Below, piece by piece: positions 1 to 64,000 of a DNA stretch of 64,000 nucleotides (its first letter is position 1; every line of letters starts with the position of its first letter). A model generated the notes under the pieces. The model worked only from the letters and a program-made list of their open reading frames with translations. It did not search any database and had not been told where the DNA came from. The position numbers were made by a program, and so were the translations under genes. This DNA comes from Candidatus Electrothrix aestuarii (lineage in GTDB: Bacteria; Desulfobacterota; Desulfobulbia; Desulfobulbales; Desulfobulbaceae), in NCBI GenBank assembly GCA_032595685.2, contig CP159373.1, positions 4,503,821 through 4,567,820 of the forward strand, written 5' to 3'.

Positions 1-1
1 G

Positions 2-694
2 ACCTGTATTAGTGGCGAGCAAAGTAAAAGGATACAGAAGATTATTCGCCTTATACCCGATTCTCTTTCGGAAGAGTATGGGCATATAGAAAAAAGTCTG
101 GCGCAAATTTGCGATAAACATCGTCATATTGAGGATATCATTCGCTTGCAAAGGCAATATGCCCGGGTTCCTGTAGGAGATAATCAATACCTGGATATTA
201 ATCAGGTAGCCCAGGATGCCTTGAATATGTTTCAGGACTCCTTGCAACGGAGGGACATCGACGTGGAACTGGCATTTCAGGATGTTCCACCGGTTTGTCT
301 TGAGGAAGTTCATTTTTTACAGATCCTCGTCAACCTGATTAAGAACAGCTATGAATCCTTTGATAGCGTGGAGGTGGAAAATAAAAAGATAGTATTATCG
401 TCAGTTTTAGAAGACAGCGAGCCGTATAATGTGGTATTCTCGATTAAAGATAATGGTTGTGGGTTTACAGAAGCAGAGCGGATGAACTTTTTTCGCTTCG
501 GCTACAGTACAAAAGCCAGAGGCTCAGGATTTGGCTTGCATTCCTGTGCCAATTATCTCATCGCGAACAACGGCTCCATTGATGCCATCAGTGCTGGTCC
601 TGGCATGGGGGCCGAGTTCATTCTGCGCTTACCGACAGACACCTCCCGGAATAAACTAACTACGGAGAGTCCTCATAATGAAAAACGGCAATAA
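2..694 (+). CDS. Sensor histidine kinase, C-terminal part (5' truncated by window edge)
   Basis: The reading frame is open from base 2, so only the C-terminal 230 residues are present; the first internal start-like codon (TTG at 146) is not the true start. The C-terminal half carries a HATPase_c ATP-binding domain: N-box NLIKNSYESF, G1 box DNGCGF, and a G2-like STKARGSGFGLHS segment followed by GMGAEFILRLP. The helical segment before it (HIEDIIRLQRQYA) fits a dimerisation region, but the phospho-acceptor histidine cannot be assigned without upstream sequence. It overlaps the next gene by 17 bp, suggesting translational coupling with the hybrid kinase, with which it presumably forms one phosphorelay. 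Its signal is unknown because the input domain lies outside the window. Confidence 0.85.
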   Translation, partial: TCISGEQSKRIQKIIRLIPDSLSEEYGHIEKSLAQICDKHRHIEDIIRLQRQYARVPVGDNQYLDINQVAQDALNMFQDSLQRRDIDVELAFQDVPPVCLEEVHFLQILVNLIKNSYESFDSVEVENKKIVLSSVLEDSEPYNVVFSIKDNGCGFTEAERMNFFRFGYSTKARGSGFGLHSCANYLIANNGSIDAISAGPGMGAEFILRLPTDTSRNKLTTESPHNEKRQ

Positions 695-2489
695 TCGATT
701 ACTCGTTATTGATGATGATCATGATATATGGAAGGCGTACCAGCTTGTATTACAACCTGAACAGGAGAGTGAGGCATCCAGTATCAGTCAGCTGAGTGCC
801 CTGTTGATGGAAGAGTATCAGGAGGAACCAGAGGAATCTGTTGATGGGGCGCCGGATTTTGACTTGACCTATGCTTCTCAGGGCCAGGATGGATTTGAGA
901 TGGTGAAGCAGGCACTTGAGGATGAGCAGCCTTTTGCTATCGCCTTTGTTGATATCCGCATGCCACCAGGTTGGGATGGGATGAAAACAGCAGCTCATAT
1001 ACGGGAAGTTGACCCCAATATCGAGATCGTGATTGTGACGGCTTATTCTGATCGATCCAGGGAGGAAATTGCCCAGACCGTCGGGACGCTCCATAAATTG
1101 CTTTTTTTTCGTAAACCCTTTGACCCGGAAGAACTGATGCAGGTTGCGGTGTCTCTGTGCGAAAAGTGGAATATAGGAAAAAAAGAAAGCGAACAGCGAA
1201 GAGAACTAGAAATTATTAATGAGCAATTAAAGGAAAAAATTGCCACCAACGAACGCCTACAGGAAGAGGGCTTGCAGTTGCAGCAGAAATTGCATCAAGC
1301 CCAGAAAATGGAGGCTATCGGGCTGATGGCCGGAGGCGTAGCCCATGATCTGAATAATATTCTAGCCTCCATTGTTGGCTATCCCCAGTTGATTAAATTT
1401 CACCTTCCTGAGCATAAACTGCTCCACGAGCTTGCTCAGGAGATTGAAGAGGCAGGAGAACGGGCTGCTGCGGTGGTTGATGATCTTTTAACCGTGGCAC
1501 GGGGCGTGGCTGTCGTGAAGCAGACCGTTGATTTGAATATGCTGGTTGAGGATTATCTCTCCTCCACAGAGGCAAAAGAGGCCTGTACTCGACACCCGGA
1601 AGTCCTGCTGTCTTCTGAGCTGGATCCGCAGACCTTGCCCATCAGCTGTTCACCGATACATATTGCAAAATGCCTAATGAATCTGGTGAATAATGCGGCT
1701 GAGGCTATTGATGGGGAAGGACAGGTGGTTATTGCTACGGGGAGAAAGGAGTTAACAGAAGCTCTGGATAACCCAACCAATACGATAGCGTCTGGTCATT
1801 ACGCAATTCTCCAGGTCCAGGATAACGGTCCTGGCATTTCGGAAGAAGATCAGGAACGAGTCTTTGAGCCCTTTTATACGAAAAAAGCTATGGGGCGCAG
1901 TGGAACTGGATTGGGGTTAGCTGTGGTCTGGAATACAGCCTTAGATCATAATGGCTTAGTTACGGTGCGTAGCGCGCAGGGGCAAGGGACGATTTTTACC
2001 CTGCTTTTTCCCTTGGTTGATGCGGAAATATCTCTGGGCGAGAAGATAGAGCCCGGACTTGAAGAGCTGAGTGGAACCGGCACGGTTATGGTGGTGGATG
2101 ATGATGTTCGGCAACTGAATCTTGCCGGTGGCATGCTGAATGTCCTTGGTTACGAGGTCATTAAGGCCAGCAATGGTGAGGAGGCCCTGGAAATTCTGGC
2201 TGAGCAGCCTGTGGATCTCTTGGTTTTGGATATGATCATGCCGGATATGGGTGGTCGCCAAACCTATGAAGAGGTCACGAAACTCTATCCCGGCCAGAAA
2301 GCTATTATTTCCAGTGGTTTTGCCGCAGATAAAGATGTCCGTAAGGCCCAGGAAATGGGTGCGGGGAGTTTTGTAAAGAAACCTTATACATTAAAACAGT
2401 TAGGCCTAGCAGTTCGTCAGGAGCTGCAACCTTCCGATTCCCAGATAGAGGAGTCTTTGTCCGTAGAGAAAGAACAAGAGTATGAATGA
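678..2489 (+). CDS. Hybrid histidine kinase with REC-HisKA-HATPase-REC architecture
   Basis: Soluble 603-residue phosphorelay protein without membrane segments. An N-terminal receiver has the acidic cluster D12-D14, likely phospho-Asp D92 in VDIRMP, T121 and K136. A charged helical linker (about 165-210) leads to a HisKA domain with H223 in GGVAHDLNNIL, then HATPase_c with NLVNNAAEAI, DNGPGI and GTGLGLAVV. A second receiver ends the protein (VVDDD, LVLDMIMPDMGG, VKKPY). The order receiver-kinase-receiver implies that it is controlled by an upstream kinase, plausibly the truncated one just 5', and passes phosphate on through the last receiver. No DNA-binding output domain is seen. It overlaps the S4-domain gene by 8 bp. 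Confidence 0.93.
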   Translation: MKNGNNRLLVIDDDHDIWKAYQLVLQPEQESEASSISQLSALLMEEYQEEPEESVDGAPDFDLTYASQGQDGFEMVKQALEDEQPFAIAFVDIRMPPGWDGMKTAAHIREVDPNIEIVIVTAYSDRSREEIAQTVGTLHKLLFFRKPFDPEELMQVAVSLCEKWNIGKKESEQRRELEIINEQLKEKIATNERLQEEGLQLQQKLHQAQKMEAIGLMAGGVAHDLNNILASIVGYPQLIKFHLPEHKLLHELAQEIEEAGERAAAVVDDLLTVARGVAVVKQTVDLNMLVEDYLSSTEAKEACTRHPEVLLSSELDPQTLPISCSPIHIAKCLMNLVNNAAEAIDGEGQVVIATGRKELTEALDNPTNTIASGHYAILQVQDNGPGISEEDQERVFEPFYTKKAMGRSGTGLGLAVVWNTALDHNGLVTVRSAQGQGTIFTLLFPLVDAEISLGEKIEPGLEELSGTGTVMVVDDDVRQLNLAGGMLNVLGYEVIKASNGEEALEILAEQPVDLLVLDMIMPDMGGRQTYEEVTKLYPGQKAIISSGFAADKDVRKAQEMGAGSFVKKPYTLKQLGLAVRQELQPSDSQIEESLSVEKEQEYE

Positions 2490-2706
2490 ACAGAGCATAA
2501 GCGTTGCTATTAGGGATGAATATATTGAGCTGTACAAATTGCTCAAGCTGGCTGATTTAGCTGCCAGCGGTGGAGAGGCAAAATATATGATCAGCGAGGG
2601 CATGGTTTCGGTGAATGGTGAACCTGATACCAGGAAGCGAAGAAAGACCCGAGTGGGAGAGAAGGTGCAGTGCAATGGGGTGGAGGTAGAGATCATCGCA
2701 GGCTGA
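2482..2706 (+). CDS. Small S4-domain RNA-binding protein (YbcJ-like)
   Basis: A 74-residue protein consisting almost entirely of an S4 RNA-binding fold: a helix with LYKLLKLADLAASGGEAK, then the typical ISEGMVSVNGEPDTRKRRK segment and a basic strand ending in VEVEIIAG. This matches the YbcJ/RQC-P-like family of stand-alone S4 proteins, thought to bind structured RNA such as ribosomal RNA. The ATG overlaps the end of the hybrid kinase gene, so it is probably translated from the same message, although a functional link to the sensor genes is not obvious. Confidence 0.85.
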   Translation: MNEQSISVAIRDEYIELYKLLKLADLAASGGEAKYMISEGMVSVNGEPDTRKRRKTRVGEKVQCNGVEVEIIAG

Positions 2707-2849
2707 TCGCTGATTCTTCCCCAGATTTTAGGATCGACTTTTGGGGCGTATTGCGCTAAATGTCCTGTTCGAAATGAAGAACCTCGATCTTGTGTGATCG
2801 TTTATTTTATTACCCGAGCAGGAGAGCTGGAAACAGCTGAGACAAGGAT

Positions 2850-4292
2850 ATGAACAGAGATATTTATCAGGAACCCCTGGTCAGCCGCTATACTTCCCCG
2901 GAAATGCAGGAGCTCTTTTCCGAGCGCTTTAAATTCACCACCTGGCGTCGTTGTTGGATTGCTTTGGCCGAGGCACAGCATGAGCTGGGCCTGGAGCTGG
3001 TGACCCAGGAAATGATCGACGAGCTCAAATCCCATGCTACTGATATAGACTTTGATGTTGCCGCAGCCAAGGAAAAGGAGATCCGCCATGATGTTATGGC
3101 CCATGTTTATGCTTATGGTCTGCAATGCCCCAAGGCTGAGGGCATTATTCACCTGGGAGCTACCTCCCAATTCGTGGTCTGCAATACCGACCTGATTATC
3201 CAGAAGAAGGCCCTCCAGCTAATCAAAAAGACTTTGGTCAATACCATTGCCAATCTCTCTACCTTCTGTCGCAGTTATAAAGATTTGGCTACCTTGGGCT
3301 TCACTCATTACCAGCCTGCTCAGCCCACCACAGTGGGGAAACGTAATACCCTGTATATTCAGGATCTGCTCATGGATCTGGAATATGTCGAGGCCTTAGA
3401 GCTGCAAGTGAAAGCTCGCGGAGCCAAGGGGACCGTAGGCACCCAGGCCACCTTCCTGGAATTGTTCCAAGGAGATCACGCCAAAGTGCGCGAGCTGGAT
3501 ACGCTGGTTTCACAAAAGCTTGGCTTTGATACGGTCTTTGCCGTTACCGGCCAGACCTATCCCCGTAAGCTGGATATGAAGACCGCAGAGACCTTGGCGG
3601 GTATCGGAACCTCTGCCCATAAATTCGCGGTTGATCTTCGTTTACTCTCCAATCTCAAGGTCCAGGAAGAGCCCTTTGCCAAGAAGCAGGTAGGGAGTTC
3701 GGCTATGGCCTATAAGCGTAATCCCATGCGCTCCGAGCGGATGACTGGTCTGGCCCGGAAACTCATGGGGCTGCCTGCTAACTTCGCTGCTACTGCTGGT
3801 AACCAGTGGTTTGAGCGTACTCTGGATGACTCTGCCATCCGTCGTATGGATATGGCCCAGGCCTATCTCCTCACCGATGCGATCCTGAAGCTATACGTCA
3901 ACATCACCAGCGATATGGTAGTTTATCCAAAACAAATAGAGCGATACCTCCGAGCCGAGCTGCCCTTTATGTCCACCGAGAAAATTCTCATGGAATGCGT
4001 GGAGAAAGGAGAGAGCCGTCAGGAGATGCATGAGGTCATTCGTGAGCATTCCGTGGCAGCTGGTTTGGCCGTCAAAGAGCAGGGGCTGGAGAATGATCTC
4101 CTTAATCGTTTGGCCGATGATGAGCGGGTGCCTTTCGGATTGGATGAGCTGGAAGGGATGATCAGCAATTATCAGGAATTTACCGGCAGGGCTGCTGAGC
4201 AGACCGTTGAGTTCCTGGATGAGGTTGTTGCTCCTGTCCTGGAAACATATCAGGATCAGCTTGGTGGGGTTGATGCTTCACTCAAAGTCTGA
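2850..4292 (+). CDS. purB: Adenylosuccinate lyase
   Basis: A 480-residue member of the fumarase/aspartase superfamily. The signature loop is visible as SSAMAYKRNPMRSER, the HDVMAHVYAYG segment carries a conserved His, and GATSQFVVCNTD and TVGTQATF match other active-site stretches. The enzyme catalyses two beta-eliminations of fumarate in purine synthesis: SAICAR to AICAR, and adenylosuccinate to AMP. The length fits the longer (eukaryote/Bacteroidetes-like) purB type. An AAGGAT sequence lies just before the ATG. The gene is preceded by about 140 bp with no clear feature and is followed directly by a DUF4911 gene. Confidence 0.95.
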   Translation: MNRDIYQEPLVSRYTSPEMQELFSERFKFTTWRRCWIALAEAQHELGLELVTQEMIDELKSHATDIDFDVAAAKEKEIRHDVMAHVYAYGLQCPKAEGIIHLGATSQFVVCNTDLIIQKKALQLIKKTLVNTIANLSTFCRSYKDLATLGFTHYQPAQPTTVGKRNTLYIQDLLMDLEYVEALELQVKARGAKGTVGTQATFLELFQGDHAKVRELDTLVSQKLGFDTVFAVTGQTYPRKLDMKTAETLAGIGTSAHKFAVDLRLLSNLKVQEEPFAKKQVGSSAMAYKRNPMRSERMTGLARKLMGLPANFAATAGNQWFERTLDDSAIRRMDMAQAYLLTDAILKLYVNITSDMVVYPKQIERYLRAELPFMSTEKILMECVEKGESRQEMHEVIREHSVAAGLAVKEQGLENDLLNRLADDERVPFGLDELEGMISNYQEFTGRAAEQTVEFLDEVVAPVLETYQDQLGGVDASLKV

Positions 4293-4551
4293 AAAAGAAT
4301 CTGAAAAGATGAATAGGGGTACGACAGGCCGTGCCCCTGAGCCCATGTATACCTTTTATCTCAGGATACGACCTGAGCGGATCAGCCTGTTTCGTTTCCT
4401 GCTGGAGGGCTACGATGGGCTGGCTGTGCTTTCCACGATGGATGCCAAGGATGGGCTGGTCAGATTGATCGTACCTGCATCCAGATATACAGAACTCTGG
4501 GATTTGCTGTTTGCTATTTGCGAGGACCTGTGTCAGGTGGATAATTGCTGA
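4273..4551 (+). CDS. DUF4911-like small protein
   Basis: A roughly 92-residue cytosolic protein of unknown function. The core (YTFYLRIRPERISLFRF, LEGYDGLAVLSTMD, GLVRLIVP) resembles the DUF4911 family, short ACT-like proteins seen in delta-proteobacteria next to housekeeping genes. Start choice is uncertain: ATG 4273 is preceded by a GGTGGGG purine-rich stretch and overlaps purB by 20 bp; ATG 4309 gives a shorter protein without a clear ribosome site. Probably co-transcribed with purB. Confidence 0.65.
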   Translation: MLHSKSEKESEKMNRGTTGRAPEPMYTFYLRIRPERISLFRFLLEGYDGLAVLSTMDAKDGLVRLIVPASRYTELWDLLFAICEDLCQVDNC

Positions 4552-4589
4552 TTATAACGGATTCTCTTGACTTGTATTTCCTATACAAA

Positions 4590-4864
4590 ACAAGCAGTTG
4601 CAAGCAAGATGATGAAAAACAAATACCACCTTCTACATGGGGATTATCGCCAATAATCCCTATACAGGCATAACGTGCGTCAATATGCCCAAACTTGTTC
4701 CTCACTCTTGACCTCCTGTAGGTCTCTTTATTTCTTACCGAAATGAATGCCCCTTCTACTTTTGCATTATCCCCCACCACTCCAACCTGCGCCCCCTGCA
4801 TATTCACCTGCGCGATGTTCTGCTCCCCTCCATTGCAGTGAAAGGTATTCGGGAGCATTCCCAA
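4590..4864 (-). pseudogene. Decayed reading frame with two GDN-x-x-VEG motifs
   Basis: On the minus strand an open frame contains two related motifs, AQVGVVGDNAKVEGAF (near 4740-4800) and CIGIIGDNPHVEGGICF (near 4625-4670), separated by about 40 residues. The rest of the frame looks non-coding, the upstream segment continues in a different frame, and no ribosome site or sensible start is present. I read this as the remnant of a gene whose product carried G-D-N-x-x-V-E-G-G modules; similar modules occur from memory in linker regions of NACHT/TIR-type conflict proteins, but that link is inference. It lies in a 500-bp stretch with no other gene. Confidence 0.4.
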
Positions 4865-5073
4865 AAAGTAGGCAAAAAGCAGAAATGTTATTCAGTCTTA
4901 TCTGTCTAACTTTACGATGATTTATATTTAGCTTCGTCAAAATATCATTTAGAATAATGATCAAACCACCCCGTTTTGGATGATTTGCGCTGTTTACCTG
5001 AGCATAATGTTTTTATATTTCTCTTTATAGGCTTTAGCGATGCCATTGTAACTTGTTGATATATATACTCAGT

Positions 5074-5295
5074 TTAAAAATTGTGCTCATCAGGTAAACT
5101 TCCTACTTTTTGGGAATGCACCCAGGTATTCCGCATACCAGAACCACTTTCCTGAACAGGCTCAGGAGGCTCGGGCTTTCTCCGCAGACGCACGAGAAGC
5201 CACCCTGCTACAGCAACACCAACCCCGCTGAACAGCCATTCCTTATTCGCCACAACCCAATGCCCCGCCTTCACGAGGAGATCCTGCACATCCAT
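5074..5295 (-). CDS. Small single-span membrane protein
   Basis: A 73-residue protein starting MDVQDLLVKAGH, chosen because AAGGAGGG lies three bases before this ATG; the frame continues 14 codons upstream but those lack such a site. One transmembrane helix (about residues 21-37, WLFSGVGVAVAGWLLV) is followed by a positive stop-transfer patch RLRRK and a proline-rich tail PEPPEPVQ. The topology suggests a short periplasmic N-terminus and cytosolic tail. No family is recognised. It faces the divergently transcribed phoH gene. Confidence 0.6.
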   Translation of the reverse strand: MDVQDLLVKAGHWVVANKEWLFSGVGVAVAGWLLVRLRRKPEPPEPVQESGSGMRNTWVHSQKVGSLPDEHNF

Positions 5296-5597
5296 ACTCC
5301 CTCCTTGCCCAAAAAACACCTGTATTGCAACGCACAATACCTGTTTACCGCATCAGTGCAGAAGATCAAGTTTTTTCACTGCCGTCCATCTCTTCATCTC
5401 CTTAACCACCAAAAAACGCCTCCTTCCCACCACAAGGTATCTCCTTATTTTCACCCTCATATCGAATACAGCCCCCTCCCCAAACGCCCTTCTCACGCGC
5501 TCTTTATTGTACAAATCATTTGAGAACAAGTATCATAAGAGAAGAGGAAGGCGGATGGATTCCGCCGCAAAGGAAACAGAACCGGGGGAGGTTCATC
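5296..5597. other. Intergenic region between divergent genes
   Basis: About 300 bp between the small membrane protein (minus) and phoH (plus). It must carry the promoters of both genes. I see no tRNA, repeat or convincing coding sequence; open frames here have no ribosome site and unnatural composition. Confidence 0.5.
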
Positions 5598-6938
5598 ATG
5601 ACAAAACAAAAAGCGCGAAAGACATTCATCCTGGACACCAACGTGATCCTGCATGACTCAGCCTGCATCAGACATTTTGATGAACATGATATTATCGTGC
5701 CCATCACCGTGCTGGAAGAGCTGGACCATTTCAAGAAAGGGAACCAGAGTGTCAACTTCCATGCCCGTGAATTTGTTCGCTCTCTGGATGATCTGAGCGC
5801 CAAAAAGCTGTTCAATGGCGGTGTCCCTTTAGGAGAAGATAAAGGGAATCTCTCCATCAAGCTGGAACAGGAACCCCACCCCGAGCTTCAGCGCCATTTC
5901 CCGGCCTTTTCAAAGCCGGATCATCGGATCCTGAATATCTGCTATCATCTGTATAAGGGAGATAAGTCCCGGTCCTTTATCCTGGTCACCAAGGATGTGA
6001 ATCTGCGGATGAAGGCCAGAGCTGTGGGCTTGATGGCAGAGAACTATATCTCAGATCATGTCAAGGACTTGGGCGCTCTGTACACCGGGACCCGCATTAT
6101 TGACGACAGTCCTTTCGGCCTGATTGATGAGTTGCATACTAGCGGAGAGATCCCGGCAAATGACCTGGATGTGCCTCAGGATCATCCGTTAACCTCCAAC
6201 GAATTTATCATCCTGCGGGAGGCCAATAAATCCGCCCTGGCAACCTATCATTCCGGGGAAAACAAAGTCCAGCTCGTCCGTAAGGAAAAGGCCTGCGGTA
6301 TTACGCCGCGCAATGCGGAGCAAACCTTTGCCATCCATGCCCTGTGCAATACTGGGGCACCTCTGGTAACGATCAGTGGCAAGGCCGGAACCGGTAAAAC
6401 CCTGCTGGCCCTGGCATCAGCCCTGGAGCAACGGAGGAATTACCGCCAGATCATGCTGGCCCGCCCTGTTGTTCCTCTCTCCAATAAGGACTTAGGCTTT
6501 CTCCCCGGAGATATCCAGTCTAAGATCGGCCCCTATATGCAGCCGCTCTATGATAATCTGGCCGTCATCCGTAGCCAGTTTGACGAGAAGAGCAAAATGC
6601 ATCAGAAAATTAATGATCTGCTGGAGGAAAAGAAGCTGATCATTGAGCCCCTGGCCTATATCCGGGGTCGGAGCCTGGTCAAGATGTATATTATTATAGA
6701 CGAGGCCCAGAACCTAACCCCTCATGAGGTAAAGACCATTATCACCCGTGCTGGTGAGGACACCAAGATTGTCTTTACCGGTGATGTGCATCAGATAGAT
6801 CATCCCTACCTGGATTCTCAGTCCAACGGCCTGAGCTATCTGATCGAGAAAATGCGGGGCCAGCACCTCTACTCCCATATCACCCTGCAAAAGGGTGAGC
6901 GCTCCACCCTGTCCATGCTGGCCAGCGAGCTGCTGTAG
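5598..6938 (+). CDS. PIN domain-PhoH ATPase fusion protein (YlaK/PhoH2 type)
   Basis: A 446-residue cytosolic protein. The start at 5598 is chosen because GGGGAGG precedes it; the frame is open further up without such a site. The N-terminal PIN nuclease domain (about 8-150) begins TFILDTNVILHDS with D13 as first metal ligand, followed by EELDHFKKG and LVTKDVNLRMKA. The C-terminal PhoH P-loop NTPase has Walker A SGKAGTGKT (about 260-268) and Walker B IIIDEAQN (D368). PIN-PhoH proteins are regarded as ATP-driven RNA helicase-nucleases, sometimes tied to stress or toxin-antitoxin function. It stands alone, with a bidirectional terminator after it. Confidence 0.92.
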   Translation: MTKQKARKTFILDTNVILHDSACIRHFDEHDIIVPITVLEELDHFKKGNQSVNFHAREFVRSLDDLSAKKLFNGGVPLGEDKGNLSIKLEQEPHPELQRHFPAFSKPDHRILNICYHLYKGDKSRSFILVTKDVNLRMKARAVGLMAENYISDHVKDLGALYTGTRIIDDSPFGLIDELHTSGEIPANDLDVPQDHPLTSNEFIILREANKSALATYHSGENKVQLVRKEKACGITPRNAEQTFAIHALCNTGAPLVTISGKAGTGKTLLALASALEQRRNYRQIMLARPVVPLSNKDLGFLPGDIQSKIGPYMQPLYDNLAVIRSQFDEKSKMHQKINDLLEEKKLIIEPLAYIRGRSLVKMYIIIDEAQNLTPHEVKTIITRAGEDTKIVFTGDVHQIDHPYLDSQSNGLSYLIEKMRGQHLYSHITLQKGERSTLSMLASELL

Positions 6939-7050
6939 TCTCGCCTGGGTGCAAACGCTGTTAACAATGTACCACCTCCGCCCGTTCGCCGTTCTCCTCT
7001 CTCCCCTGGTGAACGGGCATTTCCTTTCTTCTCTGACAAGCAGGCAAAAA

Positions 7051-7090
7051 AAATCCCCTGATCAAAGCCGAAGCTCTAACCAGGGGATTT
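7051..7090. terminator. Bidirectional intrinsic terminator
   Basis: Perfect 10-bp inverted repeat AAATCCCCTG / CAGGGGATTT with a 20-base loop, A-rich on the left and T-rich on the right, lying between convergent phoH and the small acidic protein gene. Confidence 0.75.
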
Positions 7091-7138
7091 TATATCTGAG
7101 GAGCGCTGTTTGAGGGGGCAAACAGCTATCAACAGAAC

Positions 7139-7411
7139 TTACTCAGCAGGTGCCTCGTCAGCAGCCTCGTCTTCAGCTTCACCATCGTCTCCTTCTTCCT
7201 CACCTGCCATATCATCAGAGGATTCCTCATCGGTCTCCTCGTCTGTTTCCTCAATAGCTTCCTCAGCTCCGCTACCATCATCAGTAGCCTCGATTGCAGG
7301 CTCATCAGAGTCAGCACCGTCCACAGACGCAGAAACAGTCATGGTTGTGCCGAAGCAAAGCAGCGCAGTGGCAAGCAAAAGAATCATCATTTTAATAGCA
7401 TTACTTTTCAT
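7139..7411 (-). CDS. Small exported acidic protein
   Basis: A 90-residue protein with an N-terminal signal peptide (MKSNAIKMMILLLATALLCF, cleavage probably after TVSA) and a mature part that is almost entirely Asp, Glu, Ala and Ser, ending DEAADEAPAE. GGAGAG precedes the ATG. Nothing resembles a folded domain, so it is probably an intrinsically disordered periplasmic or surface protein, perhaps ion-binding. The next gene upstream encodes a similar-style exported protein and shares an upstream palindrome. Confidence 0.75.
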   Translation of the reverse strand: MKSNAIKMMILLLATALLCFGTTMTVSASVDGADSDEPAIEATDDGSGAEEAIEETDEETDEESSDDMAGEEEGDDGEAEDEAADEAPAE

Positions 7412-7500
7412 AATCTCTCCTACTCCTTCTCAGGATAAATCCTGCTTTAAAAAAACGGCAACCGGATTTTCACTATAAAACCCACCATTCACGCCCTTAC

Positions 7501-7520
7501 CAGGCAATTGCCGTAAAAAA
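7501..7520. promoter_or_regulatory. Shared upstream element, copy 1
   Basis: CAGGCAATTGCCG followed by an A-run, 90 bp upstream of the acidic protein start. It contains the palindrome GGCAATTGCC. Nearly the same element lies 81 bp upstream of the neighbouring exported protein gene. Candidate operator or promoter-associated site; function inferred only from conservation of sequence and spacing. Confidence 0.4.
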
Positions 7521-7572
7521 CAGAAACGGTGCAACGTGTTGTCCTGCAAGAATATCCGATCTGTTTATCGGA

Positions 7573-7872
7573 TTATTCCTTTTCCTCGTTAGCAGCGGCT
7601 TCTTCTTTTGTTTCTTTGCCAGCAGCAGCTTCTTCTTTTGTTTCCTCGGCAGCTACTTCCTCTTTCTTCTCCTCACCCATAGCATTTGCCATAACCTCAC
7701 CGGCCTTTTCCTTGGCAGTATCTACAGCAGAGTCCTTTGCACTGTCTACAACTGCGGAAGCAGCATCGCCAACAGCCTTGAGAACATCATCAGCGGCAAA
7801 AGCTGTCATGCTGAGACAGAGAGAAAACAAGACCAGTATGACAAGAGAAAGAATACCTTTTACGCTCTTCAT
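7573..7872 (-). CDS. Small exported Ala/Glu/Lys-rich protein
   Basis: A 99-residue protein starting MKSVKGILSLVILV; AAGGAG precedes this ATG, and the 60-codon upstream extension of the frame is rejected. The signal peptide ends near AFA-AD. The mature part begins with an amphipathic alanine-rich stretch (AVGDAASAVVDSAKDSAVDT) like those of LEA-type or YtxH-like helical proteins and ends in imperfect KEEAAA repeats. It has no recognisable enzyme domain. It lies in tandem with the acidic exported protein gene and shares an upstream element with it, so the two are likely regulated alike, perhaps in envelope stress. Confidence 0.75.
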   Translation of the reverse strand: MKSVKGILSLVILVLFSLCLSMTAFAADDVLKAVGDAASAVVDSAKDSAVDTAKEKAGEVMANAMGEEKKEEVAAEETKEEAAAGKETKEEAAANEEKE

Positions 7873-7952
7873 AAGAAAAAACTCCTTAGCATTAAAACTG
7901 TGGTACATTACACAAAAAGCATCCACAACGGAGACCCTTTGATCACCTCGCT

Positions 7953-7970
7953 CAGGCGATTGCCGAAAAA
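7953..7970. promoter_or_regulatory. Shared upstream element, copy 2
   Basis: CAGGCGATTGCCG followed by AAAAA, 81 bp upstream of the Ala/Glu/Lys-rich exported protein gene. It differs from copy 1 (7501-7520) by one base in the core and sits at nearly the same distance from its gene. Confidence 0.4.
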
Positions 7971-8194
7971 GAAACTTACGCTTTCCTTGCTTCTTTGCCG
8001 GAAACCACCTAACTCCATCCTCTACACTATTTTGCACCATCCAGGAGAGCAAGCGGCAATATAGAATATTTCTCTCCTTTTGTCAGTAAATAACGTCATC
8101 CATAACTAACTAATACTACGAAAGGAAGTGTTTTTTCTTCTCCAAAAGAACCTGCTCCTCACTACATTTGCGAAAAAGTATCCCATAATGTGTC

Positions 8195-9352
8195 CTATGT
8201 CAACTTTTTATCCCACAATGTGTCGCAAAAAAGCTTTAAGAGCTGGCGGGACTTCCTTTTAAAGTCTTTTCGAGCAAACTGCGGTTGCCAGGGTTGACGC
8301 CAAACTTCGTCGGAAACCAACATGGCAGCAGCCAGCTCAACATCCCTGAAAGCGGCGACTGAACACAGGGCGGAAAATTCCATATCCACACCGTAAACTC
8401 CCTGGCCTGCATAGTCAGCAATCTTGGTTCGGGTCTCCCGGTATGGTGCGTCTGTTGTCCATATTTTCCCGGTTTGGTAGGGAATATTTGTCGCACTGAG
8501 AGTATCACGAAGATGCCGGTGCAGCTCTGGAGAGGCAGAGATTTTCTTTTCTCCTTCTCCCAGGTCGCTTTCCTTCCCATAATGAGGACTGGTCCCCTCT
8601 TCTGAGAGCGCCTCGATAGGGAGGAAGACATCCAGTGCCCGCAGATCCTCCTGCAAAGAACCGCACCAGCCATAGAGGATGATCTTCTTGGCACCCAGAG
8701 CGATCAGCTTTTCCAGACACATCACTGCCATAGGCGCACCTACAGCAGGCCCGGACAAAAACAGTCGCTCTGAGTAATAAAGGTTGGAGTTAAAAAGAAA
8801 GGCACGTTGCATCTGCGCTGCCTTGGCATATGCAGCCAAGACAGGAGCCTCAGAGGGGTTGACCGCCAGGATGCCTATTTCCGGGAGAGTCGGTTCCGTT
8901 TTACCCCGTTCAGGATTTATAACACATTCATGCTTGCTCATTATCATCAACCGATACCTCCTTTCTCTTTCAAACGGATTAGATATTTCTCGGACACACA
9001 TTCCCATTGAGGGAAATTTAACCTGCGATTCAATACTTGCAGGAAACAAAATGTTTGTTTGAGGATTATAAGCAAAAATGAGGTTGTAATGGTTTTTAAC
9101 ATGGACACGTATTGTTCCTGGCGGGAAGCCGCCTTGCTGATCCTTACAAAAACCACAATGATGAAAACAAATTTTATTTACACCAAGCTGTTGAGCAATA
9201 ACGTCTCTACTCTTTTGACCTGTTATAGTTTGCGATTTGCCCACTTTATATATCGTCAATATATAAGCATATTCACAATCAAAGAAAAAACCAAAAAGCC
9301 ATATTGCAAAGAAAATAAAAGGAACAGATAGAATCATATAAAAAAAATCCAT
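8195..9352 (-). CDS. Nucleoside phosphorylase-family protein with N-terminal membrane extension
   Basis: The 385-residue frame has two parts. Residues about 140-385 are a purine/uridine phosphorylase-like domain (EIGILAVNPSEAPVLAAY, GAKKIILYGWCGSL, GVYGVDMEFSALCSVA); the VDMEFSAL stretch is the usual ribose/phosphate-binding Glu region of this family, which cleaves nucleosides with phosphate. Residues 1-135 begin with one transmembrane helix (MILSVPFIFFAIWLFGFFF) and an unrecognised domain with CFHHCGFC. A strong ribosome site (AAAGGAGG) lies inside the frame just before ATG codons at 8947 and 8941, so the phosphorylase may be translated alone (248-250 residues). Either this is a natural fusion or two genes that lost a stop codon. 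Confidence 0.75.
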   Translation of the reverse strand: MDFFYMILSVPFIFFAIWLFGFFFDCEYAYILTIYKVGKSQTITGQKSRDVIAQQLGVNKICFHHCGFCKDQQGGFPPGTIRVHVKNHYNLIFAYNPQTNILFPASIESQVKFPSMGMCVREISNPFERERRYRLMIMSKHECVINPERGKTEPTLPEIGILAVNPSEAPVLAAYAKAAQMQRAFLFNSNLYYSERLFLSGPAVGAPMAVMCLEKLIALGAKKIILYGWCGSLQEDLRALDVFLPIEALSEEGTSPHYGKESDLGEGEKKISASPELHRHLRDTLSATNIPYQTGKIWTTDAPYRETRTKIADYAGQGVYGVDMEFSALCSVAAFRDVELAAAMLVSDEVWRQPWQPQFARKDFKRKSRQLLKLFCDTLWDKKLT

Positions 9353-9370
9353 AAGGCATTCTCCCGCAAC

Positions 9371-9811
9371 TTATTCCTGCTCAAAATTTCGTTTTCCTCG
9401 TTGCTGCTTGAGCTGGCCCCGCTTCTTTTTCCCCTGCAAGCGACGCTGCTTGGCATTGCGCGAGGGTTTAGTCTTCTTTCGAGACTTTTGGATGTACAAG
9501 GCATCGCGTAATAAACTTATAAAGCGTTGGATCACCTCTTCCTGATTACCCCGCTGGCTGCGCTGTCGGTCCCCATCCAGGCGTAAGATTCCCTGCTTAT
9601 TGAGACGATTACCGAGTCGCTGCTTGAGCAGGGTTTTCTGTTCCTCAGTCAGACTCGGTGATGCCTCAAGATCAAAGATAAGCGAGACCTTGGTATTGAC
9701 CTTATTGACATGCTGGCCGCCCTTGCCGCTACTGCGCGAATAGCTAAAAAACAGCTCTGCGGCAGGAATGATGCAGGATGTGGTTATCCGATACTGATCT
9801 TGCTTATCCAT
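9371..9811 (-). CDS. arfB: Peptidyl-tRNA hydrolase ArfB (ribosome rescue)
   Basis: A 146-residue release-factor-like protein. The catalytic GGQ motif is in SRSSGKGGQHVNKVNTKV (about residues 25-42), the domain then follows the class-I release-factor fold, and the C-terminal tail is strongly basic (SRKKTKPSRNAKQRRLQGKKKR), as needed to enter the empty mRNA channel of stalled ribosomes. It hydrolyses peptidyl-tRNA on ribosomes stalled without a stop codon. It lies downstream of yhbY on the same strand, with a 20-bp gap. Confidence 0.92.
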   Translation of the reverse strand: MDKQDQYRITTSCIIPAAELFFSYSRSSGKGGQHVNKVNTKVSLIFDLEASPSLTEEQKTLLKQRLGNRLNKQGILRLDGDRQRSQRGNQEEVIQRFISLLRDALYIQKSRKKTKPSRNAKQRRLQGKKKRGQLKQQRGKRNFEQE

Positions 9812-9832
9812 ATTCTTTCCCTGCCGTTCGCT

Positions 9833-10180
9833 TTATTTTGGCAGAACAATCCGCTGTTCTCTATCCAGCTTCTTATTCGGCATATAGAGCAGGACCATTT
9901 TGCCGATGAGCTGGACCAGGGCAGCACCGCTATCTTTCGCTAAGTGCTCTGCTGCCTCTTTCTTGGGCACTTCACAGTTCTGGCCCAGCTTGACCTTGAT
10001 CAACTCTCGGGTCCGTAGGGCATCAAGCACTGACTGCACCACATTCTCGGAGATCCCTTCCTTGCCCACATACACGATGGGATCAACATGGTGACCTAAG
10101 CCACGCAGGTATTTATTCTGTCTGCCATTAAGATTGACCTGCGGCTTCTTGTTCTTTTTACTTTCCTTCTCAGTTGTCAT
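9833..10180 (-). CDS. yhbY: YhbY/CRM-domain RNA-binding protein
   Basis: A 115-residue protein with a basic N-terminus and a CRM domain: LNGRQNKYLRGLGHHVDPIVYVGKEG, then ENVVQSVLDALRTRELIKVKL and the conserved KDSGAALVQLIGKMVLLYMP. Homologues associate with pre-50S ribosomal particles. The pairing with arfB suggests a small translation-related operon. Confidence 0.9.
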   Translation of the reverse strand: MTTEKESKKNKKPQVNLNGRQNKYLRGLGHHVDPIVYVGKEGISENVVQSVLDALRTRELIKVKLGQNCEVPKKEAAEHLAKDSGAALVQLIGKMVLLYMPNKKLDREQRIVLPK

Positions 10181-10232
10181 ATTATTCCCTTCCCCCTTTA
10201 TTATTTATGGGGAGATAAATTCGTTGATTACT

Positions 10233-10326
10233 GGTACCCAAGCTCTGCTTGGGCACCTTAAACTCAGATTGCCGGAAATGAAGCAGAGCTTCAGCAAAAC
10301 AGTTTCCAAGCAGGAGCTTGGGAACC
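10233..10326. repeat. REP-like composite palindromic repeat
   Basis: Three short palindromes in 94 bp: CAAGCTCTGCTTG (10239-10251), GAAGCAGAGCTTC (10280-10292) and TTCCAAGCAGGAGCTTGGGAA (about 10304-10324). They share the core AAGC-N3-GCTT. This kind of dispersed element recurs in intergenic DNA of many environmental bacteria (from memory). It lies between yhbY and the end of the radical SAM gene. Confidence 0.55.
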
Positions 10327-10352
10327 AGATAAAAAAGCAAATCATTCTGGCC

Positions 10353-12902
10353 TTACGCCACCTCTTCCGCCCTCCACTTCACAATCCGCACCAACTGACT
10401 CTGCTCCTCGCTCAACCCCAGAACCTTTTCCAGGATTTCGCGTGGGCTGGTGCCAGCAGCTCCGTGGGGATGAAGCAAATCAAGCAGGAGCATACTACTC
10501 TGCTCTACATCCACCTCCAGGCGTTTTACTAGGGACCGGAGATCAAGCTCGCGTCGCTTCTGCTTACGTATCCGCTCAATAATGAACTCATCTGCTGCCA
10601 GGAAAGCTTGGCTGCTGAGGGCAAGCTGATCTATATCAACCGATTCCGGCAAGGTGCATTGATAGCTGATAATCTGATCCTTCGGGGGCTTTTTCTTAAT
10701 CGTTGTAATTTCCTGGACTGCAAGAAATGCGGGCAGACTGTTATCCAGTTGCTCAGCTGTCTCCTGAAGATCCTTAATCGGCGTAGCCAAATCGACATCA
10801 AAATACTCGATATAGCTTTCCACACCAACCGGTAGGGCCGGACTGAAGGAAACTTTGGGTGATGGATTAAAGCCTTGGGAAAAGAGAATGGGTAAGCGTG
10901 TCCGGTGCAAACCACGGAAGACCAATTGCAGGACCTCTAAATGCCCCAGAAAACGACCATCGCCTAAACGGGAATAATGAACCCGATAACGGAACACCGG
11001 TTGTTGCCCCTGCTCAGTCCGTTCCCAGGAAGCTTTTTGTGCGTCAGCCTGCGGCTCAGCAGCCTGATCAGACTCTTCTTTTTTCTGGATAAGTGGCTTA
11101 ATGGTCTTGAAATCACAGAGCTCGCATTTCTGACAGCCCTTGACCCGGCAATCCGGGGTATAAACCTGATCCAAAGCCTTTTGGTACTCCTGGCGCAAGA
11201 AATCAGCACTCACCCCGCAATGGAGATGATCCCAGGGCAGCAGCTCGTCCTGATTCCTTGGGCGCAGATAGGTATCAAGATCCAAGCCCAGCTGCTCCGC
11301 AGCCTCCTGCCAGCGCTCCAGGAGGAAATGATCGGACCAGCCATCCAACCGGGCCCCGGCCTGCCAGGCCGCCTCAATCAAAGGAGCCAGCCTCCGGTCG
11401 CCTCGGGAGAAAAGTCCCTCCAGGAAGGATTGATAGGGCTCATGCCATTTCAGGCGAAAACCCTTGCGGGGTAGCTTCCGCTTCAGGAAATCAATCCGCT
11501 CCTTGGTCTCGGCAATGGAAAGCTGACCATGCCATTGAAAGGGAGTATGGGGCTTAGGGACAAAGGTGGACACCGACACATTGATTTGGGTCCTGCCGCC
11601 TTTGGCCTCTCTTTTTGCCCGCAGAGCCAGATCAATAATCGCCTCCAGATCCTCCTGGGTCTCGGTGGGCAGGCCGATCATAAAGTAAAACTTGATCACG
11701 TTCCAGCCCGCTGCAAAGGCATCCCGGCAACCGGTCAGCAAATCTTCTTCAGTGATACCCTTATTAATGACCTCGCGCAGGCGATCTGTGCCCGCTTCCG
11801 GTGCAACGGTGAAGCCGCTCTTACGCACACGCCGGATCTGCTCAATGACCTCCGGGGTCAGCGTACCAACCCGCATGGACGGCAGGGCCACCGAGACATG
11901 CTCTTCAGAAAAATGGTCCATCAAGCCCTTGAGCAGCTCAGGAAGGCTGGAATAATCACCGGTGGACAGAGAAAGAAGGGCCAGCTCATCAAAACCGGAG
12001 TTGTTTATCCCCTCTTCAGCAAGATGCATGATCTGTTCTTTGCTGCGCTCGCGCACCGGACGGTAGATCATCCCGGCCTGACAGAAGCGACAGCTCCGAG
12101 TGCAGCCACGGGCGATCTCTACCCCGAGGCGATCATGAATCGGTTTAACTATGGGCACCAAGGGGCGGGTCAGGAGTTCCACCGGGGGCAGTTCAGCAAT
12201 AATGCGGCGGGTAACAGCGGGGTAATCCTTCTTGAGCGGCTCAATAGCGGTCAACTGACCGTCTGTATAGTGGGGCTTAAACAGGGAGGGAACATAGACG
12301 CCTTCAATTTCAGCACAGCATTCCAGGGTCTCGGCCCGGGAAAAGCCTTGTTCGCGGGAAGCCCGCAGGGCCCAGATGAGCTCCAGCAGGGCTTCCTCTC
12401 CGTCTCCCAGCACGATCAGATCAAAGAAATCCGCCACCGGCTCCGGATTCATGGCGCAGGCCCCGCCGCCAATAATCAACGGGAACTCCTCCCCTCGATC
12501 CTCGGAACGAAAGGGTATCCCGGCCAGATCCAGCACGGTCAGGATATTGGTATAACAAAGCTCATAAGGCAGGGTGAAACCGATCACATCAAACTCGGCC
12601 AAAGGGCGCCGGGTCTCCAGAGAAAAGAGGGGGAGTTTCTGCTGGCGCAGCTGGGCCTCCATATCCACATCCGGGGCATAACAGCGCTCTGCGGCCAGGC
12701 TGGGTTGGCGATTGATGATATGATAGAGGATTTGCAGGCCCTGGTGGGACATACCGATCTCGTAGAGATCCGGGAAGACCAGGACAAAGGAAAGGTCAAC
12801 CTGGTTGTAATCCGGGTGGACGGAATTCAGTTCGCCACCTATATATCGTCCCGGCTTTTGCACCAGGGGCAGAATGCTATCAAGAGGTACTTTTGTTGTC
12901 AT
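10353..12902 (-). CDS. B12-binding-type radical SAM protein fused to a DUF2344 domain
   Basis: An 849-residue protein with start at MTTKVPLDSILP; the frame has 18 further codons upstream that I do not include. The N-terminal third is the TIGR03960-type cobalamin-binding-like region (YIGGELNSVHPDY, FPDLYEIGMSHQGLQIL, LIIGGGACAMNPEP). The radical SAM core has CTRSCRFC, coordinating the 4Fe-4S cluster that cleaves SAM. The last 230 residues (RYRVHYSRLGDGRFLGHLEVL, SQGFNPSPKVSFSPALPVG) are a DUF2344/TIGR03936 domain. Members are widespread in anaerobes; the substrate is not established, though links to RNA modification and ribosome-associated genes have been proposed. Its promoter region abuts the 21-bp repeat array. 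Confidence 0.88.
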   Translation of the reverse strand: MTTKVPLDSILPLVQKPGRYIGGELNSVHPDYNQVDLSFVLVFPDLYEIGMSHQGLQILYHIINRQPSLAAERCYAPDVDMEAQLRQQKLPLFSLETRRPLAEFDVIGFTLPYELCYTNILTVLDLAGIPFRSEDRGEEFPLIIGGGACAMNPEPVADFFDLIVLGDGEEALLELIWALRASREQGFSRAETLECCAEIEGVYVPSLFKPHYTDGQLTAIEPLKKDYPAVTRRIIAELPPVELLTRPLVPIVKPIHDRLGVEIARGCTRSCRFCQAGMIYRPVRERSKEQIMHLAEEGINNSGFDELALLSLSTGDYSSLPELLKGLMDHFSEEHVSVALPSMRVGTLTPEVIEQIRRVRKSGFTVAPEAGTDRLREVINKGITEEDLLTGCRDAFAAGWNVIKFYFMIGLPTETQEDLEAIIDLALRAKREAKGGRTQINVSVSTFVPKPHTPFQWHGQLSIAETKERIDFLKRKLPRKGFRLKWHEPYQSFLEGLFSRGDRRLAPLIEAAWQAGARLDGWSDHFLLERWQEAAEQLGLDLDTYLRPRNQDELLPWDHLHCGVSADFLRQEYQKALDQVYTPDCRVKGCQKCELCDFKTIKPLIQKKEESDQAAEPQADAQKASWERTEQGQQPVFRYRVHYSRLGDGRFLGHLEVLQLVFRGLHRTRLPILFSQGFNPSPKVSFSPALPVGVESYIEYFDVDLATPIKDLQETAEQLDNSLPAFLAVQEITTIKKKPPKDQIISYQCTLPESVDIDQLALSSQAFLAADEFIIERIRKQKRRELDLRSLVKRLEVDVEQSSMLLLDLLHPHGAAGTSPREILEKVLGLSEEQSQLVRIVKWRAEEVA

Positions 12903-12933
12903 GAACTCTTTGGGTAAAATAACGGTCTCTGTG

Positions 12934-13185
12934 GTTTTGCAAGCGGGCCAGCGCAATCTTCATGCGGGCCTTTGCAGAAAAAAAATATTGCCTCGCTTCT
13001 CAAAAGCTAAGGCTTGCAATTACCTTGCGGCTTCTTGCTTTCTTGCTGGAGGCAGTGGATACAAAGAAGCAGGAGCTGGATGTTTTGTTGCGAGGTCTGG
13101 CAAGAAAGAATCCACTGCTTGCAATAAAAAAGTATGTGCTCGCAAGTAAATTGCGGGGGCTCGCTTTCTTCTTGCGAGGGCTTGC
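12934..13185. repeat. Tandem array of twelve degenerate 21-bp units (array 1)
   Basis: Read on the plus strand, twelve consecutive 21-base units without a single indel, each ending in a variant of GCTTGC or GCTCGC. Approximate consensus is WWT-YTT-NTT-GCG-AGG-GCT-TGC; the best-preserved unit is at 13165-13185. Because the unit is a multiple of three, both strands stay open and produce spurious heptad-repeat frames such as LAFFLRG and FFLARPR. The array runs from just upstream of the radical SAM start to the end of a degenerate secreted-protein frame. A second array with the same unit length is at 48918-49232. No CRISPR-like conserved repeat/variable spacer structure. Confidence 0.85.
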
Positions 13186-13198
13186 AATGTTAATAGGG

Positions 13199-13364
13199 TC
13201 AATTCTCCCAAGCCGCGTCTCCTCCCTCCTGGCTGACAAGACGGCGCAACGTATCTATGCCTGTCGGGGTTTCATCGCTATAACCTGCTCCGGGCAGAAA
13301 GGCAAATAATGCAAGAATCAGCAGTATCCTGCTGAAAATTTTTCTGTCTGGCCCGCAGCGGCAT
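13199..13364 (-). pseudogene. Remnant of a small secreted protein, frameshifted near its start
   Basis: A frame on the minus strand encodes a clear signal-peptide-like stretch (FSRILLILALFAFLPGAGYS) followed by about 25 residues ending in GGDAAWEN and a stop at 13199-13201. No start codon exists in that frame. An ATG at 13362-13364 in a neighbouring frame (MPLRARQ) would join it if one A were removed from the AAAAA run near 13335-13339. It is therefore either a decayed gene, a truncated one, or a homopolymer error. Confidence 0.45.
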
Positions 13365-13413
13365 CTCCGCCTGCGTTTGCATCGCAGAACCTGTGGGGTG
13401 GATTTCTTGAAAC

Positions 13414-14079
13414 TTACTCTTCATTGGGAATGAGTATAGTCTTGTTTAATATATTGTTATTTTTTTCTCTTACCTTTCTCCTTATTTCAGTATTCAAATA
13501 TTGATAAGAATATGAAGTCAGTGCAACTGACATAACAGATGAGCTTGCATAAAGGACAGCATAAAAACTATTATCTTGTGCCAAGTAAATAAATCCATTT
13601 CTTATTACTATAAGAATACTTATGATCGAAGTTATAGCAATTATTGATATTGCAATCCCAAAAACACTTCTTAATTGATTTCCATCATCTCTATCCATGC
13701 CAACATCGGCGTAATAGTTTTCCCAAAACAACAACGCCAGCTCTTTTTTATTATTTATATCGGATTCATACGGAAAGCATGTATTATACATACTATTTAT
13801 TCTCTGCTCAAGAATGCGAACATACCCTGCATTGCGATTAACAAAGAAACTGACAACTGAAAGAAATCCAATTATACCAGAAACTATAAAGGGGATATAT
13901 ACATATATATATCCCCCTGTTAATGGATCTGACTTGAAAATACCAGCTGTCAATATAGCAAGTATTGCAGTCAGAGCCAAATATTGTTTGTTTATATACA
14001 TCCTGATTTCCGCTCGCATTATATCGTATTCTTTCAGAAGAATATCTATTTTTTCTTTATTTATTTCATTATCTTTCAT
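13414..14079 (-). CDS. Membrane protein of unknown function, AT-rich gene
   Basis: A 221-residue protein with a charged coiled N-terminus (MKDNEINKEKIDILLKEYDI) and about four predicted membrane helices: LALTAILAILTAGIF, YVYIPFIVSGIIGFLSVVSFF, IAIFSIIAITSIIS-like segment near residues 140-165, and a final one near 175-195. The C-terminus is polar and basic. It resembles the common small four-helix membrane proteins of accessory islands, some of which act as membrane-disrupting effectors, but I do not recognise a family. Composition is clearly more AT-rich than the flanks, a sign of horizontal transfer. The start overlaps the end of the next upstream membrane-protein gene by 11 bp, so the two form a unit. 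Confidence 0.65.
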   Translation of the reverse strand: MKDNEINKEKIDILLKEYDIMRAEIRMYINKQYLALTAILAILTAGIFKSDPLTGGYIYVYIPFIVSGIIGFLSVVSFFVNRNAGYVRILEQRINSMYNTCFPYESDINNKKELALLFWENYYADVGMDRDDGNQLRSVFGIAISIIAITSIISILIVIRNGFIYLAQDNSFYAVLYASSSVMSVALTSYSYQYLNTEIRRKVREKNNNILNKTILIPNEE

Positions 14080-14485
14080 TATTATCCCGTTCCTTTTTTA
14101 TCTTAAACACAAAAAATAAAATAAATACCATAGATATGATAAAGCTAACATGCTGACAAAATGCTATTATCCATATTTTTACTCCCAAGTAGTTAGGAAA
14201 TTGATATATATCCTTATATTCATTTACGAGATCATCTATATTTTGAAGTGACCATGGGATGGTACCAATAACATTTAAACCAACAATTATTGAAATTGAT
14301 GAAAATAACAATGCAATCAATATATATTTATCATGTTTTTTAGCAGATACTTCTTTTTTTTGGATAAAGTAAAAAAACAATGATATAAAAATTACTGTTT
14401 GGATCATTAGAAGAGTGAGGCACCAATCCTTTAAAAAGTTAAATGCCTCTAAATATGGAAATAATTCTGTTGTCATTTTAAACAA
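14069..14485 (-). CDS. Membrane protein of unknown function, partner of the 13.4-14.1 kb gene
   Basis: A 138-residue, very AT-rich gene. The protein has about three membrane helices (LMIQTVIFISLFFYFI, YILIALLFSSISIIVGLNVIG, VSFIISMVFILFFVFKI) and a short charged tail KKERDNNER. It comes first in the two-gene unit and overlaps the following gene. No family recognised; the overlap and shared composition suggest that both act together, and perhaps moved together. Confidence 0.6.
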   Translation of the reverse strand: MFKMTTELFPYLEAFNFLKDWCLTLLMIQTVIFISLFFYFIQKKEVSAKKHDKYILIALLFSSISIIVGLNVIGTIPWSLQNIDDLVNEYKDIYQFPNYLGVKIWIIAFCQHVSFIISMVFILFFVFKIKKERDNNER

Positions 14486-14502
14486 TTATATATCGTTTTT
14501 TT

Positions 14503-14637
14503 GGCTACCAACTTAAGGCGGAACGACCTGCAAAGTCAAGCAATTACCCAAACAGATGCAGACTGGTTATAGCGGGGCTTTTGCTGCGTTCGGAGACCTC
14601 AAAATTCGAACTTTTGTCCCGGCTTAAGCTGGTAGCC
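14503..14637. repeat. Spaced inverted repeat in AT-rich intergenic DNA
   Basis: GGCTACCAACTTAAG at 14503-14517 is mirrored by CTTAAGCTGGTAGCC at 14623-14637, one mismatch in 15, about 105 bp apart; both copies border T-runs. It may be the ends of a small non-autonomous element or a stem. Downstream, around 14675-14730, is GC-rich dispersed-repeat-like sequence containing GGGCGGACAC and TCCGCCCC. The stretch 14486-14912 carries no gene I can support. Confidence 0.4.
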
Positions 14638-14912
14638 GTTTTTTTCACTTATGCTAACTTGGAAAATAGTAAACAGGGCGGACACAGGGTTCCGCCCCTA
14701 CACAAAACCGGGGGCTGTCCCCAGATATCCTCATGGGACAGCGTCTCGCCTGTTTTTCCCACAGCCCCTTCAAAGCGACGGGTTATCGATTCGGACTTCG
14801 TGTCTCCGACAAGATATTTCTTGCAGAACAAATCCAACATCGGTAACATAATCCTTTACCGTACAAAAACAAAGTGTAACACGTCACGTTAACGAACAAC
14901 AGGAGAAACCTC

Positions 14913-15374
14913 ATGGATTGGGCCGCAGTCATCAATAATCCCTTTCTGAAAGACTTGCCCTTCAAGATCGAACTCAATAAATGGGGCCAGATATTGATGA
15001 GCCCGGCAAGCAACAACCACGGGCGACACCAGTTCAATGTCGGAGACAGGATAAAGACCGGAAAAAAGGGACAAGGTCAGGTTATCATGGAATGCTCTAT
15101 CCAAACGGATCAAGGGGTCAAAGTGGCGGATGTGGCCTGGGTCAGTGATGCCTTCATTCAAGAACACGGCTTTACCACCCCGTATGCAACTGCACCGGAA
15201 ATCTGCGTTGAAATCATATCTCCCTCCAACTCAAGAGGTGAAATTGAAGAGAAAATTCAATTATACCTTACTCAGGGCGCGCATGAAGTCTGGATTGTCA
15301 ACGATGAGGGGAAAATACGTTTTTACACCGCACAAGGTGAAATCGCCGAGTCCTCGGAAGTCCCGGCTGCTTAA
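14913..15374 (+). CDS. Uma2-family (DUF820) putative restriction-like endonuclease
   Basis: A 153-residue protein with the PD-(D/E)XK-like core typical of Uma2: KVADVAWVSDAF supplies the Asp, EICVEIISPSN the Glu, and EEKIQLYLTQGAHEVWIVN the conserved C-terminal segment. CAGGAG lies ahead of the ATG. Uma2 proteins are abundant in cyanobacteria and filamentous bacteria and are commonly duplicated; their biological targets are unknown, and links to mobile DNA are inferred. The gene stands alone beside AT-rich accessory DNA. Confidence 0.88.
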   Translation: MDWAAVINNPFLKDLPFKIELNKWGQILMSPASNNHGRHQFNVGDRIKTGKKGQGQVIMECSIQTDQGVKVADVAWVSDAFIQEHGFTTPYATAPEICVEIISPSNSRGEIEEKIQLYLTQGAHEVWIVNDEGKIRFYTAQGEIAESSEVPAA

Positions 15375-15716
15375 AGGATATACTCCTGCCCCCTCCCCTT
15401 TCATATTCCTTCTTCCTTCCGCGATTCCACAACGACTAAAGTTGAGCAACTATCTCCCCATATTCTTTGCGAGGCATATCTACCAATATTACCTTGGCAA
15501 AACAAGGAGAATCTGCTCACTCGCAACAGCTCAGGCCAATTCTCCCCCTTAGTTTCACAACCAATCTGACATGCACGAAATGAAGAGAAAGAACAACATG
15601 ATTTGACAGAAGAAGTTTTTTTTGCTAATCACTTTGCAATAATCTTACCCACAGGTAAAGAGAGCAACACCATTCACCAACACCACATAATATCCAATAA
15701 GACCACAGCATACCCT
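15375..15716. other. Intergenic stretch without a recognisable feature
   Basis: About 340 bp between the Uma2 gene and coaX. The coaX frame is open upstream to 15603 but that extension is not conserved-looking. No repeat, RNA gene or terminator with a clear T-run is seen. Confidence 0.5.
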
Positions 15717-16514
15717 ATGCTCCTCACTGTTGATGTCGGAAATTCACACACTGTCAGTGGCGTATTTGATGGCAAAAAACTGCTCCATCAGTGGCGGTTA
15801 AAATCAGACCGGGACAAGACCGCTGATGAGCTGGCCATCCGCTACCACTCTCTCTTTCAGATGGAGGGCATCCATAAGGAAGACATCACAGCCTTTATCC
15901 TCTGCTCGGTTGTCCCCACCCTGGAAACCAGCTGGTTAGCCTTTGCGGCAAAATACCTGAGCGGTTGCATCACCGCGCCGATCTCTGTTTCCCACCGAAC
16001 AAACACCTGCATTACTGTTCGTACTGACAATCCTTCTGAGGTCGGCGCAGACAGGATAGTCAATGCTGTGGCGGCCTGGGACCATTTCAAAACCGCCCTG
16101 ATCGCCATCGACTTTGGCACCGCTATTACCTTTGACTGTGTCAGTAAAAAAGGCGAGTATCTCGGCGGCACCATTCATCCGGGCATCGGTATTTCACTGG
16201 ATGCTTTAGCAGGCAGGACCGCAAAGCTCCCTCGCATAGACTTGAACCGCAGGCCCGGTGTGGTCATTGGCACCAATACGGTGGATGCCATCTCTTCCGG
16301 CATGCTGCATGGTTTTGGCGGCATGATTGACCGCATGACCCGCCTCCTGCGCGCTGAAATGCTGCGAAAAAATAACGAGAAGATCAATATTATTGCCACA
16401 GGCGGCATGGCAGAGCTCATCGCCCCCTACTGCTCATCTATTGCAAGCATTGATCCCCTCCTGACCCTGACCGGCCTTCGCCTTATCTACGAGTCGAATC
16501 TGGGCGCAGAGTAA
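15717..16514 (+). CDS. coaX: Type III pantothenate kinase
   Basis: A 265-residue ASKHA-fold kinase. The start at MLLTVDVGNSHTVSG places the phosphate-1 motif DVGNS at residues 6-10, as in all CoaX proteins; there is no strong ribosome site, but the upstream frame lacks family residues. Other motifs are GADRIVNAVAA, IDFGTAITFDCV and GGTIHPGIGISLDALAGRTAKLP. It phosphorylates pantothenate, the first committed step of coenzyme A synthesis, and needs a monovalent cation. It appears to be a single-gene unit. Confidence 0.95.
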   Translation: MLLTVDVGNSHTVSGVFDGKKLLHQWRLKSDRDKTADELAIRYHSLFQMEGIHKEDITAFILCSVVPTLETSWLAFAAKYLSGCITAPISVSHRTNTCITVRTDNPSEVGADRIVNAVAAWDHFKTALIAIDFGTAITFDCVSKKGEYLGGTIHPGIGISLDALAGRTAKLPRIDLNRRPGVVIGTNTVDAISSGMLHGFGGMIDRMTRLLRAEMLRKNNEKINIIATGGMAELIAPYCSSIASIDPLLTLTGLRLIYESNLGAE

Positions 16515-16725
16515 CGATCCTGCGCTTGCCTGGAAAGAAGCCCTATCCTTTCTTCAGATAAAACCCGGCCCGCCCTCCCAGCGCAACATTTTTGCTTTGC
16601 AATGCCTCGTGCCAGATGCCCTACTCTGCCATTGCAAGTTTCCTGAGAATCATTATAATCAACAAAGCAAAAACAAAGAGTGAAGCCCCTTCATCCCCCT
16701 GATAAACCGCCTGGTCGAGGATTGT

Positions 16726-18759
16726 ATGACGAGCGAAGCACAAGACAACACTGAAGTACCAGCTCCAGAAGAGCAAAACGAAGAACGTCAAGGCAAGCTG
16801 CATAAGCTCTTTGATGATAACTTCCTCGATTATACCTCCTATGTCATCCGTGAGCGGGCCATCCCGGACATTGATGACGGCCTGAAGCCGGTGCAGCGAC
16901 GCCTCCTCCAGACCCTCCATAATATGGACGACGGTCGTTACCATAAGGTGGCCAACGTGGTGGGTGAGACCATGAAGCTCCACCCCCACGGGGATCAGTC
17001 TATCTTTGCGGCCTTAGTCAATCTGGCCAATAAGGGCTACCTCATTGACCGCCAAGGTAACTTCGGTAATATCTACACTGGCGACCAGGCCTCTGCTGCC
17101 CGGTACATCGAATGTCGCCTCACCCCAATGGCACGGGAGACCCTGTTCAATAAGGACCTGACTGAGTTTGTTGATTCCTATGACGGACGTATGCAGGAAC
17201 CGGTCACCCTGCCCTCCAAGCTGCCCATGCTCTTGCTCCTCGGGGCCGAGGGTATTGCTGTGGGCATGGCCACCAAGATCATGCCCCATAATTTCCGGGA
17301 ACTCCTGCAAGGCCAGATCAAGTATCTTGAGGGCGAAGAGTTTACCCTGTACCCGGATTTCCCCAAAGGCGGCATTGTCGATGCCTCGGACTATGACCAC
17401 GGTAACGGTCGGCTCCGCTGCCGGGCCAAGATTGAGGTGACGGACGAAAAGACCATCACTATTACCGAGCTGCCCTATACCCTGACCACCCAGAACCTAA
17501 TGGACTCGGTGGAAAAGGCAGCCAAGTCAGGCAAGATCAAGATTGCCTCCATCAATGATTACACTGCGGAAAAGGTGGAGGTGGAGATTAAGCTGCCGCG
17601 TGGGCTGTATGCTGAGGAGACCATTGACGCCCTGTACGCGTTTACCGATTGCGAGGTGAGTATCTCCCCGAATCTAGTGGTGATCAAGGATAATATGCCC
17701 TGTATCGTCACCGTTGAGGAGGTGCTCCGCCATAATACGGACAAACTCAAGCGGGACCTGGAAACAGAGCTCAACATTGAAAAAGGCCGCCTACTAGACA
17801 AACTCCATGCCCGCAAACTGGAACAAATCTTTATTGAAGAGCGGCTCTATAAGTCGATTGAGGAACAGACCTCGTACAAGGCCGTAACCGCCACCGTACG
17901 CGACTCCCTCATTCCCTTTGCCGACGAGCTAATTCGCAAGGTGACTAAAGAAGATATTGAACGACTGCTTGAAATCCGCATAAAACGCATTTCCCGTTAT
18001 GATATTAATAAGCAGCAGAAGGAAATCAGGACGCTGGAAAAAGGGATAACTGCTATTGAAAAACACTTGAAGGACATGGTGCTGTTCACCAAGAACTACC
18101 TTCAAAGTGTGCTGGATACCTACGGCGAGACCTTCCCGCGTCGGAGCGAACTGAAATCATTTGATGAGGTTAATGCTCGTGAGGCTGCCTTATCAAACAT
18201 CCAGGTTGCCTATCAGCGAGACTCCGGCTTCCTGGGTCATAAGATCAAAGTGGAAAATGAGAAAAAGGACGTTGAATTCGCCTGTTCAGAGCTGGATCGC
18301 ATCCTGATCATTTTCAATGATGGCCTTTACAAGGTAATCAACGTGCCGGACAAACTTTTTATCGGCAGCAATGTTGCCTGGGTGGGCGTGGTCGATGAGA
18401 GCCTGGTCTTTAACCTGATCTATCGGGTAGGAGCAGAGAATCTGAGCTATGCCAAGCGATTCAAGACACCCAAATTCATCCTCAACCGGGAGTATCGCCT
18501 GTTTGAAGAACATAAGCGATCCACGATCCACCTGCTACGGACCGGGGAAAAGGAGATCAGAGCCAGGATCAGCCTAGTTCCCTCCTCCCGAGCTCGTTAT
18601 AACTCGCTGGAAATCGAAATGGATGATTATCTGATCAAGGGAGTTGCTGCCAAGGGAAAACGAATCAGCAGTCGGGTGGTGAGACGAGTGACAGATGTAA
18701 CAGGGAAGCCGAAAAAAACCGGGCCGGTGGTGGCTTCCCTGCCGGGGATGGGACAATAA
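16726..18759 (+). CDS. parC: Type IIA DNA topoisomerase subunit A, ParC-like
   Basis: A 677-residue breakage-reunion subunit. After a polar 20-residue N-terminus comes SYVIRERAIPDIDDGLKPVQRRLL, the QRRLL and KLHPHGDQS motifs of the quinolone-pocket region, and the catalytic tyrosine Y127 in AARYIE. The coiled-coil tower and primary gate follow. The C-terminal part is short and lacks a GyrA-box (QRRGGKG), so this is a topoisomerase IV-type subunit rather than gyrase A. It would make and reseal double-strand breaks to decatenate chromosomes with a ParE partner. No parE is next to it. Its stop lies 1 bp from the stop of the converging oxidoreductase gene. Confidence 0.88.
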   Translation: MTSEAQDNTEVPAPEEQNEERQGKLHKLFDDNFLDYTSYVIRERAIPDIDDGLKPVQRRLLQTLHNMDDGRYHKVANVVGETMKLHPHGDQSIFAALVNLANKGYLIDRQGNFGNIYTGDQASAARYIECRLTPMARETLFNKDLTEFVDSYDGRMQEPVTLPSKLPMLLLLGAEGIAVGMATKIMPHNFRELLQGQIKYLEGEEFTLYPDFPKGGIVDASDYDHGNGRLRCRAKIEVTDEKTITITELPYTLTTQNLMDSVEKAAKSGKIKIASINDYTAEKVEVEIKLPRGLYAEETIDALYAFTDCEVSISPNLVVIKDNMPCIVTVEEVLRHNTDKLKRDLETELNIEKGRLLDKLHARKLEQIFIEERLYKSIEEQTSYKAVTATVRDSLIPFADELIRKVTKEDIERLLEIRIKRISRYDINKQQKEIRTLEKGITAIEKHLKDMVLFTKNYLQSVLDTYGETFPRRSELKSFDEVNAREAALSNIQVAYQRDSGFLGHKIKVENEKKDVEFACSELDRILIIFNDGLYKVINVPDKLFIGSNVAWVGVVDESLVFNLIYRVGAENLSYAKRFKTPKFILNREYRLFEEHKRSTIHLLRTGEKEIRARISLVPSSRARYNSLEIEMDDYLIKGVAAKGKRISSRVVRRVTDVTGKPKKTGPVVASLPGMGQ

Positions 18760-18760
18760 C

Positions 18761-19762
18761 TCAAGGTTGATCTATCAACCCAAAATTTCCTCCCGTGCCA
18801 AGGAGATGTTTGAACTGCTTTTGATTTTCCTGAATCTGTCCAATCACGGAAAGGGCGACTGCAAGAGCGCGGCGCCCTTCCCTTCCTGAGACCGTGGGCT
18901 TCCGGCGATGCCGGATATTATTGATAAATTCCCTTATCTCCATTTCCAGCACGTCCTGATCGCTGAAGCCATGCCGGGAAACATCTGGGAGCGGGATGCT
19001 GCCCTGCTCACTCTGTTTCAGCTTAATCGCCATGACTTCCTTTTTACCGAAATCAACAGAAAGATATTTCCCTGGCTGAAAAATACGCATTCGCCGAATA
19101 TTTTCCATGGAAATCCGGCTTACGGTGATATTTGCGGTACACCCATTCTTAAAAACAATCCGGGCATTGGCGATATCAGTAAGCTGAGTGATGACAGGAG
19201 CCCCCACGGTGTGGATATCCTTAATCGGCGAATTGATAATAGAGAGGATAATATCAATATCATGAATCATCAGGTCAAGAATAACATCAACATCGGTCCC
19301 GCGATTCTTAAAGGTTGAAAGACGGTGGGCCTCGATAAAGAGAGGGTTATTCAACAAGGGCTGCATGGACAAAACCGCCGGATTAAAGCGTTCCAGATGG
19401 CCGACCTGGAGCAGTAGCTTTTTCCGGTCTGCCAAGGCAATCAACTCATCCGCCTCTTGCAGAGTGGTGGTCATGGGCTTTTCCAGAAGGATATCCACCC
19501 CATGCTCCAGACAAGCTATGGCCACTGCATGATGATACACGGTTGGCACAACGATAGAAACCGCATCCACATGCTCAAGCAGGGGCTGGTAATCTGCAAA
19601 AGCCTTGGTGCCGCACTCTTCCGCCACCGTCTGCGCACGCTCGGGATCAGCATCAGCAACCCCGACCAATTGCACATCATCCATAGCTGCATATTTCAGG
19701 GCATGGAAGCGACCAAGATAGCCAACTCCGATAACACCGACTCGTAATTTTTCCTTGCTCAT
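18761..19762 (-). CDS. Gfo/Idh/MocA-family NAD(P)-dependent oxidoreductase
   Basis: A 333-residue protein when started at ATG 19762 (MSKEKLRVGVIGVGYLG); a GTG seven codons upstream is possible. The N-terminal Rossmann fold has GVIGVGYLGRFHALKYA, VGVADADPERA and the family EKPMTT motif. The C-terminal domain has DLMIHDIDIILSIIN, where the HDID His is a common catalytic residue. Such enzymes oxidise or reduce sugars and related cyclic alcohols; the exact substrate cannot be told. Members of this kind often sit near lipopolysaccharide genes, but here the gene follows livF. Confidence 0.85.
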   Translation of the reverse strand: MSKEKLRVGVIGVGYLGRFHALKYAAMDDVQLVGVADADPERAQTVAEECGTKAFADYQPLLEHVDAVSIVVPTVYHHAVAIACLEHGVDILLEKPMTTTLQEADELIALADRKKLLLQVGHLERFNPAVLSMQPLLNNPLFIEAHRLSTFKNRGTDVDVILDLMIHDIDIILSIINSPIKDIHTVGAPVITQLTDIANARIVFKNGCTANITVSRISMENIRRMRIFQPGKYLSVDFGKKEVMAIKLKQSEQGSIPLPDVSRHGFSDQDVLEMEIREFINNIRHRRKPTVSGREGRRALAVALSVIGQIQENQKQFKHLLGTGGNFGLIDQP

Positions 19763-19828
19763 TCTTTGTAACGGCTCCGGCACAGGAAAACACCCTGTCC
19801 CTGAGGAAACCGTCCTCTTATAGTACTG

Positions 19829-20536
19829 TTAAATTCCAAGGTAGGCCTTTTGGATCTCCGTATCCCCCAGAAGGATCTCCGCCCGGTTATGCATAGTTAC
19901 TCTGCCGTTCTCAAGGACATAACCTCTATCAGCTGTTTTCAGCGCCAGATTAGCGTTTTGCTCCACAAGAAAAATCGTGGTATTATCTTCCCGATTGATC
20001 TTACGGATAATATCAAAAATCTGCTTGGTCACCAGCGGAGCCAAGCCCATAGAGGGCTCATCCAGCAGGAGCAGTTGCGGTCGGGCCATTAAGGCACGGG
20101 AAAGAGCCAGCATCTGCTGCTCTCCACCGGAGAGGTTTCCTCCCGGCTGATGACGTCGTTCAGCCAAAATAGGAAACAGGGTATAGACATGGTCCAGATC
20201 CTGACGGATCTGCGCTGTATCTTTCCGAAGAAAGGCCCCCATATCCAAATTTTCCGCCACTGTCAGCTCAGGAAAAATATGACGTCCTTCTGGAACCTGA
20301 CAAAGCCCCAAAGACACTATTTTTTCTGGAGCCATGCGGCTAATACAGGTACCTTTAAAGAGAATCTCACCACTTCTGGGAGGAACAATACCACTGATGG
20401 ACATCAGAATGGTTGATTTACCAGCTCCGTTGGCCCCGATCAGGGTAATGATCTCTCCCTGATCCACATGGAGGCTGATATCGTGGAGAACCTGAATATT
20501 ACCGTAGGAGGCGTTGATGTTACGCAGTTCAAGCAT
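19829..20536 (-). CDS. livF: Branched-chain amino acid-type ABC transporter ATPase LivF
   Basis: A 235-residue ATPase with Walker A GANGAGKST, signature LSGGEQQML, Walker B LLLLDEPSMGLAP and the LivF-style ending. LivF normally works with LivG, permeases LivH/LivM and a binding protein to import leucine, isoleucine, valine or related solutes. None of those genes is next to it here: neighbours are a CBS-domain gene upstream and an oxidoreductase downstream. Either the transporter genes are elsewhere or the ATPase serves another system. Confidence 0.9.
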   Translation of the reverse strand: MLELRNINASYGNIQVLHDISLHVDQGEIITLIGANGAGKSTILMSISGIVPPRSGEILFKGTCISRMAPEKIVSLGLCQVPEGRHIFPELTVAENLDMGAFLRKDTAQIRQDLDHVYTLFPILAERRHQPGGNLSGGEQQMLALSRALMARPQLLLLDEPSMGLAPLVTKQIFDIIRKINREDNTTIFLVEQNANLALKTADRGYVLENGRVTMHNRAEILLGDTEIQKAYLGI

Positions 20537-20571
20537 AGGTGCTAAGAGCGAATGATCCTAAAGGAACAGGA

Positions 20572-21027
20572 TTATCTTCCTTCGGCAATGGTTCGAATAA
20601 TATCTCGCTTGCCAATCACTCCCACCAAATTTCCCTGATCAACGACTGGCAAGGTATGGATATTTTTTTCAGCCATCAGCGTGGCAATTTCATCTAAGGG
20701 AGTGTCTATCTGGACAGAGATGACCTCGGAGGCATAAATTTCTCCAACAGTAACTCCGGCCATTTTTTTCATCTCCTTTTCCATCTTTTCCGGGCTTTCC
20801 AGGAAGAAAAAGGCATCAAGAATGGCAACGGCTGTGGGAATATGGACCTTCTTATTCTGAAAGATAAGATCGCTTTCCGTGACCACACCGGCAAGTTTCC
20901 CTGCCTCATCAAGCACCGGGACACCGCTGATCTTATTCTCAGTCAGGATTTTGGCCAACTCACGGACTTCGGTGTTTTTTGTAACAGCAATGACGTTTTC
21001 CGTCATCAGATCTTGCGCACGCAACAT
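20572..21027 (-). CDS. CBS-domain pair protein
   Basis: A 151-residue protein consisting of two CBS domains: MLRAQDLMTENVIAV-ENKISGVPVLDEAGKLAGVVTESDL and TVGEIYASEVISVQ-KNIHTLPVVDQGNLVGVIGKRDIIR. Tandem CBS pairs bind adenosyl ligands (AMP, ATP, SAM) and act as energy sensors or regulators. It follows the NAD(P)HX repair gene on the same strand with a 57-bp gap, an association seen in related genomes. Confidence 0.9.
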   Translation of the reverse strand: MLRAQDLMTENVIAVTKNTEVRELAKILTENKISGVPVLDEAGKLAGVVTESDLIFQNKKVHIPTAVAILDAFFFLESPEKMEKEMKKMAGVTVGEIYASEVISVQIDTPLDEIATLMAEKNIHTLPVVDQGNLVGVIGKRDIIRTIAEGR

Positions 21028-21084
21028 TCAGTTCATCCTTTTTTTCTTTCTCGATATTTTCTCAGGACCGAGCTGCCGATAATA

Positions 21085-22733
21085 TCACAGATGCTCGCTG
21101 CAAGAGCAGACACAGGGGCCATTGCACCTGAAACATATACGACAATCGGACTTTTTCATCCGCATAAAGGCCTGGGGTAAGGCAGCTGCCACCTGAGAGG
21201 CTGTGAAGCCCTGGGTACAATCTTCGGCTAGAATATCCCCTGCCAAACCATGCTGATACACCCCTAGAGCAGTGGCTTCCCAAGGGCTATATCCCTGGAC
21301 CAGAAGGCCACCAATCAGCCCACTCAAAACATCTCCCATACCACCGGTTGCCATCCCGTGGTTACCGCTACTGTTCACAGCCCAGTCTCCTGTGCAGGAG
21401 CTCAGCACGGTTCCGGCCCCCTTAAGCACCACTATAATTTCATGATCGTCATGTGCCAAGTCTTTTACCAACTCATGAGCCGCTTCCAGACGATTTCTCT
21501 GGATAGTCGCAACCGTTTTCCCGGTCAGGCGGGCCATTTCTCCAGGATGAGGGGTAAGAATCCGTACTCCGCCGCTCTTTTTAAAAGTTTCCGGTTCTTC
21601 AGCCAGCATATTAAGCGCATCAGCATCAATAACCATGGGTAGTCGTAGCTCTCTGTACAAGCGCCGAACCAACGCCCCTGTTTCCGGGGCTGTGCCCATA
21701 CCTGGTCCGATAACCAAAGCACTTTTACCAATAAGAAGCTCTGCAATCACAGCATAATCAGCAACAGAGAGCATTTTGCCCGAATTCGGCAAAGGAACCG
21801 TCATTGCCTCAGGCAGACTGGTCTCAAAAATCGCGTTCAGCCCTTCTGGAACGCCCAGGGTTACCAGACCGCAACCGCTATGCAGGGCTGCTTGCGCAGC
21901 AAGAATGGCAGCACCAGTCTTGCCCTCAGAACCAGCCAGCATGAGGATATGCCCGTAGGTTCCCTTATGAGAGGCCGCTCGCCGCTCTCGGATGAGCTGA
22001 GTAAATTCGCAATGCTCAAGGACCATGCCACGGAGCTCAGCCTGCTTGGTCACCCGATGCGGAATAGAGATATCAAGTACTCTCAGCTTACCGACCATTG
22101 CCCCGCCATGCATATAATGCCCAGGCTTGGCAAGCCCATAGGTCACGGTAAGGTCTGCTTTTACAGCACGCCCCAAGGTGGTCCCGGTATCTGAACAGAG
22201 GCCGGAAGGGATATCCACAGAGATCACCGGCCATTGCCGATCACGGGACAAGGCCACGATAAATTTAATGAGATCGGAAAAATACCCTTCAACCTTTCGG
22301 GACAGGCCTGTCCCGAACAGGGCATCAACCAGACTGTGGACAGGATGGCTGAAGTGCAGTTGGCGAATCAACTGCTTCAGCTGGCGCACCTCATCCTCAT
22401 GATGCACAATATAATGAATAAAGCCTAATTTATTACAAATTCGGGCATTAGTTCGAGCATCTCCAGTCAGCTTTTCAGGGTTGACCAGAAAAACAAGGAA
22501 GGGGCGCCCTCCACGCTGGGCAATATGGCGGGCAATGACCAGGCCATCCCCCCATTATTTCCCGGTCCAATGAAAACGCAAACGGTTTTCCCCTGAACAG
22601 GGCCGTATTCCTCCTCCATTGCGTCCACAGTTCCCCTGCCAGCATTTTCCATCAGGACTATACCGGGAATACCTATCTCTTCAATAGAGGTTCTGTCAAG
22701 GGCCTGCATCTGGGCCGAAGTTGCAATTTTCAT
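21085..22733 (-). pseudogene. nnr: Bifunctional NAD(P)HX epimerase/dehydratase, frameshifted in a G-run
   Basis: Together two frames make one complete Nnr protein. The first (22467-22733) gives the epimerase N-terminus MKIATSAQMQALDR, GIPGIVLMENAGRG and FIGPGNNGG; the expected continuation DGLVIARH-IAQRGGRPF is encoded in the next frame and leads into the second open frame (to 21085), which has the dehydratase domain with GHILMLAGSEGKTGAA, TPHPGEMARLTG, GAGTVLSS and NHGMATGGMGDVLSGLIGG. The frames meet at six Cs (plus strand 22548-22553); seven would restore the gene. The enzyme repairs hydrated NADH/NADPH. It ends in an unusual cysteine-rich tail (CRICFRCNGPCVCSC). Probably a sequencing error or recent mutation in an otherwise intact gene. 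Confidence 0.85.
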
Positions 22734-23114
22734 AATGAAGGAAGATTATTAGAGACATCACAGGCTCCCAAATCCACAAGCGGGAGCAATCTATTCTCAT
22801 CTGATCACGCGCGTCCAATTCTTGTAACGCAATTGCTTTTAGTATAAACCTTTTTCCCGAGAACAGTAAAGCAAAGAACAGGATTTCCAGACGAAACTGC
22901 AAACAGCAGAGTGAAAATTTCGCCATTTATCAGAGAAACATCAAGATGATAGAAATAAACTATGAGGGGTTCGATACCGCCGAAGAGATGCTAAAGGAAG
23001 AGAAAAGAGGAGGAAGGATGGGCCATTTTCGAAGAGGCAAACCAGAGCAAAGGCCGGAAGAAGGGAAACCTTTCGGCCTTGAGCAGACAGAGATCAGGCT
23101 AAATATCCTTGATG
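22734..23114. other. Intergenic region between nnr and tatA
   Basis: About 380 bp. A hairpin, AAGGCCGGAA / TTTCGGCCTT near 23060-23083, lies just past the end of the tatA gene on the minus strand and probably terminates it. An open frame on the plus strand runs into tatA antisense and is not credible. Confidence 0.45.
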
Positions 23115-23378
23115 CTACTTGGTCAGCACCTTACCGATATCTTTTGCCTTATCAATTTTTTCCTGTACAGCAGTGACCTCCCGAACGCCGGGAAGATTTT
23201 TCGTCATCTCTTTGGTCACATCTCCAAGGCCGGTATCCTCTACCTCACCAATTCCTTTTTTAAAAGAACTGATGGCCTTACCCAGGCCTGAGCCTAGCTC
23301 CGGCAGTCTTTTACCGCCGAATAACAAAAAGGATATAGCTAAAATAACAACAAGTTCAGGAGTTCCGAGTCCGAACAT
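23115..23378 (-). CDS. tatA: Twin-arginine translocase TatA/TatE-family protein
   Basis: An 87-residue protein with the invariant plan: MFGLGTPELVVILAISFLLFGGKRLPELGSGLGKAI, that is, a short membrane helix, the FGGKRLPELG hinge and an amphipathic helix, then a charged tail. TatA oligomers form the pore or membrane-weakening assembly that passes folded proteins. It lies immediately downstream of a second tatA-type gene; tatB and tatC are 1.5 kb away beyond rlmD. Confidence 0.93.
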   Translation of the reverse strand: MFGLGTPELVVILAISFLLFGGKRLPELGSGLGKAISSFKKGIGEVEDTGLGDVTKEMTKNLPGVREVTAVQEKIDKAKDIGKVLTK

Positions 23379-23415
23379 AATAAATACCTCTCTCCTTACC
23401 AGGAAATGAGCTTTT

Positions 23416-23601
23416 TCAGCTTTCTTTGCTGCTGTTTTGATCTTCTATGGTTTTCGAGTCATCATCGCTCTTGGTGGCATCTTTAAAGTTTCTGATTCCT
23501 TTGCCGATACCAGAGCCGATCTCAGGCAGTTTGCCTGCGCCGAATATAATAACAATAATAACCAGGATGATAATCAGTTCAGGCATTCCGAGTCCGAACA
23601 T
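23416..23601 (-). CDS. tatA: Second TatA-family protein
   Basis: A 61-residue protein, [33 protein letters not shown]-type helix and hinge, with a short acidic/Ser-rich tail ending SSKES. It and the downstream 87-residue paralogue share their first residues (MFGLG-PEL) and are clearly a local duplication. Two TatA variants beside separate TatB and TatC suggest specialised or redundant pore subunits. Confidence 0.92.
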
Positions 23602-23788
23602 ATTCTCTCACCTCTTTACAGTTGATTCTCTAAGTAGTAAAAATGACCCGTCCTGCGGGACATGACGGTACGGCAGTGTAGCACCAAGAGGTCTTCTCTG
23701 TCAACAAGCAACAAACACGACCCGTACTTTTCAAGCAAAATCAAGAATATTTTCCCGTTTCCATTGAATAATCACCCTACAATCTCCG

Positions 23789-25078
23789 ATGAAGCACACT
23801 CTCACCATTGAAAAAATAATACCTGGCGGACGAGGACTGGCTCGGACGGACGCTGGACAGGTTATCATGATTCCTTTCACCTTGCCGGGCGAACAGGTGT
23901 TTATCAGAGAAAAGAAAAAAAAATCTGGCTACCTTGAGGGAGATCTGGAACAGATACTGTCTCCATCTCCGGCGCGAATCACCCCACCTTGCCCTTTATA
24001 CGGAGAATGCGGTGGCTGCGACCTCCAACACGGAAGCTACGAAGAACAACTCCTTATGAAGAAAGGAATAGTCACCGAGTCATTACAGCGAGCCAAGGTA
24101 CCTTTTGCTGTAGATCAGGTACAGAATGCCCTTGCCTCTCCTGCCCAGTGGGGTTATCGATACCGCCTGCGGCTGAAGATAAGCCCTGCAGGGCAGCTGG
24201 GATTCTTCAGAAAAAAAAGCAATAGCTTTATTCCTGTGGATAATTGCCCAGTGACCACAGAGGATATGTGCTCCGCTCTGGCCGAGCTGAATAGCTCTGG
24301 AATGCTCCGGTCCTTGGCGGGAATTTCCTCGGAATTGGAGCTGCTGCAATCCCCTGCTGATGGAAAAATAACGCTGATTCTGAGAAGCAATAAACAAAAA
24401 GCCCCTTCAAAGGCAAGCTGTCAAAGGCTTGAACAGCTCACTTCCCTTACGCACGTGGGATGGATCTCCCGGAAAGGATTTCAATACCTCTCCTCGACTG
24501 CCAAGCCCTTAGCGCAAGATATTCTGCTCAAAAACGGAAAATGCACCCTGTCCTGGTCTGGCGGCTGTTTTTCTCAGGTTAATCCAGGCCAGAACCAGCA
24601 ACTCATTCAGTTGGCCTGCGCAACGGTCGGGGATCTCCACGGCAAATCCGTGCTTGATCTCTACTGCGGCATGGGAAATTTCTCCATCCCTCTTGGACTC
24701 AGTGGTGCAACAGTCACTGGCATTGAAGGAAATCAGGAAAGTATCCATTGGGCAGAAAAAAACGCCCGCCAAGCAGGAATCTCAGCTCATTTTTTCACCG
24801 CTGATGTTCGTGCCGCACTGGAGGAGCTAGCAGACCAAGGAGAAAAAGCAGACCTTATCCTCCTTGATCCCCCTCGAAGCGGAGTCGGTGAAAAAATCAC
24901 TTTGCTTTCACACCTGGAGCCGGAAAAAATCCTCTACGTTTCCTGCGATCCCGCAACCCTGGCCCGCGACCTGAACGCACTCTGCCAGCACGGCTATACA
25001 ATACGCACTGTCACCCCGGTGGATATGTTCCCCCAGACCAGCCATATTGAAACAGTGGTTCTACTGGAAAAAGCCTGA
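23789..25078 (+). CDS. rlmD: 23S rRNA (uracil-5-)-methyltransferase RlmD/RumA type
   Basis: A 429-residue protein. The N-terminal TRAM-like beta domain (about 3-58, EKIIPGGRGLARTDAGQVIMIPF) is followed by iron-sulfur cysteines C68, C74, C77 (PCPLYGECGGCDLQ) and a later Cys near NCPV. The methyltransferase fold has VLDLYCGMGNFSIPL for SAM, LILLDPPRSG, and the catalytic VSCDPATLARDL cysteine. It methylates a uracil of 23S rRNA at C5. The family can be hard to split between RlmD, RlmC and TrmA; the 4Fe-4S cysteines favour RlmD/RlmC-like. It lies on the opposite strand between the two Tat loci. Confidence 0.9.
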   Translation: MKHTLTIEKIIPGGRGLARTDAGQVIMIPFTLPGEQVFIREKKKKSGYLEGDLEQILSPSPARITPPCPLYGECGGCDLQHGSYEEQLLMKKGIVTESLQRAKVPFAVDQVQNALASPAQWGYRYRLRLKISPAGQLGFFRKKSNSFIPVDNCPVTTEDMCSALAELNSSGMLRSLAGISSELELLQSPADGKITLILRSNKQKAPSKASCQRLEQLTSLTHVGWISRKGFQYLSSTAKPLAQDILLKNGKCTLSWSGGCFSQVNPGQNQQLIQLACATVGDLHGKSVLDLYCGMGNFSIPLGLSGATVTGIEGNQESIHWAEKNARQAGISAHFFTADVRAALEELADQGEKADLILLDPPRSGVGEKITLLSHLEPEKILYVSCDPATLARDLNALCQHGYTIRTVTPVDMFPQTSHIETVVLLEKA

Positions 25079-25141
25079 GCGCTCCCACCTCAATCCAGCA
25101 TCCAGAACATCAAGGGCAACTCTTGCCATTATTACGAATTA

Positions 25142-25873
25142 TTACCCCTTCTCCTTGCTGATAAAAATCCGCCCAGCAAGAATTCCGGCCTCATAAAGAG
25201 CGAACAAGGGAAAGGCGAGCAGAACAGTCGCCGTGATTTCACCAACAGTCAGAAGAAAGGAAAGAACAACGATAGCAATGTAAAAATACTTCCGTTTTGC
25301 TTTGAAGTGGTCACGAGTAACGAGGCCGACACTGGTTGTCATAACCATAAGAAAAGGGATCTCAAAGGAGATGGCAAAGGCAAGCACCATGCGGGCAACA
25401 AAGGTCAGATAGAGCCCCAGCTTCGGCATGGGCACTAAATTCTCGCCAGCATAGCTCATAAAAAACGCCAAGGTTTTCGGCAGAACTACAAAGAACCCGA
25501 ACAGCGCGCCACTTACAAACAGCCCTGTGGACCAGAAAATGACCCTCCGGGCCAAGACTCGTTCCTTTTCTAAAAGCCCCGGTGCAACAAACATCCATAT
25601 TTGATACAGTAAGTAAGGAAAACTGACTGTAATACCAAAAAGAAGCGCCAGCTTAATATAGGATACAAAGGCATCAGTAAGCTTGGTGTAGACCAGTTTT
25701 TCCAAGGTTGGGGCAGCCGTAAACAAGGGCTGGGTACAGAAGGCGGCAAGCTGATCTATAAAATAATAGGCACAGGCCGTACTGAGGGCGATAGCAAGAA
25801 AAGATCTGAGAAGCCGCTCTCTCAGCTCCTGGTGGTGAGGGCGGAAACGTTCAAGCAGTGAGTCGGTGGTCAT
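25142..25873 (-). CDS. tatC: Twin-arginine translocase subunit TatC
   Basis: A 243-residue six-helix membrane protein. The N-terminal cytosolic stretch RPHHQELRERLLRSFLAIALS contains the HxxELRxRL motif that binds the twin-arginine signal; the later FAISFEIPFLMVM carries the conserved FxxxFExP glutamate, and LTVGEITATVLLAFPLFALYE closes the fold. TatC is the signal receptor with TatB, whose gene overlaps it by 4 bp (ATGA). Confidence 0.96.
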   Translation of the reverse strand: MTTDSLLERFRPHHQELRERLLRSFLAIALSTACAYYFIDQLAAFCTQPLFTAAPTLEKLVYTKLTDAFVSYIKLALLFGITVSFPYLLYQIWMFVAPGLLEKERVLARRVIFWSTGLFVSGALFGFFVVLPKTLAFFMSYAGENLVPMPKLGLYLTFVARMVLAFAISFEIPFLMVMTTSVGLVTRDHFKAKRKYFYIAIVVLSFLLTVGEITATVLLAFPLFALYEAGILAGRIFISKEKG

Positions 25874-26388
25874 GCGGCTGGAGTTGGGCGCGTTGCAGAG
25901 GTATCATCATTTTCTGCGACCTCAGATTCTTCGGATGATTCTTCAGGGGCGTCTTCAACATCGTCTGCCAGGGCCTCAGGTTCTTCTTTAGAATCTTCTT
26001 CAGAATCATTCTGTCGAGCCGGAGTAACATCGCCCTCCTCTTCCCAGGAGCGAAGGGAACGGGTCTCTGCTTCAACAACCTCGCCTTCCCCAGACTCATC
26101 CTGATCAGAAATCTTTTCTCCTTCCTGCTTCCAGAGGTTGGGACTTTTTATTCCCTCTTCCAGGAGCTGGGTCTTCACCTGACCAGCGGTCTGTTGCAGA
26201 TCACGTTGCACCGAGCTAACAACCTGTGTTTCCTCATTCAGGCTGTCTTTGACCTGATTCATGGTCTTTTTCAATTCATTGACACCCTTTGCCAAAGAAC
26301 GCGCCAGCTCCGGCAGCTTATCAGGCCCGACTACAATCAATGCTACTGCCAGAATCACGATCATTTCCGGCAAACCTATTCCAAACAT
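25870..26388 (-). CDS. tatB: Twin-arginine translocase subunit TatB
   Basis: A 172-residue protein beginning MFGIGLPEMIVILAVALIVVGPDKLPELARSLA, where the VGPDKLPE hinge (Pro-Asp) marks TatB rather than TatA. A long amphipathic helix follows, then an acidic low-complexity C-terminal tail from about residue 95. It forms the signal-binding complex with TatC, encoded directly downstream. At least one Tat substrate candidate is encoded in this window (32757-33392). Confidence 0.9.
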   Translation of the reverse strand: MFGIGLPEMIVILAVALIVVGPDKLPELARSLAKGVNELKKTMNQVKDSLNEETQVVSSVQRDLQQTAGQVKTQLLEEGIKSPNLWKQEGEKISDQDESGEGEVVEAETRSLRSWEEEGDVTPARQNDSEEDSKEEPEALADDVEDAPEESSEESEVAENDDTSATRPTPAA

Positions 26389-26408
26389 ATTTTTCTTTTA
26401 CGATTCTG

Positions 26409-26927
26409 TTACAGAGTTTTTCCGAGATGGTCCTGATTCAGTAGCTTCTCTCCATCGTCAGCAACAGGGAGATTTAGCACCATCGGATTGATGGTTAATT
26501 CAGTAAAACCATATCTTGCATAAAAATTTTTCACCTGGTCATTCAGGGAATGAACCAGAAGTGCCCGAACATCTATCTTACTGGCAACATATAAGGAACG
26601 GGCAACAACATCCTTTAACAGACCAACGCCTATCCCCCTGCCCTGCCAACGCACATCAACAGCCAGACGGGACAGGACAATAACCGGGACCGCAGCATGA
26701 TTTTCTCTATCCACCTTTTTTCCGCAACAGGTAACGCTTCCTGTTGAAAAAGAGTAAAAGCCAACAGCTATCGCGGACTGACATACCACATAGGTACGAG
26801 AGGCTCCAGAAATCTCATTACGCAATCCCTGATTACGAAGCCAGTCGTTTATCGAGGGGACTCCGCAATCGAAGCGCACAGTATCGTGACATGAAGTCAA
26901 CGGCTCTGGTGCTGTTATTCGTCCCAC
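26409..26927 (-). CDS. tacT: GNAT acetyltransferase, TacT-like toxin
   Basis: A 172-residue GNAT-fold protein. Typical features of type II acetylating toxins: RFDCGVPSINDWL near the start, the acetyl-CoA pyrophosphate loop in VDVRWQGRGIGVGLL, the catalytic-type tyrosine in FYARYGFTEL, and a C-terminal segment LNLPVADD. These toxins acetylate the amino acid on charged tRNA, blocking translation. Its start overlaps the end of the upstream DUF1778 antitoxin gene by 13 bp, the usual order for tacA-tacT. Confidence 0.88.
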   Translation of the reverse strand: MGRITAPEPLTSCHDTVRFDCGVPSINDWLRNQGLRNEISGASRTYVVCQSAIAVGFYSFSTGSVTCCGKKVDRENHAAVPVIVLSRLAVDVRWQGRGIGVGLLKDVVARSLYVASKIDVRALLVHSLNDQVKNFYARYGFTELTINPMVLNLPVADDGEKLLNQDHLGKTL

Positions 26928-27193
26928 GGCGCTTTTCCTTCAAGCAATCGCTGAATATGCCTATTATCAGTAAATCGCTCCTGTAAAGCAGCATCAAACT
27001 CGGCGAATTGTTTTTCGTCAAGAATAAAAAGACGCTGGTCCAGTAAGACATTCTCCGCCTCTCTGCACGAGGCTTCAAGAATAAAATCCGTCCTGTTCTT
27101 ATTCAAAAGCGCGGCAGCTCGGTCAATAAGTTCACGCTGGTTCTGGCGAGCCCGGATATTGATAGGGGTATTCCTTGTCTTTGCGGATGCCAT
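26915..27193 (-). CDS. tacA: DUF1778 antitoxin, TacA-like
   Basis: A 92-residue ribbon-helix-helix antitoxin started at MASAKTRNTPINIRA because AGGAGG precedes that ATG; the upstream extension of the frame is rejected. INIRARQNQRELIDRAAALLNKNRTDFILEAS matches the RHH DNA-binding part; the C-terminus (FAEFDAALQERF) would wrap the toxin. It should repress its own promoter together with the acetyltransferase. Confidence 0.88.
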   Translation of the reverse strand: MASAKTRNTPINIRARQNQRELIDRAAALLNKNRTDFILEASCREAENVLLDQRLFILDEKQFAEFDAALQERFTDNRHIQRLLEGKAPWDE

Positions 27194-27504
27194 AATTTCC
27201 TCCTGTTGAGCACGCTTCTGTATACACAGGCTATACACAAAACCTCTTTCATCCGTCAAGACAAACTTCCTTTTTCCGTGTCGCTTTGACCTGAATGATC
27301 ATAGCCTGAGATAGAGCAAAGAGTAAGGTTGGAGCCTCCCCCAATACTGAGAAGACCCTTGCGGTTGGTCCGCTGGAAGGAGTACTCGGCCCGGAGGTGA
27401 TTATTCCTCCGATCGGGACATAGATAATTTAATAGATAATTTACAGGTGATGGCAGGTAATTATGCAGCCCGGTGCAAGGCACCGGGCTGTGGGGTGAGC
27501 TGCC
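27194..27504. other. Intergenic region with hairpin
   Basis: About 310 bp upstream of the antitoxin and downstream of the cell-wall enzyme gene. It holds the hairpin at 27466-27490 and presumably the tacAT promoter. A minus-strand frame here (HLRAEYSFQRTNRKG, LLSIGGGSN) faintly resembles the end of a repeat-rich or barrel protein, too short to support a call. Confidence 0.4.
27466..27490 (-). terminator. Hairpin after the cell-wall hydrolase gene
   Basis: Perfect 11-bp inverted repeat CAGCCCGGTGC / GCACCGGGCTG with a 3-base loop, 15 bp past the stop of the downstream-most gene of the wall-enzyme cluster. There is no strong T-run on the minus strand, so it may be a stabilising or factor-assisted terminator. 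Confidence 0.5.
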
Positions 27505-29469
27505 TCAGGCATACTCCTGCTTGAGCCATTCCAGCAGGTGCCCAAGATGGATATCCGGGGTCTGCTCCGGTCCCCAATCCAGCGTGGTATGGGCCTGATT
27601 ATCTTTGTCGATAACGTTACGCAACCGTTGTTCCTGCTCATACCATTGCCTCTTGTTTGATCCGTCAGGGCAGGAAGCGGCCTCGGTATCTCCCCAGCGC
27701 AATTCCGGGCAATGATAGGGATCAAAGGAAAGCTTGAACAGGCGATCCATGATTTCCCTCAGCGTCAGAGTAACCTTATCCCCGCTGGAGTCGGTATAAC
27801 GGACCTGCACACCAGATGCGTTTGCCTGCCAGATGGCATCGTACTTGCGCACCAACTCACTGGCACTGCCGCTGAATTCATAGGGATGATTGCCCGAAGC
27901 CACAGCGGTCACGCTCTGCTTCATCAGATCAAACATCTCCCGGACCTGGGCCTTGAGACGTGCATCCCGGCCCGGCGTGGAAAAGGATTCCCACTCGCCC
28001 TCAGTGCCGTATATATTATAGGGCAGGCTTGACGGATGGGCCTTGCGGTGGACCCCCTGTAAGACAGCCGCTTCCACGGATTCCACCCGATCCTGAAGGG
28101 CCTGGTCCAGGGCCGCCATCTGCTGATTGATTTCCCTGATCGGATCAACTCTGCCGCTACCGATAGCCAGCATCCGCTTGACCCATTGGTGATAATCAAG
28201 CACAAGCCCGTCAACCTGATAGCTGTCCTGACATTGGCTTTTGCCGGAGTCGAAGAAGCGGGAATTGGCATTGAACGCCAAGGAAAAGCTGCCGCTGTTG
28301 CTCACCTTTTGCTCCCGCCAGAGTCGGAAGCCTCCTCCCTGTTTGCAGGAACCCCGGGAGAGATGGGCACCGAAACGCTTACTGGTGAGGCTGTTATCCG
28401 GATGAGCATCCACAAACCAGACCGTGCCGTCGTCGTCCACTCTGGAAACCACCAGTACGTGCCCGTTAGGATCGTAATAGATCGTGCCCGGCGCAACACT
28501 GTCCCGGTTCACCTCACAGAGGTAGGTGTCGGTCTTTTCTGTGGTCCAAAGATAACGAAAAAAACCGCTATGAACGAAGTTGGAAATCGCCCTGGCCATG
28601 CTGGCAAAGCTGGAATAATTGAGAAAGGAACTGCGCCTGCCGGGTTGGTTATTATTGGTGTAGCGACCACCGGAGATGCTTGAGTTGAAAGAAAAGGGCA
28701 ACCGTTTCTTATAGCTGAAATAGGCCCGGAGCAGATAGGGCAGATCGGCGCAGTCACAGTGGATGGAAAGGTTGCGGTCTTCCTCCGAATACAGGCTGTT
28801 GCCTGCGGGATTGCGCAGGCAGGCGGCCAGTGATCCTTTCTTGTCGGCAAAGAGCTGCTTCACCCAGTCGGAGAATGCCGCCTCGTAGTCGCGGTCCCAT
28901 TGATTGCGGGCTGTCCAGGCTGCACCTGCACCACCGACATTGATATCCCCGTCCGGCTCCTCCTCAGGTTCTCCAGAGTCTCCAGAGTCTGCCGCCGCAA
29001 CAAGCTCCCTCCACGTTCTGCCACCTACATCAATCCTGCCATCAGGGCGGGACATAAAGGTCGACTGAAAATCCCGAATCGCCTGCATCAGCTCCGCAGA
29101 GCATTCATCGCTGACCGCCAGCGGCGACGGTAAGACTTTATTGAACAGAGCGTAGACAATGCGGACATCACGAGGGCGGTTCTGCCCGCCTGAGTCGCCC
29201 ACTGAACCGGTCAGTTCACCGTCCGAGGCATTGACAGCAGCGTTAAGTTCCCGCCATGTCCTGCCGCCTACATCAATCCTGCCGTCAGGGCGAGACATGA
29301 AGGCTGACTGAAAATCCCGAATCGCCTGCATCAGTTCCGCAGAACATTCATCGCTGACCACCAGCGGTGTCGGTAAAACTTTATTAAACAGAGCGTACAC
29401 GGTACGCACATCCTCGGGACGATTCTCTCCCCCTGCATCACCCACTGAACCGCTGATAGAAACCGGCAT
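27505..29469 (-). CDS. Putative papain-fold cell-wall hydrolase with two peptidoglycan-binding-like modules
   Basis: A 654-residue protein without a signal peptide. Two near-identical 70-residue modules (about 6-75 and 88-156; ISGSVGDAGGENRPEDVR..., each ending PDGRIDVGGRTWREL) resemble peptidoglycan-binding domains. An acidic linker leads to a region with a plausible Cys-His-Asp triad of an NlpC/P60- or CHAP-like fold: C238 or C240 in HCDCADLPYLL, H337 in NGHVLVV and D354 in WFVDAHPD. The C-terminal 250 residues are unrecognised and cysteine-containing. The same module pair heads the deacetylase gene upstream, so both proteins target the same material. Lack of Sec signal suggests a secretion-system effector or another export route. 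Confidence 0.65.
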   Translation of the reverse strand: MPVSISGSVGDAGGENRPEDVRTVYALFNKVLPTPLVVSDECSAELMQAIRDFQSAFMSRPDGRIDVGGRTWRELNAAVNASDGELTGSVGDSGGQNRPRDVRIVYALFNKVLPSPLAVSDECSAELMQAIRDFQSTFMSRPDGRIDVGGRTWRELVAAADSGDSGEPEEEPDGDINVGGAGAAWTARNQWDRDYEAAFSDWVKQLFADKKGSLAACLRNPAGNSLYSEEDRNLSIHCDCADLPYLLRAYFSYKKRLPFSFNSSISGGRYTNNNQPGRRSSFLNYSSFASMARAISNFVHSGFFRYLWTTEKTDTYLCEVNRDSVAPGTIYYDPNGHVLVVSRVDDDGTVWFVDAHPDNSLTSKRFGAHLSRGSCKQGGGFRLWREQKVSNSGSFSLAFNANSRFFDSGKSQCQDSYQVDGLVLDYHQWVKRMLAIGSGRVDPIREINQQMAALDQALQDRVESVEAAVLQGVHRKAHPSSLPYNIYGTEGEWESFSTPGRDARLKAQVREMFDLMKQSVTAVASGNHPYEFSGSASELVRKYDAIWQANASGVQVRYTDSSGDKVTLTLREIMDRLFKLSFDPYHCPELRWGDTEAASCPDGSNKRQWYEQEQRLRNVIDKDNQAHTTLDWGPEQTPDIHLGHLLEWLKQEYA

Positions 29470-29496
29470 TGCTGCTCCTCCTTTTTTAGCGTTCTT

Positions 29497-29889
29497 TTAT
29501 TCCCCAATGCGACCCAACCAGAACCTCTGCAACTTCCCGGTCAGCTCCCCCTGGTCATCTCGGTACTCCACAACCAGCCCAACAGTGACATTCATCCGCT
29601 CTTTCCCGCTGCCTACCGCTTCCCGGCGATCCGAGGAATAATACTCCTGTCCCTCGATAGGCGAGTAGTCCGCCTTGCCGAGGAGTTCTTCCACCTCGCT
29701 GCGGGTCATGTCCCTGTGCAGATATTTCGAAATCACCTCAAGGCTGGCGTAGTCCTTCTGTGTTCTGTAGCTGCTGCCTGCCCGTTCGACCTGCTCCGAT
29801 TTCTGATCCCGACCGGTACAGTCCGTACAGGTAATGCCCATCAGGACAATGAATAACAGCAGCGTACTGATGCGATTACGGTTTGGCAA
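29497..29889 (-). CDS. Small probable lipoprotein between two wall enzymes
   Basis: A 130-residue protein if started at TTG 29889; the frame is open to 29937 but that would overlap the deacetylase by 62 bp. A hydrophobic N-terminus (STLLLFIVLMGITC) may be a lipoprotein signal, though the residue before the Cys is not typical. The mature part contains YLHRDMTRSEVEELLGKADY, reminiscent of SmpA/BamE-like lipoproteins, and a strand-rich end (VGLVVEYRDDQGELTGKL). Its place between two peptidoglycan-directed enzymes makes an immunity or accessory role possible; this is inference. Confidence 0.55.
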   Translation of the reverse strand: MPNRNRISTLLLFIVLMGITCTDCTGRDQKSEQVERAGSSYRTQKDYASLEVISKYLHRDMTRSEVEELLGKADYSPIEGQEYYSSDRREAVGSGKERMNVTVGLVVEYRDDQGELTGKLQRFWLGRIGE

Positions 29890-30943
29890 GAGTGAATCCC
29901 CACTGTTTGAGTTGAGTAATGAAGTCCTCAAGATCATCGGCAGTATCCGGCAGAACGTGCATCAATACACTAAACACGCTCTGATGCTGCTTTCGTTGAA
30001 ATTGCCGATCAATCATTGCCCGTTTGGCAGGACCAATCCCCTTAGGTGATTTCCAATCCTCGGTGTCGATGTCCCAGTTCTGAATAGTCAGGGACAGCTC
30101 TTTTGCCACAGCAGCAAGCTCCCGATCATAAGGCGGCCAACCGCCTGCTCCATATGGAGGACGAATTTTGGTTGGGGTGACTCCGGCGGCCTTCTTGATG
30201 CTTTCCTGGGTCTTCTCCAGTTCCTTCCGCACTGCTGATTTGGACAGGCCAGCCAGATTCGGATGCGTATAGGAGTGATTCTGCACCTTGTGCCCCCGGT
30301 TCGCGATTTCTTTCACCGCTGACCGATTACTATTCACCTCCTGCCCGAGAACATAAAATTCCGCCTTGATGTTGTGGCGATCCAGAGTGTCCAGAATGGA
30401 GTGCAGGGCACTGGTCGGGGCCGGGCCATCATCAAAGGAAAGAATGACGGCTTTACCAATGCCTCCAGCCGGGGTTGTCAGCCGCCGCCATGTTCTGCCG
30501 CCCACATCAATCCTGCCATCAGGATGAGACATGAAGGTTTTCTGGAGATCCCGGATAGCCTGAATCAGTTCATCCGAGACCTGATCGCTGGTTGCCAGCG
30601 GTCGTGAAAGAATCTTATTGAACAGGGCATAGACTACCTGCACATCCTGCGGACTGTTCTGACCGCCCTGCCCAACGGAACCGCTGATTTCTTCTTTTTT
30701 CGGCTTTTCCGCTACCGCAGTGAGTTCCCGCCATGTTCTGCCGTTCACATCAATCCTGCCGTCGGGACGAGAGAGAAAGGCTTTCTGAAAATTGGTAATA
30801 GCTTGAATCAGTTCATCCGAGACCTGATCGCTGAGCGGCAATGGTGCGGATAATATCTTATTGAACAACTCTTGAACCGTTCGTACATCTTCGGCACGGT
30901 TTATGCCACCCTGTCCTACAGAGCCGGTGATAGAACTCGCCAT
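29876..30943 (-). CDS. Polysaccharide deacetylase (NodB domain) with two peptidoglycan-binding-like modules
   Basis: A 355-residue protein, no signal peptide. Two modules (about 4-75 and 85-155), with the same SVGQGG-N-DVR/DVQ opening and DGRIDV-GRTWR ending as in the 654-residue protein downstream. The NodB domain follows: LSFDDGP (D171, D172), metal-binding H223 and H227 in NHSYTH, RPPYGAGG, DIDTEDWK and the LMHV histidine near the end. All residues needed for metal-dependent N-deacetylation of peptidoglycan or chitin-like polymers are present. It is the first gene of a three-gene cluster and its stop overlaps the lipoprotein gene start. Confidence 0.85.
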   Translation of the reverse strand: MASSITGSVGQGGINRAEDVRTVQELFNKILSAPLPLSDQVSDELIQAITNFQKAFLSRPDGRIDVNGRTWRELTAVAEKPKKEEISGSVGQGGQNSPQDVQVVYALFNKILSRPLATSDQVSDELIQAIRDLQKTFMSHPDGRIDVGGRTWRRLTTPAGGIGKAVILSFDDGPAPTSALHSILDTLDRHNIKAEFYVLGQEVNSNRSAVKEIANRGHKVQNHSYTHPNLAGLSKSAVRKELEKTQESIKKAAGVTPTKIRPPYGAGGWPPYDRELAAVAKELSLTIQNWDIDTEDWKSPKGIGPAKRAMIDRQFQRKQHQSVFSVLMHVLPDTADDLEDFITQLKQWGFTLAKP

Positions 30944-31190
30944 GCTATACCTCCTTTTTTGATTTTGCTGTTGGACTTATCCGTTAAAATAGCAGTGTAA
31001 AGATAATTGCATGCTGATATGCCGGAACTCTCTCTCCCTCGGCTCAGAATATTCCAGTTTACCAGAGAAGAAGCCAGAAAAAGTCACAAGACTTGACAAG
31101 GATATAGTCCTTGCGCATTAACCTGTCGAGCGAAATTGACCCGTCCTGAATATAGTTGACACATTAATGACCATTCAGGAGGGGAATAAT

Positions 31191-31589
31191 ATGAAAAAAG
31201 AACCTGTCAAACGTTACAGCCAGGCACTTAAACAACAGGTTGTCAGAGAGTACGAAGAGGGCGTCAGCATATACAGCTTGCGTCAGAAATATGGCATTGG
31301 CGCTCACGGCACCGTAGAGCGATGGATTAAGAAGTTTGGCCGTTCCGGTTACCGCGCCGAGGTTGTGCATATCCAAACGGTTGAAGATCAGCTTGAATTT
31401 AAAGCAATGAAAAGCCGGATCAAGGAGCTGGAATCGGCATTGGCACAAAGCGTCCTTGAAAACCGGATGCTGGAAACCACGATAGAAGTAGCCGATCAAT
31501 CATTGGGCACTGATATTAAAAAAATTTCGGGAGGAAATTATAACCAGGGCAGCAGCTGTAAGGCAGATCAGCAGGCAGGCGGCCTGTAA
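31191..31589 (+). CDS. IS3 transposase OrfA
   Basis: A 132-residue protein starting MKKEPVKRYSQALKQQVV. It has a helix-turn-helix (VSIYSLRQKYGIGAHGTVERWIKKFG) for binding the inverted repeats and a leucine-zipper-like helix (LEFKAMKSRIKELESALAQ). A run of seven As at 31518-31524 (AAA AAA in frame) is the expected -1 slippage site producing the OrfAB fusion; beyond it OrfA ends with a short out-of-family tail. Confidence 0.88.
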   Translation: MKKEPVKRYSQALKQQVVREYEEGVSIYSLRQKYGIGAHGTVERWIKKFGRSGYRAEVVHIQTVEDQLEFKAMKSRIKELESALAQSVLENRMLETTIEVADQSLGTDIKKISGGNYNQGSSCKADQQAGGL

Positions 31590-31626
31590 CTGGTACGGTA
31601 TCAGTCGGCAGGCATATTACCAGGCA

Positions 31627-32397
31627 TTGCAGCGACAGATGCTCCAGGCAGCCGAAAACCAACTCATCGTGGAACTGGTCAGGGCCATCCGCCAGCGTCA
31701 CCCACGTATGGGCGGACGAAAACTGCATTACGAACTACAGGATTCGATGGCCGCCTTGGGAATTTCCAGGGGCAGAGACGCATTTTTCAAGCTGTTATCA
31801 GCACATAACCTGCTGGTCCCAACCAGACTCAGCCATCGCAAAACCACACATGCTGGCCTGTGGCGATGCCCCAATCTGTTGATTGATTTAACCATTACCC
31901 ACGTCCATCAGGCCTGGGTTGGTGACATCACCTATATCACGACCGAGACGGGATTTGTTTATCTGGCTTTACTGACCGATGTTTTTTCTCGCTTTATTGT
32001 CGGCTTCGATCTCTCGTCGTCGCTTGCGGTCGAAGGGTGTGACCGGGCGCTGAAACAGGCGATAGCACAGGCTGACGGTGCTGATTTGCGTGGCCTGATC
32101 CATCATTCGGATCATGGGGTGCAATACACCGCCTGGCTGTACCGGGAGCGATTGCAAAAGATGGAGATACGTTCCAGCATGGGAGAAGTGGGCAACTGTT
32201 ACGAAAACGCCTTAGCTGAACGAGTGAATGGAATCTTAAAAGGCGAATATGGCCTTGACGACCTTTTCATTGATAAGGAACATGCTCAGAAAGCTGTCCG
32301 GGAAGCTGTATGGCTATACAATTATGAACGGCCTCACCTGGCACTCAACTATGGAAAGCCTGCAGAGATTTATTTTGAGAAAATTGATGTGAAGTAG
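31627..32397 (+). CDS. IS3 transposase OrfB (DDE integrase domain)
   Basis: 256 residues from the TTG at 31627, but the frame is open from the A-run at 31518 and the true product is probably the -1 frameshifted OrfAB fusion (the junction reads FREEIITRAAAVRQISRQAACNWY). HTH_21 domain (RHPRMGGRKLHYEL), then the DDE core: VGDITYI with the first Asp, HHSDHGVQYT with the second, and GNCYENALAERVNG with the Glu. Ends NYERPHLALNYGKPAEIY as in the IS3 family. The catalytic triad looks intact, so the element could be active. Confidence 0.9.
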   Translation: MQRQMLQAAENQLIVELVRAIRQRHPRMGGRKLHYELQDSMAALGISRGRDAFFKLLSAHNLLVPTRLSHRKTTHAGLWRCPNLLIDLTITHVHQAWVGDITYITTETGFVYLALLTDVFSRFIVGFDLSSSLAVEGCDRALKQAIAQADGADLRGLIHHSDHGVQYTAWLYRERLQKMEIRSSMGEVGNCYENALAERVNGILKGEYGLDDLFIDKEHAQKAVREAVWLYNYERPHLALNYGKPAEIYFEKIDVK

Positions 32398-32525
32398 TTA
32401 CTATTTTGGTGTCAACATATTTCAGGACTTGACACGGAAACACTCTTTCCCTGTACATCAATTGCTTGCGTATTGGAAAATTTGGAGTATTCTTGGCTCC
32501 CGATACTCTCCTGTTTCAGGGATTC

Positions 32526-32555
32526 TTGACAAAAAGAGGTACCATAAAATACAAA
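32526..32555 (+). promoter_or_regulatory. Candidate sigma-70 promoter upstream of the recN fragment
   Basis: TTGACA at 32526-32531 and TACAAA at 32550-32555 with an 18-bp spacer, 45 bp before the first recN-like ATG. It may be the original recN promoter, now feeding the inserted cassette. Confidence 0.4.
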
Positions 32556-32594
32556 ACAGTACAACCTGCGACCGCCACGCTACGCATACCATAC

Positions 32595-32724
32595 AACACC
32601 ATGCTCCAAGAATTACGTGTCAATAATCTGGCCCTGATCAACAGGCTGGATCTGGATTTCTCCGAAACCGGCTCCGGCCTGATCGCCTTTACTGGTGAAA
32701 CCGGGGCGGGCAAGTCCATTATTC
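32595..32724 (+). pseudogene. Duplicated 5' end of recN
   Basis: From ATG 32601 to 32724 the sequence matches the first 124 bp of recN (33564-33687) with three mismatches, one of them changing Ser to Thr; six upstream bases match almost fully too. It encodes RecN residues 1-41 including the Walker A motif, then breaks off and runs in frame into the next gene. It is a direct repeat flanking the Tat-protein cassette. Confidence 0.9.
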
Positions 32725-32756
32725 AAGCAGAAACCTCATACCCCAGTACTTTAAAA

Positions 32757-33392
32757 ATGCAAAAAAATAACCACGCCGACACTCATCAGGAAGAGATAAA
32801 CCAAAGCCGCAGGACTGCTATCCGAAAAATAGCCACAGGAACTGTTGCCTTAGCCGGTTGTTCGCTGCTGCCTCAAAAATGGTCAACACCCATTATCGAA
32901 TTCGGTGCCCTCCCTGCCCATGCTACAACAAGCGGCTTGGAAGAGCTTATCAAAATTGTTGAACAGCGTCATATTGAAGACATTGAAAAAGAAACAGAGG
33001 AAACAGAACAACCTGCCCAGGCTGCAGAAGAAGAGGTTATCTCAGCAGATGCTGCCCCGCAAAATAAGGAGAAGAGTGACCTCCGAGGATATAGCAACAA
33101 GCTGATCATGCAAGATACTGGTGCAATAATGTTCTGTGATGGGGTTCGCCAGCACAAAATAGTCTTTCCAAAACTTGGCCCCCAGTATGGCAATTCGTTA
33201 CTCCTGGTCTGGAGTGATGGCAACGAACTCTCTGTCCCTGATTCCAGAAAGATGGCTATGAAGGGGGATAAAAACGACTATAGGAAATACCAACCCGGCG
33301 GATCATATAGTGGCAACAATCCAGACATCCCGACTATGGAAGTGTATGCTAAGAGAGGTACGCATCCGAGCAGTGTAACGCTCTACTATTAG
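32757..33392 (+). CDS. Twin-arginine signal protein of unknown function
   Basis: A 211-residue protein from MQKNNHADTHQEEINQ. Residues 17-36 are a Tat signal (SRRTAIRKIATGTVALAGC, with R18-R19), and the Cys could be lipidated. An acidic Gln/Glu-rich stretch (about 75-105, ETEETEQPAQAAEEE) precedes a small C-terminal domain with GYSNKLIMQDTGAIMFCDG and MEVYAKRGTHPSSVTLYY. No family recognised. The frame is open upstream into the recN fragment, so a fusion of 264 residues starting at 32601 is possible but would bury the signal. Codon usage and the flanking recN repeats point to an inserted cassette. Confidence 0.65.
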   Translation: MQKNNHADTHQEEINQSRRTAIRKIATGTVALAGCSLLPQKWSTPIIEFGALPAHATTSGLEELIKIVEQRHIEDIEKETEETEQPAQAAEEEVISADAAPQNKEKSDLRGYSNKLIMQDTGAIMFCDGVRQHKIVFPKLGPQYGNSLLLVWSDGNELSVPDSRKMAMKGDKNDYRKYQPGGSYSGNNPDIPTMEVYAKRGTHPSSVTLYY

Positions 33393-33410
33393 CCGGAGGA
33401 AAAGAGTACA

Positions 33411-33440
33411 CCGGGTTCATCTTACTGAGGATGAACCCGG
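33411..33440. other. Stem-loop after the Tat-protein gene
   Basis: CCGGGTTCATC / GATGAACCCGG, 11 bp with an 8-base loop, 18 bp past the stop codon. It is followed by A5 rather than a T-run, so it is not a standard intrinsic terminator for the plus strand; it may stabilise the mRNA end. Confidence 0.5.
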
Positions 33441-33563
33441 AAAAATTAATAGAAAATCAATAGGAAAACAATTAAGCCTGACCCTACTGATCTTGACGAT
33501 ACTGTTGAAAAAATTACCATAGGAATTTCCTATCAGCTCAGGCTCCTCTGAGCGTATAACATC

Positions 33564-35255
33564 ATGCTTCAAGAATTACGTGTCAATAATCTGGCCCTGA
33601 TCAACAGGCTGGATCTGGATTTCTCCGAAACCGGCACCGGTCTGATCGCCTTTACTGGTGAAACCGGGGCGGGCAAGTCCATTATTCTTCAGGCCGTGCA
33701 TCTGCTCACTGGCGGGCGGGCCTCAGCCTCCTGGGTGCGTAACGATTGTGACCAGGCCGTGATTGAGGCCCAGTTTGGCATCAAAGGGCAGGAGGAAATC
33801 CTGACGCTCCTGCAAGAACATGGACTGGAGAACGAAGAAGACTGCATCCTCCGCCGGATCGTGAGCAGCAAGGGACGAAGCAGGATTTTTATTAATGATA
33901 GGCTGGCAACGACCAAACTGGTCAATGCCTTGGCAGAAAGCCTGGTTAATATCGCCAGCCAGCACGACCAACAGCTCCTACTCAAAAGCAATAGCCATAT
34001 CAATTTCCTCGATAGCTACGGTGAGCTTTGGGAGCAGCGTGAGCAATACCGACAGGTCTACAGTCGTTGGCAGAAGCTGGCCCGCCAACTGCGGGAACTC
34101 CAGACCCAGGAACAGGATAAGGAGCAGCGCCGGGAGTTCCTCAACTTTCAGCTCAAGGAGATCCGCGAAACAGCTCCTTTGCCAGGAGAGGATGAGCAGC
34201 TCATTAAAGAACGCGACCTGCTCAAATCATCCACCACCCTGGCAGAGCTGGTCGGTAAAAGCCATTATCAACTCCAAGACCAGATAATACCCCTGCTCAC
34301 GGAAATCCGGAAAAATATGGAGCATGCAACGGCCTATGATCCGGCCCTCAAAGAACTCTCTCAGCAGAGCAGCTCTCTTTTTTTTGAGGTAGAGGATCTG
34401 GAGGGGAATCTCCGTAATTATCTGGGGGCGATCCCCAGAGACCAGGGAAGAATGGAGCAGATATCCTCCCGACTTGCCCAGCTTCGTCAGTTACAGCGAA
34501 AATACGGCACCACCCTGGAAGAGGTCTTGGAATTTGCCGAGCAAGTAGCAAAAGAACTCAACTCTCTCGATAATCTGGATGAAAAAATTGCCGCCCTGGA
34601 AAAAGAGCTGCATACCATCGGGGAAGAACTCCAGTACAAAGCGGAAGCACTTTCTCAGGAGCGTTTGCAGGTTGCAGAGCAATTAACTGCAGCCATGCAG
34701 GCGGAACTCGGCTCCTTGAGTTTCCGTCAGGCCCTGTTTGAGGTTTCGGTAAGCACTGGCGACTTCGCCAATGCAACCACTCTCTCCGCAACGGGAGGGG
34801 ACACCGTGTCCTTTCTCTTTTCCGCCAATCCTGGTGAGCCCCCCAAACCCCTGACCGAGGTAGTTTCCGGCGGCGAGCTTTCCCGGCTCATGCTGGCCAT
34901 GAAATGCCTGCTTGCCCGACGGGACAAGGTAGATACGGTCATCTTTGATGAAATTGATGCGGGCATCGGTGGCGAGGCTGCCGAGGCCGTGGCCCGTAAG
35001 ATTGACGAGTTGGCCGGACATCATCAGGTCTTCTGTATTACCCACCTCCCCCAGATCGCCGCCTATGCAGATGCTCATTTCCTGGTAGAAAAGCAGGTTG
35101 ACACCAACCGAACCTTTACCACGATTCGAGAGCTTTCCTACGATGAACGGGTCCATGAATTGGCGAGAATGCTGGGCGGTGATAATCCCAGCGAGCAAAC
35201 CCTGATCTTTGCCAAAGAGCTGGTAGAAGGTCGAGCAGATAAAACAAAGCGTTAA
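33564..35255 (+). CDS. recN: DNA repair protein RecN
   Basis: A 563-residue SMC-like ATPase. Walker A GETGAGKS at residues 32-39, coiled-coil arms in the middle (about 150-360), ABC-type signature VSGGELSRLMLA, Walker B TVIFDEIDAGIGGEAA and the D-loop/H-loop VFCITHLPQIAAYA. RecN tethers DNA ends in double-strand break repair. The gene is intact, but its native upstream region has been replaced by a cassette flanked by a copy of its own first 124 bp. No clear promoter is seen directly upstream; the start has no strong ribosome site. Confidence 0.95.
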   Translation: MLQELRVNNLALINRLDLDFSETGTGLIAFTGETGAGKSIILQAVHLLTGGRASASWVRNDCDQAVIEAQFGIKGQEEILTLLQEHGLENEEDCILRRIVSSKGRSRIFINDRLATTKLVNALAESLVNIASQHDQQLLLKSNSHINFLDSYGELWEQREQYRQVYSRWQKLARQLRELQTQEQDKEQRREFLNFQLKEIRETAPLPGEDEQLIKERDLLKSSTTLAELVGKSHYQLQDQIIPLLTEIRKNMEHATAYDPALKELSQQSSSLFFEVEDLEGNLRNYLGAIPRDQGRMEQISSRLAQLRQLQRKYGTTLEEVLEFAEQVAKELNSLDNLDEKIAALEKELHTIGEELQYKAEALSQERLQVAEQLTAAMQAELGSLSFRQALFEVSVSTGDFANATTLSATGGDTVSFLFSANPGEPPKPLTEVVSGGELSRLMLAMKCLLARRDKVDTVIFDEIDAGIGGEAAEAVARKIDELAGHHQVFCITHLPQIAAYADAHFLVEKQVDTNRTFTTIRELSYDERVHELARMLGGDNPSEQTLIFAKELVEGRADKTKR

Positions 35256-35277
35256 GCAGAAAACAGACAGAAACATT

Positions 35278-36324
35278 ATGCAAGAAACTACCGCTCTGGG
35301 TCTCTTTTCCGGTGGCCTGGACTCCATCCTTGCCTGTCGGGTCATTGCCGAGCAGGGTATCCGGGTCCGGGCCTTAAAATTCGTCACACCTTTTTTTGAT
35401 CATGATCTGCTGGCCAGAGAAACTGCCTATCAGCAGGAGGTAAAAGAAAAATACGGTTTGGAGGTGGAGCTGGTTGATCTCAGTGCTGGCTATATAGAGC
35501 TATTGCGTAATCCCAGTCATGGATTCGGCAAGAACTTCAATCCCTGCATTGATTGCAAGATCATGATGCTCCGCAAGGCCAAGGAACTCCTCAAGGAGTA
35601 CGGAGCTTCTTTTCTCATCACTGGCGAGGTCCTGGGGCAACGCCCCATGTCGCAACGGAGGGATACCCTGAACCTGATTGAGCGGGATGCCGAGTGCCGC
35701 GATATCCTCCTTCGCCCCCTCTCTGCCCAGCTCATGACGCCTACTTTACCGGAGCGAGAAGGCCTGGTGGATCGCGATCGCCTGTATACTTTTTCCGGGC
35801 GGGGCCGCAAACCCCAGATAGCCCTGGCCCGCAAGCTGGGAATAACGGATTTCCCTGCCCCGGCAGGAGGTTGTGTATTAACCGACCCCAATCTTGCTTC
35901 TAGAATTCGCCGTTTTTATGAAGGTCTCTTCCGTATCGGCAAGGAGGAGATCACCAGCACAGACATCCAGCTCCTGCTCTTAGGGCGCCAGTTTCGCCTA
36001 CCTGGAGGGCATTGGCTGGTCTTGGGTCGGAATGAGCAGGAAAATGATCGTTTGGAAGAACTTTGTGAAGCAGAGGACTGGTTACTCTATATGCCGGAGC
36101 GTCCTGGGCCAGCAGCCCTGCTCCGCCGGGGATCAGCTCTCATTACTGATCCTGAAGAGCGGGAGAGCATTCTTGCTACGGTGACAGGATTAATAATCCG
36201 ATTTGGTCGCAAGATAGAAGGCGCCTTCCCTCCAGGAGAGGTCCTTTTTCAGGAAGGAGACAGGCAAGTAATGCTGCAAGGAGAGATGCTTGCCGACGAA
36301 GTTTTTCAAGAGTGGATTGTATAG
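35278..36324 (+). CDS. PP-loop ATPase, ThiI/MnmA-like tRNA thiolation-family protein
   Basis: A 348-residue protein with an N-terminal PP-loop SGGLDSILA (about residues 11-19) that adenylates a substrate, and conserved cysteines in NPCIDCK (about 89-95) and PAGGCVLTD (about 199-207), spaced as in tRNA 4-thiouridine/2-thiouridine synthases. The C-terminal 130 residues resemble the small domain attached to such proteins in delta-proteobacteria. Probable role: sulfur insertion into tRNA; the exact position is uncertain. It starts 22 bp after recN. Confidence 0.8.
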   Translation: MQETTALGLFSGGLDSILACRVIAEQGIRVRALKFVTPFFDHDLLARETAYQQEVKEKYGLEVELVDLSAGYIELLRNPSHGFGKNFNPCIDCKIMMLRKAKELLKEYGASFLITGEVLGQRPMSQRRDTLNLIERDAECRDILLRPLSAQLMTPTLPEREGLVDRDRLYTFSGRGRKPQIALARKLGITDFPAPAGGCVLTDPNLASRIRRFYEGLFRIGKEEITSTDIQLLLLGRQFRLPGGHWLVLGRNEQENDRLEELCEAEDWLLYMPERPGPAALLRRGSALITDPEERESILATVTGLIIRFGRKIEGAFPPGEVLFQEGDRQVMLQGEMLADEVFQEWIV

Positions 36325-36412
36325 GGCTTCTAAAATCAAATAGCACAAATCATGCCATACCGCTGGGGATATATAGGGGGGGTATTAGGGAACAAAACGC
36401 CCTACGGGCGGA

Positions 36413-37662
36413 TTAAAACGGAAGCAATTGCGGTATCCACTTAACCTGCCGACCCGAAGAGTTTCTCTTGTTGCATTCTTGTTTACTCTTGCTTTCCACA
36501 AAAGGTCCGTCTCTGCTCAGATCAAAGATATCTCCATAGTCAGGATGCCAAATCCGCCATAAAAACATTTTTTCTTTACAGTTTGGACATGTTAACGGAT
36601 CTTTCCCGAAACTCTGTACTAGACGCTCTCTCCAGCTCAATGACCTTGAATCACTTTTCATGAATTCAAAAGTCTTCTGGATAAAACGTTTACAGTCCAT
36701 CAAAATCTCTATCGCGATTGTTTTTGTACGTCGAGAATATAACCCATAATGGCGGACCATCTTGAATCCCTTTAGCGGGATATGGTCAATTAATCGTTGT
36801 ATGAACTCTTTGGCTGGAATCGCTTCGGTAACTTTAACTTCTGTTTTATGATCAATATACCAAAATGTTACTTCCTCACCATCGTAATTCGTTATCTTGT
36901 GCTCTGCCAATGCTGGACGAGCCATATAGCGACCAATATATCGAGCTGCATGTCTTGCTGATGTCATCTTGCTTTTACCATTTACATAAAAACCATTACG
37001 TTGGCTTTTAAACAGGTAATCTATGAATCTTACATTTTCTTTTGTTTGCGGCAAGCTAGCCTTTATTTCAGTCAGCAAATAATATTGCCATTTTTTTCTA
37101 AGCAGACCATATGGCAAAAATGGAATATCAACCCACTGATTGGAAGATGTTAATCCTCCTTCTGTCATTAACATATGGACATGCGGATTAAACTTAAGAT
37201 CTCTTCCAAACGTATGGACAACTAATAGAATTCCCGGAACAGCATCAACTCCTTTACTTTGAAGTACTTCCACAGCCGCTTTTGAAGCACAATCCATCAT
37301 AATCTTGATCAGCATACGATCACTAAAAATTATCTTTCGGAGTTCTTGTGGAATGGTAAACACTAAATGTCGATGAACTACGTCGAATATACTTTTCACT
37401 GTCTTTTCAACCCATTCATCGACGTATCGCTTACCGCAAGACGTACAGAATCGACACTTACAGGTGAACCCTACTCTCTTTTTTCAAAACAATTCGGACA
37501 AATATACTCGACATAGCCATTGGTAGACTCTCCACAGTTGATCATTTTTTCTACATTTTCAACGATTGACTCCCAGTGAAGGCTTGAGTACCTGCTTGCC
37601 AATTCAACGCAGACTACATACCAAAAATCACGAAAGATTAATTTTATCAGCTTATTTTTCAT
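36413..37662 (-). pseudogene. IS91-family transposase, split by a frameshift
   Basis: Two frames make one HUH-type transposase. The N-terminal piece (37471-37662) ends in the first zinc-finger pair ICPNCFEK; the sequence then continues in the next frame as FTCKCRFCTSCGKRYVDEW and into the 36413-37399 frame with HRHLVFTIPQEL, the HUH motif region FNPHVHMLMTEGG, catalytic-tyrosine region SARHAARYIGRYMARP and a C-terminal zinc-binding LTCPNCKEKM. The break is at six Ts (37479-37484 on the plus strand); seven would restore the frame. Rolling-circle ends (oriIS, terIS) could not be located. Confidence 0.8.
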
Positions 37663-37769
37663 TAAGCTAATACTCTATTCGCAATTACAACATGTTGAAA
37701 GGAAAATTTTATAATTTCCTATACAAAAATGGAGAAATGTAAAAACTATTTGATTATCTTTCCTTCATG

Positions 37770-38001
37770 CTCCCCATTCGCTTATTTTTTTGTAGTTTGT
37801 TGAATTTTAACTTTCTGTACTTGCGTGGTTTATTTTTTTGCGCAAAATCAATTCCAGATAGTTTTTTGCTCCACATGTTGACGGGCGAAAAATTTATTGC
37901 CACATAAACGAATTTCACCGTCTCCGACATCGAAATTAGGATTTTTTAGTCAGATTTGGTGAAATTCTCCGAACTGCGTTTTGAAATGAGCGAATGGGGA
38001 G
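37770..38001. mobile_element. MITE-like element, 232 bp, with 6-bp target duplication
   Basis: Terminal inverted repeats CTCCCCATTCGCT (37770-37782) and AGCGAATGGGGAG (37989-38001), extended inward by a few bases. Immediately outside both ends is the direct repeat TTCATG (37764-37769 and 38002-38007), a textbook target-site duplication. The interior is AT-rich and non-coding. It lies between the IS91 remnant and the riboswitch. No matching autonomous element is seen in the window. Confidence 0.75.
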
Positions 38002-38066
38002 TTCATGACATTAAATAAAAATTAAGAGAAGCTTGTATGCAATCTTAGCAGGTTTTTCAATACATC

Positions 38067-38173
38067 CTTTCTGGTTACAGGAGAAGCCAGAAAGTTGATA
38101 AAGCCACAGCCGTCGTGAGGCGGTGTCGGAAAGCCACGGATCTCAACAGCGAGACCGCCGGGTTACCTGCTTT
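38067..38173 (+). promoter_or_regulatory. GEMM-type (c-di-GMP or cGAMP) riboswitch candidate
   Basis: The sequence 38096-38173 matches the GEMM-I plan: GATAAAGCCACAGCC, a short hairpin (GCCG / CGGT with loop TCGTGAGG), then GTCGGAAAGCCACGG, a second hairpin (TCTC-AACAGC-GAGA) and the hallmark CCGCCGGGTTACC. A separate hairpin CTTTCTGG / CCAGAAAG (38067-38094) precedes it. It sits 30-100 bp upstream of the secreted-protein ATG at 38205, so it probably controls that gene in response to c-di-GMP or 3',3'-cGAMP (the latter used by Geobacter-type GEMM-Ib). The AAAGCC and GGGTTACC blocks are seen directly; ligand class is inference. Confidence 0.7.
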
Positions 38174-38204
38174 CATTAAACGCTCTAAAACCAGGAGGAA
38201 TGTT

Positions 38205-39344
38205 ATGAAAACCACATCTCAAAAAATCCGCAGAACTTTCATCACCGCAGCAGCAATTCTTTTTGCAGTTCCCTTTACCGCTCAGGCTCAAGGTCCTCAA
38301 CTTGAAGTCATTGATCTGGATCAACGCTGGGTTGTAGAATTACAGGAGCCTGTTTATAACGGTGTTAACACAACCTTTACATACAGGGTCACTGTCAACG
38401 GCGATCCCGAACTGAGTCATTTTGACGTTGCGCTTCCCGAAGAAGCATCCGGTATCGGGGAACCGGCACCGGAACTGGGAGACCCGACAGCGCCCCAAGA
38501 CTATGAAGGTCTTACAAATGGCGACTGGACAAAATGGGACAGTCCAGTGAAAAGAGGAGACTCCGGTGATTACTCCTTTGTTTTTGAAGGAGACCTTACA
38601 GGAGTGACAGGAACATGTATGGTGGCTGTCAAAGCCGGAAAGCTTTTTGCTGTTGCTCAGGTTCCGGGGCCTTGCGACCCTGTTGTTGAGGAAGAAAAAG
38701 GTATTGATGTCGAATTCTCCGAACCCCTGCAGCCCATCGACAAGCTCACCCCTCAGGTCTGTACTGACGAACTGAAACGTCAGCCTCTGGTCGCTGGACA
38801 GAATATTGATGTCGGCTATGTATGCGCCAGAGTCGAGGATCAGGACGAAGACGGTGATGCAGACACCTTGGTTGTCACCTATGAAACCGACAACGGCTGG
38901 CATATTGACCAAACACATCTTTGATGGTTTCGTAAAAAGTCCAATTTTGCGAAAAAACCTCTCGTAACTCATTGAGTTATCGTCTGCGATTTGCCGTTTT
39001 TCGACTTTTTACCAGACCATCATCTTTGGGTAGAGAACAACGAAGATCCGGTACTCCCTGCGAACAAAAAAGGAAATCCTAAAATTGGAAACTTCCCTCA
39101 TGTTAGTGAGAATGTAGCTGATACAGTCAAAGAAGTTGAGATTCCCTTGGAGAACTTCGGCAACCTGCAGGAAATGTTATGTGATGGCGGAGGAATGGCT
39201 CTGGAGCTGAATGCAGATGTGGCTGCCCATGCATCCGTACTTCATGACACTCTTGGCCAGGAAACCGCTTGGGCCGCTGGCGACCAGATTGTCGCAAAAG
39301 GCAGTTGGGCTATGAAATCCGAGTTCAAGTTCACATGCAAGTAA
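38205..39344 (+). pseudogene. Riboswitch-preceded secreted protein, interrupted by a MITE
   Basis: Starts MKTTSQKIRRTFITAAAI with a signal peptide cleaved near TAQAQ; AGGAGG lies ahead of the ATG. The first part (to 38924) ends at a stop inside an inserted 97-bp element, and the same frame resumes after it (WVENNEDPVLPANKKGN to EFKFTCK, stop 39342-39344). Removing the insert plus one 8-bp target copy (105 bp, exactly 35 codons) restores a 344-residue protein reading IDQTHLWVENNED. No domain is recognised; the N-terminal half looks like an immunoglobulin-like beta fold (TFTYRVTVNGDPELSHFDV). A truncated 239-residue product may still be made and secreted. Confidence 0.8.
38924..39020. mobile_element. 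97-bp palindromic MITE with 8-bp target duplication
   Basis: Ends ATGGTTTCGTAAAAAGTC and GACTTTTTACCAGACCAT are inverted repeats (16 of 18 match), and the middle has AACTCATTGAGTT. The 8-bp direct repeat CATCTTTG flanks it (38916-38923 and 39021-39028). It splits the secreted-protein gene without changing frame. From memory, near-palindromic repeats with this TTCGTAAAAAGTC end are common in delta-proteobacterial genomes. Confidence 0.85.
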
Positions 39345-39386
39345 GCTAATAACGCAATAGAGCTGAAGGAGCTGAAGAGCTTTGTA

Positions 39387-39419
39387 AAAGAGCGGTTCGT
39401 AAAGAACCGCTCTTTTTTT
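39387..39419 (+). terminator. Intrinsic terminator of the interrupted secreted-protein gene
   Basis: AAAGAGCGGTTC / GAACCGCTCTTT, 12 bp, loop GTAAA, followed by seven Ts. A strong rho-independent terminator separating this gene from the protease gene. Confidence 0.9.
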
Positions 39420-39472
39420 ATTTCAATTGCTGGTCACAACTATAGACTTTTATCCAATACATAGAGTATATG

Positions 39473-39500
39473 TTATACGCTGTCAGTGCTGACGGCATAA
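39473..39500. promoter_or_regulatory. Imperfect palindrome upstream of the papain-like protease
   Basis: TTATACGCTGTCAG-TG-CTGACGGCATAA, a 28-bp dyad with three mismatched pairs, 24-51 bp before the protease ATG. It could be an operator or a hairpin in the 5' leader. No transcription factor can be named. Confidence 0.45.
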
Positions 39501-39523
39501 CAGAAATAAAAAAAGGAAAGGAG

Positions 39524-41077
39524 ATGAAGAAACTGAACAGAAGAACAACAATATTTGCTCTTGTCTTAGCCTTCTGCTTTACCTGCCTGACCGGTCCAGG
39601 TTTTGCTAAATCACAGAAGCCGAAAAGCTACCCCCTCGGTGACATTCCGTTACCTAAAGAAATTTATAAAAAACATCTTAAACTCTCGGCAATGGATATG
39701 GCCGGGGAATTACCTGCTTCCTATGATGCCCGTAAGGACGGCATTGTCACCTCAGCCAAAAATCAAGGCTCATGCGGTTCCTGCTGGGCCTTTGCCAGTG
39801 TCGGGGCTATGGAGTCGCATCTGCTCAGGGCATACAATGTCGGGCCGGAAGATCTCTCCGAGCAACAGCAGGTTTCCTGCAACACAGCCATGTGGGGCTG
39901 CTCCGGTGGGAGTGCCAATGCTATCCGTTTCTGGGAAGGAGACGGGCCCAGTGATGAAGACTATTTTCCGTATACTGCTTCCGATACAACGACCTGCATC
40001 AATGAAGAGGGCGCCCAGCTCAACTATCGGGTAACAGGTTGGCATACTGTGGCTGAAGCTGACTTTAAAAATTCTCTGTACACCTACGGCCCCAGTTACT
40101 GGCGTTATACTGTGCATGGAGACTTCTATACCTACTGGAATTATGGTCAGCCTGGTGAGGTTTATATTAATACCGCTGCCGACGTTAAAGGCGGTCATGC
40201 TGTGCTGCTGATCGGTTGGGATGATAGCAAGCAGGCATACCTTTGCAAAAACAGCTGGGGCGAGTTCGGCGGCCCCAACGGAGACGGAACCTTCTGGATC
40301 GCTTATTCCGGTCATGCCAACGACCTTGGATTCGGCATGGCAAACTTCAGCCTGACCTCCCTGGCTTGCTCTTCGGATGCTGAATGCGATGACGGTGTAT
40401 ATTGTAACGGGCAGGAAACCTGTAACGTAAGCACCGGTGCCTGTGAGGCAGGAACAGCTATTACCTGCGGCAGCGACGGAAGTTTTTGCAACGGAGAAGA
40501 AGTCTGCAACGAGGCAACACAGAGTTGCGGTAGCACGGGTGATCCCTGTGGATTGGGTACTGTCTGTGACGAGGCCGCTGATTTCTGTGCATCACTCTGC
40601 GGTAACGGTGTCTGTGATGCTGGTGAAAACTGCTCCTCCTGCCCAAGCGACTGCATCGGCGGAACAGCTGGCGGTACCTGTGGCGGTTGTTTCAAAGGAA
40701 AATGCGATGATATCTGTCAATCGAACAAAGAAGATTATTCCTGCTCGGACTGCTGGTCCAGCTACTGTTGCGGAGATGGAACCTGCGAGGGCGAGGAAAA
40801 CAGCACAAACTGTGCTATAGACTGTCCTGTGCCTGTTTGCGGCGACGGCGTTTGTGATGCAGAAGAAGATAACAGCACTTGTCCGGCAGATTGTCCGGTG
40901 GCTGCGCAGGAGATTTGTGATAACGGCCTGGATGATGATTCCGACGGTGCCATAGACTGTGCAGACAGTGATTGTTTTGCTTCAGCGGCCTGCCAATGCG
41001 GCGGAAAAAATGCTGCGTGTCAGTCTGGCAGTGAATGCTGCTCCAATGTTTGTCGCAACGGCAAGTGCGCTCCTTGA
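39524..41077 (+). CDS. Secreted papain-like (C1A) cysteine protease with Cys-rich repeats
   Basis: A 517-residue protein; ATG 39524 follows AAAGGAG. Signal peptide (ALVLAFCFTCLTGPGFA) and a short pro-region precede the C1 peptidase domain: LPASYDARKDG, oxyanion Gln and catalytic Cys in NQGSCGSCWAFA, GGSANAI, catalytic His in KGGHAVLLIGWDD and Asn in CKNSWGEFGG. From about residue 285 the protein is Cys-rich with several modules: SDAECDDGVYCNGQETC-type, CGNGVCDAGENCSSCPSDC-type (three copies of GDGVCDAEE/GNGVCDAGE style), and DNGLDDDSDGAIDCADSDC. These occur in large secreted proteins of myxobacteria and delta-proteobacteria. Likely an extracellular or surface protease, possibly calcium-binding through the Asp-rich parts. 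Confidence 0.9.
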   Translation: MKKLNRRTTIFALVLAFCFTCLTGPGFAKSQKPKSYPLGDIPLPKEIYKKHLKLSAMDMAGELPASYDARKDGIVTSAKNQGSCGSCWAFASVGAMESHLLRAYNVGPEDLSEQQQVSCNTAMWGCSGGSANAIRFWEGDGPSDEDYFPYTASDTTTCINEEGAQLNYRVTGWHTVAEADFKNSLYTYGPSYWRYTVHGDFYTYWNYGQPGEVYINTAADVKGGHAVLLIGWDDSKQAYLCKNSWGEFGGPNGDGTFWIAYSGHANDLGFGMANFSLTSLACSSDAECDDGVYCNGQETCNVSTGACEAGTAITCGSDGSFCNGEEVCNEATQSCGSTGDPCGLGTVCDEAADFCASLCGNGVCDAGENCSSCPSDCIGGTAGGTCGGCFKGKCDDICQSNKEDYSCSDCWSSYCCGDGTCEGEENSTNCAIDCPVPVCGDGVCDAEEDNSTCPADCPVAAQEICDNGLDDDSDGAIDCADSDCFASAACQCGGKNAACQSGSECCSNVCRNGKCAP

Positions 41078-41129
41078 GTGATGGGAATGGAAAATATTCT
41101 GATATAAAAGGATTTTTTTCACTTAATTT

Positions 41130-41164
41130 AAATAAGGGCGACCCCTCCAGGGGCGCCCTTATTT
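41130..41164 (+). terminator. Intrinsic terminator after the papain-like protease
   Basis: AAATAAGGGCG-ACCCCTCCAGGGG-CGCCCTTATTT, a long GC-rich stem flanked by A and T tracts; probably bidirectional. Confidence 0.85.
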
Positions 41165-41303
41165 ATATGCTCAGAATAGTGTTTTACAGAAACAGTTGGT
41201 GCTGAATATCTTAGTTGATATTACGATGTATTTTAAGTAGTGTCTCCGAAATATGATTGATCCTCTCTGGAGAGGAAATAAAAATAACTACGGAGAATGG
41301 TGT

Positions 41304-41813
41304 ATGACCGATCCACTTGAACAACAGGTGCGTGCTGAGCTTAAAAAAGGGCGCAGCAAGAAGGAAATCCTCAAGACCCTGGCAACAGCTGATACCAAAG
41401 AAGATGTCGTCTGGTATCTGGAACAATATCCCACAGAAAAAAAGAGAAAAAAAATAGTTTGGCTCAATTGGCTTTTGGTTGTGGCAGTGCTGATCGTTAC
41501 GGTGAAGAAACTTTATTTTATCGCTTTAATACAGCTAAACGCGGTTGCGATGGATCAATTTTCTCCTTTACTGCTTGTAGAATTACTTGTCCCTGCGATT
41601 AATTTTTATGCCATAACGAAGGTGATTCGCTATTTCCGGCAGGGATATCAATTTATAGCAGTGCTTGCACTTTTAGCTTTATTTCGCCCAGAAAATCGAA
41701 TCATGCCCGACGGCGCTCTGTACCTCTTGGCTATTGCACTGGGGGTTTATCTGCTACTGCACCTTTTCCCAAAACGCAGCAAGCAAGGAGACGCGGAGCT
41801 CTTGGCGGAATAA
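41304..41813 (+). CDS. Membrane protein of unknown function
   Basis: A 169-residue protein started at MTDPLEQQVRAELKKGR (CGGAGAA upstream); the frame is open to 41253. A soluble, charged N-terminal region (1-50, with KKEILKTLATADTKEDV resembling a short helical domain) precedes about four membrane helices: LNWLLVVAVLIVTV, FSPLLLVELLVPAINFY, FIAVLALLALF and LYLLAIALGVYLLLHLF. The end is polar. No family recognised. It stands alone between two terminators. Confidence 0.65.
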   Translation: MTDPLEQQVRAELKKGRSKKEILKTLATADTKEDVVWYLEQYPTEKKRKKIVWLNWLLVVAVLIVTVKKLYFIALIQLNAVAMDQFSPLLLVELLVPAINFYAITKVIRYFRQGYQFIAVLALLALFRPENRIMPDGALYLLAIALGVYLLLHLFPKRSKQGDAELLAE

Positions 41814-41890
41814 TCTTCTTGGTCATTAGGCTCTATCATGCCCCATAGTCGTTGTGCCGTCGTTGTGGGTGATCTTTATAGAATCATGAG

Positions 41891-41931
41891 AATAAGGGGA
41901 GATTCTTTCTGAAGAATCTCCCTTATTTTTT
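41891..41931. terminator. Intrinsic terminator
   Basis: AATAAGGGGAGATTCTT / AAGAATCTCCCTTATT, one bulged base, loop about 5, followed by TTTTT. Ends the membrane-protein transcript. Confidence 0.8.
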
Positions 41932-42038
41932 GGCTCTAAGAAATATGCTACGCGAATTTTTCATTGACAAAAGTGTAGTTAGTATTTAATTATATCATTA
42001 ATTAGTTAATTGCTAAATCTCTAGGCCGGAGAAAAAAG

Positions 42039-42323
42039 ATGGATGACCAAGTCGATAATCTGGCTATTTTGCTCAAATCCATATCTCACCCTATTCGCTT
42101 AAAAATTCTCTGCCTTCTCCAGGATAAAGAGCTGACAGTGAGTGAAATTCGGGAAGAAGTGGAAACCAGTGGGGCAAATATCAGTCAGCATTTGAACATA
42201 ATGAGAAACCAAGGTATCATCGACTCGCGCAAAGAAGCGAATTTTATTTACAATCGTATTGCGGACGAGCGAATTATCGAGTTAATGAAGACGATGAAGC
42301 AGTTATTTTGCGCCATCGCCTAA
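42039..42323 (+). CDS. ArsR-family winged-helix transcriptional regulator
   Basis: A 94-residue ArsR/SmtB-like protein: LLKSISHPIRLKILCLLQDKELTVSEI, recognition helix region SGANISQHLNIMRNQGIIDSRKEANFIYNRI. It lacks the CxC metal site of classical ArsR in the recognition helix; a single Cys in ILCLL and one in QLFCAIA are present, so the signal may be redox, a small molecule or sulfide-related. The AT-rich region just upstream (about 41980-42015, with repeated TTAATTA) is a plausible operator. It lies 42 bp before the RND exporter gene, which it probably represses. Confidence 0.88.
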   Translation: MDDQVDNLAILLKSISHPIRLKILCLLQDKELTVSEIREEVETSGANISQHLNIMRNQGIIDSRKEANFIYNRIADERIIELMKTMKQLFCAIA

Positions 42324-42365
42324 ACAGATATCAAGCAAGGAAGAGATAAATAACAGGAGGCAGTC

Positions 42366-44999
42366 ATGGATCTCTCGACCAGAGCAATTCAGTTTTCTCT
42401 GCGCAAACCAAAGATCGTCACCGCGATCATGGTTGCGTTTACCCTCATTATCGGGGCCTTTATTGTAAAGGTGCATGTGGACACTGATCCGGAAAACATG
42501 CTCTCTGAGCATGAGGCGGTGCGTGTCTTTCACGATCAGACAAAGAAAGAGTTCGGACTCTATGATGTGGTTGTCCTGGGTGTGGTCAATGAACACAACC
42601 CGGACGGGGTGTTTAACCCGGAAACCCTGCAGCGGGTCAACATCCTGAGTAAATTTGCTGCCACCCTGGCAGATCCTGATGACCCGGAACGTCGAGTGGT
42701 GAGCCGGGATATCATTGCTCCAGATAATGTGGATAATATCCTCCAGGCCGGGCTGGGACAGGTCCGCTTTGAGTGGCTGATGAAGGAACCGCCCAAGACC
42801 CGCGAAGAAGCCCTGAAAATTCGCGATTACGCCCTGAACAACCCACTGCTCAAGGGCACGATGGTCTCTGAAGATGGCAAGGCCCTGGGCATCTACCTGC
42901 CTATCACCAAAAAAGATTTTGCCCATTCTGTTGCGGAAAAACTGAAAGAGAAGATTGCTGAAATCGGCGCAGGTGATGACGAATTCCATATCACCGGTCT
43001 GCCTGTGGCTGAGGACACCTTTGGTAAGGAGATGTTTGTCCAGATGGCGGTTTCCGCGCCCCTGGCTATGCTGATGATCTTCCTGCTCATGCTCTATTTT
43101 TTCCGCAATCTCCAGCTGATCATCGCCCCCATGATCATCGCGACGTGTACGGTGATTGTAACCATGGGAATGCTCATCGGCACCGGCAACACCCTGCATA
43201 TCATGAGCTCCATGATCCCCATCTTTATCATGCCCATTGCGGTGGTGGATTCGGTTCATATCTTATCCGAATTTTTTGATGCCTATCAGCAGCGTAAGAA
43301 CAAAAAAGAGACCCTGATTTACGTCATGGGCGATCTGTTCAAGCCCATGTTTTTCACCTCTCTGACCTCTTCCGCCGGGTTTGCCTCTTTGGCCTTTACA
43401 CCCATCCCGCCGGTTCAGGCCTTTGGTATTTTTGTGGCTCTGGGTATTCTGCTGGCTTGGTTCCTGACCATTGTTTTCATCCCGGCTTATGTAATGATGA
43501 TCCCGGAGAACAAACTGGAGAATTTCGGTGTTGATACCACGGACAGCTCTCATAAAAATTCCCTGCTCAACCGCCATCTGCGCTGGATTGGCAAGACTTC
43601 TTCTGGTAAGCCCTGGGTGGTTATCGGCGTCAATATAGGCATCATGATCGTGGGTGTGGTTGGCATTCTCATGATCCAGGTGAATGATAACCCGGTCAAG
43701 TGGTTTAAGAAGAGTCACGAAATCCGGGTAGCAGACAGGGTGTTGAACAGCCATTTCGGTGGAACCTATGAAGCCTACCTGATCCTGACCGGCAAAGTGC
43801 AGGAAATGACTCTGGCTCAGGCAGCTGAGCAGCTGAAAGGAAAACTCCATTCCGCCCTGCAAGAGACCCCGGCCATCCTGACCGCTGCCCTGGAAGATAT
43901 AGACCAGGAGCTTGCAGACAGCAAAACAACGCAGGAGTTCAAAGATGCCCTGGCGCAGCTCTGGAATATCGAACTTGACAATGCGCCGGAGGACGATGAT
44001 ACTGTGTACGATTCCTGGACTAAAGTCCTGGATATCCTGCCCAGTGTAGGCAGCCAGAAAGAGGTATTTAAGCGTCCTGATGTGCTACGCTACATCTCGG
44101 ATTTGCAGGAGCATCTGGCCGAGAAAGGTGATGTGGGCAAGTCCAACACCGTGGCCGATGTGGTCAAAAAGGTGCATATGGAGCTGTTCGAAGGTGATCC
44201 GCAACGCTTTTCCATCCCGAACTCGGTCAATGCTGTGGCCCAGACCCTGATATCCTTTCAGAACAGCCATAAACCTGATGATCTCTGGCATCTGGTTACC
44301 CCGGATTACACCAAGGCCAATATCTGGCTCCAGTTGCGCAGCGGCGATAATAAGGATATGGAACGGGTTATTGAGGATATTGACCAGTACTTTGCTGAGA
44401 ATCCGCCGCCTGTGGAGTTGAGCCATGACTGGGCAGGTCTGACCTACATCAATGTGGTTTGGCAGGACAAGATGGTCACCGGTATGCTGGAATCCTTTCT
44501 GTCCAGCTTTGTTGTGGTCTTCCTGATGATGGCTGTTCTGTTCCGCTCACCGACCTGGGGCCTGCTGGCAATGGTGCCGCTGACCTTTACCATCGGCTTT
44601 ATCTACGGCGTGATTGGTCTGATCGGCAAGGACTACGATATGCCGGTGGCCGTACTCTCCTCCTTGGCTTTGGGCCTGGCTGTGGACTTTGCTATCCATT
44701 TCCTCCAGCGCACCAGGATGACTATGGCCAAGACCGGGGATTGGAACGCGGCTATCCGGGATATGTTTGATGAACCGGCTCGGGCGATTCTGCGTAACAT
44801 CATTGTTATCGCCATCGGCTTTACCCCGCTGCTGCTGGCACCGCTGGTTCCCTATCAAACCGTGGGTATCTTCCTGGCTACCATTATGCTCTACTCGGGT
44901 ATGGCGACCCTGTGGATTCTTCCGGCTTTATTGACGGTGATGAAGGATTGGGTGTTTAAGAAGGAGCTGAAGGTGATCGCGGAGAAAACTGAAGGGTGA
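42366..44999 (+). CDS. RND superfamily (MMPL/HpnN-like) exporter
   Basis: An 877-residue membrane protein with the twofold RND plan: helix near residues 15-38, large periplasmic loop, then helices around 220-400 (MLMIFLLMLYFFRNLQLIIAPMIIATCTVIV, VVDSVHILSEFFDAY), a second periplasmic loop (about 440-690) and a second helix bundle (VVVFLMMAVLFRSPTWGLLAMVPL, LALGLAVDFAIHFLQR). This family exports lipids, hopanoids or other hydrophobic compounds rather than acting as a tripartite drug pump. In related genomes it is followed by a LolA-like lipoprotein-sorting protein and an outer-membrane protein; here these lie at 52.6 and 53.5 kb. Confidence 0.92.
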   Translation: MDLSTRAIQFSLRKPKIVTAIMVAFTLIIGAFIVKVHVDTDPENMLSEHEAVRVFHDQTKKEFGLYDVVVLGVVNEHNPDGVFNPETLQRVNILSKFAATLADPDDPERRVVSRDIIAPDNVDNILQAGLGQVRFEWLMKEPPKTREEALKIRDYALNNPLLKGTMVSEDGKALGIYLPITKKDFAHSVAEKLKEKIAEIGAGDDEFHITGLPVAEDTFGKEMFVQMAVSAPLAMLMIFLLMLYFFRNLQLIIAPMIIATCTVIVTMGMLIGTGNTLHIMSSMIPIFIMPIAVVDSVHILSEFFDAYQQRKNKKETLIYVMGDLFKPMFFTSLTSSAGFASLAFTPIPPVQAFGIFVALGILLAWFLTIVFIPAYVMMIPENKLENFGVDTTDSSHKNSLLNRHLRWIGKTSSGKPWVVIGVNIGIMIVGVVGILMIQVNDNPVKWFKKSHEIRVADRVLNSHFGGTYEAYLILTGKVQEMTLAQAAEQLKGKLHSALQETPAILTAALEDIDQELADSKTTQEFKDALAQLWNIELDNAPEDDDTVYDSWTKVLDILPSVGSQKEVFKRPDVLRYISDLQEHLAEKGDVGKSNTVADVVKKVHMELFEGDPQRFSIPNSVNAVAQTLISFQNSHKPDDLWHLVTPDYTKANIWLQLRSGDNKDMERVIEDIDQYFAENPPPVELSHDWAGLTYINVVWQDKMVTGMLESFLSSFVVVFLMMAVLFRSPTWGLLAMVPLTFTIGFIYGVIGLIGKDYDMPVAVLSSLALGLAVDFAIHFLQRTRMTMAKTGDWNAAIRDMFDEPARAILRNIIVIAIGFTPLLLAPLVPYQTVGIFLATIMLYSGMATLWILPALLTVMKDWVFKKELKVIAEKTEG

Positions 45000-45014
45000 T
45001 GAGGTAGTGATTTT

Positions 45015-45047
45015 CCCGGCAACATCTCGGAGCGGGATGTTGCCGGG
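45015..45047 (+). terminator. Strong hairpin after the RND exporter gene
   Basis: CCCGGCAACATC / GATGTTGCCGGG, 12-bp perfect stem with a 9-base loop, 15 bp past the stop. No T-run follows, so termination may be partial. Confidence 0.6.
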
Positions 45048-45092
45048 GGAGATGTAAGTGTTGTCGAACGATTCTATAAACAGGAGAATTAA

Positions 45093-46688
45093 ATGGCTAA
45101 GATAGAGATACCGCCCTTTGTGAAGAATATGGGGAGTAAATTGATTGCCTATATTCTCAATATTTCCAAAGAGAATGCCGGAAAGCTTTTAAACTCAGAT
45201 TTTGAGCTGCCGCAAGAGAAAGAAAAAATTCTTTGTCAATTTGTTGAGATATGCAGGGAGGTCAGAGCTAAACATATTGATAATACAAATATTGACCTGC
45301 ATATGCTTCACGATTTGTTCCGTCAATTTATTAAAGGAGAACATATCTTTAATAGTTTGCATGAGCAAGCAGGTGGAGAGAAAGCTACTTCTCTTGAATG
45401 TGATGATAAAGTTTTACAGAACTTAAACAAAGTTTTTAATAAGTTATACCCTCTTTTTCTTGTCAACACTACAGGATGGCAGCAACATTTTGATGTGGTA
45501 CTCGGTGACATCGGTCGAGCAAGCAGGGATCTTCCAGAGGGGAAGCACCTTTACGAAGAAATAAAAAAAGATACTGTTATTTCTTCAATTGTTAAACAAA
45601 AAAGCGAACAGATAGGAACACATGGGTATTATAAATCCTCTACAGGACATGGCGGCTCAATTCAACTTATCAGTCTGCCGGAAATGTTTCTGCTCAATTC
45701 ATTTAGGTTAATGAGAATGAGAGAGGCTTTCAGTCTAGAAGCATTTTCTGAGGCTGCTGAATATACGGTTAACACATTTCGCAGATGCACTACCGGGGAA
45801 GCTGTAGAGGTTCCGATGTTTTTGGGATTTAGCAATATTTCTATAGATGATATTGGCGATATAAAAACTGACTGGGGAGTAATTCGTCCTGTTGGTGAAG
45901 GGATATCTGAGTTAGTGCCGAGACACTCTTCTATTACAAGGATTAGCGGGAAGCAGTATCGTCTTGGATTTGTTTTAGAATCTACTTATCCATATAAGGT
46001 AAATTTTACCGATGAGGATGAAGATAGAAAGTCTCCAAAAGAAATTAACGATGCGGCAAAGCGAATTAACGAGATAAATGAAAATATATCTTTCTGTTTT
46101 TCTTTGGCTTGTGATAGAAATCCACCTGTAAGCATGTCGCTTGCTTGGACGATGGTTTTTGATCCGATAAATCATGGGACACAGGTTACTTCGAATTCTA
46201 TTCGAAGAAGTCCAATGCCATTCTATCTTGTTAGAGATACAAAAGAAAGCAATGCTTTGATAGAATGGAGTAAACGGATAAAAAAGACAGATGACAAAAA
46301 TATTCAACTTGCGATAAAAAGAATTCTTTCGGCGATAAATGAAAGAACTAATCCTATTGATTCATTTATTGATACCGTTATCGCATGGGAAAATTTATTT
46401 GGTGCAAATGCCGAACTCGGTTTTAGAATATCAGTTTCGATAGCAAAGCTACTTGGAGAAACAGAGACGCAAATAAAAGAAATACAGAAAAAAGTCAACG
46501 ATTACTATAACAAAAGAAGTAAGATTGTGCATGGCGTAAATGAGGTAACAAACGAAGAAGCTATAAATTTCAGAGAGGAATGTTTAGATATAACCCTTAA
46601 AGTTATTAGAAAACTCTACACAGAAAAAGTCGAGTTGATCAGCTTAAATAAGAGTGCTGAAAGATCAAAAGAGTTGGCTATTGTTTAA
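45093..46688 (+). CDS. Apea-like HEPN-domain protein
   Basis: A 531-residue cytosolic protein, AT-rich gene with a good ribosome site (CAGGAGAATTAA). The N-terminal 380 residues are unrecognised, mostly helical. The C-terminal 130 residues (DSFIDTVIAWENLFGANAEL, ...DYYNKRSKIVHGVNEV) match Apea-like HEPN domains with the R-x4-H signature (RSKIVH), the putative RNase site of HEPN proteins. Such proteins are found in abortive-infection and other conflict systems. Low GC relative to flanks suggests transfer. It is the first gene of an accessory block lying between RND-operon parts. Confidence 0.75.
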   Translation: MAKIEIPPFVKNMGSKLIAYILNISKENAGKLLNSDFELPQEKEKILCQFVEICREVRAKHIDNTNIDLHMLHDLFRQFIKGEHIFNSLHEQAGGEKATSLECDDKVLQNLNKVFNKLYPLFLVNTTGWQQHFDVVLGDIGRASRDLPEGKHLYEEIKKDTVISSIVKQKSEQIGTHGYYKSSTGHGGSIQLISLPEMFLLNSFRLMRMREAFSLEAFSEAAEYTVNTFRRCTTGEAVEVPMFLGFSNISIDDIGDIKTDWGVIRPVGEGISELVPRHSSITRISGKQYRLGFVLESTYPYKVNFTDEDEDRKSPKEINDAAKRINEINENISFCFSLACDRNPPVSMSLAWTMVFDPINHGTQVTSNSIRRSPMPFYLVRDTKESNALIEWSKRIKKTDDKNIQLAIKRILSAINERTNPIDSFIDTVIAWENLFGANAELGFRISVSIAKLLGETETQIKEIQKKVNDYYNKRSKIVHGVNEVTNEEAINFREECLDITLKVIRKLYTEKVELISLNKSAERSKELAIV

Positions 46689-46708
46689 GTATAACGCAGA
46701 AAAAGACC

Positions 46709-46818
46709 AATAAACAAAATACGCACGTTCCCCGTTGACTATTATCCGGGAACAATTCTGGCAGTCTCAATGTTTCACCGGAGACCTTTGAAGAGAAAGC
46801 TAAGTTTGGGAGATTGAG
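46709..46818 (+). pseudogene. UPF0175 antitoxin remnant, copy 1
   Basis: One frame gives LNVSPETFEEKAK, close to the UPF0175 (antitoxin-like, HTH) family and to the remnant at 47620-47748; the preceding bases, in another frame, are also alike between the two copies. No start codon or full domain remains. Confidence 0.5.
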
Positions 46819-46821
46819 TAT

Positions 46822-47028
46822 ATGGAATTAACAGACGTTATAGAAGAAATCAGGCTTGTGCCGAAAAACAGATTGCGGGACGTTTATAATTTCATCCATT
46901 TTTTCAGGCTCGGCCTTGAGAAGGTTCAGGATGAATCGGAGGATATCATGCAGTTTGCGGGCTGCTGGCAGGACATGAAAGACGAGGATTTTGAACACTT
47001 CTCACAGGAAATCACAGATCGTCGCTGA
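46822..47028 (+). CDS. Antitoxin-like small protein without a toxin
   Basis: A 68-residue protein with ribosome site GGGAG before the ATG. The N-terminus LTDVIEEIRLVPKNRLRDVYNFIHFF and the C-terminus QFAGCWQDMKDEDFEHFSQEITDRR follow the plan of DUF2281/VapB-type antitoxins, whose FxxEIxxRR end usually comes just before a PIN-domain VapC gene. Here the next gene is RNase HI, so the toxin is missing. It may be a leftover of a decayed module or an anti-addiction antitoxin. Confidence 0.65.
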   Translation: MELTDVIEEIRLVPKNRLRDVYNFIHFFRLGLEKVQDESEDIMQFAGCWQDMKDEDFEHFSQEITDRR

Positions 47029-47041
47029 CAGGCATTGATCC

Positions 47042-47557
47042 ATGACAACCCTAAAAAAAATAACAATCTACACTGATGGCGGTTGCCAAGGTAATCCCGG
47101 TCCCGGAGGGTATGGTGCTGTTCTTTTATACGGAGAGCATCGCAAAGAACTATCCGGCGGTTACAAATTAACGACAAACAACAGAATGGAGCTGTTAGCC
47201 TGTATTGCCGCCTTGGAAGCCCTGAAAGAAAAATGCGACGTAACTGTATACAGCGATTCAAAATATGTTGTGGAAAGTTTTGAAAAAGGTTGGGCAAAAA
47301 GATGGAGAGCAAACGGTTGGAAAAGAAACAAAAAGGATAAAGCTGAAAACCCTGATTTATGGGAAAGACTTCTTGATATCTCCGAAGAACATGAGGTGAA
47401 ATTTAAATGGGTGAAAGGACATGCAGGGAACAAGGAAAATGAAAGATGTGATGAGCTGGCTGCCGAAGCGGCAAAGCAGGATAATCTTCCGCAAGACAAA
47501 AAGTATAAAGAAGCAGTAAATTTGAAGGAACAAAATCTCACTTATTCTTTGTTTTGA
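47042..47557 (+). CDS. rnhA: Ribonuclease HI
   Basis: A 171-residue enzyme with the catalytic set visible: D12 in YTDGGCQGNPG, E50 in NNRMELLA, D72 in YSDSKYV, and the final Asp in NERCDELAAEAA. It cleaves RNA in RNA-DNA hybrids, clearing R-loops and primers. A 20-residue tail follows the core. Composition is lower in GC than most housekeeping genes here, and it sits inside an accessory region 13 bp after an orphan antitoxin gene, so it could be a second, acquired rnhA. Confidence 0.93.
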   Translation: MTTLKKITIYTDGGCQGNPGPGGYGAVLLYGEHRKELSGGYKLTTNNRMELLACIAALEALKEKCDVTVYSDSKYVVESFEKGWAKRWRANGWKRNKKDKAENPDLWERLLDISEEHEVKFKWVKGHAGNKENERCDELAAEAAKQDNLPQDKKYKEAVNLKEQNLTYSLF

Positions 47558-47619
47558 ACATTCGACAGATCAAAATAAAGTTTTATACAACTCCAACAGG
47601 ATTGGAAGTAATTGAAAAG

Positions 47620-47748
47620 AAAGACAATAAACAGGACGCGCTTCTTTGTTGATTATCCGAGGACTATCTCGCAGTCATCAATGTTTCATCGGAAGCCTTT
47701 GAAGAAGAGGCCAAGATGACAATGGCGGTCAAACTGTTTGAGCATTGA
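47620..47748 (+). pseudogene. UPF0175 antitoxin remnant, copy 2
   Basis: The frame EDYLAVINVSSEAFEEEAKM-TMAVKLFEH ending at stop 47746-47748 is the start of a UPF0175 protein; its first residues (FVDYP) are in another frame, one base short near 47665. The C-terminal two thirds are missing. It shares sequence with remnant 1. Confidence 0.6.
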
Positions 47749-47753
47749 GTACC

Positions 47754-48299
47754 ATGATCAACAAGAAATCCTATGCTATAGTTTCGCTGACACTGATGAT
47801 TTTACCGTTCTTTGGTGCGATCTATTTTGATACCTTTACGACTGCTTTTTTGGCTGTTCCGGCAATGCTTTATCTGTCGGCGGTTATCCTGAAGGCAGCT
47901 TCATTGTTGATCAAACGAAAACATGTCCATGACAACGCACTCATCATGGTAACTGCATTGCTTTTCCTTCCGGTCATTTTTACGGCGTTGCTTTTGAGCA
48001 ACAGGGGACTACGTGAACTGACTGCGCAGCGGGAACAAATGCTGCAGGAATTGCGGCCAGTTTTTCTAAAATACGCTGAAGACAATAAACGATTTCCTGA
48101 AAATTTAGAGCAGATGGTGCCAAACTATCTTGAGGAGATTCCAATCGTTCTTTTAAATGACAAGAGAAAGGATTCATACAAAAGGATTGCATATTCCGGC
48201 GAGCAAGAAACAGGAGTTTTTTCTTATCACTCCATGCGAGGCCCGGATTCCGGTATTACCTATGATATCGCGAAGGATGAATTTACTCGTGATCAATGA
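47754..48299 (+). CDS. Membrane protein of unknown function with a periplasmic C-terminal domain
   Basis: A 181-residue protein (start ATG 47754; no strong ribosome site). Three membrane helices (YAIVSLTLMILPFFGAIYF, AFLAVPAMLYLSAVILKAASLLI, ALIMVTALLFLPVIFTALLL) precede a 90-residue domain: LRPVFLKYAEDNKRFPENLEQMVPNYLEEIP, a motif common to type II secretion pseudopilin-like and DUF-type periplasmic domains. Function unknown. Confidence 0.6.
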   Translation: MINKKSYAIVSLTLMILPFFGAIYFDTFTTAFLAVPAMLYLSAVILKAASLLIKRKHVHDNALIMVTALLFLPVIFTALLLSNRGLRELTAQREQMLQELRPVFLKYAEDNKRFPENLEQMVPNYLEEIPIVLLNDKRKDSYKRIAYSGEQETGVFSYHSMRGPDSGITYDIAKDEFTRDQ

Positions 48300-48362
48300 A
48301 CAAGTTAGCCGTTTTCGGTGGACTACGGGAGAACCAAAAATGAACAAGGGAAAGATTGAATA

Positions 48363-48581
48363 ATGATCAATAAATCCGACGTAAAAAGAATGCCGCTTAA
48401 CCAGAAGCTCAGGATTATGGAAATGATCTGGGATGACCTGAGTAGCAACGAAGACTCTGTCGACTCACCCTCCTGGCACAAGGATACCCTGCAAGAAAGG
48501 GAAAAAGGACTGGAGACCGGTGACATGACTGCTTCCTCCTGGGAAGAAGCCAAAGAGAGAATCAAAAGGAATGTTACATGA
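48363..48581 (+). CDS. Addiction-module antitoxin (Unstab_antitox family)
   Basis: A 72-residue protein, MPLNQKLRIMEMIWDDLSSNEDSVDSPSWHKDTL plan, which is that of the short antitoxins (PF09720-like) paired with ParE/RelE toxins. The end SWEEAKERIKR is typical. Its stop overlaps the toxin start (ATGA-type, 4 bp). Confidence 0.88.
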   Translation: MINKSDVKRMPLNQKLRIMEMIWDDLSSNEDSVDSPSWHKDTLQEREKGLETGDMTASSWEEAKERIKRNVT

Positions 48582-48874
48582 GAGTAACTATTCTTGATGC
48601 TGCTGAAAAAGACCTTGAATCGGGGTATCGTTTTTATGAAAAGCAATCCCAAGGTCTCGGGATATATTTCCTTGATTCACTGTATTCCGATATAGACTCA
48701 CTGGCCTATTTCGGTGGTGTTCATCAGAAAGTTTACGGCTATCATCGGCTTTTCTCTAAACGATTCCCCTTTGCTGAATATTATCGTCTCACTGACGATG
48801 AGGTACTGGTAACAGCAGTGCTTGACTACCGAAGGAATCCAAGCTGGATAAGAAAGCAACGTACGAACAGCTAA
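48578..48874 (+). CDS. ParE/RelE-superfamily toxin
   Basis: A 98-residue toxin: MRVTILDAAEKDLESGYRFYEKQSQGLG opening, FAEYYRLTDDEVLVTAVLDYRRNPSWIRKQ ending, the usual beta-sheet core of ParE-like proteins. It would poison gyrase or cleave mRNA unless bound by the antitoxin. It is intact and directly followed by the second 21-bp repeat array. Confidence 0.88.
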   Translation: MRVTILDAAEKDLESGYRFYEKQSQGLGIYFLDSLYSDIDSLAYFGGVHQKVYGYHRLFSKRFPFAEYYRLTDDEVLVTAVLDYRRNPSWIRKQRTNS

Positions 48875-48917
48875 TCTTGCTACCAGGAGTATTTCAAGAC
48901 AGTGTGCAGGCTGTATT

Positions 48918-49232
48918 GATGATGAGAGGACAACTTCTTTCAAAAAACGAGGCCCTGCTTTCGTCAGAACATGTCCTTCTTTCTTGGATAGAAGACCTTC
49001 TTTTTAAAAATAGAGAGGCACTTTCGTAAAAAGGAGCCGGATATTTAAGAAAAGAAGCTCTTCTCTCGTTAAGAGGGGTGTCCCTCTTAATGAAAGTTGA
49101 ACCACAATTTAAAAGAGAAGCACTACATTTTAGAAAAGAAGTCCTCCTCTTTTTAATAAGACGCCTACTTTTCTTGAGAGTGCTTGTCCTTTTCTCAAAA
49201 GCACATCGTCTTTCGTGAAAAGAACAACGGCT
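48918..49232. repeat. Tandem array of fifteen degenerate 21-bp units (array 2)
   Basis: Fifteen consecutive units of exactly 21 bases with approximate consensus TTT-CTT-RAA-AGA-AGN-CCT-NCT; well-preserved units are at 48981-49001 and 49128-49148. Unit 16 (49233-49253) is a weak match. The phase holds over 315 bp without an indel although units differ at up to half their positions. Stops occur in most frames, so it is non-coding. The junctions give palindrome-like CTTTT-TTAAAAG stretches. It fills the gap between the ParE toxin and a CoA-binding protein gene; the rest of 48875-49320 holds nothing else. Confidence 0.85.
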
Positions 49233-49320
49233 AAGAACGAAAGAAGAAGCCGCAAGTTCAATCAGTCAAGGTCTACGGTCAAACAAAACGCTTGATCATA
49301 AAAAGGCAGGGAGAATGTTC

Positions 49321-49710
49321 ATGACAGAGGTTGTCGCTGTAATCGGAGCAACAGATAAACCGGATCGATACGCCAATAAGGCAATGCATGCCTTACGAAA
49401 ACATGGGCACAAAGTGATCCTGGTGAATCCCTTTAGGCAAGAGGTTGAGGGGCAGGAATGCCTTGACTCGGTTGCTGACTACGATGGAAGCATTGACACG
49501 GTGACCCTCTATGTTAACCCAAAGCGGTTTGAGGATCATCTTGATGCTGTCATCAAAGTTAAGCCCAAGCGGGTGATCATGAATCCGGGCACAGAAGATG
49601 ATGGGCATCAGCGAATCTTAGAAGAAGCCGGGATAGAGGTTGTTCGGGCCTGCACCTTGGTGTTGCTGTCCACGAATCAGTTTGAACCGGAACAGAGAGA
49701 AAAAAGATAA
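49321..49710 (+). CDS. CoA-binding-domain protein (YccU-like)
   Basis: A 129-residue Rossmann-like protein: VVAVIGATDKPDRYANKAMHALRKHGHKVILVNP, TVTLYVNPKRFEDHL, VIMNPGTEDD. Members of this CoA_binding_2 family bind CoA but have no known enzymatic role. The start at 49321 is preferred because GGGAG lies at good distance; an ATG at 49315 also exists. It is 4 bp before the Fe-S membrane protein gene, so they are likely co-transcribed. Confidence 0.85.
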   Translation: MTEVVAVIGATDKPDRYANKAMHALRKHGHKVILVNPFRQEVEGQECLDSVADYDGSIDTVTLYVNPKRFEDHLDAVIKVKPKRVIMNPGTEDDGHQRILEEAGIEVVRACTLVLLSTNQFEPEQREKR

Positions 49711-49714
49711 AGCA

Positions 49715-50893
49715 ATGACTGCAAAAACACGGGTGTTCTTTCTATTGAGCCTCCTGCTGATCACTGTTATCGGCACCTCTCATATATCGACCAAAATTTG
49801 GGGTGGAAAGCCGGAAAAACTCCCCAATGATATTGAGTTGGTTCTCAGTCCTGAGATGTCGCTCAAGGAGTTTGGTCAGAAAAATGATCTACCGAATCCG
49901 GTCTTAAAAAAAGTTTTCCAGCTTCAACAGAAGCAGGATTTGCAAAAAAAGCTTTCTGAAACCGGAATCGCACTTGCCGATATTGAACGGAAAATAAAAA
50001 GAGCTGCTGCTCTGGAAGAAGAACATCAGTCCAAGAACTGGATCAAAATTCCGGTGAAATTTGGGCTCTGGTTTATCTTCCTTGGGCTTTGTTTTCACCT
50101 GATCCGTAAAGGAAAAATAACACCTGGGGCAAGGAAGATTCTTTATCTGACAGCCGTTGTCCTCTTCGGTGTTATCCTGGGCGCTGATCCCGGCGCAATG
50201 GGTACCATCAAGGATGCCATCGCCCTCTATGGTGCCAAAGGAGTAATTTTTCCGCCGAGGATGATCGCGATGACGGTCTTCCTTCTCCTGGTTCTGCTGG
50301 CCAATAAATTTATCTGCGGCTGGGGCTGCCAGCTCGGCACCTTGCAGGATCTTATCTTCCGGCTGAATCGCGAGAAAAAGGAGAGAAAGAGCATCTTCCC
50401 ACAGTTCAGATTGCCCTTTGTGCTGACGAACGCTGTGCGCATCGTCTTTTTTATCGCCTTTACCCTGATTGCCTTTGCCTGGGCCACGGACATCATAGAC
50501 CCTATTGATCCGTTTAAAATCTTCAAGCCCGCAATGATCAAGCCGTTGGGCTGGGGTTTTATTCTCGGCATCCTCATCCTGAGCCTTTTTGTCTACCGGC
50601 CTTGGTGTCAGCTCTTCTGCCCCTTTGGTCTGGTGGGCTGGCTTGTGGAGAAGGCTTCCATCTTCAAGGTGAAGGTCAACTATGATACCTGCATCGGCTG
50701 CGAGGCATGCACCAAGGCCTGTCCATCCACCGCAATGGAGGCTATTTTAAAACAGGAAAAAACAATTCCTGATTGTTTTTCCTGCGCTTCGTGCATAGAT
50801 GTATGTCCGACAGGGTCTGTGCAATTCCAGGCGGGAAAACGGGAAAAGCCGCCTGAAGGAAAGTTTACAGGTAAAAAAGTAAGCAGGAGCTGA
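49715..50893 (+). CDS. Membrane-bound 4Fe-4S protein (NapH/RnfE-like)
   Basis: A 392-residue inner-membrane protein. An N-terminal membrane anchor and a periplasmic helical region (about 25-105) come first, then five membrane helices with the paired CxxxC sites of NapH-type proteins (ICGWGCQLG and PWCQLFCPFG). The C-terminal cytosolic part has two 4Fe-4S ferredoxin motifs: CIGCEACTKACP and CFSCASCIDVCP. Probably passes electrons between the quinone pool and a periplasmic or cytosolic partner, as NapH does; the partner is not encoded nearby. Confidence 0.85.
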   Translation: MTAKTRVFFLLSLLLITVIGTSHISTKIWGGKPEKLPNDIELVLSPEMSLKEFGQKNDLPNPVLKKVFQLQQKQDLQKKLSETGIALADIERKIKRAAALEEEHQSKNWIKIPVKFGLWFIFLGLCFHLIRKGKITPGARKILYLTAVVLFGVILGADPGAMGTIKDAIALYGAKGVIFPPRMIAMTVFLLLVLLANKFICGWGCQLGTLQDLIFRLNREKKERKSIFPQFRLPFVLTNAVRIVFFIAFTLIAFAWATDIIDPIDPFKIFKPAMIKPLGWGFILGILILSLFVYRPWCQLFCPFGLVGWLVEKASIFKVKVNYDTCIGCEACTKACPSTAMEAILKQEKTIPDCFSCASCIDVCPTGSVQFQAGKREKPPEGKFTGKKVSRS

Positions 50894-50896
50894 CAA

Positions 50897-51502
50897 ATGC
50901 CATACGGTACATTCGGATCAATTGCAGAAGTTGCCAGAGAATTTGATATTACAGTCAGTGGCAGCACCGCTTTTGTTGAGAAATTACAAATAGAAATTCC
51001 TGATTATCATCTCAATAATCTTGAAAAGAAGCTGGTTGATGATCTGAACTTTATCAATGAAGTGACCATTTGTGAAAGGATCATCAGCCCTATTCTGGAG
51101 CTGGTGTCGGACCAGTATGAATCGCTGAATCTCTGGTCTCATGTACCCTATAACGTGGATCAGGCAAAGGGCTTGGTTGGCGAGCCTGATTACCTGGTAG
51201 CTCCAAAAACAAAGTATGGCGACATGGGAATCCCGCCGCTCTGTATTGTTGAGGCAAAGAAAGATAATTTTGAAGAGGGCTGGACTCAGGCTCTGGCGGA
51301 AATGGTTGCCGCTTCCCTGCAAGGCGCCACGACCTCTTACGGCGTTGTGACAACGGGTAATACCTGGGCATTTGGTAAGCTGGAACAACAAGTGTTTACC
51401 AGAGATCCGAAGAAATTTTCAGCTACGGTTGACTTGCAGGAAATATTTGAGGTATTGAATTGGGTATTCCATCAAGCTGAATCTCTTCTTGGGGAAGAGT
51501 GA
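50897..51502 (+). CDS. HSDR_N-like PD-(D/E)XK nuclease-domain protein
   Basis: A 201-residue protein related to the N-terminal nuclease domain of type I restriction R subunits: GEPDYLVAPK carries the catalytic Asp, CIVEAKKDNFEEGWTQALAEM the E-x-K pair and the conserved Gln, and TTGNTWAFGKL follows. No helicase or methylase domain is attached. It may be a stand-alone defence-type nuclease or a decayed remnant of a restriction gene; the reading frame is intact. Confidence 0.8.
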   Translation: MPYGTFGSIAEVAREFDITVSGSTAFVEKLQIEIPDYHLNNLEKKLVDDLNFINEVTICERIISPILELVSDQYESLNLWSHVPYNVDQAKGLVGEPDYLVAPKTKYGDMGIPPLCIVEAKKDNFEEGWTQALAEMVAASLQGATTSYGVVTTGNTWAFGKLEQQVFTRDPKKFSATVDLQEIFEVLNWVFHQAESLLGEE

Positions 51503-51558
51503 TTTGTTTGAACGTGACAGTTTATAAGCGGATAACATTCCTGGAACGGGGCGAAGGT

Positions 51559-52581
51559 ATGGGGAAAGTGTCTTTTTGGATTATCGTATTTGCCATTATA
51601 AACGTACCGATAGTGTCAGCAGAAAAAGTTTCTCATCCGCCGACTTATGAGCAGATGAAAGAGGCGATTAAGGAAGATGAGTCTTTTGATACGGATTTGT
51701 ATGAAGCACTTCAGTATACCTCAGAGGATATACAGCGGCTGAAGAATACAGGAAATATACAATATATTATAGCCGCCGCATCTCAACTGCATGGCTCTGA
51801 ACGAATTTCTTTGCTGGTGGAGCATTTGAAGGATGTGGAAAAGAATATTTTGGGCCTTTCATTATTGATAACTACGTTGCTGCATGAGGATGAGATAAGA
51901 AAAACACCATCAATAGAGGGCTTGATTCAGAAACTGAAAGAGTTATCCCCGAATAACGGGTACCCATACTATTTGCGAGCCTATTATTATGCCAGAAAAG
52001 GCGATACTGATTTTTGCATAAAATATACCAAACAGGCAACACAATATCCTGTTTTTAATAATTATGAGGTGGAGCTATCTGAAAATTCAATAGCTGGCTC
52101 AATATTTCTTGGATATTCCAAATTAGCGGCTCAGATACACGCACTGGTTCCGCAAAATGATATATTTTTATATTACAAACTTGCTCAGTATATACTGAAA
52201 AACAGCTCAGATAATAAAGCCGATATACTCTTGTGTCTCGAAATGGGAAAAATCCTTCAGGCAGCCAGTACGACCGTAATTAGCGACTATATTTCGATAG
52301 CAATTCTGAAAAAAACATTTGAGGCATTGAAAACATATCAGGAGACAAAGGGAAATTTATCATCGCTCAACAAGTTAAAAGAACGTTTAACGATTCTGAC
52401 AGAGTGTTCAAAAAAGATCAGCACCAATTCTGATATCTCTGAAACAAGATGGGTGGAACATTATGACGAGTTGTACGCAGTTTCAGAACAAAGTGCTATG
52501 AAAAAATTAATAGCTGATTACCCAGCGACTATTGCATTAGATGGTAAGTTAATCGACTGCATTTCCCAAGTAGCACAATAA
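51559..52581 (+). CDS. Exported protein of unknown function, helical repeat-like
   Basis: A 340-residue protein, start MGKVSFWIIVFAIINVPIVSAEK with a signal peptide; the frame is open 60 bp upstream. The mature protein is helix-rich with TPR-like segments (YPYYLRAYYYARKGDTDFCIKYTKQATQYP, ILLCLEMGKILQAAS). No catalytic motif. AT-rich. It is the last gene of the accessory block before the LolA-like gene. Confidence 0.6.
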   Translation: MGKVSFWIIVFAIINVPIVSAEKVSHPPTYEQMKEAIKEDESFDTDLYEALQYTSEDIQRLKNTGNIQYIIAAASQLHGSERISLLVEHLKDVEKNILGLSLLITTLLHEDEIRKTPSIEGLIQKLKELSPNNGYPYYLRAYYYARKGDTDFCIKYTKQATQYPVFNNYEVELSENSIAGSIFLGYSKLAAQIHALVPQNDIFLYYKLAQYILKNSSDNKADILLCLEMGKILQAASTTVISDYISIAILKKTFEALKTYQETKGNLSSLNKLKERLTILTECSKKISTNSDISETRWVEHYDELYAVSEQSAMKKLIADYPATIALDGKLIDCISQVAQ

Positions 52582-52649
52582 AAAGCAAATCGATATCCAG
52601 TTTAAATATCAGCTCTATTTTTAAATTTCAATAAACAGGAGGATACACC

Positions 52650-53441
52650 ATGAAAAAAACAATAATCGCTGCATGCAGCCTGTTTGCCCTGCTGGTCACC
52701 ACGCCGGTTATGGCAGAAGACGTCAACGTGGAAGAAGTTGTGAGCAAGGCCAATCTGGCAGCCTACTATGCCGGTGATGACGGCAAGGCCGAGGTTAACA
52801 TGACCATCACGGACAGCCAAGGAAGGGAGCGAACCCGCGAGTTCATCATCCTGCGAAAAGATAAGGAAGATGGCGGGCAGCAGTTCTTTTACGTCTATTT
52901 CAAGAAACCCAGCGACGTAAGCAAGATGGTCTTCATGGTCCATAAGCATGTGGACAAGGATGATGACCGCTGGATGTACCTGCCAGCCCTGGATCTGGTC
53001 AAGCGGATTGCCGCCTCGGACAAGCGGACCTCTTTTGTCGGCAGTAACTTTATGTACGAGGACGTCTCCGGTCGTAACCTAGCAGAGGACAAGCATGAAC
53101 TGGTGGAGAGCAATGACACCCATTACGTGATCAAGAATACCCCGGTCAAGCCGGATGAAGTGGAGTTTTCTTCCTACACCGTGCAGATCGACAAAAAGAC
53201 CTTCCTGCCGGTCAAGGCCGTATATCTGGATAAGAACGGCAAGGAATACCGCATCGTCGAGGCTACCAAAGTGGAAGAAGTTGACGGTATCCCCACAGTG
53301 ACTGAATCTAAGGTGACTGATCTGGCTGCTGGCAGCAACACTGTCTCTAAATTCAGCAATATTAAATATAACATCGGCCTGAAGGAAGACATTTTCACCG
53401 AGCGCTACCTGCGCCGTCCGCCTCGCGAGGCCCGTCGATAG
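52650..53441 (+). CDS. Outer-membrane lipoprotein-sorting protein (LolA-like, COG2834)
   Basis: A 263-residue periplasmic protein with a signal peptide (IAACSLFALLVTTPVMA) and a LolA/LolB-type beta fold: MTITDSQGRERTREFIILR, DDRWMYLPALDLVKRIAASDKRTSFVGS, FMYEDVSGRNLAEDKHEL, EVEFSSYTVQIDKKTFLPVK. Proteins of this family act with MMPL-type RND exporters to carry a hydrophobic cargo across the periplasm. It is followed 9 bp later by a beta-barrel gene; its exporter is probably the RND protein at 42-45 kb. Confidence 0.88.
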   Translation: MKKTIIAACSLFALLVTTPVMAEDVNVEEVVSKANLAAYYAGDDGKAEVNMTITDSQGRERTREFIILRKDKEDGGQQFFYVYFKKPSDVSKMVFMVHKHVDKDDDRWMYLPALDLVKRIAASDKRTSFVGSNFMYEDVSGRNLAEDKHELVESNDTHYVIKNTPVKPDEVEFSSYTVQIDKKTFLPVKAVYLDKNGKEYRIVEATKVEEVDGIPTVTESKVTDLAAGSNTVSKFSNIKYNIGLKEDIFTERYLRRPPREARR

Positions 53442-53449
53442 GAGGAAGC

Positions 53450-54742
53450 ATGAAGAAAACAGCATTACTTGCTTTATCTGTCCTGCTGGCCTGCAATGCC
53501 AGCTCAGTAACTGCTGAGGACGAAAGCAAATCGTTATCGTTGACTGATCGGCTCTATGATGATTACGGCATTGAAATGCTCGGCTTTGCTGAAACCCGCT
53601 GGGGCGCCCGCTTGGTTGATGATGACAACGAGGATACCATGAGTATCGGCGAGGCCCGTGCTCAGCTGGAGTTGACCCGTTATTTTGATGCCTTTACGCT
53701 CCAATTCAAAGGCGATCTCCTGGCTGATGCGGTGACCGAGGAATTTGATGCAGATATCCGGGGCCTGAACGTGGCCTTCCGGCCCAGCGATGTCTTGGAT
53801 GTCAAGATTGGACGGATGGTCTCCACCTGGGGAACCGGTGATCTGGTTTTTATCAATGATATGTTTCCCAAGGACTGGCAGTCCTTTTTCATCGGTCGAG
53901 ATGACGAGTACCTGAAGCAGGCCTCTAACTCTTTCCGAACCGGGATCTTCCTTGGTGATTACACCATTGATGTGGTTTACACCCCGCATTTTCAGGGTTC
54001 CGAGTTTGTCAGCGGCGAGCGTTTGTCCTATTTCAATCCCGGTGCAGGCCAGATTGTGGGCCAGAATATGGTCATGGCAGATGATGCCCCGGATGAATAT
54101 TTTAACGATGACGAAACCTCTCTTCGTCTGTCCCGCCGTTTTGGTGGCGTGGAAACAGCCCTGTACGGCTATATGGGCTTTTGGCAGGAGCCTGAGGGTA
54201 TGGATGCCACTACAGGCAAGGCTATTTATCCCCGCCTGAATGTCTGGGGTGCTTCTGCTCGTTCGCCTCTGCTGGGTGGTATAGGTAACGTCGAAGTGGG
54301 CTATTATGATTCCTTTGATGATGAAGACGGCCTGAACCCCTATGTTCGCCCTTCGGAATACCGGTTCCTGGTTGGGTTTGAGAGGGAGCTGGCACACGAA
54401 CTTACTGGTGGCTTTCAGTATTATATGGAGGTCATCGACGAGTACGAGAATTATGAGCAAACCCTTGCGCCAGGTATGAATGCACGGGATGAGTACCGCC
54501 AGATGCTCACCATGCGCCTGACCAAGCTGATGATGCAGCAGACGCTGACCCTGTCGCTCTTTGTCTACTACTCACCCACGGATCAGGATGGCTATGTCCG
54601 TCCGAAATTCCAGTATAAACTCACCGATAACTTGCGGATTGACGGTGGCTTCAACCTGTTCTGGGGCGAGGACGAGCATACCTTCTGGGGCAGATTCCAG
54701 GATAATACCAACGCCTTTGTTGGGGTCCGCTACAGCTTTTAA
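53450..54742 (+). CDS. Predicted outer-membrane beta-barrel protein
   Basis: A 430-residue protein with a signal peptide (ALLALSVLLACNASSVTA), alternating strand-like segments such as GFAETRWGARLVDD, YFDAFTLQFKGDLLADAVT and FRPSDVLDVKIGRMVSTWGTGD, and a C-terminal beta-signal ending GVRYSF with a terminal Phe. It resembles the DUF1302-like barrel proteins found beside RND exporters and LolA-like proteins. Probably the outer-membrane part of the same hydrophobic-substrate export path. Confidence 0.82.
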   Translation: MKKTALLALSVLLACNASSVTAEDESKSLSLTDRLYDDYGIEMLGFAETRWGARLVDDDNEDTMSIGEARAQLELTRYFDAFTLQFKGDLLADAVTEEFDADIRGLNVAFRPSDVLDVKIGRMVSTWGTGDLVFINDMFPKDWQSFFIGRDDEYLKQASNSFRTGIFLGDYTIDVVYTPHFQGSEFVSGERLSYFNPGAGQIVGQNMVMADDAPDEYFNDDETSLRLSRRFGGVETALYGYMGFWQEPEGMDATTGKAIYPRLNVWGASARSPLLGGIGNVEVGYYDSFDDEDGLNPYVRPSEYRFLVGFERELAHELTGGFQYYMEVIDEYENYEQTLAPGMNARDEYRQMLTMRLTKLMMQQTLTLSLFVYYSPTDQDGYVRPKFQYKLTDNLRIDGGFNLFWGEDEHTFWGRFQDNTNAFVGVRYSF

Positions 54743-54792
54743 TGGAATGAAACGAAAAGAACAGGAAGTGTGTGTTGATTTTTGAGGTGCAG

Positions 54793-55020
54793 ATGATCGT
54801 TATTGATTGGATTCACAGCATTGCTGGTTTTCTTGTTATTATGGGACTTGTTTTGGGGTTTGATTGTGGAGGTAATCCATTCTTTGTTCATCCATATTTT
54901 CTTCTTCTTTCCCTTCTTGTCGGATTGAACTTATTTCAGTCCGGATTTACTAAACGTATCCCCCAGGAGTTGCTTCTGATAAAACTGGGGGTGCCTGAAA
55001 GCAGGGAAGAAAAAAAATGA
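54793..55020 (+). CDS. DUF2892-like small membrane protein, copy 1
   Basis: A 75-residue protein starting MIVIDWIHSIAG, with GAGGTG upstream. Two membrane hairpin helices (GFLVIMGLVLGFDCGGNPFF, YFLLLSLLVGLNLFQSGFT) match the DUF2892/YgaP membrane domain; it lacks the CP at the end that many carry. Tandem with a paralogue 58 bp downstream. Confidence 0.75.
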   Translation: MIVIDWIHSIAGFLVIMGLVLGFDCGGNPFFVHPYFLLLSLLVGLNLFQSGFTKRIPQELLLIKLGVPESREEKK

Positions 55021-55078
55021 TTATTATACTTGGTGGGAATTGTTCCCGTATCTGTAATGCATAACGTGGAGATTTATC

Positions 55079-55321
55079 ATGATAGTTACCGATTGGATTC
55101 ATACTATTGCAGGAACCTTTATCATTATCGGACTGGCTCTGGGGTTTGACTGCGGTGGCAACCCGCTTTTTATGCACCAGTACTGGCTCTTTCTTCCCCT
55201 CTTTGTTGGCTTGAACCTCTTTCAGTTCGGCTTCACAAAGTTCTGCCCGCTTGGGATCATCCTGAAGGCGCTGGGGGTGCCAGAAACCAGGAAGGGTGGA
55301 GGAAGTTGCTGCGGGAAGTAA
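55079..55321 (+). CDS. DUF2892-like small membrane protein, copy 2
   Basis: An 80-residue paralogue of the preceding gene: DWIHTIAGTFIIIGLALGFD, WLFLPLFVGLNLFQFGFTKFCPLGIILKALGVPE and a cysteine tail GGGSCCGK. The FCPLGIIL segment is the standard DUF2892 ending and the CC tail could bind a metal or sulfur species. Such proteins often adjoin rhodanese or sulfur-metabolism genes; here only the duplicate is next to it. Confidence 0.8.
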   Translation: MIVTDWIHTIAGTFIIIGLALGFDCGGNPLFMHQYWLFLPLFVGLNLFQFGFTKFCPLGIILKALGVPETRKGGGSCCGK

Positions 55322-55366
55322 ACGTTGATTACGAGCCTATTAGCTCAATCGAATCATAACGAGAGA

Positions 55367-55425
55367 ACAAAAAAGAAAAGTAGCCCCTCGTACTCGTGCA
55401 GTATATGGGAGCTGCTTTCTTTTTT
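55367..55425. terminator. Probable bidirectional terminator
   Basis: AAAAAAGAAAAGTAGC and GCTGCTTTCTTTTTT form an A/T-flanked inverted repeat around a 28-base loop between the second DUF2892 gene and the converging subtilisin-like gene. Confidence 0.5.
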
Positions 55426-55469
55426 AAGAGGAGAGCTGCTGAATCAAGGTGGGGTTCCTCTACTTTTTC

Positions 55470-57281
55470 TTATTTGACCAGAAGCATTAACCAGGGAAGG
55501 CTTTTCTTTTGCTTTTTCAAAGGATTAATTCCGGTAATAATAAGAGAAAATTCCTGGGTGCCTCCTGTGATATCCCCTTCATGGAAAACTGTAATTGTAT
55601 ATGAACCGGTAGCTGGGGTATCAATGACTACCTGCTCGACATTATCAAGATCGTTATCCCCGGTTGTTGCAGGGGTAGAAGGATTTTGTCCATCAAGGAC
55701 ATAGGGATAGTAGGTTATTACTCCATTACTGACAGTCATATCCAGATCATTCACCAGCATAACATCGGTTGGGTCCACCGCAATAGCTGGCGAGGTACCA
55801 GGAGGATCTGTCCAGGCAGTCGTAATAACCAAGGGCTGATCACCTGACGCTTTCACTGTCAGGGTATACGGTATACTCGGTGAATATGTTTCTTCCATGA
55901 TAAGTGCAGAGTGGCCGTTTTCAGAAATAACCTTAGCAGCCGCCTTTGTATTCATAAGTCCCCAGCCGAACATATAATCAGGTCCATCAGATGGTCCGGC
56001 TTCATCCGCAGTATGGATAGCTAGGGCTTTCAAGGTAGCAGCCCGCATAAAAGAACCGCTGTGAAGATTGCGATAATGCTGCTGAAGCAGAAGCAACGAT
56101 CCTGTTACACCGGGCACAGCCATCGAAGTTCCGCTCCAAGAAAGATACCCCGCAGTTGACGTGGCGATAGAGGAATATACCCCCATTCCGCTAGTGACAA
56201 GATCTGGTTTAATGCGACCGTCATCTGTAGGTCCCCAACCAGTGAAGGAGGTCATGACGACTGCGCTTGGATCTCCACTTTCCGGATACCCACCAAGAAG
56301 ATCTTCAACAGCACTTATGGTCAATATATTCTTGGCAGTTCCAGCAGTTGAAATACAATCATAACCGCCAGACCCGCAATCATCATCTCTCGGCGTGCTT
56401 GTTGTATTAAATGTTTCAAATCCAGCTGTTCCCCAGGCACAGTAATCAACTCCATCTTCTGGACTGAGATCAGCTCTATTATTACCGGCTGATCTCACAA
56501 TCAGATAGTAGGGGGCATTATAGGCTATATTATCTGCGGCTTGTGCAGATGAATCATAGAAACCAAATTTATAATCTTCTGTATCACCATTATTACCATA
56601 CCAAATTCGTTCTGCCGAGCAAGAGCCCATTGGGGAAGAGAGGTACCACCAACCAGTGGCTTGTTCATACGAATGATTAGAGAGTAAAAGGCCGGAAGCG
56701 GCAGCAGCAGCCATTTCTGCACTGTCTGAGTTCCAGTCGTAAGCCTCCAGGTGGGCTGCAGGACTCATTCCTATTGCATCAGCATCAACACCAGAGGCTA
56801 TCAAGGTACCAGCGATATGCGTTGAATGATGACTGATAGACGCTGGAGAGTCACCTTGTGTCACTCGTCCGGTGAGCTCCTGATGAGTGGAGAGAACTGC
56901 CGCTTCATCCCATTGCCCAACAGTCATACCACTTCCATCAAGCTCCAGGCCCAAAGATCCTCCGCTTCGCACCTCATCGGTAGAAATGGTATCGGCAGAA
57001 TCCAGATTTGTTGTATGGTAATAGATAGGCACCCCTTTTGGTGTCAGCCCCTGAAGTTCCATAAAGCCACCATGAGGCGTTTCCGCACGAATTACCCAAT
57101 TCTTTTGTTTTGCAAGCTCTCTTGCGTTTTGCAGGGCACTCATATTATTTTTCTTCAAAACCTCTGCAAGATCTAATAATTTTTCACCTTGCTTATCGCT
57201 CCCTCTCACATCCTGCGACCAGCAGCTACTACTCACAATAAGAAGAGCAAAAACTGGCAGGACATAGCTTACGTTACTCAT
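55470..57281 (-). CDS. Secreted subtilisin-like (S8) serine protease
   Basis: A 603-residue protein. Signal peptide (YVLPVFALLIVSSSCWS, possibly lipidated at the Cys). The S8 triad is visible: D125 in TVGQWDEA, H152 in HHSTHIAGTL, Ser in SWSGTSMAVPG, and the oxyanion Asn likely in YLIVRSAGNNRADLS. The C-terminal 150 residues form a beta-rich P-like/pre-peptidase domain (VVIDTPATGSYTITVFHEGD). It is probably an extracellular or surface protease acting on protein substrates. Monocistronic. Confidence 0.9.
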   Translation of the reverse strand: MSNVSYVLPVFALLIVSSSCWSQDVRGSDKQGEKLLDLAEVLKKNNMSALQNARELAKQKNWVIRAETPHGGFMELQGLTPKGVPIYYHTTNLDSADTISTDEVRSGGSLGLELDGSGMTVGQWDEAAVLSTHQELTGRVTQGDSPASISHHSTHIAGTLIASGVDADAIGMSPAAHLEAYDWNSDSAEMAAAAASGLLLSNHSYEQATGWWYLSSPMGSCSAERIWYGNNGDTEDYKFGFYDSSAQAADNIAYNAPYYLIVRSAGNNRADLSPEDGVDYCAWGTAGFETFNTTSTPRDDDCGSGGYDCISTAGTAKNILTISAVEDLLGGYPESGDPSAVVMTSFTGWGPTDDGRIKPDLVTSGMGVYSSIATSTAGYLSWSGTSMAVPGVTGSLLLLQQHYRNLHSGSFMRAATLKALAIHTADEAGPSDGPDYMFGWGLMNTKAAAKVISENGHSALIMEETYSPSIPYTLTVKASGDQPLVITTAWTDPPGTSPAIAVDPTDVMLVNDLDMTVSNGVITYYPYVLDGQNPSTPATTGDNDLDNVEQVVIDTPATGSYTITVFHEGDITGGTQEFSLIITGINPLKKQKKSLPWLMLLVK

Positions 57282-57644
57282 AACATGACTCCTCCGGTAT
57301 TTTTTTTCTCAGCAAGAACGCATTATCCACACTTAGAAATCATCTCGCTAAAAGCTATAACAATAGAATATCATGTTATCTCTCCACATGGAATAATGAT
57401 TATATCTACAAGACTTCAAACAGATAAACCACACCGATAATTCTCAAAAACATACCTTTATTTATTAGCAAAATCTACTAAGCATAATGATTATTTCCTC
57501 GCGCACAAAAAAAGAGCCTGCTTTCTATCCATAGTCAAATTGATAGTGAGATTGCAGGAAGCTCAGTACCATGATATGTTTATCCGAGTTTTTATTAGCT
57601 ACTCTCCCCATATATTTCACATCCCTTTTAAGTTAGATACGTAT
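57282..57644. other. AT-rich intergenic region between divergent protease genes
   Basis: About 360 bp containing the promoters of the subtilisin-like gene (minus) and the proline-peptidase gene (plus). An open frame before the peptidase start (from 57540) adds a hydrophobic, non-family N-terminus and is not credible. No repeats or RNA genes seen. Confidence 0.5.
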
Positions 57645-58742
57645 ATGCACAAACAACGCATTAAGAAAATTCAGAAAACCTTGCAGCGGCGAAAACTCGA
57701 TGCTGTCCTCATTACCCAGCCTCAAAATCGGCTCTATTTAAGTGGTTACACAGCTGATGACCACGGTATTCAGGAGAGTTCTGGGGTGCTGCTTATCCCG
57801 AAGAAAGGAAAGCCTTGGTTATTAACAGATTTCCGTTTTTTCCTCCAGGCTGAGGAAGAAGCTCAGGGCTTTACAGTAGAGGTCTATCGCAAGGGCCTGC
57901 TTGATCTCCTCAAGAAGCTACTCCCTGCTTTGCATGTCCAACGCTTAGGGTTTGAGAGCCATTATTTTCTCCATTCATCTGTCCAGAAATTGGAGGAAAT
58001 GACCAAGAAGATTAAGGTAGAGCTTGTACCTCTCCTGGATCTGGTTGAACCCATGCGGGTCATCAAGACTGAAGAGGAGATTCAGCTGATTAAAAAATCC
58101 GTCCTGCTGAATGAAAAGGTATTTCAGACAGTTCATAAAAGTATAGAGCCGGGCATGACAGAAATAGAGATAGCCCTTGCCCTGGAACAGACCATGCGGA
58201 AAATGGGGGCCGAGGGGCCAAGCTTTGAAACCATTGTCGCCTTTGGTCAGAATGCGGCAAAACCCCATGCCGTACCCTGTAATAGAATTTTAAAGGACGG
58301 AGAGCTTGTGCTCATTGATATGGGCCTGCTCCTCCAAGGCTATTGTTCTGATATGACGCGTACTTTTGTGGTGGGTAAACCGAAGAAAAAATTTCTGCAA
58401 CGTCTCCGGGTGGTACGTAAGGCCCAACTTGCCGGAATAAAGGCAATCCGGGCAGGAGCAGTCTGTCGGGAGGTGGATAAGGCGGCCCGCAAAGTCATTG
58501 CTGACGCGGGCTATGGTGATTTCTTCGGCCATAGCCTGGGACACGGGGTCGGGCTGGCTGTCCATGAGGACCCTAGCTTAGGACCAAGGAACAGAACAAA
58601 GCTTCGAGCCGGGATGATTGTGACCATTGAGCCTGGAATCTACCTGCCGGACTGGGGTGGAATCCGTTTAGAAAATATGGCCGTTGTTCGCGAGGAAGGT
58701 TGTGACGTGCTGAATGAAGATACAACCGGGCTTGATCTCTAG
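57645..58742 (+). CDS. M24-family Xaa-Pro peptidase
   Basis: A 365-residue protein started at MHKQRIKKIQKTLQRRK. The N-terminal creatinase-like domain (to about 130) has LITQPQNRLYLSGYTADD. The C-terminal pita-bread domain has all five metal ligands in context: VLIDMGLLL-GYCSDMTRTF (two Asp), FGHSLGHGVGLAVHEDP (His), TIEPGIYLP (Glu) and GGIRLENM (Glu). It removes residues in front of proline or cleaves Xaa-Pro dipeptides; aminopeptidase P and prolidase cannot be told apart here. No obvious ribosome site. Followed by an intrinsic terminator. Confidence 0.9.
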   Translation: MHKQRIKKIQKTLQRRKLDAVLITQPQNRLYLSGYTADDHGIQESSGVLLIPKKGKPWLLTDFRFFLQAEEEAQGFTVEVYRKGLLDLLKKLLPALHVQRLGFESHYFLHSSVQKLEEMTKKIKVELVPLLDLVEPMRVIKTEEEIQLIKKSVLLNEKVFQTVHKSIEPGMTEIEIALALEQTMRKMGAEGPSFETIVAFGQNAAKPHAVPCNRILKDGELVLIDMGLLLQGYCSDMTRTFVVGKPKKKFLQRLRVVRKAQLAGIKAIRAGAVCREVDKAARKVIADAGYGDFFGHSLGHGVGLAVHEDPSLGPRNRTKLRAGMIVTIEPGIYLPDWGGIRLENMAVVREEGCDVLNEDTTGLDL

Positions 58743-58765
58743 CCCTTGAGAAAATTACAGTTTAC

Positions 58766-58786
58766 CGTTTCCTACGAAACGTTTTT
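58766..58786 (+). terminator. Intrinsic terminator after the Xaa-Pro peptidase
   Basis: CGTTTC-CTAC-GAAACG followed by five Ts; short but standard. Confidence 0.65.
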
Positions 58787-58826
58787 GTAAAGTATATCAA
58801 TATAAAAAGACTAAGGAGAATTGACC

Positions 58827-59990
58827 ATGAAGCATTTTTTCCTGTTGCTGCTCTGCTGCTCAGCGCTCTGCTGTACCACTGCGTACAGCCATGAGCTTCC
58901 AGAGGGAGCAGTCCCTTTGGCAAAATCCGAGGAGTGTGCCTCTTGCCATCCCACCATTTATAAGGAATGGCAGGAGTCCTTTCATTCCAAATCATCTGCT
59001 CTCACAGACCTTGCCCACGGTGCCGTGCATAAGGCCTTTCTCAAGGCTATGGAGCAAAAAGGCAAGAAAGGTAATTATCACTGCGCAAACTGCCATGCTC
59101 CTATGGCGGATAATATCAAAGAGCTGATGGGTGGCACGGCTAACCTGGACGAAAAAAACTGGACTCACACTGAGGGTACAGGATGCGTTTTCTGTCATCG
59201 GGTTGAATCCATTGTAGAGCAAGAGAGATTTAACCACTATACATTGAATAAAAATGGTACCTTTCATACCAGCAAACCAGCAAAGGAGGGATTGCCGCAT
59301 GCAATGGGACAATCTGAGCTCTTTGCTGAAGGTCAAATGTGCATGGGCTGCCATAGTCATAAGACGAACGGCAAGGGTGTACCGATCTGTGAAATGGAGG
59401 ACGAGGTACAAGGCAATTGTCTGGAATGCCATATGCCTGTGGTTGAAGGCAGGGCCACGGTAGGCAGTGACGGCTCAACCCATCGTTCGCATAAGATGCC
59501 TGGTGGTCACGATATCGAGATGCTGAAAAAGGCAGCCACCCTTGATGCAGAAATCATCTCTGAAGGGGATGCACAAAGTCTTGTGGTCACCGTGACAAAC
59601 ATAATCAAGCACACCTTCCCCTCAAGCAACCCCATGCGCATTGCCTTTGTAAAGGCTATTGCCAAGGATAAGGACGGCAACACAGTATGGGAAAATTTTA
59701 AAGAAAGCCCGCTGGAAGATAAGCAAGCCCTGTTCTTTAAGGCCTTCAAGGCCGGTGAGAAAAAAGGCGTTCCGTCTTGGGCTGCTGATGGCATCGCCTT
59801 TGACACGCGGCTTCCTGCCGGTGAGACCCGCAAAATTACCTACCCTCTAGAGAATCCGGCAATCACACAGGTTGATGTTATGTTGATCTATCGTCTCTTC
59901 CCGCCTAAGGCTATCAAGGCTTTTGCTATTCCTGAAGACGGCGTAAATGAAAAGATCTACCCAATCGCCAAGAAAAGCCTGACCCTGTAA
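58827..59990 (+). CDS. Periplasmic multiheme c-type cytochrome, five CXXCH sites
   Basis: A 387-residue protein; ATG 58827 follows AAGGAG. Signal peptide (FFLLLLCCSALCCTTAYS). Five heme-binding motifs: CASCH, CANCH, CVFCH, CMGCH and CLECH, with distal His residues in between, resembling the cytochrome c554/NrfB-like multiheme fold. The C-terminal third (about 235-387) has no heme and is a beta-rich domain (SLVVTVTNIIKHTFPSSNPMRIAF). It would carry electrons in the periplasm, e.g. in sulfur-compound or extracellular electron transfer. It is not next to an obvious reductase. Confidence 0.9.
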   Translation: MKHFFLLLLCCSALCCTTAYSHELPEGAVPLAKSEECASCHPTIYKEWQESFHSKSSALTDLAHGAVHKAFLKAMEQKGKKGNYHCANCHAPMADNIKELMGGTANLDEKNWTHTEGTGCVFCHRVESIVEQERFNHYTLNKNGTFHTSKPAKEGLPHAMGQSELFAEGQMCMGCHSHKTNGKGVPICEMEDEVQGNCLECHMPVVEGRATVGSDGSTHRSHKMPGGHDIEMLKKAATLDAEIISEGDAQSLVVTVTNIIKHTFPSSNPMRIAFVKAIAKDKDGNTVWENFKESPLEDKQALFFKAFKAGEKKGVPSWAADGIAFDTRLPAGETRKITYPLENPAITQVDVMLIYRLFPPKAIKAFAIPEDGVNEKIYPIAKKSLTL

Positions 59991-60025
59991 GGCTGTTTGA
60001 TATAGGCTATTGTCAAATTTCGTCA

Positions 60026-60051
60026 TCCCTCCCCTGCTCGCAGGGGAGGGA
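60026..60051. terminator. GC-rich hairpin between convergent genes
   Basis: TCCCTCCCCTG / CAGGGGAGGGA with loop CTCG, 11-bp perfect stem, between the five-heme cytochrome and rlpA. No T-run; probably a factor-assisted or shared terminator. Confidence 0.6.
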
Positions 60052-60061
60052 TAAATAAGCT

Positions 60062-61204
60062 TCAGCTCTTCGCCACCTTTCTGAGCTCCTTTTTCTCCTT
60101 CTTGCTTGCTGCTCTCTTTTTGGGAGGATCATCCCTGGCAATGACAAAGGCATGCTCATACCCTTGCTTCACCAATTTTTCCTTATGCTTTTTCGCCTCT
60201 TTCAATGAGGTGCTGCTATAGACCAGGACTCGAAAAAGGCTGCCTCCAGCAGCTGCAAACTCCTGGATAAGTACATTATCGCCCTGAGACGCAAAGGTGC
60301 GGGCCAACTCCCGGGCTTTTTCCCGTTCTTCAAAGCTGCCAACCTGAATATAGAAGTTCCCCTTGTCAAAATCTTGCTGGATGCGCTGTTTTTTCCCGTT
60401 AGGATGGATAACGCACATGAGGCCAGTCACCCGTTCCGGGCCTTTTGCTTCCTTTTTTTTGCTTGTTTTCTTCTTCCCCTGCGCGATAAGAACCGGAATA
60501 CCGCCTTCCTCTTCTATCTTTTCCACTTCTTCTGTGTTGCGCTCCTGCTCGGCAACAGCCTCCTTCTCGTCTGAACTCACCTCTTCTGCTGCACAAAGTG
60601 CTATGATCTGCACTTTCCCTGTACCACGACGAACGATCCCTAATTCCTTGGCGGTGGTATAACTCAGGTCAATAATCCGGCCATCCACAAAGGGGCCACG
60701 ATCATTAATTCGGACCGTGGCGGTCTTGCCATTGACCAAATTTTTTACCAAGAGCAGAGTATCCATCGGCAGGGTTTTATGGGCCGCTGTCTCCCCGTAC
60801 ATGTCATAGGTTTCACCATTGGCTGTCTTGCGGCCGTGAAAAGGATCGCCGTACCAGGAGGCAACTCCTGTTTCCTCATAGCCTTGGGCTGAGGAAATAG
60901 GATAATAGGTTTCTCCCTCTATCACATAAGGGCGTTGCGTGGCAGGTATTTTTTTTCGCTTCTTTTTCTTTCGTTTTTTTACCTCCTTTTCTTGTTCGTC
61001 TTGCCCATCATCTTCGTCAATAGCCTCCTCTGTTTCATCCTGCTCCTGCGTCTCCTCTTGCTGAAGCTCTTCCAGTCCATCCTCCGGTGTTTCTGTAGAA
61101 ATTTTCTTGCGCGTGCAGCCATTAACGAGCAGCACCAGGCAGAGTAACATAAGAGGCGCCAGGATAAGGCCTCTCCATTTCGATGAGTTTCGTTCATTCA
61201 TCAT
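60062..61204 (-). CDS. rlpA: RlpA-like lipoprotein with SPOR domain
   Basis: A 380-residue protein with a lipobox (LVLLVNGC, about residues 23-30) and an acidic/lysine-rich linker. The double-psi beta-barrel RlpA domain follows: GVASWYGDPFHGRKTANGE, NGKTATVRINDRGPFVDGRIIDLS, with the Asp of NDRGPF and the His of FHGR needed for lytic activity on denuded peptidoglycan. A second charged linker leads to a C-terminal SPOR domain (NFYIQVGSFEEREKARELA) that binds denuded glycans at the septum. It overlaps the upstream cytochrome gene by 11 bp. Confidence 0.93.
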   Translation of the reverse strand: MMNERNSSKWRGLILAPLMLLCLVLLVNGCTRKKISTETPEDGLEELQQEETQEQDETEEAIDEDDGQDEQEKEVKKRKKKKRKKIPATQRPYVIEGETYYPISSAQGYEETGVASWYGDPFHGRKTANGETYDMYGETAAHKTLPMDTLLLVKNLVNGKTATVRINDRGPFVDGRIIDLSYTTAKELGIVRRGTGKVQIIALCAAEEVSSDEKEAVAEQERNTEEVEKIEEEGGIPVLIAQGKKKTSKKKEAKGPERVTGLMCVIHPNGKKQRIQQDFDKGNFYIQVGSFEEREKARELARTFASQGDNVLIQEFAAAGGSLFRVLVYSSTSLKEAKKHKEKLVKQGYEHAFVIARDDPPKKRAASKKEKKELRKVAKS

Positions 61205-62753
61205 TTTTCTCTGATTCCGGTTTATTGGCTGTTACTGCATCTTCTCCCATCAGGAGATGCAGAAAACGTTGTTCATAAAACAACCCGGCTGACCCCGTCG
61301 TATGGGGCGTATAGGGCAACAGGCCTTCATCCTTTCCAGTCAGGTTGTCAAAATCAGCAAGGACTTCTTCGTCCTCATCTACGGCAGAGAGACGCAGGTC
61401 AAGAATAGGACGAAAGACTTTAATAAGTCCGTCTGTATCTTTACGGATCAGTATATTCTCCCAACGGCGCTGAGTAAAGCCTGTATACCAAATTCCGGCT
61501 TTGCGCCGTCCACTGATCTGATCAGGTAAGGAGGGAGGAAGCAAGTCTTCATCGCTATACATATTATGTTCAACAAAGCGCTCTACTTCAGAGCTGGATT
61601 GAACAGCGAGCTGCTCCCAGGGGTCAGTGTCTTCGGAATAGCTGAGCAGCAAATGGGTTGCCCGGTCATTATAGGCCCATTGCGCATGGCAGACCTGACA
61701 GGCAACCTGACCATCATATTTTGCATGAGCGGGATGCCGCAGGCCTGGAACGAGGTGTTCTTTACCATCACTCCGCATCGTTAAAAAGACTTTCTCATTT
61801 TCTCTCCGTAAGTTGGGTAGATTGAAAGAAGAGGCCACCTTAGAGGAATGACAATCTACGCACTGAACAGAAGGCTTTTCTCCAGCCAGTTCAGCACCAC
61901 TATGGCAATCCAGACAGGTCATGCCGCGCTGCTGATGGATATCCGGGACTAGATTATGCAACTCCATGCCGTAGGGACGAAGAAAAGAAGCTCGGCTGAC
62001 AAAGGGGGTGCGGTAAGACCAATTATGATCCTGCTCATAGCCGCCCTCAAAATCATTCCCTACATGATTGCCGTAATGGCAACTCAGGCATTGGCGTTTT
62101 CCAGGCCGGATAAAGGCATGGCTGGGGCTGTCCTTTTCAATACCTGTGAGTTTCCCATCTGTGTACTGAAGGTGACAGGCTGCACAACCACTCCCCCGCC
62201 GAACATAGGGATATTTATCGCCCTTGCTGGAGACATGGCAGCGCAGGCACTGACGACGGAGCAAATCATTCACTAATTCTTCCTTGCTCTGGGGTGGCTC
62301 TTCGCTTTCTGGAATCTCGTTGAGGCTGTTCACCGGCGAGAGCGAGAAATGCTCCCGCACGAGGTTCACCGCATTGCGTAGGGTAAAATGTCTGGACTGC
62401 CCACAGCGCTCCAGCTGCTCAGCATGACATACTCCACAGCTTTCTTTCATATTCTCCGGGCTGGCTGGCTGGCTTATCATTCCCTGATGAGCCAGCTCTT
62501 TGTCGTTTGTCTCATTATCGCCCTGATGACACTCGACACAGGCAAGATCATGTGAGCTATCCAGTTGGATTTCTTTATGACAGCTTTGACATCCCGGATC
62601 TGGAAGAGGAGCAGGGTGGGGCTTTTTCACGATTGCCGCTGTCGGCTTTGTTACTGGCGTACTTGGAACAGAGGCTGTCTTTCTTTCCTCTTCACGACAT
62701 CCAGTCAGTTGAAGTAGAAAAAAAAGGGCAAATAATGCAAAATGGTGTTTCAT
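61194..62753 (-). CDS. Nine-heme c-type cytochrome lipoprotein
   Basis: A 519-residue protein with a lipoprotein signal (ALFALFFLLQLTGC). Nine CXXCH motifs: CQSCH, CVECH, CGVCH, CLRCH, CAACH, CLSCH, CLDCH, CVDCH, CQVCH, in order. The hemes lie in the first 370 residues; the C-terminal part (from about 380) is heme-free with WENILIRKDTDGLIKVFRPIL and LLPYTPHTTGSAG. It is probably anchored in the outer or inner membrane and may carry electrons across the periplasm or to the cell surface. It leads an operon with rlpA, an unexpected pairing. Confidence 0.9.
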   Translation of the reverse strand: MKHHFALFALFFLLQLTGCREEERKTASVPSTPVTKPTAAIVKKPHPAPLPDPGCQSCHKEIQLDSSHDLACVECHQGDNETNDKELAHQGMISQPASPENMKESCGVCHAEQLERCGQSRHFTLRNAVNLVREHFSLSPVNSLNEIPESEEPPQSKEELVNDLLRRQCLRCHVSSKGDKYPYVRRGSGCAACHLQYTDGKLTGIEKDSPSHAFIRPGKRQCLSCHYGNHVGNDFEGGYEQDHNWSYRTPFVSRASFLRPYGMELHNLVPDIHQQRGMTCLDCHSGAELAGEKPSVQCVDCHSSKVASSFNLPNLRRENEKVFLTMRSDGKEHLVPGLRHPAHAKYDGQVACQVCHAQWAYNDRATHLLLSYSEDTDPWEQLAVQSSSEVERFVEHNMYSDEDLLPPSLPDQISGRRKAGIWYTGFTQRRWENILIRKDTDGLIKVFRPILDLRLSAVDEDEEVLADFDNLTGKDEGLLPYTPHTTGSAGLFYEQRFLHLLMGEDAVTANKPESEKNDE

Positions 62754-62842
62754 AATCTTGACAGTATAGCCTAACCATGCTACATGGATAGAGCTTCATT
62801 GAACAGCGGGCAAATCACTCGTTTGTGTATACAGAAAAGCTT

Positions 62843-62919
62843 GCCGATATAGCTCAGCTTGGTAGAGCGGCTGATTCGTAATCAGTAGGTCACCGGTTCA
62901 AGTCCGGTTATCGGCTCCA
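62843..62919 (+). tRNA. tRNA-Thr (anticodon CGT)
   Basis: Full cloverleaf: acceptor GCCGATA / TATCGGC, D-arm AGCTCAGC-TTGG-TAGAGC, anticodon stem GCTGA / TCAGT with loop TTCGTAA (anticodon CGT), T-arm CCGGTTCAAGTCCGG, and encoded CCA at 62917-62919. Reads ACG codons. Confidence 0.97.
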
Positions 62920-62927
62920 GCAATATT

Positions 62928-62962
62928 AAGAGGTTAAGCGGGTCAGGCTTAACCTCTTTTTT
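62928..62962 (+). terminator. Intrinsic terminator of tRNA-Thr
   Basis: AAGAGGTTAAGC / GCTTAACCTCTT, 12-bp perfect stem followed by Ts, 9 bp after the tRNA. Confidence 0.92.
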
Positions 62963-63043
62963 GTTTTTTGCAACAAATATGCAACAGAATGAGCGCATAG
63001 GAGCCTGTAAACGGCATAAAAACGTCCCGCTTTTTCCGACATA

Positions 63044-63076
63044 CCCTGAACTGATTTTTTTGGTTCAGGGTTTTTT
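63044..63076 (+). terminator. Second intrinsic terminator facing the HIRAN gene
   Basis: CCCTGAAC / GTTCAGGG with an 11-base loop and six Ts. It lies 80 bp past the tRNA terminator with no plus-strand gene between, so it may mark a lost gene or serve as a barrier to read-through into the minus-strand HIRAN gene. Confidence 0.75.
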
Positions 63077-63146
63077 ATTATTGCTGATGGATTGAATAAG
63101 CCGGAAACGTCGACAAAAGAAAGGGCGCAGTATACTCTGTTGAGCA

Positions 63147-63881
63147 TCAGGCAGCCAAGAGCACCTTGGACAGCGGCTGATATTCCTCTGAGGTAAAGAG
63201 GTCCATTCCTTGCGGCAAGGTAAAGCTCGTTCGGCATAAGAGGCGGAAATGAAGCGGTGCTTCAGGATTGACCTTTTCGACAATCAGACGAAGCGTTGTT
63301 ACATCCTGCACCCGGCGCAATTCCTTGTTCAGATACCGGGGACAGTATCCGACCTTGAGCTTTTCGTCTGTCTCCAATACCAGGGCGAACCGGTCAGCTT
63401 CGTTATGGTCTTCCCGTTTCAGCCTGAGAATATCCCCTGCCTGTAATCGGGCAATACCTTCAAGATTGATCCGGTCAAGGTACCGCAGACCGTGACTGAA
63501 GAAGTACACCGAGTATTTTCCCTCCGCGTCCGGTTCCGGTTCAGGAAAGACGCATAAAGAATCTGTGGCCCGTTTGCCGCCGGATCGGCCCAGCAGCAAG
63601 AGAGGATCGTCGTTTTGATTCTCCATATCAAGCCAGCGGACATAATCGGGATATTCCGGCCTGGATGCGTACAGCAGCCTGTTTCTGAAAAGAGGGAACA
63701 GGTCTTCAGAAAAGTATTCCGCGTTCAGATCGGTCATTCTGCCGAGACAACTGAAACGGGGTGTTGCTTCAGCACCCTGTGTATAGACAAAGCGGTACAC
63801 TCCATCCTCTCTGGTAAGGCGGCCTACAGTATACCAGAGCCGTGTTTCCGGGTCTTGCCATGCGATAAAAAGAGATTTCAT
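63147..63881 (-). CDS. HIRAN-domain protein
   Basis: A 244-residue cytosolic protein. The N-terminal half begins LFIAWQDPETRLWYTVGRLT, a segment seen in HipA-related and HIRAN proteins. The C-terminal half is a HIRAN domain (ARLQAGDILRLKREDHNEADRFALVLET, KVGYCPRYLNKEL), which in helicase-like transcription factors binds 3' single-stranded DNA ends. As a stand-alone bacterial protein its role is unknown; it may link to DNA repair or defence. Its ATG overlaps the stop of the upstream gene. Confidence 0.85.
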   Translation of the reverse strand: MKSLFIAWQDPETRLWYTVGRLTREDGVYRFVYTQGAEATPRFSCLGRMTDLNAEYFSEDLFPLFRNRLLYASRPEYPDYVRWLDMENQNDDPLLLLGRSGGKRATDSLCVFPEPEPDAEGKYSVYFFSHGLRYLDRINLEGIARLQAGDILRLKREDHNEADRFALVLETDEKLKVGYCPRYLNKELRRVQDVTTLRLIVEKVNPEAPLHFRLLCRTSFTLPQGMDLFTSEEYQPLSKVLLAA

Positions 63882-64000
63882 TGTTCTGCTGATGCTGAGT
63901 TAAGTAAACGTTCCCGGTTGTGCCGGAGCAGGGAAAGCGCAAAGTCTTTCCCGAAAGAGCTGATATATCCATCGGGAAACGAATTAAAAATCAGGCGGCA
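63878..64000 (-). CDS. C-terminal end of an upstream protein (truncated by window edge)
   Basis: Minus-strand frame open from the window edge, 40 residues ending RHNRERLLNSASAEQ and a TGA that overlaps the HIRAN start (ATGA). The residues (FNSFPDGYISSFGKDFALSLL) are too few to name a family. Translational coupling suggests a two-gene unit with the HIRAN protein. Confidence 0.6.
   Translation of the reverse strand, partial: CRLIFNSFPDGYISSFGKDFALSLLRHNRERLLNSASAEQ

What the first reader, a model, noticed from the sequence alone, without database searches (positions are those of the whole stretch)
48918..49232. Array 2: fifteen 21-bp units of a different consensus at an unlinked locus
A second array has the same unit length and same indel-free behaviour, but a different base pattern (TTT-CTT-RAA-AGA-AGN-CCT-NCT). 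Both arrays start units with TTTCTT-like bases and contain an AG around position 13-14. Two unlinked arrays with equal period but drifting consensus suggest a family of elements under a spacing constraint that co-evolve locally, not simple slippage repeats. This looks like an undescribed class of intergenic array; stop codons exclude a long protein in most frames.
Basis: partly seen in the sequence, partly recalled or inferred. Interest (0 to 1): 0.78.

Follow-up and report, generated by a model that had tools for sequence, protein, structure and literature searches.

The report
Orphan 21-base palindrome array, cable bacterium
This stretch is a non-coding row of about sixteen palindromic 21-base units that lacks its usual partner: elsewhere in cable bacteria, and in one cyanobacterium, such rows sit directly in front of a small gene of unknown function, which points to an undescribed two-part module.

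Summary
The array is real: at 48,916-49,265 about sixteen degenerate 21-bp units without internal indels; none of 1000 dinucleotide shuffles reaches its score. The genome is, by orthologues, a Candidatus Electrothrix. Array 2 belongs to a family. Of 33 copies of an undescribed ~115-aa gene ("GGTR gene", for its GGTR-x-SER motif), 31 have a period-21 or -42 array upstream, against 2 of 31 downstream flanks; in 26 further copies fetched as a check, 26 do. Both cyanobacterial copies found have arrays too. Dyad symmetry exceeds mirror symmetry in all 44 arrays analysed first (40 at p<0.05) and in 25 of 25 check arrays (19 at p<0.05). Spacing is 21 at 561 of 580 junctions. Most arrays have no open sense frame. 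Array 2 and its E. gigas homologue lack the gene.

Mechanism is inferred: a multi-site platform for its own small basic protein, slightly more likely as a transcribed leader of tandem hairpins than as DNA operators. Compensatory changes are weak.

The parts
48916..49265 (-). Array 2: about 16 dyad-symmetric 21-bp units, orphan (no GGTR gene beside it). Strand is tentative: the minus-strand RNA folds slightly more stably.
   Evidence: (MFE plus -99.1, minus -107.8)
48932..49246 (.). Core of array 2 used for the shuffles and for comparison with near relative G007 (3 substitutions, 0 gaps in 315)
49004..49156 (.). About seven units of array 2 that align at 81% to the array of Ca. E. gigas (L003 3852-4005)
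12934..13206 (+).
   Evidence: similarity 0.91 plus strand, 0.85 minus strand
48363..48581 (+). Neighbour: antitoxin of a putative addiction module (PF09720); not part of the array system
48578..48874 (+). Neighbour: partner ORF of the antitoxin, RelE/ParE-like by eye (recalled; no Pfam hit at 1e-3)
49315..49710 (+). Neighbour: CoA-binding protein gene (PF13380); in L002 it follows RNase H after ~130 bp, without array or toxin-antitoxin genes

Best explanation
Shown by computation: array 2 is an orphan member of a family of non-coding arrays of about 5-22 dyad-symmetric units with a fixed 21-bp pitch. Elsewhere these arrays form the upstream half of a two-part module whose other half is a small gene (~115-130 aa, ending in ...DSxEYxMxGGTRxSERKK and a basic tail). 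Inferred: the array is transcribed with the gene as a leader of tandem short hairpins, and the small basic protein binds the units of its own leader side by side, making a regular ribonucleoprotein that controls its own expression or acts as an RNA-protein partner pair, comparable in logic to (but not a member of) type III toxin-antitoxin loci. Each duplicated module then drifts to its own unit sequence while pitch and palindromy stay. Array 2 is what remains, or was copied, without the gene.
For: Association: 31 of 33 gene copies have an upstream array, 2 of 31 downstream flanks, 3 of 560 tiles of 700 bp of G000; check set 26 of 26; together 57 of 59. One of the two misses has its array about 1.7 kb further up, behind a 516-codon ORF. 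Two of two Kovacikia copies have arrays. The six genomes with R1 array hits at E<1e-4 (G000-G003, G007, G016) are all among the 10 of 57 searched genomes with the gene. Dyads: 44 of 44 above mirror, 40 at p<0.05; check set 25 of 25, 19 at p<0.05. Pitch 21 at 561 of 580 junctions. Non-coding: no open sense frame in 20 of 29 and 20 of 25 gene arrays. Array consensus tracks protein identity, Mantel r=0.54, 0 of 5000. RNA level: gene-sense RNA more stable in 24 of 25 and 18 of 25 arrays, against 46 of 92 mostly non-ORF and 108 of 188 upstream regions; together 42 of 50, Fisher 6e-5 and 5e-4. GT mismatches better kept than AC, ratio 1.19 [1.04-1.41]. Covariation in the MIGGS subfamily (Stouffer 2.7 over 9) and in one Kovacikia array (z 3.1). 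A conserved block with TTGCnC-17-TATCAR upstream of the array in three MLTGS copies (read from the alignment).
Against: Against dinucleotide shuffles the sense-antisense difference is only Stouffer -1.71. Within-unit covariation over all 29 gene arrays is weak (Stouffer 1.23) and nil in the MLTRS, SKS, MLTGS and MAY groups. An exact 21-bp pitch is explained more simply by DNA helical phase. Two MAY-type copies (L186, L194) have a sigma70-like promoter between array and gene, so there the array would lie outside the gene's transcript; the promoter scan finds no sense-strand promoter in the stretches scanned around the arrays of L162, L159 and L178. Nine of 29 gene arrays have an open sense frame. 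No RNA-seq or binding data. Array 2's own folding asymmetry is small and points away from the downstream gene. The Mantel result can come from joint inheritance alone.
Confidence: 0.36

Rival explanations
1. DNA operator array: a dimeric protein (the GGTR protein or another factor) binds palindromic units spaced by two helical turns on one face of the DNA, forming a cooperative filament that regulates the downstream gene or organises the chromosome locally.
Against: Gene-sense folding preference in 42 of 50 arrays against 46 of 92 controls. No DNA-binding domain: only sub-threshold matches in Pfam and, for the SPKLL-type proteins tested, in NCBIfam and PHROGs, none in PADLOC. Unit sequence differs widely between paralogues whose C-terminus is nearly invariant.
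Confidence: 0.33
2. Selfish or relic repeats: the units are spread by in-register unit duplication and recombination and by mobility of the array-gene module; the array has no present function, above all when orphaned as here.
For: Whole-unit gains and losses between near relatives (compare L077 with L145, L139 with L144), nearly homogenised arrays (L149, lag identity 0.95; L228 and L230), different flanks of paralogues, location among toxin-antitoxin, Uma2, RT and methylase genes, 15 analysed arrays without the gene.
Against: Seven units of array 2 keep 81% identity to E. gigas, like the four longest coding alignments around it (80-84%); palindromy and pitch persist at ~50% unit identity; association with the gene in two phyla.
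Confidence: 0.2
3. Coding: the array encodes a heptad-repeat protein (21 bp = 7 codons) or is its decayed remains.
For: 21 is 7 codons; several arrays show one long open frame with xSFVKRG-like or LAxxLRG-like heptads; one minus frame of array 2 is open.
Against: No open sense frame in 20 of 29 and 20 of 25 gene arrays, none in six in 15 of 29 and 18 of 25; the E. gigas homologue has stops in all six frames, and one plus-strand stop is shared with array 2 (alignment).
Confidence: 0.05

Closest known systems
Type III toxin-antitoxin loci (ToxIN, CptIN, TenpIN)
   Same: Tandem array of short repeats directly upstream of a gene; repeat length conserved within a group, repeat number variable, repeat sequence group-specific (PMC5086642, passages read).
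   Different: Repeats there are 34-36 nt in 2.8-5.5 copies in the examples read; here 21 nt in about 5-22 degenerate copies. No match to a toxin family and no terminator consistently placed between array and gene.
REP elements and REPtrons (RAYT transposase)
   Same: Palindromic intergenic units with a partner gene; orphans without it (PMC3733652, passages read).
   Different: REPs are 20-40 bp palindromes tagged GTAG or CGTC, not rows of units in a fixed pitch; their partner is a tyrosine transposase with an HUH motif, here a small protein without such a match.
Iterons / operator arrays of self-regulating DNA-binding proteins
   Same: Phased tandem sites beside the gene of the binding protein (recalled).
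   Different: Mostly chromosomal, up to 14 matches to the gene per genome (fragments included), no replication-initiator match, units only ~50% alike.
CRISPR and TIGR-Tas arrays
   Same: Arrays of short units beside a gene (recalled).
   Different: No invariant repeat alternating with unique spacers; no Cas- or Nop-type match among the 20 ORFs scanned with Pfam; no Rfam match.

Membership tests
Type III toxin-antitoxin | Tandem nucleotide repeats directly upstream of the protein gene | tested here: met
   57 of 59 gene copies; array 2 itself has no such gene
Type III toxin-antitoxin | Protein homologous to ToxN/CptN/TenpN endoribonuclease | tested here: not met
   Only unrelated sub-threshold matches in Pfam, NCBIfam, PHROGs; none in PADLOC; by sequence only, no fold comparison made
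Type III toxin-antitoxin | Rho-independent terminator between repeats and gene | tested here: inconclusive
   Terminator-like hairpin between array and gene in L162, none placed there in L159 and L178 (3 of 59 loci scanned)
REP / REPtron | RAYT (HUH tyrosine transposase) partner gene | tested here: not met
   Partner gene has no transposase match
CRISPR | Near-identical direct repeats separated by unique spacers of constant length | tested here: not met
   Contiguous units ~50% alike, no spacer pattern
Known structured RNA family (Rfam 15) | Match above gathering score | tested here: not met
   0 matches over 13 gene loci; two sub-threshold matches in window 48000-50000, both outside the array
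Heptad-repeat protein gene | One open frame kept across the repeat in relatives | tested here: not met
   E. gigas homologue interrupted in all six frames
Phased DNA operator / iteron array | Dyad-symmetric sites at integral helical-turn spacing | tested here: met
Phased DNA operator / iteron array | Sequence-specific binding by the neighbouring protein | not testable with these tools
   needs a binding assay

The most novel reading that the evidence does not exclude
A previously undescribed class of genetic module shared by cable bacteria, some relatives and at least one cyanobacterium: a small conserved GGTR protein whose gene copies each carry their own private array of 21-nt palindromes, array and protein forming a regular RNA-protein (or DNA-protein) assembly whose unit sequence is free to drift as long as pitch and palindromy are kept. 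Array 2 is an orphan of it.
Probability: 0.42. Interest if true: 0.85.

Novelty: categorically new. Interest (0 to 1): 0.72.

Why it matters
It turns an odd repeat into a defined two-part locus with a search key (the protein) and testable biochemistry. A small protein family without any Pfam match above cut-off is tied, in 57 of 59 copies and in two phyla, to non-coding arrays of fixed pitch but private sequence. Slippage, coding and the known array systems compared here do not explain that combination. It also gives cable bacteria, described as currently unculturable (PMC10926707, start of abstract), a multi-copy element of unknown role.

Tried and rejected
Tandem Repeats Finder does not list the array. 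Rfam: nothing in array 2, nothing on 13 gene loci. blastn of array 2 in phages and plasmids: none. GGTR protein: none in viral contigs; none in plasmids with the SPKLL-type query, one plasmid record with the MAY-type and Kovacikia queries; none in phages with the MAY-type query (the SPKLL type was not run there); in phylum samples 1 of 395 and 1 of 297 genomes, both times only the window's own. No support for a phage origin. Coding heptads mostly rejected. Gene remnant in the window: none at E 0.5; beside the other gene-less arrays only one 15-residue match inside the RT ORF of L140, E 0.11. Overlapping 63-mers aligned badly, replaced by non-overlapping 42-mers. A TTTnGGG leader motif seen by eye did not hold. 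RNA hairpins with compensatory change were expected and mostly not found. Papers: 10 searches listed nothing that by title or abstract start deals with these arrays; passages were read of PMC10926707, PMC10580974, PMC5086642 and PMC3733652, no whole paper; most subscription journals are not held.

Rows dropped before counts: one search gives 70 matches of the protein, fragments included; 30 came as loci, 27 more were fetched as a check, and 13 were not fetched from that list (ten fragments, and three copies seen through). L165 and L227 (no start codon found) and L190 (same gene as L185) were dropped before the 33 and 26; one of the 33 (L194) came only. L164, L173, L174, L181, L193 (below the extent threshold) were dropped before the 29 gene arrays, which are 28 from Electrothrix and relatives plus one of two Kovacikia arrays; L176, L179, L169, L166 as near-duplicates or short before the 25 (of these four, three have the sense strand more stable and L166 the antisense; 27 of 29 in all); L222 (below threshold) before the 25; L166 and Kovacikia are not in the 27 of the Mantel test. 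The 15 'other' arrays were picked from model hits and period scans, not drawn at random. The 561 of 580 count rests on a score that penalises other spacings and on extents found by period 21. Paralogues and orthologues are not independent cases.

Full report
WHERE IT IS. Orthologues of the downstream gene place the window in Candidatus Electrothrix: 77% identity to Ca. E. gigas contig QYLO01000017, whose length equals that of contig C70 of same-genus genome G002. The window is part of a single-contig 5.11-Mb genome, G000. Array 2 lies between a toxin-antitoxin-like pair at 48,363-48,874 (antitoxin PF09720; partner without Pfam hit) and a CoA-binding gene at 49,315.

OBSERVATION. The array is far beyond chance and the strongest periodicity of the window. 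Units are imperfect palindromes, about CTTCTTT-n3-5-AAAAGAAG. Against near relative G007 the array has 3 substitutions and no gaps in 315 bp, the flanks 5 in 454 and 3 in 532, so at this distance it is no more conserved than its flanks. Ca. E. gigas has a homologous array (about 18 units, L003 about 3,805-4,200); some seven consecutive units align at 81% over 154 bp, like the four longest coding alignments (80-84%), while the rest of the array aligns poorly and the gene order around it differs. In L002 RNase H and the CoA-binding gene are neighbours, without toxin-antitoxin genes or array.

A FAMILY OF ARRAYS. A sequence model of 21 two-unit pieces from three arrays (R1) finds four strong clusters in G000 (1,559,489-1,559,814; 1,869,569-1,869,776; 2,594,030-2,594,301; array 2) and weaker ones, and arrays in G001, G002, G003, G007 and G016 (at most 150 candidates per genome are scored). 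Other Electrothrix genomes have few or none (G004 two and G006 two weak matches, G005 none). Neighbours of gene-less arrays include Uma2, a C5 DNA methylase and an RT-Schlafen ORF.

THE PARTNER GENE. Directly downstream of many arrays is a ~115-aa ORF ending in GGTR-x-SER-KK. It gives only sub-threshold matches in Pfam, NCBIfam and PHROGs, none in PADLOC (SPKLL types only) and nothing convincing in the PDB. It occurs in 10 of 57 genomes searched, own included, with 70 matches (fragments counted), up to 14 in one genome, in subfamilies named here by their N-termini (MIGGS, MLTRS, MLTGS, SKS, MAY/MAF). Of the 33 copies with a usable start that came first, 31 have a period-21 or -42 tract (score 0.45 or more) in the 700 bp upstream; 2 of 31 downstream flanks, 3 of 560 G000 tiles, 7 of 280 G012 tiles and 3 of 280 G006 tiles reach that score. 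The threshold was set on these, so 27 further copies were fetched as a check: 26 have a start codon and 26 of 26 pass. The two misses are L173, whose array is found about 1.7 kb further upstream behind a 516-codon ORF, and L193, which has other ORFs upstream and no array found. Outside the phylum, the plasmid pA of the cyanobacterium Kovacikia minuta has two copies, both with arrays (lag-21 identity 0.73; lag-42 0.76 with lag-21 0.59). Samples of the own phylum hit only G000, so the distribution is narrow and patchy.

ANATOMY OF THE ARRAYS. Over 44 arrays (29 with the gene, 15 without) the column profile scores higher for dyad than for mirror symmetry in 44 of 44; the dyad exceeds column permutations at p<0.05 in 40 of 44 (exceptions L179, L191, L194, Kovacikia). 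Spacing is 21 at 561 of 580 junctions when each of the 44 arrays is re-fitted with 170 bp of flank; the 19 deviations are in 9 arrays, many near array ends. Consensus half-sites vary with gene subfamily: CTTT/AAAG-like in MIGGS and SKS, CCTTTT/AAAAGG in MLTGS (related to the former), GCAA/TTGC in MLTRS, others in MAY. Array similarity rises with protein identity (Mantel r 0.54, 0 of 5000; 0.43 for pairs under 85% identity); joint inheritance suffices to explain this. Array 2 is nearest to MIGGS arrays (0.94), array 1 to MLTRS arrays (0.91). Some arrays have a 42-bp super-period. Near relatives differ by whole units.

CODING OR NOT.

DNA OR RNA. For RNA: the gene-sense transcript is predicted more stable than the antisense one in 24 of 25 arrays, against 108 of 188 upstream regions and 46 of 92 mostly non-ORF ones of the same genome; GT mismatches are better tolerated than AC at the dyad, ratio 1.19 [1.04-1.41]; MIGGS arrays and Kovacikia show covariation. 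Against: the check set gives 18 of 25 (Fisher 0.07 and 0.20 against the two controls; pooled 42 of 50, 6e-5 and 5e-4); covariation over all 29 is Stouffer 1.23; the strand effect beyond dinucleotide content is Stouffer -1.71; the arrays are related, so they are not independent cases. For DNA: the exact two-turn pitch, and sigma70-like promoters between array and gene in two MAY-type copies.

ARRAY 2 ITSELF. No remnant of the gene is detectable in the window. Its minus-strand RNA folds slightly better (-107.8 against -99.1), as in the E. gigas homologue (-127.7 against -110.3), so it is probably not a leader of the CoA-binding gene. Whether it still works, for instance with a protein made elsewhere in the genome, is open; G000 has no close MIGGS gene (best 63% identity) although it has four MIGGS-like arrays.

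NOVELTY. No library or paper search named in Tried and rejected described it. The membership tests speak against type III toxin-antitoxin (protein), REP/REPtron and CRISPR. 'Categorically new' is my rating of the array-gene module, not of a proven mechanism. Not excluded: a description in a journal that is not held.

Noticed in passing
L140 4672-6243 (G000:C1 about 2,594,672-2,596,243): ORF with a reverse transcriptase domain (RVT_1) followed by a Schlafen AlbA_2 domain, ~360 bp downstream of a MIGGS-like array.
   Followed up: no
L149 2963-3215 (G003:C1); upstream of the genes in L228 and L230 (G003): Some arrays are nearly homogenised (lag identity 0.95-1.00), recent expansions, while most of the family is ~50% alike.
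   Followed up: no
L164, L179, L182, L183, L184, L206: Some arrays have a stronger 42-bp than 21-bp period: two unit types seem to alternate.
   Followed up: partly
L211 4366-6335; L214 10917-11591 and 12058-14991: A MAY-type GGTR gene lies beside caspase and TPR genes in Electrothrix, and the Kovacikia copies lie near CHAT/TPR genes, a possible shared context across phyla.
   Followed up: partly
window 29002-29452: A 243-bp tandem duplication, 84% matches, 1.9 copies.
   Followed up: no
L002 10652-10840: Another period-21 array with an unrelated consensus and units that seem to flip strand midway; no GGTR gene found beside it and the weakest palindromy of the 44.
   Followed up: partly
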